A DNA stretch of 47,873 nucleotides, taken from the NCBI GenBank assembly GCA_903829085.1, contig CAIKOL010000224.1, positions 1-47,873 of the forward strand, read 5' to 3'. The position numbers and the translations under genes were made by a program. Below the pieces are notes generated by a model that searched no databases, was not told the DNA's origin, and saw only the letters and a program-made list of their open reading frames with translations. The stretch's first letter is position 1. Each line of letters begins with the position of its first letter. The stretch is from an uncultured Anaerolineales bacterium (GTDB lineage Bacteria; Chloroflexota; Anaerolineae; Anaerolineales; Villigracilaceae). Shown piece after piece: positions 1 to 47,873 of the stretch.

Positions 1-17
1 CGAAAATTATTGAAGAA

Positions 18-64
18 CCGCATTTTGAGTGTGTGCAGCTTCGCTGCACACACTCAAAATGCGG
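18..64. repeat. Perfect 22-bp inverted repeat with 3-nt loop (CCGCATTTTGAGTGTGTGCAGC-TTC-GCTGCACACACTCAAAATGCGG)
   Basis: Arms 18-39 and 43-64 are exact reverse complements. Confidence 0.9.
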
Positions 65-158
65 ACTCCTCCTGGATTTCCGAATGGATATTTAGGAAAA
101 AAGCAGGCCTTTACCAGTCGCAATTTCCATCTTCGTAAACAAACACACAACCTGCGTA

Positions 159-800
159 TTACTCCCTTGTACTGACAAACGGATTTCCATACCTTTCCTC
201 CCCCACGGTCGTCTGCTCACCATGCCCCGCTAGAATTCGTGTCTCTTCCGGCAGGCTGAACACCTGGGTACGAATACTCTGCACCAGTGCCTCCCAATCG
301 CCTCCAGGCAAATCCGTCCGACCCACTCCGCTCCGAAAGACCAGGTCACCGCTAAAGAGAACATTCTCCTGCGCACAATAAAACAAGCAATGGCCCGGTG
401 TATGCCCCGGAGTGTGGCGGACTTCGAAGGTCAGGCTGCCCAGAGACAGGCTTTGCCCGTGGATGAGGTCCACCGTTGGCTGCGGACCGGGGTCAATCTG
501 TATGCCAAAAAGTGGCGCACTGCCCTTCATTTGCCATAGGTCATGGTCGAGCGGATGAAGCGCGATGGATGGCGGCGGATCCAGGGCCCCGGCAAGCGCA
601 GCCACGCCCCCGAAATGATCAAAATGGGCGTGGGTGTACCAGAGTTGACTGATCTTCCAGCCGCGCTTCAGCGCTTCCGCCAGGATAACCCGGCCATCCC
701 AGGCGGGGTCGATCACCGCCGCTTCGCCGGACCCAGGGTCAGCGATCAGGTAACAGTTGGTGGAAACAGGACCCAAAACGAGGGGGATTATCTCGAGCAT
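159..800 (-). CDS. MBL-fold metallo-hydrolase (glyoxalase II-like)
   Basis: THAHFDHFGG, HTPGHTPGH and GDLVFRSGVGRTD motifs; ATG at 800 preferred over upstream TTG. Confidence 0.9.
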   Translation of the reverse strand: MLEIIPLVLGPVSTNCYLIADPGSGEAAVIDPAWDGRVILAEALKRGWKISQLWYTHAHFDHFGGVAALAGALDPPPSIALHPLDHDLWQMKGSAPLFGIQIDPGPQPTVDLIHGQSLSLGSLTFEVRHTPGHTPGHCLFYCAQENVLFSGDLVFRSGVGRTDLPGGDWEALVQSIRTQVFSLPEETRILAGHGEQTTVGEERYGNPFVSTRE

Positions 801-802
801 GG

Positions 803-1957
803 TCAAAGTTCCAAGGATTGGTCGGCCGCGGCCGGTTCTTCCAGCGGGGAGTGCGGAGTGAAAGCGATGGTGAGCAAAATTGCCGCCCCCACCAGCGCCA
901 GGCTGACCGGGTAAACCAGTATCGGCGACTGCGTATACAGGACCCCTGCCAGCAGCGGAGCCAGGGCCATGGAAAGCGAGTTAAAGGTCTCAGCTACGCC
1001 GTAGGCCAGCCCCATTTGCGCCGGGTGCACCAGTGGCCGTGCCTGGGCATAGATGAACGAGCGGGCGGCGCGGTAGCCTCCCAGCAGAAAATAGCCCAGG
1101 GCGTACCAGGGCACGCCCATCCCCTTCCATAAGATCAGGCTGAAAAACGCCACAGAAACCTGCGCCAGCAGGAAACCAGCCCGCGCAGTAAGCTGCCCCA
1201 GCACCAAGTTTAGCACTGCATTCCCAAGACTGCCCACCGAACCGAGCAGACCAATGGATTCCAGCGACAGTCCGCGCTCGTTCTGCAGGAACTTGGGCGC
1301 CAACGGCTGGGGCAGGTACATGACAAACATCGCCACAAAGACGATCCCCATCAAGGTGATAAAGCGCGTGTTCGTCCATAATTTGGCCGGAGGTGAGGCC
1401 GGGTCATGTTCGTCGCGCGGCTGGGAACGGATAAAGAGCAGAATGACGGTCGAGACAACGAAAATGCAGGCGGCGATCAGGTAGACGATCCGCAATCCAT
1501 AGCGTTCGCCCAGCCAGCCGCCAGAAATGGGACCGAGCACAGCGCCAAAGTTGAAGGAAGCCGACATAAGGGTCATGGCGCGCACCGGGGACAGTTTTCC
1601 GCGGGCTGCGGTGACATACGAGTTCAAGGGCGCGGAGACAAAAGCAGTCAGCCCGTAAAGCAGTACGCCGACCACGAAAACAGGCAGGCCACGCGCCATC
1701 GCCATCACCCAGGTGGCGACCAGGCCGGAGGTCCAGGCCGCAATGATGACCGGTTTCCGCCCGATGCGGTCGGCCAGGTAACCGGCCGGGATATGCGCCA
1801 GCATCATCGCCAATCCGAAGGCGCTCAGCACCGTGGCAATCGTCATGGTGCTGGCTCCCAGTTGTTGCAAATAGATCGGCTGGAAAATAAGGAACATGCC
1901 CTCGCCTATCCCCCAGGTGAAGAGGGAAACGAACAGCAGGACCAGGTCCACACTCAT
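803..1957 (-). CDS. MFS transporter
   Basis: Multiple TM segments, GYLADRIGRKPVI motif; start trimmed to MSVDLVLLF. Confidence 0.85.
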   Translation of the reverse strand: MSVDLVLLFVSLFTWGIGEGMFLIFQPIYLQQLGASTMTIATVLSAFGLAMMLAHIPAGYLADRIGRKPVIIAAWTSGLVATWVMAMARGLPVFVVGVLLYGLTAFVSAPLNSYVTAARGKLSPVRAMTLMSASFNFGAVLGPISGGWLGERYGLRIVYLIAACIFVVSTVILLFIRSQPRDEHDPASPPAKLWTNTRFITLMGIVFVAMFVMYLPQPLAPKFLQNERGLSLESIGLLGSVGSLGNAVLNLVLGQLTARAGFLLAQVSVAFFSLILWKGMGVPWYALGYFLLGGYRAARSFIYAQARPLVHPAQMGLAYGVAETFNSLSMALAPLLAGVLYTQSPILVYPVSLALVGAAILLTIAFTPHSPLEEPAAADQSLEL

Positions 1958-2733
1958 CCAGAGACGATCCGCTTGATGAAATCTCCCGCCGCCTTGAAAA
2001 CTGCATCGCGGGTTGGCTCCTCGGTGATCACATGGCTGCCGCCTGCCACCCAAAGCATCTGCTTGTCGCGGCTGCCCAGGGCGGCATGGATCTTTTCCAT
2101 ACTGTCCCGGTGAACATAGTTGTCATCACGAGAATGGATCAGCAAGGCTGGAGCCGTGACTTGCGGGAGAGACGCGCGCATCACGCCCAGGAGTTCATTC
2201 AACTCGCTGGCAGACCTGACCGGGTTCTTAGGGTAGGCGATATGCTGTTTCCAGGCCGCCTGGTCGTACCAATCCGCCCCCGGTTCACCTTCACCCTTGG
2301 ACATATACGGCATGAACCAGGATAAGTATTTGGCGTACGGAAGGCGCGGGTCATACGGCAGGGCATAAGGAGTTGACATGGCAACCACGCCCTGCACTGG
2401 GAGCCGGCTGGCAGCAGTCAGCGACAGCACTCCGCCCATTGAAAGGCCAAGCAGGAAGACCTGCTCGGTGCAGGCATGTAACAGGTTGTAGCCATCTTCC
2501 ACCGAAAGCAGCCAGTCTTGCCAGCGCGAGCGGATCATGTCTTCAGGTTTGGTGGCGTGGCCGTTCAACCGCATCCCGCAGACGGTGTAACCCAGGCGGT
2601 TGAGGTATTCACCCAGCCAGCGCATTTCCTTCGGAGCGCCGGTGAAGCCGTGCGTTACCAGGCAGCCAATTCTGGCATTGGTATCTTTGCCAGGGAAGAA
2701 AAATGGTTCAGCAGTGGGGATAATCTGGGACAT
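1954..2733 (-). CDS. Alpha/beta hydrolase (carboxylesterase family)
   Basis: GLSMGG nucleophile elbow, HGFTG oxyanion region, C-terminal GGSHV; ATGA overlap with the MFS gene. Confidence 0.88.
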   Translation of the reverse strand: MSQIIPTAEPFFFPGKDTNARIGCLVTHGFTGAPKEMRWLGEYLNRLGYTVCGMRLNGHATKPEDMIRSRWQDWLLSVEDGYNLLHACTEQVFLLGLSMGGVLSLTAASRLPVQGVVAMSTPYALPYDPRLPYAKYLSWFMPYMSKGEGEPGADWYDQAAWKQHIAYPKNPVRSASELNELLGVMRASLPQVTAPALLIHSRDDNYVHRDSMEKIHAALGSRDKQMLWVAGGSHVITEEPTRDAVFKAAGDFIKRIVSG

Positions 2734-2810
2734 AAGGGCCTCGATGAAGTTTGTGGATGAAGCAACAACGCAGGTAAATTATAACCCCGCCTGGTACAGG
2801 CGGGGCTGTC

Positions 2811-3410
2811 TCAGCGGGTTTCAGGCGGTGTTGCGTCTGCATGGGCACCCAGGACCACTTTCCTGAGGCCCCTTGTCCAGGCCGGCTGCAGCCTGGCGAC
2901 CTGCCAGTAGATCGGGCAATCGGGGTCATGCGCTCCGGGCAGGTAGCCGGTGGAGACCAGGAATTCATTGACGATCTCCCCGCCGGTGAATACAAAGGTC
3001 TGTTTGAAGAGTTTTGTCCATTCCTGCAGGCTGAGCGGGTGATGGGCATCCAGCCAACTCTTGAAGGAACCGAACTCCGCGCGCAGTGCCTGGATGCGAC
3101 GCGCATTCTCGATGGCAGCATGTACCTTGAGCCGGTTGCGGATGATGCCGGCATCCGCCAGCAGGCGGGCAGTGTCGGCTTCAGCATATGCAGCAACTTT
3201 GTCCACATCGAAGCCATCATAAGCAAGGTGGAAGTTTTCCTTCTTCTTCAGGATGGTGATCCACGACAGGCCGGCCTGGTTGATCTCGAGCACCAGGCGT
3301 TCGAGCAGAGCCGCATCATCTGTCAACTGGAAACCGTACTCGCGATCGTGATAATCCTTATTGAAAGAGTCTTCCGGGTGTGCACGTACATATTCGCAGT
3401 AACTCATCAT
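2811..3410 (-). CDS. tag: DNA-3-methyladenine glycosylase I
   Basis: C-x-WV-like N-terminus, YHDREYG, INQAGLSWITILKKKENF, TGYLPGAH. Confidence 0.9.
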   Translation of the reverse strand: MMSYCEYVRAHPEDSFNKDYHDREYGFQLTDDAALLERLVLEINQAGLSWITILKKKENFHLAYDGFDVDKVAAYAEADTARLLADAGIIRNRLKVHAAIENARRIQALRAEFGSFKSWLDAHHPLSLQEWTKLFKQTFVFTGGEIVNEFLVSTGYLPGAHDPDCPIYWQVARLQPAWTRGLRKVVLGAHADATPPETR

Positions 3411-4294
3411 TGGTCTCCAAATACACCGATCTCAGCATAATACCAGACTTCCCCCCGCCGGGCAAAAAAGGCCACCATATCCTTGGACATATGGGGATTT
3501 AACGTCGCCGAGCTGCAGCAGCCATAATGCAGGACTTCATCGTAACCGAGCGGGACATCGGTACTATCATACCAGGCATCAATCCTGCCATTCTGTTTAA
3601 AGAAGTAGAACGGTCTATCATGGATGGTCTGAAAACCAAAAACCTCGTCATAGCCATATTCTTCGTTCAACAGTACACCGTCCACGCTGACCTGCCCGAG
3701 GGCGTCGCTGTAAACCACGTTGCCCTCACTCCGCTCTGTAATGTAAGCCGTTTCCAGCGCCCAATGCTCCCCATAGGCCCACAAACCACGTAAACCATCG
3801 ATCGGACTGACTTGCCCGATGGGTATTTCATAGATCGGTTCGCCGTTGCGCGTCAGAGTGACCGTACCGTAACTCTGATCGTGATAATTTTCCTGGGCGA
3901 TCAAGGTATCTGCACCCAGCCTGACGCACCTCCCCAGACCATTCATTAAAATACAGGAGCTGTCAAAGAATGCAAAAACTTTCGACCGCTCGCTGGCGTG
4001 GATCAGGAGCGGGTCGTCCTGGACGGAATCAGCAAAGTACAGCAGTAGGGATTCCGGCTCGGGCGGCTTCTTGAGCGGGTATTCGTTGAAGCTCAACTCC
4101 AGCGTCATGGATGGCGAGGTCGTTGGAATGACGGTGGGCGTGTTGGGTGCCAAAGTTGTAGGAGTGGCGATGGACGGTACGGGAGTGGGAGTAGGTGAAG
4201 TAGCGATGAGTGCAGTACAGGCTACCAGAGCAGACAGGAGGACAAGCGCAAGAACCTCTTGCACCGGAGTCAAACAGGGAGAGGCCTTTTTCAT
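3407..4294 (-). CDS. Hypothetical lipoprotein/secreted protein, paralog of 5805..6716
   Basis: Signal peptide with VAC lipobox-like motif, Thr/Pro linker, C-terminal HYGCCSSATLNPHM...WYYAEIGVFGDQ. Confidence 0.7.
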   Translation of the reverse strand: MKKASPCLTPVQEVLALVLLSALVACTALIATSPTPTPVPSIATPTTLAPNTPTVIPTTSPSMTLELSFNEYPLKKPPEPESLLLYFADSVQDDPLLIHASERSKVFAFFDSSCILMNGLGRCVRLGADTLIAQENYHDQSYGTVTLTRNGEPIYEIPIGQVSPIDGLRGLWAYGEHWALETAYITERSEGNVVYSDALGQVSVDGVLLNEEYGYDEVFGFQTIHDRPFYFFKQNGRIDAWYDSTDVPLGYDEVLHYGCCSSATLNPHMSKDMVAFFARRGEVWYYAEIGVFGDQ

Positions 4295-5406
4295 TTTGGG
4301 GTGGCTTTCAGGAATTCTTCCAATCGCTCAAGGGCCTCAGGCATATTCTTACGCGCAAAGCCCAGCCGGAAATGGTTGCCCGAATGGTCATACATGGTTC
4401 CAGGCAGGAGCAGGATGCCAGCACTGGTGACCAGGTTGTGGCAGAACTGCTCTACGTTTCCACCAACCAGGTGCGGGAAAGCGATCGGACCGGCTTTGGG
4501 GCGCACCCAGTCAAACCGATCGGCATGTGTTTCAAAGAAAGCGTCAAGCAGGGACAGGTTGGCCTGGATGATCTGCAAATTCCGCCTGGCGATCCGAGCC
4601 CGGTGCCTGAGAGCCAGTTCAGCCAGGTATTCGCTGGGGGCACTGCTGCAAATGGTGGTGTAATCCTTGAGGGCAGCCATGCGGGAAAGAACCTGGGCGT
4701 TTTGCGTGGCGATCCAGCCGATGCGCAGCCCAGCCAGCCCATAGGCTTTGGACATGACCCCCAGCGAGACGGCTGTCGGATTGAGATCACACGCCGAAGG
4801 CAGCCGCTGCGCCGGGTCATATTCCAGCTCGCGATAGACCTCATCCGAGAAAAGAATGATGTCTCTCTCTTGCGCCAGGGCATTGAGTGCCTTATATTCA
4901 TCAAGCGGCATCAAATAACCGGTCGGGTTGTGGGGCGTATTAAAAATGATGGCGCGCGTATTGGGACGCAGGCTGCGTTTGAGTTCGTCAAGGTCGAGCG
5001 CCCACTTATCCTGGGAGCGGGCTTCCCAGAAGGTCACTTCGCAGCCGAGACTGCGGGCAATCTCGTACAGCGACTGGTAGCAAGGCCAGTGGACAATGAC
5101 ATGGTCACCCGCCTGCAGCACGGCATGCATGAACAGGAAGATGGCTTCCTGTGCGCCGCTGTGCACCAGCACCTGTTCCGGCTGGATACCGGTATAGATG
5201 CGGCTGATCTCCTGCCGCAGCGAAGGCGCACCGGATGATTCGGTATAACCCAGCCAGTGGCGTTTCAGCCCCTGCTCCGCCTCTGGTTCAAAAGCCAGCA
5301 AGTCTCCGATGGAAAGTGATTCACAGTCGGAGCTGCACAAAAGATATTTGACGTTGAACTCGTAGCGGGCAAAGTAACGTTCGAGTTTGAAAGGGGGGAT
5401 CTGCAT
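4291..5406 (-). CDS. Pyridoxal-phosphate-dependent aminotransferase class I/II
   Basis: NTPHNPTGYL, SDEVYRELEY, SKAYGLAGLRIGWIA (PLP Lys). Confidence 0.9.
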   Translation of the reverse strand: MQIPPFKLERYFARYEFNVKYLLCSSDCESLSIGDLLAFEPEAEQGLKRHWLGYTESSGAPSLRQEISRIYTGIQPEQVLVHSGAQEAIFLFMHAVLQAGDHVIVHWPCYQSLYEIARSLGCEVTFWEARSQDKWALDLDELKRSLRPNTRAIIFNTPHNPTGYLMPLDEYKALNALAQERDIILFSDEVYRELEYDPAQRLPSACDLNPTAVSLGVMSKAYGLAGLRIGWIATQNAQVLSRMAALKDYTTICSSAPSEYLAELALRHRARIARRNLQIIQANLSLLDAFFETHADRFDWVRPKAGPIAFPHLVGGNVEQFCHNLVTSAGILLLPGTMYDHSGNHFRLGFARKNMPEALERLEEFLKATPK

Positions 5407-5408
5407 AT

Positions 5409-5786
5409 CTATTCCACCAACCTGGCCCACGAACCACCGGGGTAGATATATTTCACATCCAACGGGTCAACCTTTAGCGAGACCTCCTTGCCTATTTCCA
5501 CGTACGTCAGCATTTCCTGTTCCACCAGCCAGGTGGTGGCAGCCGGGAATTGTGGCGTACCGGGCAGGTGGACTTCCAGTTCCAACGCCACCCTCACCAT
5601 GCCGGCCAGCCCCGCCGCGCCGTGAGTGGAGGAAACGATCTTTGCCCAGGCCCAGACAGCACGCTCATGGTGTGTCTGGGGCGTGTCCTTCGCCTTTTTT
5701 CCCCGGGGTTTACCGCTCTTCCGGAGCAAAATCCAGATGGTGAGCACGACCATCGCAGCGATCAAGATAATTTCAATTCCATTCAT
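5409..5786 (-). CDS. Hypothetical protein with N-terminal TM
   Basis: Intact ORF in a compact same-strand cluster. Confidence 0.6.
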   Translation of the reverse strand: MNGIEIILIAAMVVLTIWILLRKSGKPRGKKAKDTPQTHHERAVWAWAKIVSSTHGAAGLAGMVRVALELEVHLPGTPQFPAATTWLVEQEMLTYVEIGKEVSLKVDPLDVKYIYPGGSWARLVE

Positions 5787-5804
5787 TTCTCATTGCTCCT
5801 TCAT

Positions 5805-6716
5805 TTACTGCCCGGGGAACACACCCATCTCGGTATAGTACCACTGGTCCGCGCGCCAGGCAAAGAAACCGATGATATTTTGCGCCATGCGAGGGTTGAG
5901 GGCGCCGCCACTGCAGCAACCATAGTGCCAGACACCATCATAATCCAATGAAATTTCCTGGCCATCATAATTGACCCCGGTCTTTCCATCCCGTTTGAAG
6001 AAGTAGAACGGCCTGCCATTGATGGTCTGGAAGCCAAAAGATTCATCATAGCCATGCAGGGCGTCTTGTGATCGACCATCCACGAAGATCTCACCCGAAA
6101 AGAACGAGTCCTCCCACTGGGTATTGGGCGGTAGGGGGTCCCTTGCCTGGGCAATTTCGAATACCCAGTGGGTATCATAAACGGTCAGGACCCTGAAAGC
6201 AGAGGTTGTTCCGGGCGGGCTGATCGGTGTTGAGAAAATGACAATGCCATTGCGGGTCACCTGGGCGGTTGCCTGCCCGTTTTCGATTGGCCCATCGATC
6301 GCATCCAACCTAGCGTTCCCCAGCAGCACCCATAAGTTTCCCCACCCCACGCTGTAATACTCGTTGGGAGATAATATTTTTCCCCATTTGTCGAAGTGTT
6401 TGTCTAATACTTCCGCCTGCGTCAAGGCATCCAGCGGATAGATGACCAATGGTTCGATCTGCGGCATCTTCGCCAGCGGATGCTCTTCAATGCTCAGTCC
6501 CGACGGGAAAATCCAGGGGGTATTGGTTGCCACCGGGGTAAAAACTCTTATGGGAGGCGTGCTGGTCGGTTCCTGGGTGGAGGTCTGTAGAAACGTGGAA
6601 GCCGGTGTTGGCGTTGCACTGGGAGCATCCATTGCGACAGTACTAGAGAGAATAGGCTTCGCCGGCCCACAAGCGGTGAGAAGAATGCAAAAAATTGGAA
6701 AAATGGTTCGTTTCAT
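5805..6716 (-). CDS. Hypothetical lipoprotein, paralog of 3407..4294
   Basis: LTACG lipobox, Thr/Pro linker, YDESFGFQTINGRPFYFFKRDGK and HYGCCSGGALNPRM shared with paralog. Confidence 0.75.
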   Translation of the reverse strand: MKRTIFPIFCILLTACGPAKPILSSTVAMDAPSATPTPASTFLQTSTQEPTSTPPIRVFTPVATNTPWIFPSGLSIEEHPLAKMPQIEPLVIYPLDALTQAEVLDKHFDKWGKILSPNEYYSVGWGNLWVLLGNARLDAIDGPIENGQATAQVTRNGIVIFSTPISPPGTTSAFRVLTVYDTHWVFEIAQARDPLPPNTQWEDSFFSGEIFVDGRSQDALHGYDESFGFQTINGRPFYFFKRDGKTGVNYDGQEISLDYDGVWHYGCCSGGALNPRMAQNIIGFFAWRADQWYYTEMGVFPGQ

Positions 6717-6756
6717 TCTTTATAGGACAATAAATATCGTGTCCCTGCCACTTGTC

Positions 6757-7869
6757 CTAGCCCACTACCCGCAGCTCACGCGGCATATCGCTCAGGCATT
6801 CCACGCCAGTATCCGTGATGACCATGTTATCTTCGATGCGCACCCCGTTGCGCTCCGGCAGGTAGATGCCCGGCTCGACCGTGTAAGCCATGCCCGGCTG
6901 CAATAATTGGAGATTATCGCCGCGCATGTAGGGTTCCTCATGGCCTTCCATGCCTATGCCATGACCGGTGCGGTGGGTGAAATAGACTCCGTAACCGGAT
7001 CGCTCGATGACCTTGCGCGCGGCCTGGTCCACTACGGCACAGGCAAGACCGGGTTTGCCCACCGCCCGCCCGGCTGCATTGGCTTCCAGCACCACCTGGT
7101 GGATCTTGCGATACTCCTCTTGCACATCCCTCACGGCAAAGGTGCGCGTCAGGTCAGAGATGTACCCATCCACCGCTGCACCCCAATCCACCACCAGCAG
7201 ATCGCCAGGCTGGATCTTGCGGTTGGAGGGCGAGGCGTGCGGGTTGGCGCTGTTCGGCCCACCCGAAACGATGGGCGCGAACGGCATCTCGGATTGGCTC
7301 CCACTGCGCAGCAACTGGACAACCAATTCCGAGGCCAGTTCGTTTTCGGTCATGCCGGTTTTGATCAGCGGGATGGTCGCTTCCAGGGCGGACTGCGCCA
7401 CTTTGACCGCCTTACGCATGGCGACAATTTCGTCTTTATCCTTGCAGATCCGCAGGCTGCTGACCAGCTCGGATGCGTCCGGGAAATCGGTGCGACGGCT
7501 GGCTGTCCCGGTTGCAGCTTCCAGGCTGCGGAACTCCAGCAGGCGCATCTGGCGCGGTTCCACGCCAATGCGTTTTCCATCCAATTTCAGAAATCCCACC
7601 GCCTGGCGGAAGACCGCCTGCCAATCGGCGGGATTCTCTGGGTATGGGAAAGCTTTCACCGGCATCCCGCTCACCTTGAGCATTTCCAGTTCCGGCAGGA
7701 CAATGACTGGTTCGTTGCCCGGGGTGAAGAGCGCCACGACCGGGCGTTCTGAAAGGTGGAAATGCAACCCGGTCAGGTAGACCAGGCTGGGGCCGGCATT
7801 CAATGCCAGGGCCTCCAGTCCGGAGGTCTGCATCGCAGCAGAAAGTTTGGAAAGACGGGAGGAAGTCAT
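6757..7869 (-). CDS. Xaa-Pro peptidase family (M24)
   Basis: VDWGAAVDGYISDLTRTF, HRTGHGIGMEGHEEPYM, TVEPGIYLP metal-binding motifs. Confidence 0.92.
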   Translation of the reverse strand: MTSSRLSKLSAAMQTSGLEALALNAGPSLVYLTGLHFHLSERPVVALFTPGNEPVIVLPELEMLKVSGMPVKAFPYPENPADWQAVFRQAVGFLKLDGKRIGVEPRQMRLLEFRSLEAATGTASRRTDFPDASELVSSLRICKDKDEIVAMRKAVKVAQSALEATIPLIKTGMTENELASELVVQLLRSGSQSEMPFAPIVSGGPNSANPHASPSNRKIQPGDLLVVDWGAAVDGYISDLTRTFAVRDVQEEYRKIHQVVLEANAAGRAVGKPGLACAVVDQAARKVIERSGYGVYFTHRTGHGIGMEGHEEPYMRGDNLQLLQPGMAYTVEPGIYLPERNGVRIEDNMVITDTGVECLSDMPRELRVVG

Positions 7870-7880
7870 GAAAACTCCTT

Positions 7881-8696
7881 TTACAAGGTATGATAACGCT
7901 TTACAAAGATAACCTGCAGCATCCAGTCGACCAGGCCCGGGAAGAGCATATCGAACCCGAAGACAATGGAATAATACCAGGGCAGGATCAGCGTCCGGCG
8001 GGGGTGTTTCGCCACGCCAACCGTCCGGCGGGCTACATATTCGGAGGTCATATACAGCCAGCGCGGCACGTTGATGTTCCGCTTGAGCGGGTTGTCACCG
8101 GATTGCTTTCCGAAATCGGTCGTTGCCGGCCCGGGATAAATACCCGAGACCCGGATCCCAAAGGGGATCAGCTCGCGCCGCAAGCCGTCGGTGAACCCGC
8201 GCACCCCATACTTGGTGGCAGCATAGATGCTGTACATCGGCGAAGCGATCAGGCCAGCCACCGAGGATATGTTGATGATCTGACCGGAATGCTGGGCCAG
8301 CATGGAGGGTAAGACAGCCCGCGTGAGCTGGATCACGCCGCGCAGGTTGACGTCGATCTGTAGGTCAATGTCAGCGGCGGGATCAAGTTTTTCAACCCAG
8401 TCCAGGCGGCCCAGCCCGGCGTTATTCACCAGAATGTCGATGCGGCCGAATTTCTCAAGCACTACCTGGACGGCATTCTCAATTTGGGACTGCTCGGCCA
8501 CATCCAACTGGATAGCCAGGGCTTGCCCACCGGCGAGGCGGATCTCTTCAGCCAGGGCGGTCAGCCGGTCCATGCGCCGGGCAGCCAGGACTACGATGCA
8601 GCCTTCTTTGGCAAACAGCCGCGCCGCGTCCGCGCCGAACCCGGAGGAGGCGCCGGTGATTAAGACAATGTTCTCTTTCAGGGATTTTGACATCAA
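7881..8696 (-). CDS. SDR family oxidoreductase
   Basis: TGASSGFG, NNAGLG, YAATKYG. Confidence 0.92.
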   Translation of the reverse strand: MMSKSLKENIVLITGASSGFGADAARLFAKEGCIVVLAARRMDRLTALAEEIRLAGGQALAIQLDVAEQSQIENAVQVVLEKFGRIDILVNNAGLGRLDWVEKLDPAADIDLQIDVNLRGVIQLTRAVLPSMLAQHSGQIINISSVAGLIASPMYSIYAATKYGVRGFTDGLRRELIPFGIRVSGIYPGPATTDFGKQSGDNPLKRNINVPRWLYMTSEYVARRTVGVAKHPRRTLILPWYYSIVFGFDMLFPGLVDWMLQVIFVKRYHTL

Positions 8697-8700
8697 TTCC

Positions 8701-9327
8701 TCATTTTTCAGCAGGATGGATTTTTATGCGAAATGTATTCTCCTCCACCCCGGGCAGTAAGCTGTAGATCGATTTACCCAAGACCGCCTCAAAGTCACTT
8801 TGTATTTGCAGGTAGGCTTTCCATTTTTGGACCGTAAACTCATGTACGCCGTAACGCAGAGTTACATCGAAAAGGCGTTTCTCCATCAAGCAGTATCCAT
8901 CTGGCAAGGCGATGGCATCGCAAAGTTGGATCAGCCTGTCATAGTCATTGTATTCGGTCCGGTCAAGGATATCCTTTATGAATTCAAGCTCTGGATCAGA
9001 ACAATCCCAGTTTCCTTCTACTGCATGGATATTTTTTATTGGAAAGGAGTGGGTGATACAGATCCTGGCTGCATCATCATATCCCAGTTCTATCAGGAAG
9101 CGGTAACCATCCAGAATGTGATGCAAACCGCTGACTCCCGCGCCGCGGCCGATATCATGGAGCAGCCCAAAGATAAATGCCGTTTCGGGATGCAAGCCGG
9201 GAAATTGACTGGCAATCGCCCCGGCAGCCTGGGCCGCGGCACTGGAGTGCCCCACCCAGGGACCAGGGTTGCGGGATTCTGCTTCTGTCAAGAATGATTG
9301 AGCGTCACTCAGCGAAGGTGTTTTCAT
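8701..9327 (-). CDS. HD domain phosphohydrolase-like protein
   Basis: H...LLHDIGRGAG HD motif. Confidence 0.8.
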   Translation of the reverse strand: MKTPSLSDAQSFLTEAESRNPGPWVGHSSAAAQAAGAIASQFPGLHPETAFIFGLLHDIGRGAGVSGLHHILDGYRFLIELGYDDAARICITHSFPIKNIHAVEGNWDCSDPELEFIKDILDRTEYNDYDRLIQLCDAIALPDGYCLMEKRLFDVTLRYGVHEFTVQKWKAYLQIQSDFEAVLGKSIYSLLPGVEENTFRIKIHPAEK

Positions 9328-9416
9328 CAGGCAATCACAAGTCAGCTAAAAAATAAAAGTAATCAGGATGGTTTCAACCCATGATTCCTGATTACTTTAT
9401 TAATCTTCCCTGGGGC

Positions 9417-11894
9417 TTACTCTTCCGGTTCTCCCGGCTCTTCATTCCTGCGGCGCGGGCGGGGTGGTTCAAGGGTGGCTTGCGCGGCCAGGGCGATTTC
9501 GAGCACCTGGTCCATGTGCTGCAGGGGGATGATTTTCAAATCCTCGCGCACCTTCTTGGGCACATCCACCAGGTCTTTCATATTCTTCTCCGGCAGGAGC
9601 ACCACTCTCAACCCGGCGCGGTGGGCAGCCAGCACCTTTTCGCGCAATCCCCCAATGGGCAGCACACGCCCGCGCAGGGTGATCTCACCGGTCATGCCCA
9701 CTTCCTTGTGCACCGCCCGCCCGGTCAGAGCGGAGACAAGGGCGGTCGCCAAGGTAATCCCCGCTGACGGGCCATCCTTCGGAATGGCACCCTCCGGCAT
9801 ATGCACATGGATATCCATGCGCTCGAACACATCGAAGTCGATCCCCAGCAGAGCTGCGCGTGATTTGACATACGTCAGGGCGGCCTGACCCGATTCCTGC
9901 ATCACGTCTCCGATCTGTCCGGTCATCTGCAGGTTGCCCTTGCCATCCAGGACGGCCACTTCGATGGAGATGATCTCACCGCCGTTCTCAGTCCAGGCCA
10001 GGCCGGTGGCCACCCCCACCTCGTCCTGGCGCTCAGCCTCGGTCTGGAAGAACTGCTGCGGACCAAGGAACTTCTCGATCAGTTCGGGGGCGATGTCCGT
10101 GGGATAGCGCTTTTCTTCGGCCTTCCAGCGCGCCACCTTGCGGCAGATGCGTCCGACCTCGCGCTCCAGGTTGCGCACCCCCGCTTCGTAGGTATACTCG
10201 CGGATGATGCGCTGGAGCGCTTCGGTGCTGAAGGTCAGGCCGAGGCTCTCGATGCCGCTCTCTTCCAACTGGCGCGGGATCAGGAACCGCCCGGCAATAA
10301 TGAGCTTCTCTTCTTCTATATACCCGGGGAATTCGATCACTTCCAAGCGGTCCAACAGGGCGGGCGGGATGGTCATCAGCGTATTGGCGGTGGTGATGAA
10401 CATGACCTTGGAAAGATCAAAGTCCAGTTCGAGATAGTGGTCGCTGAAGGCATGGTTCTGTTCGGGATCGAGCACTTCCAGCAGGGCGGAGGATGGGTCG
10501 CCGCGGAAATCCTGCCCAAGCTTGTCGATCTCATCGAGCATGAAGAGCGGGTTCGAGGTCCCGGCCCGTTTCATCGTCTGGAGGATGCGCCCGGGCAGCG
10601 CGCCGATGTAGGTGCGGCGGTGACCACGGATTTCTGCCTCGTCCCTCACCCCGCCGAGCGAGACGCGTACGAACTTGCGTCCCAGGGATTCAGCGATGGA
10701 TTGGCCAAGGGAGGTCTTGCCAGTTCCGGGAGGGCCAACAAAACACAGAATGGGCTGGCGCTCCTTCTTGGGTTTGAGCGAGCGTACGGCAATGTATTCC
10801 AGGATGCGATCCTTGGCCTTCTTCAGGCCATAGTGATCCCGTTCCAATATGCGCCCGGCATGTTTTACATCCAGGTTGTCGTCGGTGGATTCCCGCCAGG
10901 GCAGGTCAAGGATCCAGTCCAGATAGGTGCGAATGATGCCCACTTCAGGTGCCATGGGCGGCATCTGGTTCAGGCGCTCCAGTTCCTTCAAGGCTGTGGC
11001 ACGGGCCTGCTCTGGAAGCCCCGCGGCCTCAATCTTTATTTTCAAGTCGTTCAGGTCGCGTGTGAAAATATCCCCTTCGCCCAATTCGGTCTGGATCTGT
11101 TTCATCTGTTCGCGCAGGTAAAACTCGCGCTGACTTTTATCCACCTCATCCTGGACACGGCTGTGGATCTCATCCTCCAATTCCAGCACATCCAGCTCCT
11201 GGGCCAGCAGCTTGTTGATGCGTTGGAGGCGCTGGCGCGGGTCCTTCATAAGAAGCAGTTGCTGGCGTTCGGTCAGGTTGATCGAGACCGCCGTGGCGAT
11301 CATATCCGCCAGCCAGCCCGGTTCAGAGATGTTCATGGCAAAGAGATGGGCCTCTTCGGGAATAGCCCGGTCGAGTTGAACGCAGCGGTCAAACAGGTCA
11401 AGGGCATTGCGCATCAGCGCCTGGGTGGTTTTATCGGCGATCACAGGTTCTTCGATCACCCTGGCCCGCACCTTGAGGACCGGCGTCAGGCGCGTGAACT
11501 CCACCACTTCCACCCGCCGCCGTCCCTGTACTAATGCGGAAGAGGAGCCATCCGGCATCGAAAGCAAGCGGCCAACGGCCATTTCCACACCAATGGGCAG
11601 GAAGTCCTGTGCCCCGGGGTTTTCCACATCCGAGTCGCGCTGGGTCAGGCCAATGATGGTCCGGTCGCGTTCGTGCGTTTCCTGGATCGCCAGCAGGCTG
11701 GCCTCGCGCGAGACAAAAACCGGCGTGACCATGTGCGGGAAAACAACGATATCGCGTAGCGGCAAGACCAGCGCCTCGATGCACCCATTTTCATCCGGTG
11801 TGGCATTGGTAACGCGGTAAAGTTCATCGGTGCGCTGCGAGAGGGCCACGTTGAAGGCATCTTCTTCCTGAAAAGACCAGTCGTTTTGGTTCAT
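9417..11894 (-). CDS. lon: ATP-dependent protease La (Lon)
   Basis: [15 protein letters not shown] Walker A, LDEIDK Walker [16 protein letters not shown] catalytic Ser. Confidence 0.97.
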
Positions 11895-11906
11895 ATCATC
11901 CTTGCG

Positions 11907-11932
11907 TAGGGGCACGATATATCGTGCCCCTA
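11907..11932. repeat. Perfect 26-nt palindrome TAGGGGCACGATATATCGTGCCCCTA
   Basis: Self reverse-complementary, located between lon and folC. Confidence 0.85.
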
Positions 11933-11935
11933 TCG

Positions 11936-13264
11936 TTAATTTCGTTTTTCCCAGGCCGTCTTGACTTCTGCAGTCACAAACATGCTGCCGGCCGACAGGA
12001 CAATTTCTCCGCCACTTGCAGCCAGCTCCAACGCCCGGGCCAGAGCCGCCTCCACGGGGAGCACTGCTTCCGCTCCGATACCGAGCCTTTCAGCCGTTGC
12101 GACGATTATTGCCGGTTCAAGGGCGCGCGGGTGGTTGGCCTGGGTGGCAAGTACAAGCTTCAGCCGCCCTTTCAGCGCAGCCAGCATTCCTGAACCATCC
12201 TTGTCTTCGGACGAGCCAAAGATCAGGATTACTTTCCGTCCGGGGAAGAAATCTTCCAGGGTCTGGCCCAACTTCTCGAATGAATCCTGGTTATGGGCTG
12301 AGTCCAGGATAACCGGTGGCTCCCGGCGCACGATCTCGAACCGGCACGGCCATTTCACTTTAGCGAAGCCTCTGGCAATGGCTTCAACGCTAATATTCAG
12401 ACCACTGACCTGCAGGGCGGCATACGCAGTCGTCGCGTTGACCACCTGGTGCTGCCCCAATAAAGGGATGCGAAGTATAACCGATTTTGGATTGCTGTCT
12501 GGCGTTTGGCGATAGAGAATTGTAAGAGTCTGGCCTTCGAGGGAATGTTCGCCCCTTTCAAAAGTCAGCTCGCGCCCGACCAGCGTGAGCGGGGCATTCC
12601 GCTCCGCGGCGATTTTTTCCAGGACAACCCGCGCCTCATCCTTTTGCGGTGAGGAGACCACCGGTACGCCAGGCTTGATGATGCCGGCCTTCTCGCCGGC
12701 GATCAGCGTCAGGGTATTGCCCAGCACCGCCATGTGGTCGTAGGAGAGCGAGGTGATCACCGCCACACGCGGCGTGACCACGTTAGTGGCATCCAACCGT
12801 CCTCCCAGTCCCACCTCGATGACTGCCGAGCCGACATTTTGCTGGGCAAAATGCAGGAAGCCGATCGCAGTGGTGATCTCGAAGGTGGTCAGTTTTGGGA
12901 TTTTTGCCACTGCGGGTTTCACCTGCTCCACCAGTTCAACCAGTTGGGCATGCGAAACCAGCTGACCATCCACCTGGATGCGTTCAACGTAATCCTGCAA
13001 GTGCGGCGAAGTATACAGCCCGGTCCTGAACCCGGCCGCGCTCAGCGCTGAGGCCATCAGCGCAGAGGTGGAGCCTTTGCCCTTTGTCCCGGCTACATGC
13101 AGGATGGGGTACTGCTGCTCGGGGCTGCCGAGTAAAATCATCAGTTCCCGCATCCGCTCCAGGTTGAAATCGGCCTTGGCGAGTTCGGAGGATTTTTTGA
13201 GGCTATAATCTACAAAAGAATACAGGTAATCCAGAGCCTGGTTGTAGGCAAGTTCGGTGTCCAT
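11936..13264 (-). CDS. folC: Dihydrofolate synthase/folylpolyglutamate synthase
   Basis: [46 protein letters not shown]. Confidence 0.95.
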
Positions 13265-13317
13265 AGGTAAAAGCATTGTAAATCGGAATTCGTAATCCGT
13301 AAATCGCTATCCGTAAA

Positions 13318-13599
13318 ATGATCGGTCTTCTTACCATCCAGCTCCACCTCCCCGGTTGCAGCTCGCTGAAGGAAAAGCGTGGGCGGCTCAAACCCTTAAT
13401 GGCGCGCCTGCACCGCCAATTTAACATCTCGGCCGCGGAAATGGGCCTGCAGGATAAGTGGAAGGAATCGGTCATCGCCTGCGGGATGGTGGGGAACGAT
13501 GCCGCGCACCTGCAATCCGCATTGGAAACGGTGCGGAGGTGGGTGGAGGCCAACTGGCCGGATGGGGATGTTTTGGATACAAAAATCGAGATCGTCTGA
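13318..13599 (+). CDS. DUF503 (YlxP-like) protein
   Basis: LQLHLPGCSSLKEKRGRLKPLMARLHRQFNISAAE pattern. Confidence 0.85.
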   Translation: MIGLLTIQLHLPGCSSLKEKRGRLKPLMARLHRQFNISAAEMGLQDKWKESVIACGMVGNDAAHLQSALETVRRWVEANWPDGDVLDTKIEIV

Positions 13600-13674
13600 A
13601 CAAAAAGAGCGACAGGTTCACTACTGGTGTTCATCGTGCTACTTTGTGACCTGTGCGTAGAAAAGGAGACTTAT

Positions 13675-14466
13675 ATGGATCTACAGCTCAAGAACAAAAC
13701 CGCCCTTGTCACCGGCTCCAGCCGCGGGCTGGGCTATGCCGTGGCGCTCGCCCTCGCCCTAGAAGGTTGCAAGGTCGCCATCAATGGCCGCGACCAGGCG
13801 AAAGTGTCCGCCGCGGCTGCGAAGATCACCGCCGAATCCGGCACGCAGGTACTTGGTCTTGCCGGCGATGTCTCCGACGCGCTGGTGCCTGAACACCTGG
13901 TGAACGAAGCCGCCCGCCTGTTGGGTGGACTCGATATCCTGGTCACCAATGCCGGAGGTCCACCCTCCGGTACATTCGAATCCTTCGACGAAGCCACCTG
14001 GCAGAAGGCTATTGACCTGTCGCTGATGAGCCACGTGCGCCTGATCAAGGCCGCCCTGCCATACCTGAAACAGTCGAATAGCGCCAGCGTGCTGACCGTC
14101 ACCTCTTACTCGGTCAAACAACCCATTCCCAACCTGGTCCTGTCCAACAGCATCCGGGCAGCCACCGTCGGGCTGACCAAATCGCTGGCGCTGGAACTGG
14201 GCGCGGCGGGAATTCGCTTCAATTCCATCCTGCCCGGCTGGACAGAAACCGAGCGCGTGACCGAGTTGATGTCCTTCCGGGCCAAACAGAACGGGTCCAC
14301 GGTCGAGGCAGAGATCGCCAAACAGTCGCTTGACAGCCCATTGCGACGCATGGGCAGGCCTGAAGAATTTGCCAACGCGGCCGTGTTCCTGGTCTCCCCG
14401 GCGGCAAGTTACATCACCGGGGTGATGCTGACCGTGGACGGCGGGATGTATAAAGGAACCCTATAA
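13675..14466 (+). CDS. SDR family oxidoreductase
   Basis: TGSSRGLGYAVA, TNAGGPPSG, C-terminal VDGGM; start trimmed to ATG at 13675. Confidence 0.93.
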   Translation: MDLQLKNKTALVTGSSRGLGYAVALALALEGCKVAINGRDQAKVSAAAAKITAESGTQVLGLAGDVSDALVPEHLVNEAARLLGGLDILVTNAGGPPSGTFESFDEATWQKAIDLSLMSHVRLIKAALPYLKQSNSASVLTVTSYSVKQPIPNLVLSNSIRAATVGLTKSLALELGAAGIRFNSILPGWTETERVTELMSFRAKQNGSTVEAEIAKQSLDSPLRRMGRPEEFANAAVFLVSPAASYITGVMLTVDGGMYKGTL

Positions 14467-14649
14467 ATGAATACCTGCCTGAACTGTAACCGCTCCGAAG
14501 AGCAAATTCCCCTGCTGGTGATGCAATTTCGGAACAAGACTGTCCATATCTGCCCTCAATGCCTGCCGGTACTTATCCACAAACCGGAAAACCTGGCCGA
14601 AAAACTGCCAGGAATGGAAATTATCAAACCGGCGGAGCATGAGCATTAA
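14467..14649 (+). CDS. Small protein with two CxxC motifs (putative zinc-binding)
   Basis: CLNC...CPQC; adjacent to upstream stop codon. Confidence 0.6.
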   Translation: MNTCLNCNRSEEQIPLLVMQFRNKTVHICPQCLPVLIHKPENLAEKLPGMEIIKPAEHEH

Positions 14650-14727
14650 AACCCCTCCCGCGTAGGATGGCAAAACCCGAGGAAAAAAGTATCATCCCAT
14701 CGCCATTAAATCTTACAGGAGTCTCCC

Positions 14728-15828
14728 ATGCCCGATCCCCGTATTACCAAGCTTGCCCGTATCCTGATCCAATATTCCCTGGAGATCAAACCCGGGCAGA
14801 TGTTGCAAATCCTCACGCATCCCCTCGCCGAGGAATTGACCCTGGCTGCTTACGAAGAAGCCATCAAAGCCGGTGCGAACGTTTTCTTACGGAATGCTGT
14901 CCCCGGCACGGATGAACTCTTCTACAAATATGCGTCGGATGCGCAACTGGACTTTATCTCCCCCATCCATAAGCTGGTGGCCGAGGAATTTGATGCCAGC
15001 CTGGACCTGTGGACTGAGCACAATACCCGTGAATTGAGCGCCATTAACCCGGAGCGGATCGCACACCTCAGCAAGGCCCGCGCTGGGATCAGTAAAACCT
15101 TCTTGGCCCGCGCCGCCAGGGGCGAACTGCACTGGTGCCTGACGGCTTACCCTTCCCAGGCCATGGCCCAGGAAGCTGATATGTCCCTGTCCGACTACCG
15201 TGAATTTGTCTTCAACGCAGGCATGCTTAATGAAGACGACCCCGTGGCTTATTGGCGCAAGGAAGGCGAGTCCCAGACCAAGGGTGTGGACTGGCTGGCA
15301 GGCCATGACCAGGTGGTTTTGAAAGGCGCCAACATTGACCTGAAAATGTCCATAAAGGAACGCACCTTTATCTCCTGTGCTGGCAAGGTAAACTTCCCGG
15401 ATGGTGAAATCTTCACCGGCCCGGTCGAAGACTCGGTCGAAGGCTGGGTACGTTTCAAATATCCGGCCATCGAATATGGACAGGAAGTCACCGACATCGA
15501 GCTGTGGTTCGAGAAAGGGCGGGTTGTCAAGGAAAAAGCCAGCAAGAACCAGGAACTGCTCACTACCATGCTCAACACAGACGCCGGGTCGCGCACCCTG
15601 GGCGAGTTTGGCATCGGCACCAACTATGGCATTACCCGCTTTACCAAAAACATGCTCTTCGACGAAAAGATGGGCGGGACGATCCACCTGGCAGTTGGGT
15701 CGGGGTATCCGGAGTCAGGTTCCAGGAACGATTCGGGCATCCATTGGGACATGTTATGTGATATGAACGATGCCGAGATCAAAGTGGATGGTGGCCTGTT
15801 CTACAAAAACGGGAAAATAATCGTCTGA
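14728..15828 (+). CDS. Aminopeptidase (M29 / AmpS family)
   Basis: GRYP-like core, GEIFTGPVEDSVEG, GEFGIGTNYGI, FDEKMGGTIHLAVG, HWDM. Confidence 0.92.
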   Translation: MPDPRITKLARILIQYSLEIKPGQMLQILTHPLAEELTLAAYEEAIKAGANVFLRNAVPGTDELFYKYASDAQLDFISPIHKLVAEEFDASLDLWTEHNTRELSAINPERIAHLSKARAGISKTFLARAARGELHWCLTAYPSQAMAQEADMSLSDYREFVFNAGMLNEDDPVAYWRKEGESQTKGVDWLAGHDQVVLKGANIDLKMSIKERTFISCAGKVNFPDGEIFTGPVEDSVEGWVRFKYPAIEYGQEVTDIELWFEKGRVVKEKASKNQELLTTMLNTDAGSRTLGEFGIGTNYGITRFTKNMLFDEKMGGTIHLAVGSGYPESGSRNDSGIHWDMLCDMNDAEIKVDGGLFYKNGKIIV

Positions 15829-15902
15829 TCCCACCTCATCCATGAGGAGCAGGATAAGGAATGGCAGCCGGGCAGTCTGCGGTGTCGGTTATAATTCCGA
15901 CC

Positions 15903-17846
15903 ATGCTTTCTCCTGAACAAATTGAATCCCGCCTCGAGCGGATGCTCTTAAAAGTACAGAAGCCGGGTCGTTACGTGGGCGGCGAACTGAATGTGGTTGT
16001 TAAAGATTGGGATGAAATCAGCACCAAAGTCGCCCTCGTGTTCCCGGATATATACGATATTGGCATCTCCAACCTTGGCCTGCAGATCCTGTACGACCTG
16101 GTGAATCAGCGTCCCGATGCGCTGGCCGAACGCGCTTATGCCCCCTGGGTGGACATGGAAGCGCTGATGCGCTCGGGAGATATTCCGCTCTACTCGCTCG
16201 AGTCCAAACACCCGCTGGCAGCTTTTGACATCCTCGGCTTCTCCCTGCCTTACGAGACCCTCTATACCAATGCTCTCAACCTGCTGGACCTGTCCGGGAT
16301 TCCTCTCCGCTCAGCCGAACGGAGCGCTACCGACCCGCTGATCATTGCCGGGGGACATGCCTGCTTCAACCCGGAGCCGATGTACGCCTTCATCGACGCT
16401 TTTGTCATCGGTGAGGGCGAGGAGGTGATCGGGGAGATCATCGATACCGTAAAAAACGTCAAAGGTCAAACATTGAAAGTCAATGATGTTGGACATTCGA
16501 CATTTGACAGAGAATTACTGCTTAGAGAATTGGCGCAGATCCCCGGCGTGTACGTGCCGCGCTTTTATGATGTCAGCTATCATGAGGATGGTACCCTTGC
16601 CAGCATCATTCCCAACGTACCCGAAGCGCCAAAAACCATTATCAAGCGCATGGTGGCAAAACTCCCGCCGCCCACCACCCGCTTCCTCGTCCCGAATATC
16701 GATGTGGTGCATAACCGCGTCTCGGTGGAAGTGATGCGCGGCTGTACGCGCGGCTGCCGCTTCTGCCAGGCAGGCATGATCACGCGCCCGGTGCGCGAAC
16801 GCAGCGTGGAGGAGATCGTTCAGGCAGCTGAAGCCGCCGTGGATGCCACCGGGGCTGAGGAACTGGCGCTGCTCTCCCTGTCGTCCTCCGATTACACCGA
16901 CATCCTTGACCTGGTTACCCGGATCGGGGAAAAGTTTGGGGACAAACATCTGACCGTCTCCCTGCCATCCCTGCGCATTGACACGGTTTCGGTGGCGTTG
17001 ATGGAAAAGTTGAAGGACCGGCGCTCCGGCGGGTTTACCCTGGCCCCGGAGGCTGCCACCGAACGCATGCGGCGCATCATTAACAAGTTCATCACCGACG
17101 AGCAACTGCTCGAAACCGCCCGTGCGATCTACGCCCGCGGCTGGACGAACATCAAGCTGTATTTCATGATCGGTCACCCCTCTGAGACACTCGAAGATGT
17201 GCAGGCTATTGCCGACCTGTGCAAGCGCGTGCTGGTTGAAGGGCGCAAGGCGCTGGGCGGTAAGGCCAAAGTCCACGCCGGGGTGAGCACATTCATCCCC
17301 AAGCCGCACACGCCCTTCCAATGGGTGGCGGTGGATACTGTGGAACAGATCCGTGCCAAGCAGGAATTGCTCATGCACGAACTGCGCGGCCCGGCCTTTA
17401 AGCTCTCGTGGACGCCGCCCGAAGATACCCTCCTGGAGGCATGGCTGGCGCGCGGCGACCGGCGCATGGCCGAAGTGGTCTACGCCGCCTGGAAGAACGG
17501 CACGAAGTTCGATGCCTGGCAGGACCAGCGCCAGTTCGAGGCCTGGAACGCGGCGTTTGCATCTCAGGAACTCGACCCGGCTTTCTATACCCACCGCCCG
17601 CGCCAGTCCGATGAGATTTTCCCGTGGGATCATATCTCTGATGCAGTCCGCAAGAAAACCCTGTATGCCGATTACAGCCGTTCGCTGGAAGGCGAAATCC
17701 GCCAGGATTGCCGTGAAGAATGCTACGCCTGCGGCATCTTGCCAACCTTTGCAGCCACACGGCGCGAATTCCCCGGCATTTACTGGAAATGTCCGGAAGT
17801 CAAGTCGCCCGCCGGCGGGAAACAAACCGCTGCGGGAGGAGGCTAA
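15903..17846 (+). CDS. TIGR03960-type B12-binding/radical SAM protein
   Basis: RGCTRGCRFCQAGMITRPVRERS radical SAM CxxxCxxC; followed by TIGR03936-like partner. Confidence 0.9.
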   Translation: MLSPEQIESRLERMLLKVQKPGRYVGGELNVVVKDWDEISTKVALVFPDIYDIGISNLGLQILYDLVNQRPDALAERAYAPWVDMEALMRSGDIPLYSLESKHPLAAFDILGFSLPYETLYTNALNLLDLSGIPLRSAERSATDPLIIAGGHACFNPEPMYAFIDAFVIGEGEEVIGEIIDTVKNVKGQTLKVNDVGHSTFDRELLLRELAQIPGVYVPRFYDVSYHEDGTLASIIPNVPEAPKTIIKRMVAKLPPPTTRFLVPNIDVVHNRVSVEVMRGCTRGCRFCQAGMITRPVRERSVEEIVQAAEAAVDATGAEELALLSLSSSDYTDILDLVTRIGEKFGDKHLTVSLPSLRIDTVSVALMEKLKDRRSGGFTLAPEAATERMRRIINKFITDEQLLETARAIYARGWTNIKLYFMIGHPSETLEDVQAIADLCKRVLVEGRKALGGKAKVHAGVSTFIPKPHTPFQWVAVDTVEQIRAKQELLMHELRGPAFKLSWTPPEDTLLEAWLARGDRRMAEVVYAAWKNGTKFDAWQDQRQFEAWNAAFASQELDPAFYTHRPRQSDEIFPWDHISDAVRKKTLYADYSRSLEGEIRQDCREECYACGILPTFAATRREFPGIYWKCPEVKSPAGGKQTAAGGG

Positions 17847-17849
17847 CCC

Positions 17850-18221
17850 ATGAAACTGCGTGAAATCTTCTACGATATTCTGGTTGGCATCCCGGGGGGA
17901 TTGCTCATCTTCATGGGCATGCTCATGTTCAACACCTTGCTGAACATCCTCATCCCGACCGGTCCGTGGGCCATGCTGATCATCCTATGCTTCACCTCCC
18001 TGGTGGTTGGGATGCTGGCAGGCTTGACACGGCCCTTCCACGGGCTTGGTACCGCCCTGGCTGCGGGAGTCATCGCCGCCCTGATCCTCCTTTACCTGCG
18101 GCTGGCCTCCACGGCTGGAGCCATGGGCCCGGCCTTTGGCCCGGGTGGTATGGCTGTGACAGTTGGTTTCAGTCTTCTGGGTGCCTGGGTCTTTTCCCAT
18201 TTCCGCAAGCGAAGTAAATGA
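17850..18221 (+). CDS. Small integral membrane protein (hypothetical)
   Basis: Several hydrophobic segments; tight operon spacing. Confidence 0.6.
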   Translation: MKLREIFYDILVGIPGGLLIFMGMLMFNTLLNILIPTGPWAMLIILCFTSLVVGMLAGLTRPFHGLGTALAAGVIAALILLYLRLASTAGAMGPAFGPGGMAVTVGFSLLGAWVFSHFRKRSK

Positions 18222-18853
18222 GACTGCGCATCACCTTCGAAAAATCCGGCGCATTGCGCTACACAGGCCACCTGGACCTGCACAGCCTGTGGGAGCGGAC
18301 CGTGCGGCGCGCCAGGCTGCCACTGGCGTATACCCAGGGTTTTCACCCCGGGCCGAAGATCCAACTGGCCTCGGCTTTGCCGCTGGGATTCATCGGGCGC
18401 GCAGAGATCGTGGATTTATGGATCAACGAACCGGGCGATGCGTTGGAACGCAATTTCAAAGAGAGGCTGCAACCGTCTGCGCCGCCGGGATTGCTCATCT
18501 CCTCTGTGGAAGTTGTGGACGAACACAGCCCAGCCCTCCAGACCCAGATGGTCTCGGCGGAATACCTGGTCACCCTGCTGGACCCAGCGGAACGGCCCGG
18601 GCTGGAGAACGGCATCTCTGCCCTGCTGGCAACCGTAGCCCTGCCGCGGGAACGGCGCGGCAAGACCTACGACCTGCGGCCTCTGATCGAGTCACTCTGC
18701 CTGCTGCCAGAAGGCGAATCTGGCTGCCTCCAACTAAAAATGTGCCTGGCGGCTCGCGAAGGCGCCACCGGTCGTCCCGAGGAAGTATTGGATACGCTCG
18801 GCATCCCGTTCGAGACCACGCGCATCGAACGTACTGGCCTGATCTTGAAATGA
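18218..18853 (+). CDS. TIGR03936/DUF2344 family radical SAM-linked protein
   Basis: RITFEKSGALRYTGHLDLHSLWERTVRRARLPLAYTQGFHPGPKI. Confidence 0.9.
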   Translation: MRLRITFEKSGALRYTGHLDLHSLWERTVRRARLPLAYTQGFHPGPKIQLASALPLGFIGRAEIVDLWINEPGDALERNFKERLQPSAPPGLLISSVEVVDEHSPALQTQMVSAEYLVTLLDPAERPGLENGISALLATVALPRERRGKTYDLRPLIESLCLLPEGESGCLQLKMCLAAREGATGRPEEVLDTLGIPFETTRIERTGLILK

Positions 18854-18896
18854 ATTGAATTTGATCGGATAATCGCTCTGCCCGCCGGAGGATGGA

Positions 18897-19889
18897 ATGG
18901 GACTGATCGCTTCTGGGTTTATCGGCTTCTCCACAGCCCTGCTTTTCGCCTATATTCTCTACTGGCTGGACCGTTATGAAAAGGAACCGCTCCTGCTTTT
19001 GGGAGGTGTTTTTATCTGGGGGGCAGTCATCGCGGCGGGCAGCGCCTTCCTGATCAATACCACACTGGGGCTGGGGATCTACGTCTTCACCAATTCGAGC
19101 TTCGCCTCCGATTTCGCCACCGGATCCTTCATTGCCCCCCTGGTGGAAGAAAGCCTCAAGGGCATGGCCGTATTGGCTGTTTTCCTTGTATTCCGCAACG
19201 AATTTGACTCCGTGCTGGACGGGATTATTTACGCCGGGGTAGCCGCCCTGGGCTTTGCCGCCACCGAAAATACCTACTACATTTATACCTATGGATTCCA
19301 GGAGAGCGGCTGGAGCGGGTTGCTGGGCATGACCTTCATCCGAACGGTTCTGGTGGGCTGGCAGCATCCTTTTTACACCGCCTTCTTCGGTATCGGGCTG
19401 GCAACCGCCCGTCTTAATAAGAATTGGTTCGTCAAGATCCTGACCCCCGTGCTGGGACTCTCCATCGGCATGTTCACCCATGGGTTTCATAACACCATGG
19501 CGCTTTTCCTGCCGGACGGCTGGGTGGGGTTGGCCATTGGCACTGCCATTGACTGGTCGGGCTGGTTGTTGATGCTGGGTATCATCACCTGGGCCACCTG
19601 GCGCGAAGGACAGAACCTGAAAAAATACCTGGCTGCCGAAGTGCAGGCAAAAACGATCACCCCGTCCCATTACCATACCGCCTGTTCGGCCTGGCTGCAG
19701 ATGTTCGCACGCACCGCCGCCATCTTCACCGGAAAATATTTCAAAACGGCTCGTTTCTACCAGGTGTGCGGTGAATATGCCCATAAGCGCCGGCAATATG
19801 CCACCCTGGGGGATGAAGGCGGGAACCTGGCAACTCTACAGAAACTGCGTGTCGAAATGGCGCAGCTCGCTCCGTATGTGCAGGTCTGA
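18897..19889 (+). CDS. PrsW family intramembrane metalloprotease
   Basis: DRYEKEP, APLVEESLKG, AATENTYY, HGFHNTMA. Confidence 0.88.
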   Translation: MGLIASGFIGFSTALLFAYILYWLDRYEKEPLLLLGGVFIWGAVIAAGSAFLINTTLGLGIYVFTNSSFASDFATGSFIAPLVEESLKGMAVLAVFLVFRNEFDSVLDGIIYAGVAALGFAATENTYYIYTYGFQESGWSGLLGMTFIRTVLVGWQHPFYTAFFGIGLATARLNKNWFVKILTPVLGLSIGMFTHGFHNTMALFLPDGWVGLAIGTAIDWSGWLLMLGIITWATWREGQNLKKYLAAEVQAKTITPSHYHTACSAWLQMFARTAAIFTGKYFKTARFYQVCGEYAHKRRQYATLGDEGGNLATLQKLRVEMAQLAPYVQV

Positions 19890-19946
19890 TAGTCGTTTTG
19901 ACTTTTAGACTTTTTTTAGCCAAAAGTGGTAAAATCCTTCGCACCC

Positions 19947-20018
19947 GCCCCTGTAGCTCAGTGGACAGAGCGTTAGCCTCCGGAGCTAAAAAGGGCAGTT
20001 CGAGTCTGCCCAGGGGCA
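19947..20018 (+). tRNA. tRNA-Arg (anticodon CCG)
   Basis: GCCCCTG/CAGGGGC acceptor stem, TTAGC-CTCCGGA-GCTAA anticodon arm, GTTCGAG T-loop. Confidence 0.93.
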
Positions 20019-20057
20019 CTCCATAAGAACCACGATCTTTGCTTTTCATCACCACCC

Positions 20058-20093
20058 AATCAAAAAGTGACCTGTCAGGGTCACTTTTTGATT
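20058..20093. terminator. Hairpin AATCAAAAAGTGACC/GGTCACTTTTTGATT downstream of tRNA
   Basis: Perfect 15-bp stem, 6-nt loop, T-rich arm. Confidence 0.75.
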
Positions 20094-20178
20094 CCTTGTG
20101 CAGGATTATTTTCTTGCCTCAGCCTAAAGGTAAAAATGTCCATTAAGAGGATTTTCCATTCATAGGAACAATTCTGCC

Positions 20179-20685
20179 TCACTCGTGAAAACTCTTCTCG
20201 CCGGCCCGGATGGCAACTTTCAGGTGGTTCTCCGCCGGGGTCAGCGGGCATGACCAGGTATCGTTATAGGCGCAATAGGGGTTATAGGCCAGGTTAAAAT
20301 CCACCATGAAATTCCCGTCAGCTGATTGTTCCACTTCGAGGTAACGTCCCGCTGGGTAGGTTTCTTTGCCAGCCAGGCTGTCAACAAATGGCAGGAAGAA
20401 GCCGTCCTGGTTGGAATAAAGGGTCAACTCTGCCGCCTGCCCATCCACTTCGAACTTGAACCTGCCAAAGCGCCGGTAGGATCGGGGCTCCCCCCCGGTC
20501 GTCTGGATGGATACCGTCTCCTGGGTGGAAAATACTTCTACCAGCACTTCCAGCCGCAGTGCAGAATTCTGCGGGAAGTATTTGAGACCTTTGAACTCAC
20601 GCTTCTGTTCGTGGGTCAGCGGGCTTTGTGGATGGCTGGCAAAGAATTCATCTTTTTCAGCCTGAAATTCCTGTAGGTTGAGCAC
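20179..20685 (-). CDS. DUF1684 domain protein
   Basis: FKGLKYFP, GGYxPAGRYLEVE, DFNLAYNPYCAYNDTWSCPLTPAEN. Confidence 0.9.
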   Translation of the reverse strand: MLNLQEFQAEKDEFFASHPQSPLTHEQKREFKGLKYFPQNSALRLEVLVEVFSTQETVSIQTTGGEPRSYRRFGRFKFEVDGQAAELTLYSNQDGFFLPFVDSLAGKETYPAGRYLEVEQSADGNFMVDFNLAYNPYCAYNDTWSCPLTPAENHLKVAIRAGEKSFHE

Positions 20686-20695
20686 GCAGTATCTC

Positions 20696-21079
20696 CTAGA
20701 CCACCCGGGTGGTGATATCGAATTTTGGAGGTTTTTCGAGGTGTTTCTTCACTGCACATAACTCGGCGGAGCGGATCAACGAATCGCGGTATTTTTCCGG
20801 GAACTCCGCCGGTACCTGGATTTCCAATCCGATCGTTTCCACCATTCCAGTTAATGGACTGTGGTTGATGTGCTCGATAATGCGGATGCCCTCGGTTGGG
20901 AGGTTCCGCTGCCGGCAAAAACCCAGCACATAGATCCCGGCACAGGTGCCGATGGAGGCCAGAAATACCTCGAAGGGGCTGGGTGCGCTTGCGGCTGGCG
21001 GCTGGTCAGTCGCCACCGTAAAAGCCCCGAAATGGGCGTCCACGCGCGAACCGCCGGGGAAATCAATCGTCATTTCCAT
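20696..21079 (-). CDS. OsmC family protein
   Basis: PFEVFLASIGTCAGIYVLGFCRQRNLP. Confidence 0.92.
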   Translation of the reverse strand: MEMTIDFPGGSRVDAHFGAFTVATDQPPAASAPSPFEVFLASIGTCAGIYVLGFCRQRNLPTEGIRIIEHINHSPLTGMVETIGLEIQVPAEFPEKYRDSLIRSAELCAVKKHLEKPPKFDITTRVV

Positions 21080-21373
21080 GTAAATATCTCCTTGGCTAAA
21101 TTATTAATTGCATCTCAATCAACCTGGATGCAGGGCCTCTGTTTATTGAGATGATACCTTGTTTTTGCAATGATTGGATAATTTTTTCATTAACGTGTTA
21201 TATGAAAGATGAGATGAATACCTTCCAGAACCAACCATTCAGGTTCTTGTGCCTTCCTGCGGCTCAAGGTATGATTACTGCATAAATATCGATCGTACCA
21301 TTACCAAGACTTCCAGCATTGGATCGCATTTTCAATAATGCCAAACCAGGTTTCGCTGCAAGGATAGGATCAA

Positions 21374-22048
21374 ATGATCAATACTGAACAACTCAACCGG
21401 ATAACCAGGGCCTTGCCCCTCCTTGAACACGCTGACCCGCTTCTGCTGCGCGAATTCCAGGAGGCGGCCTTCTTTACCCGGATTCCCGAGGGACGGGATG
21501 TATTCATCGAAGGCGATACTGTGGACGCGATCGCGTTGCTCATTTCGGGGGTGGTGCGTGTCTATAAAATTGGCGAAACCGGGAGGGAGATAACCCTTTA
21601 CCGTTTCGGGAACGGCGAATCCTGCATCCTGACCGCCAATGCCATCCTCAGCCAGAAGAATTTCCCGGCGGTCGCCACCGTTGAGAAAGAAGCCGAGGCG
21701 GTCATGATCCCGGCGGATACCTTCCGGGACTGGGTACGGCGTTATGATCTGTGGCGTGAATTTGTCTTCGAGCTGCTCTCCCAACGCCTTTCCTCGGTGA
21801 TGGAGATCGTGGAGGAAGTGGCCTTCCGCCGCATGGATGCCCGCCTGGCATCCTTATTGTTGGAACGCGGCCGCAGGTCCGACCTGATCCATATCACCCA
21901 CCAGGAGATCGCCTCCGAACTGGGCAGTTCGCGCGAAGTCATCAGCCGCATCCTGGAGGATTTTTCTGCCCAAGGGATGCTCGAGGTTGCCCGTGGAAAC
22001 ATCAAGTTAGTGGACCGGGAGGCCTTGCAAGACCATTCCGTTGTGTGA
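21374..22048 (+). CDS. Crp/Fnr family transcriptional regulator
   Basis: cNMP-fold GESCILTANAIL, HTH EIASELGSSREVISRILEDF; no N-terminal FNR Fe-S cysteine cluster. Confidence 0.93.
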   Translation: MINTEQLNRITRALPLLEHADPLLLREFQEAAFFTRIPEGRDVFIEGDTVDAIALLISGVVRVYKIGETGREITLYRFGNGESCILTANAILSQKNFPAVATVEKEAEAVMIPADTFRDWVRRYDLWREFVFELLSQRLSSVMEIVEEVAFRRMDARLASLLLERGRRSDLIHITHQEIASELGSSREVISRILEDFSAQGMLEVARGNIKLVDREALQDHSVV

Positions 22049-22058
22049 CTTTATCACA
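22044..22058. promoter_or_regulatory. Crp/Fnr-like site TGTGA-CTTTA-TCACA (copy 1)
   Basis: Inverted repeat centred 29 bp before the first base of TATACT (-10 at 22080-22085); overlaps the crp/fnr stop codon. Confidence 0.75.
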
Positions 22059-22124
22059 GACAGAACCGTCTCATGCTCCTATACTGGGGGTACAAACCAA
22101 TCTAAACCAAATAGGAGATATAAA

Positions 22125-22352
22125 ATGAACCCCTTCGTAAAATTCATGGCTTCTTCTGCTGGCCGCATCACCCGTGTTGTGGCTGGCATCGTGCTCGTCG
22201 CCCTGGGACTGCTGGTCATCAAAGGCACCGGCGGCATTATCGTGCTGGTAGTCGGCCTGGTTCCGCTGCTGGCGGGCTTGTTCGACTTCTGCGTCTTCGC
22301 CCCGCTCTTCGGCGCTCCGATGAGCGGCCCGAAAATTCGCGCTGGCAAGTAA
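22125..22352 (+). CDS. DUF2892/YgaP-like small membrane protein, copy 1
   Basis: MNPFVKFMASSAGRITRVVAGIVLVALGLL...FDFCVFAPLFGAPMSG; RBS AGGAGATATAAA. Confidence 0.85.
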   Translation: MNPFVKFMASSAGRITRVVAGIVLVALGLLVIKGTGGIIVLVVGLVPLLAGLFDFCVFAPLFGAPMSGPKIRAGK

Positions 22353-22373
22353 AACGCAGGGTACCTTCAATCA

Positions 22374-22407
22374 GGGTGTGAGGCGCGCAGCGCCTTGCAC
22401 CTTTTTT
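22374..22407 (+). terminator. Rho-independent-like terminator GGGTGTGAGGCGCGCAGCGCCTTGCACCTTTTTT
   Basis: 12-bp stem including G:U pairs followed by T tract. Confidence 0.8.
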
Positions 22408-22437
22408 GTTTCAACCGCTTCGGTATCGAAGAGAGCA

Positions 22438-23079
22438 TCAGGATTGGTCCAATCCATGCCGGATGGCAAGGATGGCTGCCTGGGTGCGGTCGGAAATGTC
22501 CAGTTTCAAAAAGATTGCACTGACATGGTTGCGGATGGTGCCTTTAGATAAATGCAACTTTTCGGCAATTTCAGAATTGGATAACCCCCGGGCGATCAGG
22601 CGCAGGACATCCACTTCGCGCCCGCTCAGTTTGGCAGTGATCAACGTCGCGGGTTGTTCCTGTTTACTGGCCACCTGTCCCAGCAGTTTCCCGGCCACCG
22701 ATGGATCCACATACGATTTCCCCGTCAGCGTTCCGCGCACGGCCTCGATCAATTTACTACGGGGAGTATCTTTTAATAAATAGCCGCATGCCCCGGCTTG
22801 AATGGCATCAAATACCCATTCATCATCATCAAAGGTGGTCAGCACCAGTACCCGGGTCTGGGGATATTGCGCACGGATGCGCCGGGTGGCTTCCACGCCG
22901 TTCATGCCGGGCATTTTCAGATCCATCAGCACCAAATCAGGTGAATTCCGAGCCACCAGTTCGATCGCTTCGGCTCCATCCTGGGCCAGCCCAACCACTT
23001 CGATATCCGGCTCCAGCTTTAAGAGCAATTCCAATCCATCCCTCACAATGGCCTGGTCATCGCAAATGATCACTTTCAT
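22438..23079 (-). CDS. NarL/FixJ family response regulator
   Basis: Receiver DDQAIVRDG...LMDLKMPG, LuxR HTH LSGREVDVLRLIARGLSNSEIAEKL. Confidence 0.95.
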   Translation of the reverse strand: MKVIICDDQAIVRDGLELLLKLEPDIEVVGLAQDGAEAIELVARNSPDLVLMDLKMPGMNGVEATRRIRAQYPQTRVLVLTTFDDDEWVFDAIQAGACGYLLKDTPRSKLIEAVRGTLTGKSYVDPSVAGKLLGQVASKQEQPATLITAKLSGREVDVLRLIARGLSNSEIAEKLHLSKGTIRNHVSAIFLKLDISDRTQAAILAIRHGLDQS

Positions 23080-24320
23080 TGGAAGTTCCCTTTGATCACC
23101 AGCCGTACGATGGTGCCCTGGGATGGTTTGCTATTGATCGTCAGGGTACCGCCGGCCAATTGGGCACGTTCCTGCATCCCCTGTATGCCATAATGTCCCC
23201 CGGGAGCCCCGATTTTCGGATTGAAACCAATCCCATCATCCTGGATCACCAAAAGGATTTCATCTCCACTGATTGTCAATTGGACTGCAAGGTGTTGTGC
23301 ATTGGAATGATGAACAACGTTCTCAAGCGCTTCCTGCGTGACCCGGTAGATGCACTGCTCCACATCCGGGGGCAGATATTTATCCTTGCCAGGCAGGGAA
23401 ACCTCCATAAGCAACTTTCCCCTTTCTACAGTTGTGGTGATCATTTTTTGTAGAGCAATCATCAATCCCAGGTCTTCCAATGGGCTTGCCCTTAATTCTT
23501 TGAGTGCTCGGCGGGTCTCCTTCAACCCGGAACGGGTAGTCTCAAGAGATTGGGCAAGCAGTTTCGTGGCAGTTCCAGGGTCTACCTCCAGGTAGGCTTT
23601 GGCAGTCTCCAACTGTACCGCCAGGCCGCTCATGGCATGCACCACTGTATCATGCAGCTCGCGTGACATCCGGTTGCGTTCGCGGCTGATCGTCAGGTTT
23701 TCAAGGGTGCTGGCATAATGGGTTAATTGGTGGTTGGCTGATTTCAAGGATTCTTGTTGGGCGCGCAAATAGGTGATTAACTGGTTTATAAAGACCCCCA
23801 CAACAATGAAGCAAACCGTCCGGATAACAATTATGAAATAAAAGCTGGTCATCAGCTTCGGATCATCCAGGCGTCCGATGGTAAAAACAATTGACAGTTC
23901 GAATAAATTCAACCCGGCACTGTAAAGGATCATGGTTAACAGGCTGTAGTGCCAGGCTACCAGGATCAGCCCGATGAATAAAACCGGTAATTGCCGTAAT
24001 ACCATCCCTTCCAGGTTGGATAAAGGCGCTTTTGGGAGACTCAGACCGAGTAAGTGATCGATCAGGATGGGGGTTCCAGAAATCAGCAGGATCATCAGCG
24101 GGGTCAGGAAACGATTAATGCTTTTCAACCATTTCGAATAGCTCAACATCAGGAAGATCACTGCCGGGAATCCATTCAGAAGGTGATACCACAGGATCGG
24201 TGCCGCGGGGCCGCTGGTGTAAATAGCCATATCCACGATCCCCAGGCATGCCAGGTACACGATCCAAATCCAAGCTGCCGTCCGCATCACGCGCAAGTTA
24301 TCTGGGGAATTAATCAGCAT
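23076..24320 (-). CDS. DesK/NarX-type sensor histidine kinase
   Basis: ERNRMSRELHDTVVHAMSGL H-box, QDDGIGF G-box, N-terminal TM helices. Confidence 0.93.
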   Translation of the reverse strand: MLINSPDNLRVMRTAAWIWIVYLACLGIVDMAIYTSGPAAPILWYHLLNGFPAVIFLMLSYSKWLKSINRFLTPLMILLISGTPILIDHLLGLSLPKAPLSNLEGMVLRQLPVLFIGLILVAWHYSLLTMILYSAGLNLFELSIVFTIGRLDDPKLMTSFYFIIVIRTVCFIVVGVFINQLITYLRAQQESLKSANHQLTHYASTLENLTISRERNRMSRELHDTVVHAMSGLAVQLETAKAYLEVDPGTATKLLAQSLETTRSGLKETRRALKELRASPLEDLGLMIALQKMITTTVERGKLLMEVSLPGKDKYLPPDVEQCIYRVTQEALENVVHHSNAQHLAVQLTISGDEILLVIQDDGIGFNPKIGAPGGHYGIQGMQERAQLAGGTLTINSKPSQGTIVRLVIKGNFQ

Positions 24321-24351
24321 GCATAAATCATAACATGTCCTTGTGATAGTT

Positions 24352-24373
24352 ACCCATGACTGCAGTCATGGGT
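24352..24373. promoter_or_regulatory. Perfect 22-nt palindrome ACCCATGACTGCAGTCATGGGT between divergent genes
   Basis: Self reverse-complementary; upstream of both kinase and lipoprotein genes. Confidence 0.6.
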
Positions 24374-24504
24374 TTTACGATGCACAGTGACTCTAATAAC
24401 TGACTTTACAGGCAAATTGCATGCTCAACCCATGCAAGAGATGATTGTGGATACTCTCCGTCATAAGTGGAAACATTTACACTCAACTTATGAAAGGATC
24501 AAAA

Positions 24505-25995
24505 ATGTCCGCCAGAACATTCTCGATACCCCTGATCGTTTTTCTGCTTTTGACGGGTTGTGCACCTGCTCCCAATCCTGCAAACCTTGGGCAGACAATC
24601 GAGACGCCTGCCAACCTGATGGCGACAGAACCCCAACTGGAATCAATCCCAGAACAGACTTCAGCGCCGGTCACTACCACCTCTTCCAGCGGGATAATCC
24701 CATTTGACTTTTCCCAAGACTTCGTACCCGTGCCCGTGGCTGGCAGTTATCAATTCGCTGAAGGCCCGGCAACTGACAAAAATGGCAATGTCTATTTCTC
24801 AGATATCGATGCTGGAACAATTTACCGGTGGTCGCCTGATGGGAGTGTCACCATTTTCCTGGAAGGTCTGAATATGCCCAACGGCCTGATGTTCGATAAC
24901 AACAGAAACCTGATCGCCTGCGAAGGCGGCAACGGGCGGCTGATCTCCATCGACCCGCAGGGGCAGATCACCATCCTGGCGGACCAGTACGACGGCGTCC
25001 GCTTCAACGAGCCCAATGACCTGTGGATCGACCCGCAGGGCGGGATCTACTTCACCGACCCGGCCTTCCACTCCCCGGTCGTGCAGGCAGGGGAGGATGT
25101 CTATTATCTTTCCCCGGACCGCAGCCAGGTCAGCCGTGTCATCGATGACATGGCGCGGCCGAACGGCATTGTTGGCACAGCAGACGGGACCACGCTCTAC
25201 GTGGCCGATTATGGGGCAGGCCAGACCTTCGCCTACACCATAAACCGCGACGGCAGCCTTTCGAACAAGCGCCTGTTCGTTTCCACCGGCTCGGACGGGA
25301 TGACGCTGGACCCGGCAAACAACCTGTACCTGACCACGCCCAACCAGGTGCAGATCTATGATGCCAATGGCACGCACCTGAAAGATATTCCCACGCAGGA
25401 AAATCCCACCAACGTTACCTTCGCCGGGGCAGATGGCCTGACCCTGTTCATCACCGCCCGCACCGCAGTGTATTCCGTCCAGATGGCGGCAGCGGAAGCC
25501 AGCGCAGCGGGCAGCTCAGACTCTGTCGCCAATTCAAACAGTTTCAGCCTCACCAGCCCCGATCTTCCCACGGATGGGCGGCTCCCCATCGAATATACCT
25601 GCGATGGGGCCTCCGCCACCCTGGCGCTCGCCTGGAGCGGCGCGCCGGAAGGGACGCAGAGTTATGCTGTCATCATGCACCACGTTGCCAGCCCCGAGGA
25701 CATCCACTGGTATTGGGTTCTGTACGATTTACCCGCGGATGTGACCAGCTTGCCCAAGAACAACACTGGGATTGGCACCTTGGGGACCAACAGCGTGAAC
25801 GACCGGACGGAGTACGCGCCGCCCTGTTCGAAGGGCCCCGGCGACAAGATATACACCTATACGGTGTATGCCCTCTCGGCCGAGCCGCAGTTGCCCATGC
25901 CTGCTTCCGAAGTCAACCGTGCCACCCTGCTGGCAGCCATCCAGGGAATCACCCTCGCCAGCGCCGATTTGAATGTTGTGTATGCCAGGCCATGA
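24505..25995 (+). CDS. Lipoprotein: SMP-30/gluconolactonase-type beta-propeller fused to PEBP (YbhB/YbcL-like) domain
   Basis: LTGCAPAP lipobox, PNGLMFDNNRNLIACEGGNGR repeats; C-terminal FSLTSPDLPTDGRLPIEYTCDGAS...HWYWVLYDLP...GIGTLGTNS. Confidence 0.85.
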   Translation: MSARTFSIPLIVFLLLTGCAPAPNPANLGQTIETPANLMATEPQLESIPEQTSAPVTTTSSSGIIPFDFSQDFVPVPVAGSYQFAEGPATDKNGNVYFSDIDAGTIYRWSPDGSVTIFLEGLNMPNGLMFDNNRNLIACEGGNGRLISIDPQGQITILADQYDGVRFNEPNDLWIDPQGGIYFTDPAFHSPVVQAGEDVYYLSPDRSQVSRVIDDMARPNGIVGTADGTTLYVADYGAGQTFAYTINRDGSLSNKRLFVSTGSDGMTLDPANNLYLTTPNQVQIYDANGTHLKDIPTQENPTNVTFAGADGLTLFITARTAVYSVQMAAAEASAAGSSDSVANSNSFSLTSPDLPTDGRLPIEYTCDGASATLALAWSGAPEGTQSYAVIMHHVASPEDIHWYWVLYDLPADVTSLPKNNTGIGTLGTNSVNDRTEYAPPCSKGPGDKIYTYTVYALSAEPQLPMPASEVNRATLLAAIQGITLASADLNVVYARP

Positions 25996-26087
25996 TGGGG
26001 AAAATTGAACAAAAAACTAACGCCGTCTGAAAAATACCTGAACATCCATTCCATAAAATCGATCCATATCAAAAAGGAGAAATAAAA

Positions 26088-27665
26088 ATGAAAACCATAC
26101 TGTTGTACCTCATCGTGCTCGTTACCATGCTGCTCTCGGCCTGCTCGGGTGGCATTGTAGCCACAAATCAGCCGGAGGCCGCACAGGCGACAGATCCAGC
26201 CTCGGCTGTGGGATCCACCCCTGAAACGCAAGCGGTCGATGCGCAAGTCGGCACTGGCGGCGGCGCTCCCCCGCAGGAAGCCATTGCAGCCTGCTCCGGT
26301 AAAGCCGAACAGGATACCTGCTCATTCACCGACCAGAACGGCGACCATACCGGCACCTGCGAAACCGTCCAGTCTCAACTGGCCTGCTCGCCGCAGGACA
26401 ACCAGAACAACAGCGTTCAGCAAGGGGGCAATGGACCGGGTATCAGCGGGCAAACCGGGAACGCCGGACAGCCGGGCAGCAACGGGCAAAACAACAGCCA
26501 GACCGATGTCAACGGCAATTCCTATAACATCGACCAGGCCATTTCGGACAAGGCGCAAGGGATGACGATCGCCTTTGATGCCATGACCTTCCTGACCGGC
26601 GACCTGGGAGCAGACTCGTTCTTCCCGCCCGGCAAGGTGGCCGATTTCTGGGGCTTCCAGTACCTGCGCGACAACGATCCCAGCCAGATGGGTCACGCTG
26701 GCGAATTCCTGACCAGCGCTGCCGAGAATATGCTTAATGTCCTGACCGCCGACCAGCGCACTCAACTGGTAGTGCTGGCAAAGAGCCAGGTGGCCTCGAT
26801 CGAAGAATACGGCTACAAGCGCTTCGTGCTGATGCAGGCCTTCCAGAACCTGATCGATGGCAACCTGCCCACCGTGACAACCGGCTTGAGCGAAGACGCC
26901 GTCAAGACCTATTCCGCCGAACTGTACGTGCTGGATGGCGAGATCAGTTATGCCCGTGCCCAGTTGTACGGCAGCATGATCAATTCCTTCTCTGCTGACC
27001 AGATTGCTTACTTGGATGCCATGAAAGGCCAGGGGATGCTGACCTGGCCCACTGTGACCGAACCTGCGGACCTGGCCTCGCTGGATCGCAATGTCAAAGT
27101 GGTCGTCATGACCTATGCCGCCGACATGTTCAGCTGGTATGTCGGCTCGGTGGATGCGGATGTCTACTTCTGCCCGGAACGCCACGGTACGTATTTTGGC
27201 TCCTTCTACCTGAAGGATATCAAGGCCATGAGCGATCCCACCTACGCCATCCCGACCGACATGACCGGCAACCTGGGCGATGAACTGCTGTCAGCCCTGA
27301 ACACGGATCAGGCCAGCCTGATCACCGGCCTGGTGGACATTCAGAAGACCTCCCTGCTGGGCATCGTGGATACCCGCCGGCAGATCTCCATCGAACTGCG
27401 TAAGTTTATGACCGGCGAAACCGCCGACAAAGCCACTGTACTGGCCTTGATGGAGCATTATGGCGAACTGGACGGAGAGATCATCTATAATCTGGCTGTG
27501 AACTTCACCGCCGCCGACCAATCCCTCACCAGTGAGCAGCGGACCCAGATCGAGGCCATGCGCACCGAACTGCTCGGCGAACTGAGCCACCCCACCGGAG
27601 CTTACCTGTACTCCGAGCCGATCCCAATGCCCACCATACCCAGTTCCGATTTCCTGTTCAAATAG
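26088..27665 (+). CDS. Lipoprotein with Gln/Asn/Gly-rich linker and two related C-terminal modules
   Basis: LLSACSGG lipobox; two related segments ending ..DGEISYARAQLYGSMINSFSADQIAYLDAM / ..DGEIIYNLAVNFTAADQSLTSEQRTQIEAM. Confidence 0.75.
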   Translation: MKTILLYLIVLVTMLLSACSGGIVATNQPEAAQATDPASAVGSTPETQAVDAQVGTGGGAPPQEAIAACSGKAEQDTCSFTDQNGDHTGTCETVQSQLACSPQDNQNNSVQQGGNGPGISGQTGNAGQPGSNGQNNSQTDVNGNSYNIDQAISDKAQGMTIAFDAMTFLTGDLGADSFFPPGKVADFWGFQYLRDNDPSQMGHAGEFLTSAAENMLNVLTADQRTQLVVLAKSQVASIEEYGYKRFVLMQAFQNLIDGNLPTVTTGLSEDAVKTYSAELYVLDGEISYARAQLYGSMINSFSADQIAYLDAMKGQGMLTWPTVTEPADLASLDRNVKVVVMTYAADMFSWYVGSVDADVYFCPERHGTYFGSFYLKDIKAMSDPTYAIPTDMTGNLGDELLSALNTDQASLITGLVDIQKTSLLGIVDTRRQISIELRKFMTGETADKATVLALMEHYGELDGEIIYNLAVNFTAADQSLTSEQRTQIEAMRTELLGELSHPTGAYLYSEPIPMPTIPSSDFLFK

Positions 27666-27689
27666 AAGAAAGCAGCCTCTTAAAACCGG

Positions 27690-27730
27690 GAGCGGGTGTG
27701 CAGGCAGTGAAGAAGCCCACACACCCGCTC
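27690..27730 (+). terminator. Hairpin GAGCGGGTGTG/CACACCCGCTC
   Basis: 11-bp perfect stem 25 nt after stop; no strong T tract. Confidence 0.55.
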
Positions 27731-27914
27731 GTCTCATTCCCAGAGAATTTCCTGCGGGTAAGCAAATGATCTTTCATGCCCGCTGCATCTGTTGGCCGTT
27801 GCTCGGACCTACTTTTTTCCTGTCCTTGGGAACCAGGAACTTGGTTGGAAAGGTCTGTGGTCGGTTTCTCATTCAGGAAACAGTCCAGGCTTGTAGACAA
27901 AACTCCGAAAACTT

Positions 27915-28544
27915 TCACGCCAGGTGTATGAGCATTGCAACTGCGAAAAGAATAATGGCGACCATTCCTCTGATGAAGTTCAAATTGAACAAAGGCTTCA
28001 CAGGGAAAACCTGCGTTTTCTCCAAAGCTGCCCACTTGTGAACATCAACACCTTTCCCGGCAATCTCTATCGCCATCTTCAGCATATCCCGGCGGCTGCG
28101 ATAACGCACCATGGCAATATGATCCCAATCGTCCGCTCCATTGGGGTGAATAAAACGGCTTAGAACCAGGCTGTCGAAAACCGGATACCCACCGTGTTTG
28201 AGCAGCAACGGGATGATGGTGCGGTTGTAACGGTTATTGGCTGCCAGCGGATCATCACTATAAGAACTTCCGGCGGGGTAGAGGGCTTTTGGGCGAAATT
28301 TGAGCAGGTTGACCATGTAATATTCCCTCCCATCGTCGTTTTTTGCCAGCTCACGGAATTGGTCCAAGATGGGAGATTTCTCTTCCGCCGGTACCTTTTT
28401 ACCCGCCCGTTTTTGCATTTCGGCGAGCAGGGATTCCGTCTCTGAGATGGTCAAGGGTTTGCTCCTGCCGCCATGCCAGAGTAAAAAAGCTGTGTAGAGC
28501 AGGAATGGAACGAGAATTAAGAATAATGTTCCAGTTGACATCAT
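27915..28544 (-). CDS. Membrane-anchored DUF1330/EthD-like protein (hypothetical)
   Basis: N- and C-terminal TM; EYYMVNLLKFRPKALYP pattern. Confidence 0.55.
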   Translation of the reverse strand: MMSTGTLFLILVPFLLYTAFLLWHGGRSKPLTISETESLLAEMQKRAGKKVPAEEKSPILDQFRELAKNDDGREYYMVNLLKFRPKALYPAGSSYSDDPLAANNRYNRTIIPLLLKHGGYPVFDSLVLSRFIHPNGADDWDHIAMVRYRSRRDMLKMAIEIAGKGVDVHKWAALEKTQVFPVKPLFNLNFIRGMVAIILFAVAMLIHLA

Positions 28545-28575
28545 GGTTTCTCCCATGCAGCAATATCCACCATTT

Positions 28576-29037
28576 TTATTCTCGGATGACTTTTCGTCCG
28601 CTCCACAGCGATAGCGCCAACATCAGCACTGCCAGCGCCAGGTAGATGTAATTCTGGTATGCGCCGGGCGGGGTATACGCAAAGCTGACCGGCTTGATCC
28701 GGCCCACTAGCATGCGCCCCAGCGTCTCCAGAATCTGAACCCCCCACATCAAGGGTACCAGGGAACGGTAGCGTAGAATGACCGCCCATTGGATCAGCAC
28801 GTAGACCAACTGCTCGGCTCCCCACAAAGCGAAAGCGAAGATGACCTCGTTGGCGCCGGTCACAGCCATTTCCATCCCTGCAATACTGCCCGCTCCGCCA
28901 TCTGGCGAAAAGATGTGAATGCAGCTCCGTACCGTCCCGATGACCGCTACCAGGATGAAAAGATACAGCGTCCATTTTGAACCGCGTAGGGTATTGTCCG
29001 CCTTTGTGGGCAGCATGATTTCAAATATTTTCTTCAT
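28576..29037 (-). CDS. Hypothetical integral membrane protein
   Basis: Four hydrophobic segments; same strand as neighbours. Confidence 0.65.
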   Translation of the reverse strand: MKKIFEIMLPTKADNTLRGSKWTLYLFILVAVIGTVRSCIHIFSPDGGAGSIAGMEMAVTGANEVIFAFALWGAEQLVYVLIQWAVILRYRSLVPLMWGVQILETLGRMLVGRIKPVSFAYTPPGAYQNYIYLALAVLMLALSLWSGRKVIRE

Positions 29038-29060
29038 TACCTGGTTTCCTTTTTCCTTGT

Positions 29061-30071
29061 TTATCGGGTTGATGATAGTAAGAACCGATTAATGGCATCC
29101 GCCACCTGCTGCGGCTGATCGAAGTTATCAAAGTGGCTGGCGTTCGTCACCCATTCGAGCTGCACATTGAGACATTTCGTGGCGTTATCTGCAAAGATGG
29201 AAGGCGGCTGAGCCGGGTCGCTGTCGGCTTGCAACTGCAGCACGCGGAAAGGAAAATTGTTCGAGCAGATCTTGCCAATGGCAGTATCCAGATCCCAGTT
29301 CTTTTGCAGGAAATAATTCGGCACCATATCGCTCACCCCCGGGCGTGAAAATTCATAGACCAGGTAATCCCGGTCCGTTTGGTTGAAGGGAGTGACCATC
29401 CTTTTGGTATAGACCATGTCAATGAACCAGCCGGGATCCCCCATCAAATAGGAACCGATGAACTTGGATTGGAATAGCAGCCACTGTGGCTTTTGGATAT
29501 AGGCGGAGATCATGCCGGTGTTTTTCCTCTGAATCAGGTCCGCCTCCATGCGCACATACCCCAGGATATGTCCCGGGTGGTCACTGACCAGCACGCTGCC
29601 GATGATCGTCCCCCAATCGTGGGAGACCAGGTAGAACTTGTCGATCCCCAGGCTGGTCATCAGATCCAGGGTCTGGGAGGCCACGGTATGCCAGTTGTAA
29701 TCCGTATCCTGTTTGTCCGAGCGTCCGTAGCCTTTCATGTCAATGGCGATCAGCCGGTAGTTCTGGTCCACCAGCGGCAGCACCTTGCTCCATGAATACC
29801 AGCCTTCGGGCAGGCCGTGCAGGAATAAAATTACCTGCCCATCCGGGTTGCCTTCATCCACGTAATGCCATTGCAGGCCGTTCACCACCCGGTCCTGCTG
29901 GTTGAACTGGGCATCGATCGCATCATGCGGGGATTGGGTGTCTGCCCGGAACTTATCATCGCTGGCAGCCAGGTTCCTGGCCCGCAAGGGAGCGTAGACC
30001 CAGACGAATAATGCCAGCAGAACACCCAGGCATCCAAGAATGACCAGCACCCATTTCAAAAAATTATTCAT
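29061..30071 (-). CDS. Alpha/beta hydrolase (epoxide hydrolase-like)
   Basis: LFLHGLPEGWYSW, IAIDMKGYGRSDKQ, VSHDWGTIIG, HFDNFDQP; start at ATG preceded by AGGAG. Confidence 0.9.
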   Translation of the reverse strand: MNNFLKWVLVILGCLGVLLALFVWVYAPLRARNLAASDDKFRADTQSPHDAIDAQFNQQDRVVNGLQWHYVDEGNPDGQVILFLHGLPEGWYSWSKVLPLVDQNYRLIAIDMKGYGRSDKQDTDYNWHTVASQTLDLMTSLGIDKFYLVSHDWGTIIGSVLVSDHPGHILGYVRMEADLIQRKNTGMISAYIQKPQWLLFQSKFIGSYLMGDPGWFIDMVYTKRMVTPFNQTDRDYLVYEFSRPGVSDMVPNYFLQKNWDLDTAIGKICSNNFPFRVLQLQADSDPAQPPSIFADNATKCLNVQLEWVTNASHFDNFDQPQQVADAINRFLLSSTR

Positions 30072-30091
30072 CAGTTTAGAACTCCTCATGA

Positions 30092-30116
30092 TATAATATA
30101 CACTGTATAAATTATA
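30092..30116. promoter_or_regulatory. Imperfect 25-nt palindrome TATAATATACACTGTATAAATTATA, candidate TetR operator
   Basis: 10 of 12 pairs match; between divergent hydrolase and TetR genes. Confidence 0.6.
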
Positions 30117-30176
30117 CTAGGGAAAGCCAATTCGTCAAGGAAGTTGGAAGTTTTACTGGAGGAATGGAGAATTTTT

Positions 30177-30788
30177 ATGTCACGACCAAAAAAGACCCCC
30201 GCTCAACTTGAAGCCACCCGTGAGCAAATTCTGGATGCCGCCCTCGCCATTTTGCAGGAATGCGGCCCCGAGGCGATCACCAGCCGGAGGATAGCCGAAC
30301 GCATGGGGGTCGCACATATGTCGCTCTATACCTACTTCGAAAACCAGGCAGCCATTTTACGCGCCCTGAGCGAACGGGAATTGTCCCAATGGCGTGCCAC
30401 GCAGCAAGAGATTGAGCAGCGCGTTGAAAAGGATAATATTCCCGGTATTGTGCAAGAGGTGCTGGTCTTTTTTAGCACCTTCGCCCGCGAGAATCCCAAC
30501 CTGTACCGCCTGGCATGGGTCATGCCGGATGTGGGCGGTGAGAGCATGGAACAAACTCGTTTGCGCATGCAGGATACGGTTGGGCAGCTTGCGAGCCTGC
30601 TTAACTTGGGAATGGAAAACGGTGATTTCGAACCGCGCCAGCCTTTTCTGGCAGCCGCCACCGTCCTGGGCATGGTGAATATGCCCCATATCCTGTTCCA
30701 CAGCGGCAAGCTCGTCGACCCGGCACTCCGCGAGCGCATGGTTGAAGAGGCGCTTTCAGCGGCAATGCTCTATTTAAAAAAGACCTGA
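30177..30788 (+). CDS. TetR/AcrR family transcriptional regulator
   Basis: REQILDAALAILQECGPEAITSRRIAERMGVAHMSLYTYFENQAAILRAL. Confidence 0.93.
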   Translation: MSRPKKTPAQLEATREQILDAALAILQECGPEAITSRRIAERMGVAHMSLYTYFENQAAILRALSERELSQWRATQQEIEQRVEKDNIPGIVQEVLVFFSTFARENPNLYRLAWVMPDVGGESMEQTRLRMQDTVGQLASLLNLGMENGDFEPRQPFLAAATVLGMVNMPHILFHSGKLVDPALRERMVEEALSAAMLYLKKT

Positions 30789-30841
30789 CCCAGGCGTATT
30801 CTGGTTTGGGAAGGGAATGTTTTGTAATTGCTGGTTGGTTG

Positions 30842-30856
30842 TGTGACTTTGTCACA
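30842..30856. promoter_or_regulatory. Crp/Fnr-like site TGTGA-CTTTG-TCACA (copy 2)
   Basis: Centred 29 bp upstream of TATACT (30878-30883), same spacing as copies 1 and 3. Confidence 0.75.
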
Positions 30857-30922
30857 GACAGGATCGCTCAATACTCCTATACTGGGGGTACAAACCAATC
30901 CAAACTAAACAGGAGATATAAA

Positions 30923-31150
30923 ATGAACCCCTTCGTAAAATTCATGGCTTCCCCCGCTGGCCGCATCACCCGTGTTGTAGCCGGCATCGTACTCGTCGCC
31001 TTGGGAATGCTGGTCATCAAAGGCACCGGCGGCATCATCGTTGCCGTAGTCGGCTTGGTGCCGCTGCTGGCGGGCTTGTTCGACTTCTGCGTCTTCGCCC
31101 CGCTCTTCGGCGCTCCGATGAGCGGCCCCAAGATCCGCGCTGGAAAATAA
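30923..31150 (+). CDS. DUF2892/YgaP-like small membrane protein, copy 2
   Basis: Near-identical to copies 1 and 3. Confidence 0.85.
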   Translation: MNPFVKFMASPAGRITRVVAGIVLVALGMLVIKGTGGIIVAVVGLVPLLAGLFDFCVFAPLFGAPMSGPKIRAGK

Positions 31151-31169
31151 GACAAATAATAACCGGTAA

Positions 31170-31205
31170 CAAAGCGCCCATTTCCTCCCCGGAATGGGCG
31201 CTTTG
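31170..31205. terminator. Hairpin CAAAGCGCCCATT/AATGGGCGCTTTG
   Basis: 13-bp stem, 10-nt loop downstream of copy 2. Confidence 0.55.
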
Positions 31206-31319
31206 CATTGATATCCCTCGTAGGGTAGAAAGCTATATCGAACCTTTTTGTTCCCTTTATAAACCCTTTACATTCCAGTTGTATCATACAGGCAATCAAT
31301 TCACAAAAGGAGTGTAAAA

Positions 31320-31805
31320 ATGAAGAAAATAATGTTCGCAGTTCTGATCGTCGTGCTCGCCCTGGGAGTGTTCGCCAGTGTCGCAAGTGCTCAAACCATC
31401 CAAACCGCTCAACAGAACACGGGCTTGCTCCATGATTACATGGAAAAGGCGCTGGCTGACAAGCTCGGCCTGCCCGTGGCTACTGTTGAAGCCCAGTTCG
31501 ATGCCGGGAAGACCCTCTACCAGATCGCCCTTGACAATGGGATCGCCCAGGCAGATTTGCCCGCCTTTATGCTGGAAGTCCGCACCGCAGCCATCAAAGC
31601 GGCCGTAGCAGACGGTGTTCTTACGCAGGCCCAGGCCGACCGGATGTCGCAAGCCAGAGGATACGGCATGGGCTCCGGCCAGGGATCTGGCATGATGCGC
31701 GGTGCCGCCGGTACCGGCACCGGTGCTGGTCCTTGCGGCGGGACAGGCATTCCGGTTGGTACCGGGATGCAGCGTGGCGGACGCTGGCAACAGGTTAATC
31801 CGTAA
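31320..31805 (+). CDS. Secreted small protein (DUF2680/YckD-like) with Gly-rich C-terminus
   Basis: Signal peptide; ALADKLGLPVATVEAQFDAGKTLYQIALDNGI... Confidence 0.65.
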   Translation: MKKIMFAVLIVVLALGVFASVASAQTIQTAQQNTGLLHDYMEKALADKLGLPVATVEAQFDAGKTLYQIALDNGIAQADLPAFMLEVRTAAIKAAVADGVLTQAQADRMSQARGYGMGSGQGSGMMRGAAGTGTGAGPCGGTGIPVGTGMQRGGRWQQVNP

Positions 31806-31826
31806 ACCAGCTGTTCATATGTTTTG

Positions 31827-31852
31827 AAGGGACGGGCACACACCCGTCCCTT
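31827..31852. terminator. Hairpin AAGGGACGGG/CCCGTCCCTT
   Basis: 10-bp perfect stem after stop. Confidence 0.6.
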
Positions 31853-31869
31853 TACGTTACAATAGTCTT

Positions 31870-32553
31870 ATGGCAAAAATCCTGGTCATCGATGACGAAC
31901 CTTCCATTGTCAACCTGGTCACGGCTTACCTTAAACCCGAAGGGTATGAGGTATTCACCGCCGCAGATGGCAATGCCGGACTGAAGGCTGCGCGCACCTA
32001 CAAGCCCGACCTGATCGTGCTAGACCTGATGCTGCCCGGAAAGGACGGCTTCGAGGTGCTTTCCCAACTGCGCCGCGAGTCGAATGTGTACGTCATCCTG
32101 CTGACAGCCAAGACCGAGGAGACCGATAAGATCGTCGGCCTGTCGGTTGGGGCGGATGACTACGTGACCAAGCCCTTCAGCCCGCGTGAACTGGTGGCCC
32201 GCATCAAGGCCGCCTTGCGCCGTCTGCAACCGGGGACAGGCCCAGGGACCGAAAATATGGTCCTGGCCTTTCGCCATGTACGCATCGACCCAGGGGCGCG
32301 GCAGGTCTCAGTAAATGAACGTCCGGTCGAACTGACCGCGGTCGAATTCGACCTGTTGAAAACTCTGGCTGAAAACCGTGGGCGGGTGCTCACCCGTGAG
32401 CAGCTGCTTGAGAATGTCTGGGGCGGCGCATACTATGGTGAGATACGCGTGGTGGATGTCCACTTGGGACATATCCGTCAAAAACTTGGCACTGATGAAT
32501 TAATTGCCACCGTGCGTGGCGTTGGCTACCGCTTTGAGGATGAAACCCTATGA
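31870..32553 (+). CDS. OmpR/PhoB family response regulator
   Basis: IDDEPSIVNLV, LDLMLPGKDGFEVL, winged-helix REQLLENVWG. Confidence 0.95.
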   Translation: MAKILVIDDEPSIVNLVTAYLKPEGYEVFTAADGNAGLKAARTYKPDLIVLDLMLPGKDGFEVLSQLRRESNVYVILLTAKTEETDKIVGLSVGADDYVTKPFSPRELVARIKAALRRLQPGTGPGTENMVLAFRHVRIDPGARQVSVNERPVELTAVEFDLLKTLAENRGRVLTREQLLENVWGGAYYGEIRVVDVHLGHIRQKLGTDELIATVRGVGYRFEDETL

Positions 32554-33695
32554 TCGACTTCTTCCGGCGTCACCTGGGCGCAAAACTGTTCCTATCCTAT
32601 CTCGTGGTCATTTTGGTCGGGGCAATCGTTCTCGGATTGGCCACCCGTTTTACGGTCCCAGAAGCCTTCAACAGCCACATGGGATTAGGAATGGGACTTG
32701 GGCTTGGCAATGGACAGGGAATGATGCAGGAAACTGGCACTGGTAAGACTGCCGTCTTGGATCTCTTCAATAGTTTCCAGGCCAGTTTCAATGAAGCCCT
32801 GCTCCTGGCGCTCCTGGCGGCAGGTGTCGTTGCGATCCTGGTCAGCCTGCTGTTGAGCCGCGGCGTGGTGGCTCCCGTGCGCGTCCTGACGGCTGCCAGC
32901 CAGCGCATCGCCGATGGGCACTACACGGAGCGCGTGAACTCAACGGGGTCCGATGAGCTGGGGCAATTGGCCCATTCCTTCAACCAGATGGCTGAAAAGC
33001 TCGAACAGGTCGAGAGCATGCGGCGGCAACTGATCGGGGATGTCAGCCATGAATTGCGCACCCCGCTTACAGCCATCAAGGGTTCCATGGAAGGGCTGAT
33101 GGACGGCGTCCTGCCGGCAACATCCGAAATCTACCAGCAGATCCACCAGGAGGCTGACCGCCTGGCGCGCCTGGTGGACGACCTGCAGGAATTGAGCCGT
33201 GTCGAGGCAGGTGCCTATCCCCTCGACATGCGCCCCTTGGCAATATCGACATTGGTGCAAACCACCCTCAAACGGTTTGTTGCGCAAGTAAGGGTAAAAG
33301 GGATCGAAATCATCTCAGATTTGCCAGCAGACCTTCCCCCTGTCCTCGCCGACCAGGACCGCATCACCCAGGTACTGACCAACCTGGTCGGTAATGCCCT
33401 GCAATATACTCCCGAGGGCGGTAAGGTTACTATCCGGGCCATTCGTCATGGGGGCGAAATCCATCTCGCGGTCATTGATACCGGGATTGGGATCCCGGCC
33501 GAACACATCCCGCATCTCTTCACCCGCTTCTACCGGGTGGATAAATCCCGCTCGCGCCAGGCCGGTGGGGGTTCCGGGATCGGCCTGACCATCGCCCGTC
33601 ACCTGGTCGAGGCGCACGGTGGGCGCATCTGGGCCGAAAGTGACGGAGAAGGGCAAGGCAGCACATTCACCTTTTCGCTTAAGGCCGCCGAATAA
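32550..33695 (+). CDS. HAMP-domain sensor histidine kinase
   Basis: DVSHELRTPLTAIKG H-box, VIDTGIGIPAEHIPHLFTRFYRVDKSR, GSGIGLTIAR. Confidence 0.96.
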   Translation: MIDFFRRHLGAKLFLSYLVVILVGAIVLGLATRFTVPEAFNSHMGLGMGLGLGNGQGMMQETGTGKTAVLDLFNSFQASFNEALLLALLAAGVVAILVSLLLSRGVVAPVRVLTAASQRIADGHYTERVNSTGSDELGQLAHSFNQMAEKLEQVESMRRQLIGDVSHELRTPLTAIKGSMEGLMDGVLPATSEIYQQIHQEADRLARLVDDLQELSRVEAGAYPLDMRPLAISTLVQTTLKRFVAQVRVKGIEIISDLPADLPPVLADQDRITQVLTNLVGNALQYTPEGGKVTIRAIRHGGEIHLAVIDTGIGIPAEHIPHLFTRFYRVDKSRSRQAGGGSGIGLTIARHLVEAHGGRIWAESDGEGQGSTFTFSLKAAE

Positions 33696-33705
33696 GAAAC
33701 CCATC

Positions 33706-33762
33706 ATGGGGAGTTTCAAGATATTGGACAGACAGGCTTTCCAAGACCGCTCGATTGTGTGA
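33706..33762 (+). pseudogene. Fossil of the Crp/Fnr regulator C-terminus upstream of DUF2892 copy 3
   Basis: ATG GGG AGT TTC AAG ATA TTG GAC AGA CAG GCT TTC CAA GAC CGC TCG ATT GTG TGA = MGSFKILDRQAFQDRSIV*, aligned to RGNIKLVDREALQDHSVV* at the 21374..22048 C-terminus. Confidence 0.7.
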
Positions 33763-33772
33763 CTTTATCACA
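33758..33772. promoter_or_regulatory. Crp/Fnr-like site TGTGA-CTTTA-TCACA (copy 3)
   Basis: Centred 29 bp upstream of TATACT (33794-33799). Confidence 0.75.
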
Positions 33773-33838
33773 GACAGGATCGCTCAATGCTCCTATACTA
33801 TGGGTACAAACCAATCCAAACTAAACAGGAGATATAAA

Positions 33839-34066
33839 ATGAACCCCTTCGTAAAATTCATGGCTTCCCCCGCTGGTCGCATTACCCGTGTTGTGGCAGG
33901 CATCGTCCTTGTCGCCCTGGGACTGCTGGTCATCAAAGGCACCGGCGGCATCATCGTGGTGGTGGTCGGTCTCGTACCGCTGCTGGCCGGCTTGTTCGAC
34001 TTCTGCGTCTTCGCCCCGCTCTTTGGTGCTCCCATGAGCGGTCCCAAGATTCGCGCCGGCAAGTAA
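33839..34066 (+). CDS. DUF2892/YgaP-like small membrane protein, copy 3
   Basis: Near-identical to copies 1 and 2. Confidence 0.85.
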   Translation: MNPFVKFMASPAGRITRVVAGIVLVALGLLVIKGTGGIIVVVVGLVPLLAGLFDFCVFAPLFGAPMSGPKIRAGK

Positions 34067-34144
34067 TCCGTTATTTCCAGACAGACAAGCAGGGGCGTGA
34101 TCCAAGCTCCCCGGCCTTTTGTATTCAAGTTTCAGGAGAGTGTA

Positions 34145-34684
34145 TTGATAGAAAAAGCCTTTATTGAGCGCTTGCGCAGCAATCCTCATCCGGTGGTGGT
34201 GGACTTTTGGGCACCCTGGTGCGCCCCCTGCCGCGCCGTTGGACCAGTCATCGAAAGATTGGGTGAAGAATATGCCGGGCGTGTTGATCTGTGGAAGGTC
34301 AACGCTGACGAACAACCCGAAGTGCTGCGTTCGCTGCATATCTATGGCATCCCGACCCTGATCGCATTTCACCATGGTGAGGAGGTTGGACGCCGGACCG
34401 GTGCGGCAGGCACAGCGGCCCTGACTTCCCTGTTCGAATCCGCCCTGACCGGTGAAAAGCCACGACAGGCGAGGCTGGAACTCAATGACCGGTTCCTACG
34501 CCTGGGAGTGGGCCTTGCTCTGGTCGGCCTGGCAATCCTCAGTGGAATGTCAGGAACTGCCTTGGTTCTGGCAAGCCTGGGAGGGGTGGTCATGTTCACA
34601 GGTATTTACGACCGCTGCCCGATCTACCAGATGGTATCAACTCGTTTGAAAGAGTTCTTTAAGCATGAATCAACCCAATCATAA
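34145..34684 (+). CDS. Thioredoxin-domain protein with C-terminal DUF2892-like TM domain
   Basis: VVDFWAPWCAPCRAVGP; C-terminal LNDRFLRLGVGLALVGLAIL...GIYDRCPIYQM. TTG start with AGGAG five nt upstream preferred over GTG at 34097. Confidence 0.85.
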   Translation: MIEKAFIERLRSNPHPVVVDFWAPWCAPCRAVGPVIERLGEEYAGRVDLWKVNADEQPEVLRSLHIYGIPTLIAFHHGEEVGRRTGAAGTAALTSLFESALTGEKPRQARLELNDRFLRLGVGLALVGLAILSGMSGTALVLASLGGVVMFTGIYDRCPIYQMVSTRLKEFFKHESTQS

Positions 34685-34732
34685 ACCTACAAAATAAATT
34701 GCTGGCTTTTAAACCTGCAGAGACCATTTCAT

Positions 34733-34784
34733 AAACACCGCTTCAATTTCTCGGAGAAAGGTCAAGAAAATTGAAGCGGTGTTT
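34733..34784. terminator. Bidirectional terminator-like hairpin AAACACCGCTTCAATTT/AAATTGAAGCGGTGTTT
   Basis: 17-bp stem between convergent thioredoxin genes. Confidence 0.8.
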
Positions 34785-34856
34785 TATTGGACAGGATAAT
34801 GTAGGACTATCCAGCACGACTGCCCGGGGTACCTGTTGCGTTTTGCGATAAGGGTC

Positions 34857-35201
34857 TTATTGCGCGATGGCAGCAGTTTCCAGAAAACGATTTAGCAGGT
34901 CCTTCAATCTCGACTCAGGCAAGGCTCCCACCTGTTTGTAAATGACTTTCCCATTGGCGATGAAAAGCATCGTGGGGATGCCCTGCACACCATATTTTAT
35001 TGCCCATTGATTATTCTCATCCGTATTTACTTTAGCCACAATCAACCTTCCGGCTTGTTCTTTGGCGATCTTGTCCAGAACGGGTGCAACCATCCGGCAG
35101 GGTCCGCACCAGGGCGCCCAGAAATCAACGATCACCGGCAGGGTCGACTGTAAGACAGTTCTTTCAAATGCTTCGTCAGTTACGTGTAAGGGTTCGTTCA
35201 T
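34857..35201 (-). CDS. trxA: Thioredoxin
   Basis: VIVDFWAPWCGPCRMVAPVLDKIA, GIPTMLFIANGKVI. Confidence 0.93.
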   Translation of the reverse strand: MNEPLHVTDEAFERTVLQSTLPVIVDFWAPWCGPCRMVAPVLDKIAKEQAGRLIVAKVNTDENNQWAIKYGVQGIPTMLFIANGKVIYKQVGALPESRLKDLLNRFLETAAIAQ

Positions 35202-35332
35202 GATCATTTCTCCATTTCTACCAGAAATTCTATACAATTAAGTTGACTTAACCAATTCATAATCGTTTGGGATCTCCCATCCCTATGTTTGTTTAATTTG
35301 ATTTTTTTTACGGGGAGCCACTCGTATCATTC

Positions 35333-35635
35333 CTACGGAGTTTTATCGAGCAACTGGATCATATCCTGGATCATCTTTTCCCGTTTACTCTGAATCGAAG
35401 GTTTTGAAGGATCGCGCGATTCTTGGTCCATTTCCATAAGACAGGTGGTTGCATAATCCTGGAGAAAGATCCGGCTGGTGGATTGAACCGCCGAATGAAC
35501 GGCCGTCAATTGTTGCATGATCTCCTGGCAATCCCTTTCTTCCTGCAGCATGGTTTGAACGCCGTGGACCTGTCCCTCGATCCGTTTCAAACGCTGGATC
35601 AGATTTTCTTTAGTCTCAAGATTCTGAATTCTCAT
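35333..35635 (-). CDS. CsoR/FrmR/CstR (DUF156) family repressor
   Basis: LIQRLKRIEGQVHGVQTMLQEERDCQEIMQQLTAVHSAVQ...DYATTCLME. Confidence 0.9.
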   Translation of the reverse strand: MRIQNLETKENLIQRLKRIEGQVHGVQTMLQEERDCQEIMQQLTAVHSAVQSTSRIFLQDYATTCLMEMDQESRDPSKPSIQSKREKMIQDMIQLLDKTP

Positions 35636-35683
35636 TTTTTCTCCTGCATAGAACCGACTCACGGCCGGGTAGCATCACCCTGC

Positions 35684-35896
35684 TCAGGTGAAACCTCCCG
35701 ACGAGCCACAGCCGCTGTCGAAGGACCCTGCAGCTCCTGAACCCGACAGTCCAAAAGAAAAAACTGCAGAAATCTTCTTGTGGGTATCTTCACTCTCACA
35801 TTTAGGACAAGCCGGTTTCAAATCAGCTTCAGAAAATCGCACCATTTTTTCAAAAGGTTCACCGCATTGATTACATTCATATTCGTAAATGGGCAT
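35684..35896 (-). CDS. FmdB family zinc-ribbon protein
   Basis: MPIYEYECNQCGEPFEKMV...CPKCES. Confidence 0.92.
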   Translation of the reverse strand: MPIYEYECNQCGEPFEKMVRFSEADLKPACPKCESEDTHKKISAVFSFGLSGSGAAGSFDSGCGSSGGFT

Positions 35897-35915
35897 GGAG
35901 TTTCGCCTTCTCTTG

Positions 35916-35947
35916 AAAATATACTATACCCCAGTATAGCATATTTT
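35916..35947. promoter_or_regulatory. Candidate CsoR-family operator AAAATATACTATAC-CCCA-GTATAGCATATTTT
   Basis: 13 of 14 bp inverted repeat around a C-tract, 20 nt upstream of the fmdB-csoR genes. Confidence 0.65.
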
Positions 35948-36128
35948 GATTGGGTGTCAAGCTATTTTAATGGATTTTTTTGAGGACCAGAACCATGGTC
36001 GGCTCTTCTACTGCTCACCAACCTGGTGACTCAACAACTATCTGCACGCTTTTCACAAAGTAGAGGTTTGGGTGGGGACAACCTGGCTTTCATCCTTTGT
36101 GAACACCCTGCAGTTATCTGATACAACC

Positions 36129-36187
36129 ATTATATTAGTTATAATTATCGGTTATACTCTAAATATACACTATTATATTAGTGATAA
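36129..36187. repeat. Direct repeats ATTATATTAGT(T/G)ATAA (36129-36144, 36172-36187) upstream of XRE-cupin regulator
   Basis: 15 of 16 identical, 43 bp apart. Confidence 0.7.
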
Positions 36188-36208
36188 CGCACAATACAGG
36201 GTGAGTTT

Positions 36209-36841
36209 ATGGCCAAACAACCGAACCAGATGGAACCTGTTACCGGGAACATTCCTGCCAGCGAGATAGATGTGGGGCAACGGCTACGTGCTTTGCGCAC
36301 CGCTCGAGACCTGTCCAAGCGTGCCCTGGCAGAGAAAAGCGGCTTGAACGTCAATACCTTGAGCCTGATTGAAAACCGGCGTACTTCCCCCAGTGTAAGC
36401 ACACTCCAGCAGCTGGCACACAGCCTGCAAGTGCCCATCTCGGCCTTCTTCGAGACCGACCAGAGTAACAAACAGGTCGTTCATCAAAAGACCGGACGAC
36501 GCCCCAGGGCGGTTTTCAGCCATGGTTCCATTGAGGACCTGGGAGCAGGCATGTCGCGGTTTGGTGCCGAGCCGCTGATCGTCACACTGGCTCCGAAAGC
36601 AGACAGCGGTAAAACTCCCATTGTGCACACCGGGCGGGAATTCGTGTATTGCCTGGAAGGACACATATCTTATTGCGTGGATTCAGAGATCTACCTGCTC
36701 GAGCCGGGTGACAGCCTGCTCTTCGAAGCCTACTTGCCACACCGCTGGAAGAATCTAGGGGATACCCTTTCAAGGAACCTGCTCATACTCTGTCCGTCAG
36801 ACGAACGTGACCGCCCAAAAGAAAGGCATTTCCTGGAATAA
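36209..36841 (+). CDS. XRE-family HTH regulator with C-terminal cupin domain
   Basis: LRALRTARDLSKRALAEKSGLNVNTLSLIENRRTSPSVSTLQQLA; cupin EFVYCLEGHISYCVDSEIYLLEPGDSLLFEAYLPHRWKN. Confidence 0.93.
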   Translation: MAKQPNQMEPVTGNIPASEIDVGQRLRALRTARDLSKRALAEKSGLNVNTLSLIENRRTSPSVSTLQQLAHSLQVPISAFFETDQSNKQVVHQKTGRRPRAVFSHGSIEDLGAGMSRFGAEPLIVTLAPKADSGKTPIVHTGREFVYCLEGHISYCVDSEIYLLEPGDSLLFEAYLPHRWKNLGDTLSRNLLILCPSDERDRPKERHFLE

Positions 36842-36901
36842 CATATCGGTCTGGCATACTGATTGCTTTACTCACGCATAACAAATAACAGAGGTGAAAA
36901 A

Positions 36902-37264
36902 ATGAAAATAGCTGTAGTTACCGATGATCAAATTACTGTATCAGCCCATTTTGGACGGGCCCCGTATTACCAGGTATTCACCGTTGAAAATGGACAGATC
37001 ATGGGAAAGGAAACCCGCGACAAGGCTTATCACGGGCAACCCGGCGAGCAGGAGATGCACACGCACCAGCACGAGCACGGAGGCATGATCGGCCCGATCT
37101 CCGACTGCCAGGTGCTGCTGGGGCGGGGAATGGGCAATGGAGCATACAACGCTCTGAGCGCAGCCGGGATCCTGCCTATTATTACCGAGATCCCTGAAAT
37201 CGAAAACGCCGTGAAGGCGTACCTGACCGGCAGTATCACCAACCACCTGGAGAGGTTGCATTAG
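36902..37264 (+). CDS. NifB/NifX/NafY-like dinitrogenase iron-molybdenum cofactor family protein
   Basis: MKIAVVTDDQITVSAHFGRAPYYQVFTVENGQI. Confidence 0.9.
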   Translation: MKIAVVTDDQITVSAHFGRAPYYQVFTVENGQIMGKETRDKAYHGQPGEQEMHTHQHEHGGMIGPISDCQVLLGRGMGNGAYNALSAAGILPIITEIPEIENAVKAYLTGSITNHLERLH

Positions 37265-37283
37265 CAGCGGAACCCCAGCCAGG

Positions 37284-37724
37284 ATGGATATTCTCTTTCA
37301 TCCCATCGGGATAATTCACACACCGTTCAGTGAAACCGCCGGAACGCCCATCCAGGCCTCCCGCTCAACGGCCCGCGGAGTTGTGGAGCTCTACCCGGAA
37401 TTTGCTGAGGGGCTGCAGGATCTGGAAGGGTTCTCTCACATCTTCCTGGTGTACGCTTTTCACGAATCGACAGGCTATTCTTTGCTTGTCAAACCGTTCC
37501 TTGACGATAAATTGCATGGTTTATTTGCCACCCGCTTTCCCAGTCGGCCGAACCCGATCGGTTTATCGGTGGTCAGGCTGATCATGCGAACAGGGATTTC
37601 GCTGGATGTGGAAGGGGTGGATATGCTGGATGGCACTCCGCTCCTGGATATCAAGCCCTACCTCCCGGAATTCGATGTCCGGACCAATACCCGTAATGGG
37701 TGGTACGATACCCGAAATAATTAA
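37284..37724 (+). CDS. trmO: tRNA m6t6A37 methyltransferase (TrmO/TsaA, UPF0066)
   Basis: PIGIIHTPF, FATRFPSRPNPIGLSVVRL, LDIKPYLPEFD. Confidence 0.92.
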   Translation: MDILFHPIGIIHTPFSETAGTPIQASRSTARGVVELYPEFAEGLQDLEGFSHIFLVYAFHESTGYSLLVKPFLDDKLHGLFATRFPSRPNPIGLSVVRLIMRTGISLDVEGVDMLDGTPLLDIKPYLPEFDVRTNTRNGWYDTRNN

Positions 37725-37749
37725 TCGCCATTTTCTATTGGAGGTCGGC

Positions 37750-38226
37750 ATGTCAAGAAAACGTCCGAATTCAAAACGCTCATCCTCTGAACCCACGTTC
37801 CATCAAGGACATAAAACAAAAAAACGAAACATGGCTTGGTTGTGGGTCAGCCTGGGAGCTGTGCTGTTTGCCCTGGTCGGAATCCTTGTACTCGCCCCCA
37901 AACGTACACCTTCCGTTGAAATCACTCCTGCCCAGGCAAATACAAAATTTCAGCAGGGGGCGTTCTTCCTGGATGTACGCAGCCAGGCAGAATGGGAGCA
38001 ATTCCATATCGCGGGCAGCACTCTGATCCCGCTGGATCAACTTCAAAATCGATTGGGCGAACTGCCAAAAGATCAAGATATCGTTGTGGTTTGTCTCTCT
38101 GGTCACCGCGCCCAGAGCGGAGTCACCATCCTGCAGCAGGCTGGATTTAAAAAGATAACTTACTTGAGCGGGGGGTTACAGGCGTGGATCTCGGCAGGCT
38201 ATCCAATCGAAGGAATCGCTCCGTAA
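37750..38226 (+). CDS. Membrane-anchored rhodanese-like protein
   Basis: FFLDVRSQAEWEQFHIAGS, VVCLSGHRAQSG active-site loop; N-terminal TM. Confidence 0.93.
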   Translation: MSRKRPNSKRSSSEPTFHQGHKTKKRNMAWLWVSLGAVLFALVGILVLAPKRTPSVEITPAQANTKFQQGAFFLDVRSQAEWEQFHIAGSTLIPLDQLQNRLGELPKDQDIVVVCLSGHRAQSGVTILQQAGFKKITYLSGGLQAWISAGYPIEGIAP

Positions 38227-38367
38227 GAATTGCGAGGAGGACAACGTAAATTCCCGCAATACAAGAAAGGGCAGAAATATCCCTGTTAATAAAATAGTAC
38301 ATTTTGTCACAAAGCATATGACAATCGACACTGTTTGTACGGATATTCACAATTGTATTATTATGTA

Positions 38368-38385
38368 TATTCGTTTATCCGAATA
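38368..38385. promoter_or_regulatory. Candidate ArsR-type operator TATTCG-N6-CGAATA
   Basis: Perfect 6+6 inverted repeat immediately upstream of arsR-family gene. Confidence 0.6.
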
Positions 38386-38395
38386 AGGTCATATC

Positions 38396-38737
38396 ATGGA
38401 CACATCCAACCTAACCCAGGAAATCACCCAACTGCACGCTGAACTGTGTTCTGCCCTTGCAGAATCGACCCGCCTGTTCATCCTTTACGCACTGGCGGAA
38501 CAACCCTGCACTGTAACCGAACTGACCCAAAAACTGGAACTTCCCCAACCGACCATCTCCCGCCATCTTAAAGTCCTGCGGGATGCCGGGCTGGCACGCG
38601 CCACCCGCCAGGGCATGAGCATCCAATATGAGCTTACTGACCGGCGGGTCATCGAAGCGCTGGACCTGTTGCGCAGCGTGTTGCGCGACCGCATCCAGCA
38701 TCACGCCGATCTCATGGATGAATTTATCCCAGCCTGA
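38396..38737 (+). CDS. ArsR/SmtB family transcriptional regulator
   Basis: ALAESTRLFILYALAEQPCTVTELTQKLELPQPTISRHLKVLRDAGLA. Confidence 0.93.
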   Translation: MDTSNLTQEITQLHAELCSALAESTRLFILYALAEQPCTVTELTQKLELPQPTISRHLKVLRDAGLARATRQGMSIQYELTDRRVIEALDLLRSVLRDRIQHHADLMDEFIPA

Positions 38738-38783
38738 CCAAGACCAACGATCTTCCTAATCCATCTGTTTGAACGAGGTGCAC

Positions 38784-39608
38784 ATGAGTCAAAAAAGGAT
38801 CACCTTCATCTTCCTGACCATTGGCCTGCTGCTGGTGATGGGCAGCCTCTACCTGATGACCGCCACGCCTGCCAAAGCCCAGTGTGGCTCACAGGCTTCG
38901 TCCTGCAAGAACTGCCATGAAACGCAGGCCCAAGACCCGGTCAACAGCGACGGCACAGCCTGGCACACCCAGCACGCCTTTGGCGATTTCTGCTACCTGT
39001 GCCATGCCGGCAACAACCAGGCCACCGATAAGGCCGCCGCCCACACCGGTATGGTGGCTCCCCTCTCGGATATCGTCACCAACTGCAAAGGCTGCCATCC
39101 CACCGACTACCAGGCCCAGGCGCAGGTTTATGCCACCACCCTGGGCATTCAGCTTGGGAGCGGCTCTGCATCGGCCACAGCCGTCCCTGCCTCCACCACC
39201 CCCGTACCTACCTCCAGCGGAACAGTTGCCAGCGCTCCAGTTTCAATCTCACTGGCGGTGGATGACCCCAATCTGGTAAATTACGTCCAGCGCTACGATG
39301 AGATCGTACTGGGCAAACATCCCATCAATTGGGGCAATATCATTCTGCTGGTCATGATTGCAATGTTCGCACTGGGCGGTGGCGGATTTGTCCTCGTGCA
39401 CGAAAAGTTGGTCAAAGTGTCGTTCGGCGATACAAAAAAGGTGGAAGGGGAATATCCCGGCGATGTGGTGGACATGCTGCCTGCCATCACCGGCTTGAAG
39501 CCCCAGGCTCGCAAATCGCTGAGAAGCATCCTCGAAAACCCCAGGAAGACCGAAAAAGTGCTTGGACTGATCGACGAAGTCATATCAGATGAGAAAACGG
39601 AGGAATGA
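38784..39608 (+). CDS. Triheme membrane-anchored cytochrome c
   Basis: CKNCH, CYLCH, CKGCH motifs; N-terminal signal and internal TM. Confidence 0.85.
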   Translation: MSQKRITFIFLTIGLLLVMGSLYLMTATPAKAQCGSQASSCKNCHETQAQDPVNSDGTAWHTQHAFGDFCYLCHAGNNQATDKAAAHTGMVAPLSDIVTNCKGCHPTDYQAQAQVYATTLGIQLGSGSASATAVPASTTPVPTSSGTVASAPVSISLAVDDPNLVNYVQRYDEIVLGKHPINWGNIILLVMIAMFALGGGGFVLVHEKLVKVSFGDTKKVEGEYPGDVVDMLPAITGLKPQARKSLRSILENPRKTEKVLGLIDEVISDEKTEE

Positions 39609-39612
39609 TGTC

Positions 39613-40158
39613 ATGAAATTCATAATGAACTATATCCGCAAGGATACCTGGTCGCCCTATATCGCAGGGATCCTGCTGGGCGTGGTCGGCATCCTGACCG
39701 TCGTGCTGACCAAGAGCCTGTTGGGCGCTTCAGGTGCGTTCGAGAACCTGGCCGGGATGATCGGCAAGGCCATCGCCCCGTCGGCCTTCAATAATATGTA
39801 CTTCAACTTCATCATGCCACCCGGGATCACCTCCGGGGTGATCCTCCTGGTTGGCGTGTTCTTCGGCGGCATGGCCGCTGCAGCCACCAGCAAGACGCTG
39901 AAATGGGGCAAGAAGGATGCCGCCAACAGCGATAAGCAGTGGAAACGTATCTTTGGACCGCAGACCTGGAAACGCTGGGTGCTGGGATTCTTCGGTGCGA
40001 TCATCCTTGAATATGGCGCCGGGATCGCTGGCGGCTGTACCAGCGGTCTGGCAATTTCAGGCGGCATGCTGCTCGCTCCGGCCGCCTTCCTGTTCATCGC
40101 CGGGATGTTCGCTTCCGGCATCGTCACCGCCCTGATCGTCTATCGCAGGAGGTATTAG
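39613..40158 (+). CDS. YeeE/YedE family transporter subunit A
   Basis: YGAGIAGGCTSGLAISGGMLLAPAAFLF; hydrophobic helices. Confidence 0.9.
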   Translation: MKFIMNYIRKDTWSPYIAGILLGVVGILTVVLTKSLLGASGAFENLAGMIGKAIAPSAFNNMYFNFIMPPGITSGVILLVGVFFGGMAAAATSKTLKWGKKDAANSDKQWKRIFGPQTWKRWVLGFFGAIILEYGAGIAGGCTSGLAISGGMLLAPAAFLFIAGMFASGIVTALIVYRRRY

Positions 40159-40159
40159 A

Positions 40160-40726
40160 ATGGCTGTTCCTTTGATAACCTTGTTCCTGGGTGCCTGCTT
40201 TGGCTTTTCGCTCAATAAAGCCGGCTTGACCAAGTACCACAAGATCGTCAATGTTTTCCGGTTGACCGATATGGCCGTGCTCCAATTCATGATGACCGCC
40301 CTGGTGGTTGCCATGATCGGGCTATATGGCTTGCGTGGGTTGGGATTGATCACCTTCCCGACTGTCCCCGCCACTTACATCGTGGGTAACCTCGTCGGCG
40401 GGCTGATATTCGGGGTTGGGATGGCCCTGACCGGGTACTGACCAGGCACATGTGTCGCCGGGTCCGGCGAAGGAAAATTAGATTATATCGTCCCTGGTTT
40501 ACTTGGTTTTCTGGCTGGTGCAGTGATTTACGGCATGACCTATCAACAGGTTTTTCCCCAGATCTCCGCGATCGCCAATTATGGCAGCGTGGTGATGCCT
40601 GGTCTATGGAACCTTAACCCATACCTGACCGTTCTGGCTTTTTCGCTCATGGCCCTGCTGTTGTTCTACCTGATCGACCGGGTCGGGCTGAAACGCAAGG
40701 ATAAGGAAGCTGGCGAGGAAGAATAG
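40160..40726 (+). CDS. YeeE/YedE family transporter subunit B; proposed selenoprotein read through UGA at 40439-40441 (GY-U-PGTCVAGSGEGKLDY)
   Basis: ORFs 40160..40441 and 40523..40726 lie in one frame; the intervening codons PGTCVAGSGEGKLDYIVPGLLGFLAGA match the family; UGA occupies the conserved Cys position. Confidence 0.85.
40455..40470 (+). promoter_or_regulatory. Candidate bacterial SECIS: TCGCCG-GGTC-CGGCGA stem-loop
   Basis: Perfect 6-bp stem, GGUC tetraloop at nt 23-26 counted from U of UGA. Confidence 0.7.
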
Positions 40727-40764
40727 ATCTGCATGTTCTTTGAATACCGGGATTGGAGAAAACC

Positions 40765-42948
40765 ATGACTATCAATTTTACGCGGCGCGACTTTCTTAAA
40801 GTCGGCGGCGCCGCGGCGGGTGCATTGGCGCTTGGGCATTTTATTCCACCCCGGGTGGCGGAAGCTGCCCGGCTGAGCGGGATATTGGACGCCACGGACA
40901 GCGGGTACATCCCCAGCATGTGTGAAATGTGTGTCTGGCGTTGCGGCCTGTTGGCGAAGGTTGAGCAGGGGCGCGTGGTCAAACTGGAGGGCAATCCCGA
41001 TCATCCGCATTCACGTGGCAATCTTTGTCCGCGCGGCCAGTCCGGCCTGATGAACACCTACGACCCGGACCGTGTCTTGAATCCCCTCATCCGGGTTGGC
41101 AAGCGCGGTGAGGGCTTGTTCCGCAAAGCCTCCTGGGAGGAAGCGCTGGACCTGGTGGCTCAAAATATGCTGGATATCAAGCAAAAATACGGGGCCGAGG
41201 CCATGGTCTTTTCGTCCACGCATAATTTAAGCCAGCCGCTGTTTGAGAACCTGCTGTATGCCTTTGGTTCGCCCAACTATGGCACCCAGCGCTCGCTGTG
41301 TTTTAACGCCATGATTGTCTCGAACCTGATGACCTATGGCATGGAAGAACCCGCCCGCATCTACGATGACAATCTCAGCTACATTTTGCTGACCGGACGC
41401 AACCTGTTCGAAGCCATCTCCACCTCCGAGACCCATGACTTGAGTGCCGCCATCGATCGCGGCGCAAAGGTGGTGTACCTGGACCCGCGCTTCACCAAGA
41501 CCGCCGCCAAGGCCAGCGAGTGGCTGCCCATCAAGCCTGGTATGGATCTGGCCTTCCACCTGGCCCTTCTGAATGTGATTGTTAATGAACGACTGTATAA
41601 CATTCCCTTTGTTTCACTAAACACGATCGGCTTTGACAAGCTGCAGGTGGAGCTTCAGCCCTACACGCCTGCCTGGGCAGCCCCATTAACCGGCATCGCC
41701 GCCGAGACCATTACCCGCATTGCGCGCGAATTTGCCGCCGCAGCCCCGCATGCCCTGGCGCACAACGGCTGGCGCACTTCCAACTTCATCAACTCGTTCC
41801 ATACCCAGCGCGCCATCAGCATCCTGAATGCACTGGTGGGCAACTGGGGGGTGACCTTGACCGGTGGCGGCAGCGAAGAAAGCTCAACCCTGGGTGCACC
41901 GCCTCAACCTCCTTACCCGCGCATTTCTGCCATGCGTCTTGATGGTGTGCCGTGGAAGTATCCGGTGGTACCGCTCAAGATTGGCGTGTTCCAGGAATTA
42001 CGCGACAACATCGTTAAAGGCGACCCGTACCAGGCGCACGGCTGGTTCATTGCCCGCCAAAATCCTGCCATGTCCATCTCCGACCGTGCCAGAACACTCG
42101 AAGCTTTTGGCAAGATGGATTTCATCGTCACGATGGATATCATTCTCAACGATACCTCCTGGTTCTCGGACGTCGTCCTGCCCGAAGCCTCCTATTTGGA
42201 ACGCTACGACCCGCTCGTGCCGATCGGGGACCAGGTCTTCATCCGTCAGCCGGTCATCGAACCCCAGGGGGAAGCCAAATCCGCTTTGTGGATTTACAGG
42301 CAGTTGGGCCAGCGGCTTGGGCTGGGTGATTTCTTCCAATATATTGACGAGGAAGATTACCTGCGACAGGAACTTGCGCCGCTCGGGGTCAGCCTGGAGG
42401 AAGTTAAAGCCAAAGGATATGCCCAGCTTTCTGAAACGCCCCACGCCAGCGAAACGAGTGAACCGAGTTGGAGTACGCCCAGTGGAAAGATCGAGTTGTA
42501 TTCCGATACGCTTGCCAAGGTGGGCTTCCCCGGCGTACCCACCTGGGAGGAACCTCCTCAACCTGCAGAAGGTCAGTTCTATTTGCTGACCGGCAAGGTG
42601 GCGCAGCAAACCCAGTTCGGCACGCAGAACAATCTACTGCTGCACAAGTATTCCGACGAGCCGCGCCTGTGGATGAATGCCAACAAAGCCGCGTCCCTCG
42701 GGCTTGCGGATGGCGATTGGGTGGAAGTGACCAGTGACATTGGGAAGGTGAATATCCGCTTGCTTGCCACGCAAGCCATCCGTGAGGACTGTGTCTACCT
42801 GACCCCCGGCTACGGCCATCTCTCTAAAGGTCTGACCACCGCCTTTGGCATCGGCGCGAGTGATTCGGCTTTACACGTCACCTATACCGACCCCATCAGC
42901 GGCGGCCAGGCGCTCAGCCAGACATTCGTCACAGTCAAAAAGGCTTAG
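40765..42948 (+). CDS. Molybdopterin oxidoreductase, Psr/Phs/Ttr-type catalytic subunit, TAT-exported
   Basis: TAT TRRDFLKVGG; CEMCVWRCG...NLCPRGQSG FeS site; molybdopterin dinucleotide-binding C-terminus. Confidence 0.92.
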   Translation: MTINFTRRDFLKVGGAAAGALALGHFIPPRVAEAARLSGILDATDSGYIPSMCEMCVWRCGLLAKVEQGRVVKLEGNPDHPHSRGNLCPRGQSGLMNTYDPDRVLNPLIRVGKRGEGLFRKASWEEALDLVAQNMLDIKQKYGAEAMVFSSTHNLSQPLFENLLYAFGSPNYGTQRSLCFNAMIVSNLMTYGMEEPARIYDDNLSYILLTGRNLFEAISTSETHDLSAAIDRGAKVVYLDPRFTKTAAKASEWLPIKPGMDLAFHLALLNVIVNERLYNIPFVSLNTIGFDKLQVELQPYTPAWAAPLTGIAAETITRIAREFAAAAPHALAHNGWRTSNFINSFHTQRAISILNALVGNWGVTLTGGGSEESSTLGAPPQPPYPRISAMRLDGVPWKYPVVPLKIGVFQELRDNIVKGDPYQAHGWFIARQNPAMSISDRARTLEAFGKMDFIVTMDIILNDTSWFSDVVLPEASYLERYDPLVPIGDQVFIRQPVIEPQGEAKSALWIYRQLGQRLGLGDFFQYIDEEDYLRQELAPLGVSLEEVKAKGYAQLSETPHASETSEPSWSTPSGKIELYSDTLAKVGFPGVPTWEEPPQPAEGQFYLLTGKVAQQTQFGTQNNLLLHKYSDEPRLWMNANKAASLGLADGDWVEVTSDIGKVNIRLLATQAIREDCVYLTPGYGHLSKGLTTAFGIGASDSALHVTYTDPISGGQALSQTFVTVKKA

Positions 42949-42957
42949 AGGTGAATC

Positions 42958-43749
42958 ATGACTGAGATCAAGCACAAGGCTTTCCTGTTTGACGCCACCC
43001 GCTGCATCGACTGCCGGGCCTGCATGGTGGCCTGCAGTGTCGAGAATAAGATTGACATGGACAAGACCCGCATCTGGGTGGCTGGAGTTGGGGTCAAGGG
43101 AGTATTCCCGGAGCTTCAACGCGCTTCCATGGTTTACCACTGCATGCACTGTAACGAGCCAGATTGCCTGTCGGCCTGCCCGGTAGGTGCCTACAGCAAG
43201 CGCCCGGACGGGCCGGTGATCTACGACCCCAAGAAGTGCATCGGCTGCCGGTACTGCATGAATGCCTGCCCGTTTGGCGTGCCGCACTTCGATTGGGATA
43301 AGGGCCTGGTGGAGGGTGCTTTTATCGATAAATGCACCATGTGCCCCCAGCGCATTGACATTGGCCTGGAGCCGGCCTGCGTGGCTACCTGCCCCACCGA
43401 TGCGCTCATGTTTGGCGAACGGGATGACCTCCTGAAATATGCCCACGACCGCCTCACCGCCCAACCTGCACGGTACATCAACCATGTCTATGGCGAAAAT
43501 GAGAATGGTGGCACTTCCTATTTCATCCTTTCGCATGTTCCATTCGAAGAGCTGGGTCTGCCCCCGCTTACGTCCACTCCGGTCAAAGAAGTCAGCGAAA
43601 AGGTGATGGAAGTTACCATTCCCTTTGCCCTCGGTTGGGGTGCCGTTCTGACCGGTGTCGCCGCGGGGGTACACGTGTACAACCAGAAGAAAGAAGCGGA
43701 TGCAAAGAAAGTTGAAACTTCCGAACCGCAGACGGAGGAGAAAAAATGA
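42958..43749 (+). CDS. 4Fe-4S dicluster electron-transfer subunit (PsrB/DmsB-like)
   Basis: CIDCRACMVACSVEN, CMHCNEPDCLSACP, CIGCRYCMNACPFGVP, CTMCPQRI. Confidence 0.95.
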   Translation: MTEIKHKAFLFDATRCIDCRACMVACSVENKIDMDKTRIWVAGVGVKGVFPELQRASMVYHCMHCNEPDCLSACPVGAYSKRPDGPVIYDPKKCIGCRYCMNACPFGVPHFDWDKGLVEGAFIDKCTMCPQRIDIGLEPACVATCPTDALMFGERDDLLKYAHDRLTAQPARYINHVYGENENGGTSYFILSHVPFEELGLPPLTSTPVKEVSEKVMEVTIPFALGWGAVLTGVAAGVHVYNQKKEADAKKVETSEPQTEEKK

Positions 43750-44924
43750 ATTTAAAAATAGTGATCCATCCGCGCTTTCATTTGAAGCCTCTAGTGCTCA
43801 TTCTCCTGGCCTTGATGGGAATCGCTTTTATCATTGCCATGCTGCGTTATGCCAATGGGATTGGTGCCGTCAGCAACCTGAACAATTCCTACCCCTGGGC
43901 TTTTTGGATCAGTTTTGACCTGTTCACGGGGGTGGCGATCAGCAGCGGCGGTTTTCTAATGGCGGGGGCTGTTTACATCTTCGAACTCAAGCAGTTCAAG
44001 CCGCTCCTTCGGCCCTCCATATTAACCGCCTTTCTAGGTTACATCATGGTCGTTGTCGCTCTTCTGGTTGACCTGGGTCACCCGGAGCGCATCTGGTACA
44101 TGATGATCCACATGAACCCTACCTCGGTTCTCCTGGAGATCGGTATCTGCGTGATGACCTATCTGACCGTGCTTGCCATCGAGTTTGCCCCCATCGTTTT
44201 TGAGGGCCTGAAATGGCAGAAGTTCGCCCATTTCATCCATCGCTTCATCATGCCATTTGTGATCCTGGGCGTGGTACTATCCACCCTGCACCAATCCTCG
44301 CTCGGTTCGCTTCTCCTGATCCAACCTGCCAAGCTGTATCCTTTGTGGTGGTCACCCATCCTCCCGATCCTGTTTTTCATTTCTGCGCTTTCGATCGGGT
44401 TGTCCATGATTATCTTTGAATCGTCACTCAGTTCGCGTTACTTCCACCGCGGCCTGGAAATCCACCTGCTGGAAAAGCTAGCAAAAGCCATCGTGGTTAT
44501 TTTGGGAATTTACGCGCTGGTTAAATTTGGTGAGCTCCTCATCGCCGGAGATATGAAATATCTTTTCACGAGTGGCTGGATGAGTGTCCTGTTTTTGGCG
44601 GAAATCATCATCGGAGTCGTTATCCCAATGATCCTATTCTCGTTCAAAAGAATACGTCAGAACGCTAATGGGCTGCTCATTGGAGCAATTACTGTGCTGG
44701 TTGGCATGATCCTGAATCGTTTTGATGTGAGCTGGTTTGGCGTCCAGCATCCTGATCCGATCACCTATATGCCCACATTTATGAGCGCTGTTCACTATAT
44801 CCCCTCTCTGCCGGAAGTGCTCGTTTCGGTGGGCATCTTCTCGGCTGGCATCCTGGCCTTTGGCCTGGCAGCAAAATACCTGCCGGTCTTCGAGGCTGAG
44901 GAGCACCCCGGCACGGAGTCATAA
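43746..44924 (+). CDS. nrfD: NrfD/PsrC-type membrane subunit
   Basis: YPWAFWISFDLFTGVAISSGGFLMAGAVYIF, VDLGHPERIWYMMIHMNPTSVLLEI. Confidence 0.94.
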   Translation: MNLKIVIHPRFHLKPLVLILLALMGIAFIIAMLRYANGIGAVSNLNNSYPWAFWISFDLFTGVAISSGGFLMAGAVYIFELKQFKPLLRPSILTAFLGYIMVVVALLVDLGHPERIWYMMIHMNPTSVLLEIGICVMTYLTVLAIEFAPIVFEGLKWQKFAHFIHRFIMPFVILGVVLSTLHQSSLGSLLLIQPAKLYPLWWSPILPILFFISALSIGLSMIIFESSLSSRYFHRGLEIHLLEKLAKAIVVILGIYALVKFGELLIAGDMKYLFTSGWMSVLFLAEIIIGVVIPMILFSFKRIRQNANGLLIGAITVLVGMILNRFDVSWFGVQHPDPITYMPTFMSAVHYIPSLPEVLVSVGIFSAGILAFGLAAKYLPVFEAEEHPGTES

Positions 44925-44959
44925 GATTTGTTGTGCCACTGGTAACCCCCTGAACCAAG

Positions 44960-44988
44960 AAAACCGCTCCAGGCAAAGGGGCGGTTTT
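44960..44988 (+). terminator. Rho-independent terminator AAAACCGCTCC-AGGCAAA-GGGGCGGTTTTT
   Basis: 11-bp stem (one G:U), 7-nt loop, T tract. Confidence 0.85.
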
Positions 44989-45012
44989 TCAAGCCCCGGG
45001 TATAATCTTACT

Positions 45013-46047
45013 ATGCGCCCGAATTTCTTTCACCACCTGCATCCTCCCACTATCCCCGCCCGCCAGGCACGCCTGCGCTACACCCTGGCAGCTGGGGGTC
45101 TGGCGGTATTCCTGGCGCTGGTATTGCTGGTCACCGGCCTGCTGGAGATGTTCTACTACATCCCCACCCCCGACCAGGCCGCGGTTTCCATCCAGACCCT
45201 GACCTTCCTCGTCCCTTACGGCGGGCTGGTGCGCAACCTGCATTACTGGTCGGCGCAGTTCCTGGTGATCGTTACGCTTGTCCATCTTCTGCGCGTCATT
45301 TTCACCGGCGCATACGCCCCTCCCCGCCGGTTCAACTACCTGCTGGGCATGGGATTGCTGGTGCTGGCAATATTGTTGGATTTTACCGGCTATGTACTGC
45401 GCTGGGATGAGGGCATCCGCTGGGCGCTGGTGACCGGCACCAACCTGGTCAGATCCATCCCCCTGGTCGGGAACCCCCTTTATACGATCCTGGTCGGTGG
45501 CACCCAGCCCGGCCCGGCCACATTGATCCGTTTCTACGGCTGGCACATCCTTGGCCTGACGCTGGTCGCCGGGATTCTGCTGGTCTGGCACCTCTTCCGG
45601 GTGCGCCGGGATGGTGGCATTGCCGTGCCTCCCCCTGCTTTGCGGGAGGACCAGGTTCGCATCACGCGTTATGAGCTCCTGCGCCGCGAAGGCGTTGCCA
45701 TGCTGCTGGCAGCCACCGGCCTGCTCCTGCTCTCAACCTTCGTCGCGGCGCCGCTGGCTGCCCCGATCACCGCATCAGCCTCAACCTCTGAGATGGCGCG
45801 TGCCCCCTGGTTTTTCCTGTGGGTCCAGCAGATGCTCAAGCTGGGCAATCCTTTTTTCTGGGGGGGGATTGTGCCGCTGGCGGTGCTGGTGCTCATTTCC
45901 TTCATCCCCTATTTCTTCCCCCAACCTGCCAAAGGCGAACTTGGGCATTGGTTTCCGAAGGGGAACCGCCTCGCCCAGGCAGTGGCTTTGTTCATCCTGA
46001 TCGCGATCATTGCCCTGACCATACTCGCTTTGCTGCCAGCCGCTTAA
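45013..46047 (+). CDS. Cytochrome b (bc-complex type)
   Basis: HYWSAQFLVIVTLVHLLRVIFTGAY, RWDEGIRWALVTGTNLVRSIPLVG, FYGWHILGLTLVAGILLVWHLFRVRRDGG. Confidence 0.92.
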   Translation: MRPNFFHHLHPPTIPARQARLRYTLAAGGLAVFLALVLLVTGLLEMFYYIPTPDQAAVSIQTLTFLVPYGGLVRNLHYWSAQFLVIVTLVHLLRVIFTGAYAPPRRFNYLLGMGLLVLAILLDFTGYVLRWDEGIRWALVTGTNLVRSIPLVGNPLYTILVGGTQPGPATLIRFYGWHILGLTLVAGILLVWHLFRVRRDGGIAVPPPALREDQVRITRYELLRREGVAMLLAATGLLLLSTFVAAPLAAPITASASTSEMARAPWFFLWVQQMLKLGNPFFWGGIVPLAVLVLISFIPYFFPQPAKGELGHWFPKGNRLAQAVALFILIAIIALTILALLPAA

Positions 46048-46056
46048 CCCTGCATT

Positions 46057-47316
46057 ATGCGCCGTTCTATCTTCCATGCCGCTTCAATCACTCTCCTGCT
46101 CAGCCTGCTCATCGCAGCCTGGCAGGAAAGCCGGCATCCGCAACCCATTGTCCTGACCCCCAGTCTGACCGGGCAGGCGGAATACTGTCTCACCTGCCAC
46201 TCGGATCTGCCCCAGATCAGCAACTCGCATCCGGTTCAAACCTTTGGCTGTGTGCTCTGTCATGGCGGTGAGCGCCTGGCCCTGGACGCGAACCTGGCAC
46301 ATTCCACCCTGCGCGGCGGCAGGAACCCTGCGGATTTCTCGGTCGTGCAGGCCTCCTGTGGAGGCGCCAATTGCCACAGTGGCACGGCGGAAAGTTTCAA
46401 CAACCACATCCAGCGCGCCACCACCAGCATCCAGGCTACTTATGCCGGCGCCATTGCCAGCATCCGTTATACCTTCGGCGCTCAACCGGATCTGACCGGC
46501 CGTCTGGGGATATTCGCCGTCCAGGTGCCTGCCAGCACCAGCGGCATCACCGCATTGGCAGCCTTTGATCCGGCCATCGAAACCAATCCTTTTGTGCAGG
46601 CTTTCGGTCAGAACTGTCTCACCTGTCATCTTTCCGCCCAACCCATCCAGACCGGCAGCCGCTACGACCATTTCACCGGTTGTTCAGCCTGCCACACTCC
46701 CACCCAATCCGGCGACCTGAACAGTGTGAACACCGGCACAGCCACTCAAGTCCACAAGCTGACCACTGCCATCGCATATTCCCAGTGCGATACCTGCCAC
46801 AACCGCGGCAACTACGACCTGCGCACGATGACCTTCCAGCCCCGCGCCGACCTGCCCGCCGACCAGCTGCACGATTACTATCAGCCCATTGCCCAGTTCA
46901 CAAAATGCGAATACAGCCTCGATTGCGTGGATTGCCATACCCGCACCGAGGCCATGGGGGATGGCAGCCTGTACGGCAGCAAGAAAGACATCCAGTATAT
47001 CCAATGCAAAACCTGCCACGGCACCTCCACCGAACTGCCGCAGGTCAAAACGCTGACCGACCCGAACGATCTGGCCTTCCGCCTGGCGTTGCTCAACCCG
47101 GTGGTTGACCTGAAGCTGGGCGACACGCTCCTGTTCACCGCCAAGGGCGAACCGCTCTGGAACACACGCCTGCTGCCGGATGGCACCTACCAGTTGGTTG
47201 GAAAAGTCACCGGCCAGGTCTTCCCTTTTAAACCCGTCTTGGGTAGTGGCTGCACCCAGAATGGCGTAAACCAGACCTCCGCTTATTGTCACACCTGCCA
47301 CTCGGTGCAACGGTAA
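46057..47316 (+). CDS. Multiheme (about nine-heme) cytochrome c
   Basis: Eight CxxCH motifs (CLTCH, CVLCH, CLTCH, CSACH, CDTCH, CVDCH, CKTCH, CHTCH) plus one CGGANCH (CX4CH). Confidence 0.88.
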   Translation: MRRSIFHAASITLLLSLLIAAWQESRHPQPIVLTPSLTGQAEYCLTCHSDLPQISNSHPVQTFGCVLCHGGERLALDANLAHSTLRGGRNPADFSVVQASCGGANCHSGTAESFNNHIQRATTSIQATYAGAIASIRYTFGAQPDLTGRLGIFAVQVPASTSGITALAAFDPAIETNPFVQAFGQNCLTCHLSAQPIQTGSRYDHFTGCSACHTPTQSGDLNSVNTGTATQVHKLTTAIAYSQCDTCHNRGNYDLRTMTFQPRADLPADQLHDYYQPIAQFTKCEYSLDCVDCHTRTEAMGDGSLYGSKKDIQYIQCKTCHGTSTELPQVKTLTDPNDLAFRLALLNPVVDLKLGDTLLFTAKGEPLWNTRLLPDGTYQLVGKVTGQVFPFKPVLGSGCTQNGVNQTSAYCHTCHSVQR

Positions 47317-47319
47317 ATA

Positions 47320-47751
47320 ATGTCGGATATCTCCCGTCGCGACTTTTTAAAACTTGCCGTGAAAGCCACCTTGGCAGCCTGCAGCCTGCTTGGATTGGAC
47401 GGGTTGATCCGCTTCCTGGATACGCAGACCGATCCGGCCCCACAGACCGACTTCGACCTTGGCCCGGCCTCCAGTTATGCCGTCGGTTCGCGCAGCCTCC
47501 GTCCTGAGATCCCGGCCGTTATCATGCGCACGGAAAGCGGGTTCACCGCCCTCAGCCTGGTCTGCACCCACCTGGGATGCACGGTGGAAAGCAAGCCGGA
47601 GGGTTTTACTTGCCCGTGTCATGGCTCCCGGTTCGACCCGCAAGGGCAGGTGCTGCGCGGCCCGGCTCAAAAGCCGCTCAATTCCCTGCGCACCAGTATC
47701 ACTTCCGATGGGAAGTTGCACGTATATACAATTTGGTCCATTGGGAATTAG
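47320..47751 (+). CDS. Rieske [2Fe-2S] protein, TAT-exported
   Basis: SRRDFLKLAV; CTHLGC...CPCHGSRFDPQGQVLRGPA. Confidence 0.95.
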   Translation: MSDISRRDFLKLAVKATLAACSLLGLDGLIRFLDTQTDPAPQTDFDLGPASSYAVGSRSLRPEIPAVIMRTESGFTALSLVCTHLGCTVESKPEGFTCPCHGSRFDPQGQVLRGPAQKPLNSLRTSITSDGKLHVYTIWSIGN

Positions 47752-47873
47752 CGAAGCGGGGCAGGAAACAGGCTGACGGCGCGGCGAACACAGTGCGTGT
47801 ATAGCTGCATGGTAGGTGTGCAGCGCCCGCCGACCTGCGCATCGCCCGACCCTCACCCGCCCGCTCGCTTACC

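Follow-up and report, generated by a model that had tools for sequence, protein, structure and literature searches.

The thiosulfate transporter TsuA (YeeE) of S. thermophila (StTsuA; structures 6LEO, 6LEP, 8J4C and 8K1R) is a single chain of 330-350 residues that has three cysteines and YeeD as its partner; Cys293, Cys91 and Cys22 line the thiosulfate path, and the transporter cannot do without Cys91 and Cys293 (PMC11073785, PMC11582611). The PmpA/PmpB pair of Serratia and Hyphomicrobium is built of two half-size subunits of ~130 residues, with one conserved thiol each at the positions of Cys91 and Cys293 (PMC11582611). YeeE/YedE proteins are already present among selenoproteins in the literature, with a motif other than the one described here: a YeeE/YedE thiosulfate transporter family selenoprotein carrying GUxSG (WP_012471001.1) has been tabulated (PMC13188914; also PMC9312934). 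The papers that we searched describe no UPGT variant and no case from Chloroflexota. In a stretch of 47,873 nucleotides from an uncultured Anaerolineales bacterium (hereafter the window), we found a gene that very probably encodes such a selenoprotein, namely the N-terminal half of a split YeeE/YedE-type transporter in which UGA codon 94 stands for selenocysteine (Sec94). In the papers searched we found neither a UPGT site on the N-terminal half of a split transporter, nor the SECIS-like hairpin and the operon that go with it, nor the alternation of Sec and Cys within the Chloroflexota. We computed directly the recoded codon, the selection acting on the gene, the SECIS-like hairpin, the Sec machinery of the host, the conserved operon, and both the homology and the position of the site. 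Predicted selenoproteins are mostly redox enzymes, and to our knowledge very few transporters are found among them.

The gene occupies positions 40160..40726 of the plus strand, a frame of 189 codons (closing TAG counted) for a product of 188 aa, and its sole internal TGA is codon 94 (40439..40441), preceded by ...GVGMALTGY and followed by PGTCVAGSGEGKLDY. We reproduced the coordinates of the original prediction, in which an open reading frame stops at this TGA and the same frame stays open to 40726; the TGT-encoded Cys that it had assigned to the motif GGCTSG of the partner subunit (39613..40158, plus strand) is likewise seen in the sequence. The start codon lies 1 nt past the stop of the partner gene, with a strong AGGAGG ahead of it. 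When the TGA is read through, the product matches PF04143 with 72.3 bits (cut-off 27) over profile positions 11-150, and the recoded site, GY-U-PGT (GYUPGT), falls at the invariant cysteine of YeeE/YedE-type (PF04143) subunits. The partner covers positions 170-309 of the same profile (48.7 bits, cut-off 27) and thus constitutes the C-terminal half, its GGCTSG Cys corresponding to Cys293 of TsuA; GGxTSG always contains Cys among the 73 homologues with a readable motif. BLASTP found no significant similarity between the two halves, and a PDB sequence search with the C-terminal half gave no match.

Alignment to 6LEO places Sec94 on Cys91 of TsuA and Thr24 on Cys22. A first AlphaFold model of the N-terminal half, based on 20 close relatives, was too poor (pLDDT 42.5) and was replaced using a wider alignment (pLDDT 79.5). 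The new model matches TsuA structures only, with Z scores of 9.8-10.4 (next unrelated structure, 2.5), and 6lep is its sole Foldseek match (TM 0.64). The window system therefore shares with StTsuA the PF04143 fold and the thiol position of Cys91, yet it consists of two chains, carries Sec at the second position of the Cys293/Cys91/Cys22 triad and Thr at the third, and scores only 33.7 bits against the NCBIfam TsuA equivalog model (cut-off 400). Since Cys22 is absent and a search of the host genome, which is 80% complete, revealed no partner of the TusA/YeeD type, the known TsuA-TsuB route is not directly transferable. The pair fits the split plan of PmpA and PmpB, with two half-size subunits and a conserved thiol in each, though it is longer (~180-188 residues), has five hydrophobic segments in its N-terminal half, and stays below the cut-off of DUF6691 (PF20398), the family of short half-size relatives (25.7 bits versus 27). 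It further differs from PmpA/PmpB by Sec in place of Cys and by an operon of the polysulfide/thiosulfate-reductase type. With WP_012471001.1 it has in common the PF04143 domain and a UGA at a conserved Cys, and it differs in motif, GYUPGT instead of GUxSG.

The identity of the codon was compared in two sets of relatives. Out of 101 relatives of the host, 21 (host counted) possess a close homologue (identity of at least 69%), and with strands corrected the codon is TGA in 13 of them and TGC in 8. Across 84,980 species genomes we found 62 Chloroflexota loci, distributed over TGA (31), TGC (28) and TGT (3) with no other codon, and a further 18 loci of more remote kinship, almost all of them from non-Chloroflexota phyla, which have TGC or TGT throughout. 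Removal of duplicates left 34 non-redundant TGA genes, a recurrence at one exact codon that goes far beyond what chance would produce. In an alignment of 45 diverse homologues including full-length YeeE, this column is invariant when TGA is taken as Cys. Downstream of the codon, TGA genes mostly continue for 88-100 codons, with one gene cut short by the end of its contig, and the median pN/pS of this part is 0.24 in TGA genes versus 0.25 in Cys genes, the window gene giving 0.11-0.23 against its nearest relatives. Given this length and these ratios, the stretch downstream of the TGA is part of a full-length protein under purifying selection. The Cys codons (TGC/TGT) that the original prediction suggested looking for in relatives thus exist, and the decay beyond the TGA that it named as a sign of a pseudogene is seen in none of the homologues, where frame and selection are intact. 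A pseudogene, an assembly error or a read error might come to mind for a host genome that is a fragmented MAG, but we give this practically no credence, as many assemblies contribute to the 34 non-redundant loci that share this TGA; its recurrence in independent loci makes a read error implausible. UGA recoding always competes with termination, and three predicted hydrophobic segments precede the UGA, which would be compatible with a functional 93-residue N-terminal fragment and a readthrough that is minor or selenium-regulated. Such a reading is very unlikely in view of the full length of the part encoded after the TGA in complete genes and of a selection equal to that on the Cys forms.

The host genome (G000) encodes all four components that were to be sought as a check of the original prediction (selA, selB, selC and selD): a tRNA-Sec with anticodon TCA, a SelA (445.6 bits), a SelB in two contig-end pieces (212.7 and 180.5 bits, each alone below the model cut-off), and a SelD that is itself a selenoprotein, with its UGA at the position known for SelD (SNCAGUASK; locus L049, G000:C350:7207-8139, minus strand). 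Across relatives, a SelA match of at least 200 bits was obtained in 30/30 TGA genomes versus 26/32 Cys genomes (Fisher p = 0.024), a weak association, given that SelA is nearly universal among the relatives and that related genomes are non-independent. A tRNA-Sec above the Rfam cut-off was detected in 11 of the 13 TGA genomes searched, and the remaining two have SelA. As relatives have Cys at this residue, one could also imagine that a reassigned code or a suppressor makes UGA stand for Trp or Cys. This is most improbable: TGA is the ordinary stop of three genes of the same operon (those for the ArsR regulator, the c-type cytochrome and the Fe-S protein), hence there is no global reassignment, and the genome has the full Sec machinery together with a SECIS-like hairpin that is specific to TGA genes. 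The TGA/Cys alternation, the lack of decay and the sel genes all support the reading of UGA as Sec at the conserved Cys that had been predicted, and we regard the insertion of selenium at codon 94 as nearly certain.

A bacterial SECIS is a hairpin located just 3' of the UGA, with a G in its apical loop, ~16-37 nt from the UGA. In the window, a computed structure of this kind, TCGCCG-GGUC-CGGCGA, is found at 40455..40470 (plus strand), with a loop that begins 19 nt past the UGA, and it has the attributes of a bacterial SECIS. All 34 TGA genes have a hairpin at this fixed place, with a GG-starting loop (GGU or GGC) 18-19 nt past the UGA, and two solutions are used: the type of the window, with 5 of 6 pairs in two genes, and variants of (G)CCGCC-GGU-GGCGG(C), one of which shows a C-G to U-A exchange (GCCGCU-GGU-AGCGGC). 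When a rule of at least 6 bp was fixed for all genes, it was passed by 32/34 TGA genes versus 6/42 Cys genes, and the two TGA genes that fall below it have 5 bp and the same GGUC loop. Synonymous shuffles pass this rule in ~20% (TGA genes) and ~14% (Cys genes) of cases, and single hairpins are only modestly rare with respect to such shuffles (fractions of 0.015-0.13). Predicted energies separate the groups, the mean being -11.7 kcal/mol in TGA genes versus -5.6 kcal/mol in Cys genes (Mann-Whitney p = 3e-12, a guide only, as the rows are related). A fold window that starts at the UGA has another minimum-energy structure, while folding the stretch 3' of the UGA returns the SECIS-like hairpin; the evidential weight therefore lies on the comparison across genes, and not on one energy. 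The RNA hairpin also appears to constrain the protein at residue +8 from the Sec/Cys site, where all Sec genes encode Ser or Gly and 18/32 Cys genes encode Ala, because pairing in the second arm of the hairpin would be disrupted by an Ala codon.

Sec and Cys forms are intermixed on a quick tree, with 11 parsimony changes, just 2 of which are forced by well-supported branches. At one locus (L107; gene 3494-4027, plus strand), a TGT occupies the place of the TGA while the SECIS-like hairpin (within 3770-3830) is perfectly kept; SelA is encoded in the same genome, the sister on the tree is a Sec form (starred support), and this locus is probably the fossil trace of a recent Sec-to-Cys change. The TGA form is also present in a MAG labelled Brevefilum fermentans (L071), and a cultured relative might thus serve for a selenium test. 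The plasmid records searched contain distant relatives only. Residue -3 is Thr in 30/34 Sec forms versus 1/32 Cys forms, the others having Ser (24) or Ala (7), and Thr could be a structural companion of Sec. Residue +4, Cys98 of the window gene (U-P-G-T-C), is Cys in every Sec form (34/34) and Ala in 8/32 Cys forms (Fisher p = 0.0018); shared ancestry may account for part of this Thr -3 / Cys +4 pattern. Sec-Cys pairs are common in redox selenoproteins, and Sec94 might accordingly be a redox or gating switch that forms a selenenylsulfide with Cys98, the channel being opened or closed by redox state. This is the main rival to a role of Sec94 in relaying the substrate, though we consider it rather unlikely: Cys98 is also found in 24/32 Cys forms, its association with Sec may be inherited along the tree, and the homologous TsuA uses the equivalent thiol for transport (PMC11073785, PMC11582611).

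The genes of the operon around the pair all lie on the plus strand. Upstream lie an ArsR/SmtB-family regulator (38396..38737, TGA stop; profile searches) and, directly before the pair, a membrane-anchored c-type cytochrome with three CxxCH motifs (38769..39608, TGA stop; sequence and hydropathy). Downstream follows a PsrA/PhsA-like Tat-exported molybdopterin oxidoreductase (40753..42948) that reaches 557.7 bits with the NCBIfam PhsA model, below its cut-off of 694, and whose best solved relative is thiosulfate reductase (2vpw chain A, 444.6 bits, nearly full length). Profile searches then identified a 4Fe-4S electron-transfer subunit (42958..43749, TGA stop), an NrfD-type membrane subunit (43746..44924), a cytochrome b/b6-like protein (44860..46047, real start probably later) and a multihaem cytochrome c (46057..47316), and the operon ends with a Rieske-like iron-sulfur protein (47320..47751), named from its sequence alone. 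Nearly all Chloroflexota loci share the order ArsR, c-type cytochrome, C-terminal half, N-terminal half, molybdoenzyme and Fe-S protein, after which NrfD, cytochrome b, multihaem cytochrome and the Rieske-like protein generally come next. Standard gene callers would thus misannotate the N-terminal half as two fragments in roughly every second such operon of the Chloroflexota. As in Psr/Phs reductases (2VPW), a molybdoenzyme akin to the catalytic subunit precedes Fe-S and NrfD subunits; beyond these, the operon of the window includes the transporter pair, the cytochrome b, multihaem cytochromes and the Rieske-like protein. Promoter and terminator scans of the window were uninformative. Because the molybdoenzyme is closest to polysulfide/thiosulfate reductases, a sulfur compound is favoured as the substrate, and we consider it likely that the pair transports one. 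A link with selenium metabolism has been described for YedE-type relatives (PMC5322559, as cited in PMC9312934), and there are weak matches to seleno-YedE models (22-26 bits versus cut-offs of 200-350), so the pair might be imagined as a selenium-supply system that moves selenite, selenide or elemental selenium (Se0) rather than a sulfur compound. This seems improbable, since nearly every locus lies in a polysulfide/thiosulfate-reductase-like operon and not beside sel genes, and since the same operon, with the Cys form in it, is retained by genomes devoid of selA.

We propose that SelB and tRNA-Sec of the host would decode UGA 94 as Sec under the direction of the hairpin just downstream, and that the N-terminal half would pair with the C-terminal half encoded directly upstream. 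Sec94 would then take the place of Cys91 of TsuA, the middle thiol of the pore, and the GGCTSG Cys of the partner that of Cys293, the outer one. A selenol surpasses a thiol both as a nucleophile and as a leaving group. Most likely, the selenolate would transiently bind sulfane sulfur, thiosulfate or polysulfide at a point between the partner's outer cysteine and the cytoplasm and hand it across the membrane, to the benefit of the PsrA/PhsA-like respiratory molybdoenzyme and of the operon's cytochromes. On balance, we lean slightly towards the selenol being such a relay residue. If so, natural Sec and Cys versions of one pore would exist, a set that would allow a direct test of the use of selenium in transport. 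In a Selenomonadales MAG (L136), the gene for the C-terminal half, which runs from near 7456, has an in-frame TGA near 7847-7849 (ADG-U-PSGHG), at the Cys293-type GUPSG site, and matches the tabulated GUxSG motif. This suggests that Sec can occupy the thiol of the C-terminal half too, but SelA was not found in this MAG. We tentatively put forward a wider view, about which we remain divided, in which the selenol relays the substrate in the pore, the Chloroflexota site flips repeatedly between Sec and Cys while the rest of the respiratory sulfur operon stays constant, and Sec may sit on the other half in other lineages, the pore thiols being alternative sites for selenium.

Among the other read-through frames of the window, judged by eye, we saw no convincing second selenoprotein. 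A rhodanese-domain protein (37606-38226, plus strand) is present in its Cys form and reaches 40.7 bits with the (seleno)protein model NF041203, versus a cut-off of 115; the start listed for it gives an overlap with TrmO and was probably placed too early. An FmdB-type zinc-ribbon protein (35684-35896, minus strand), from a family with known selenoprotein members (PMC2398784), has all its positions as Cys.
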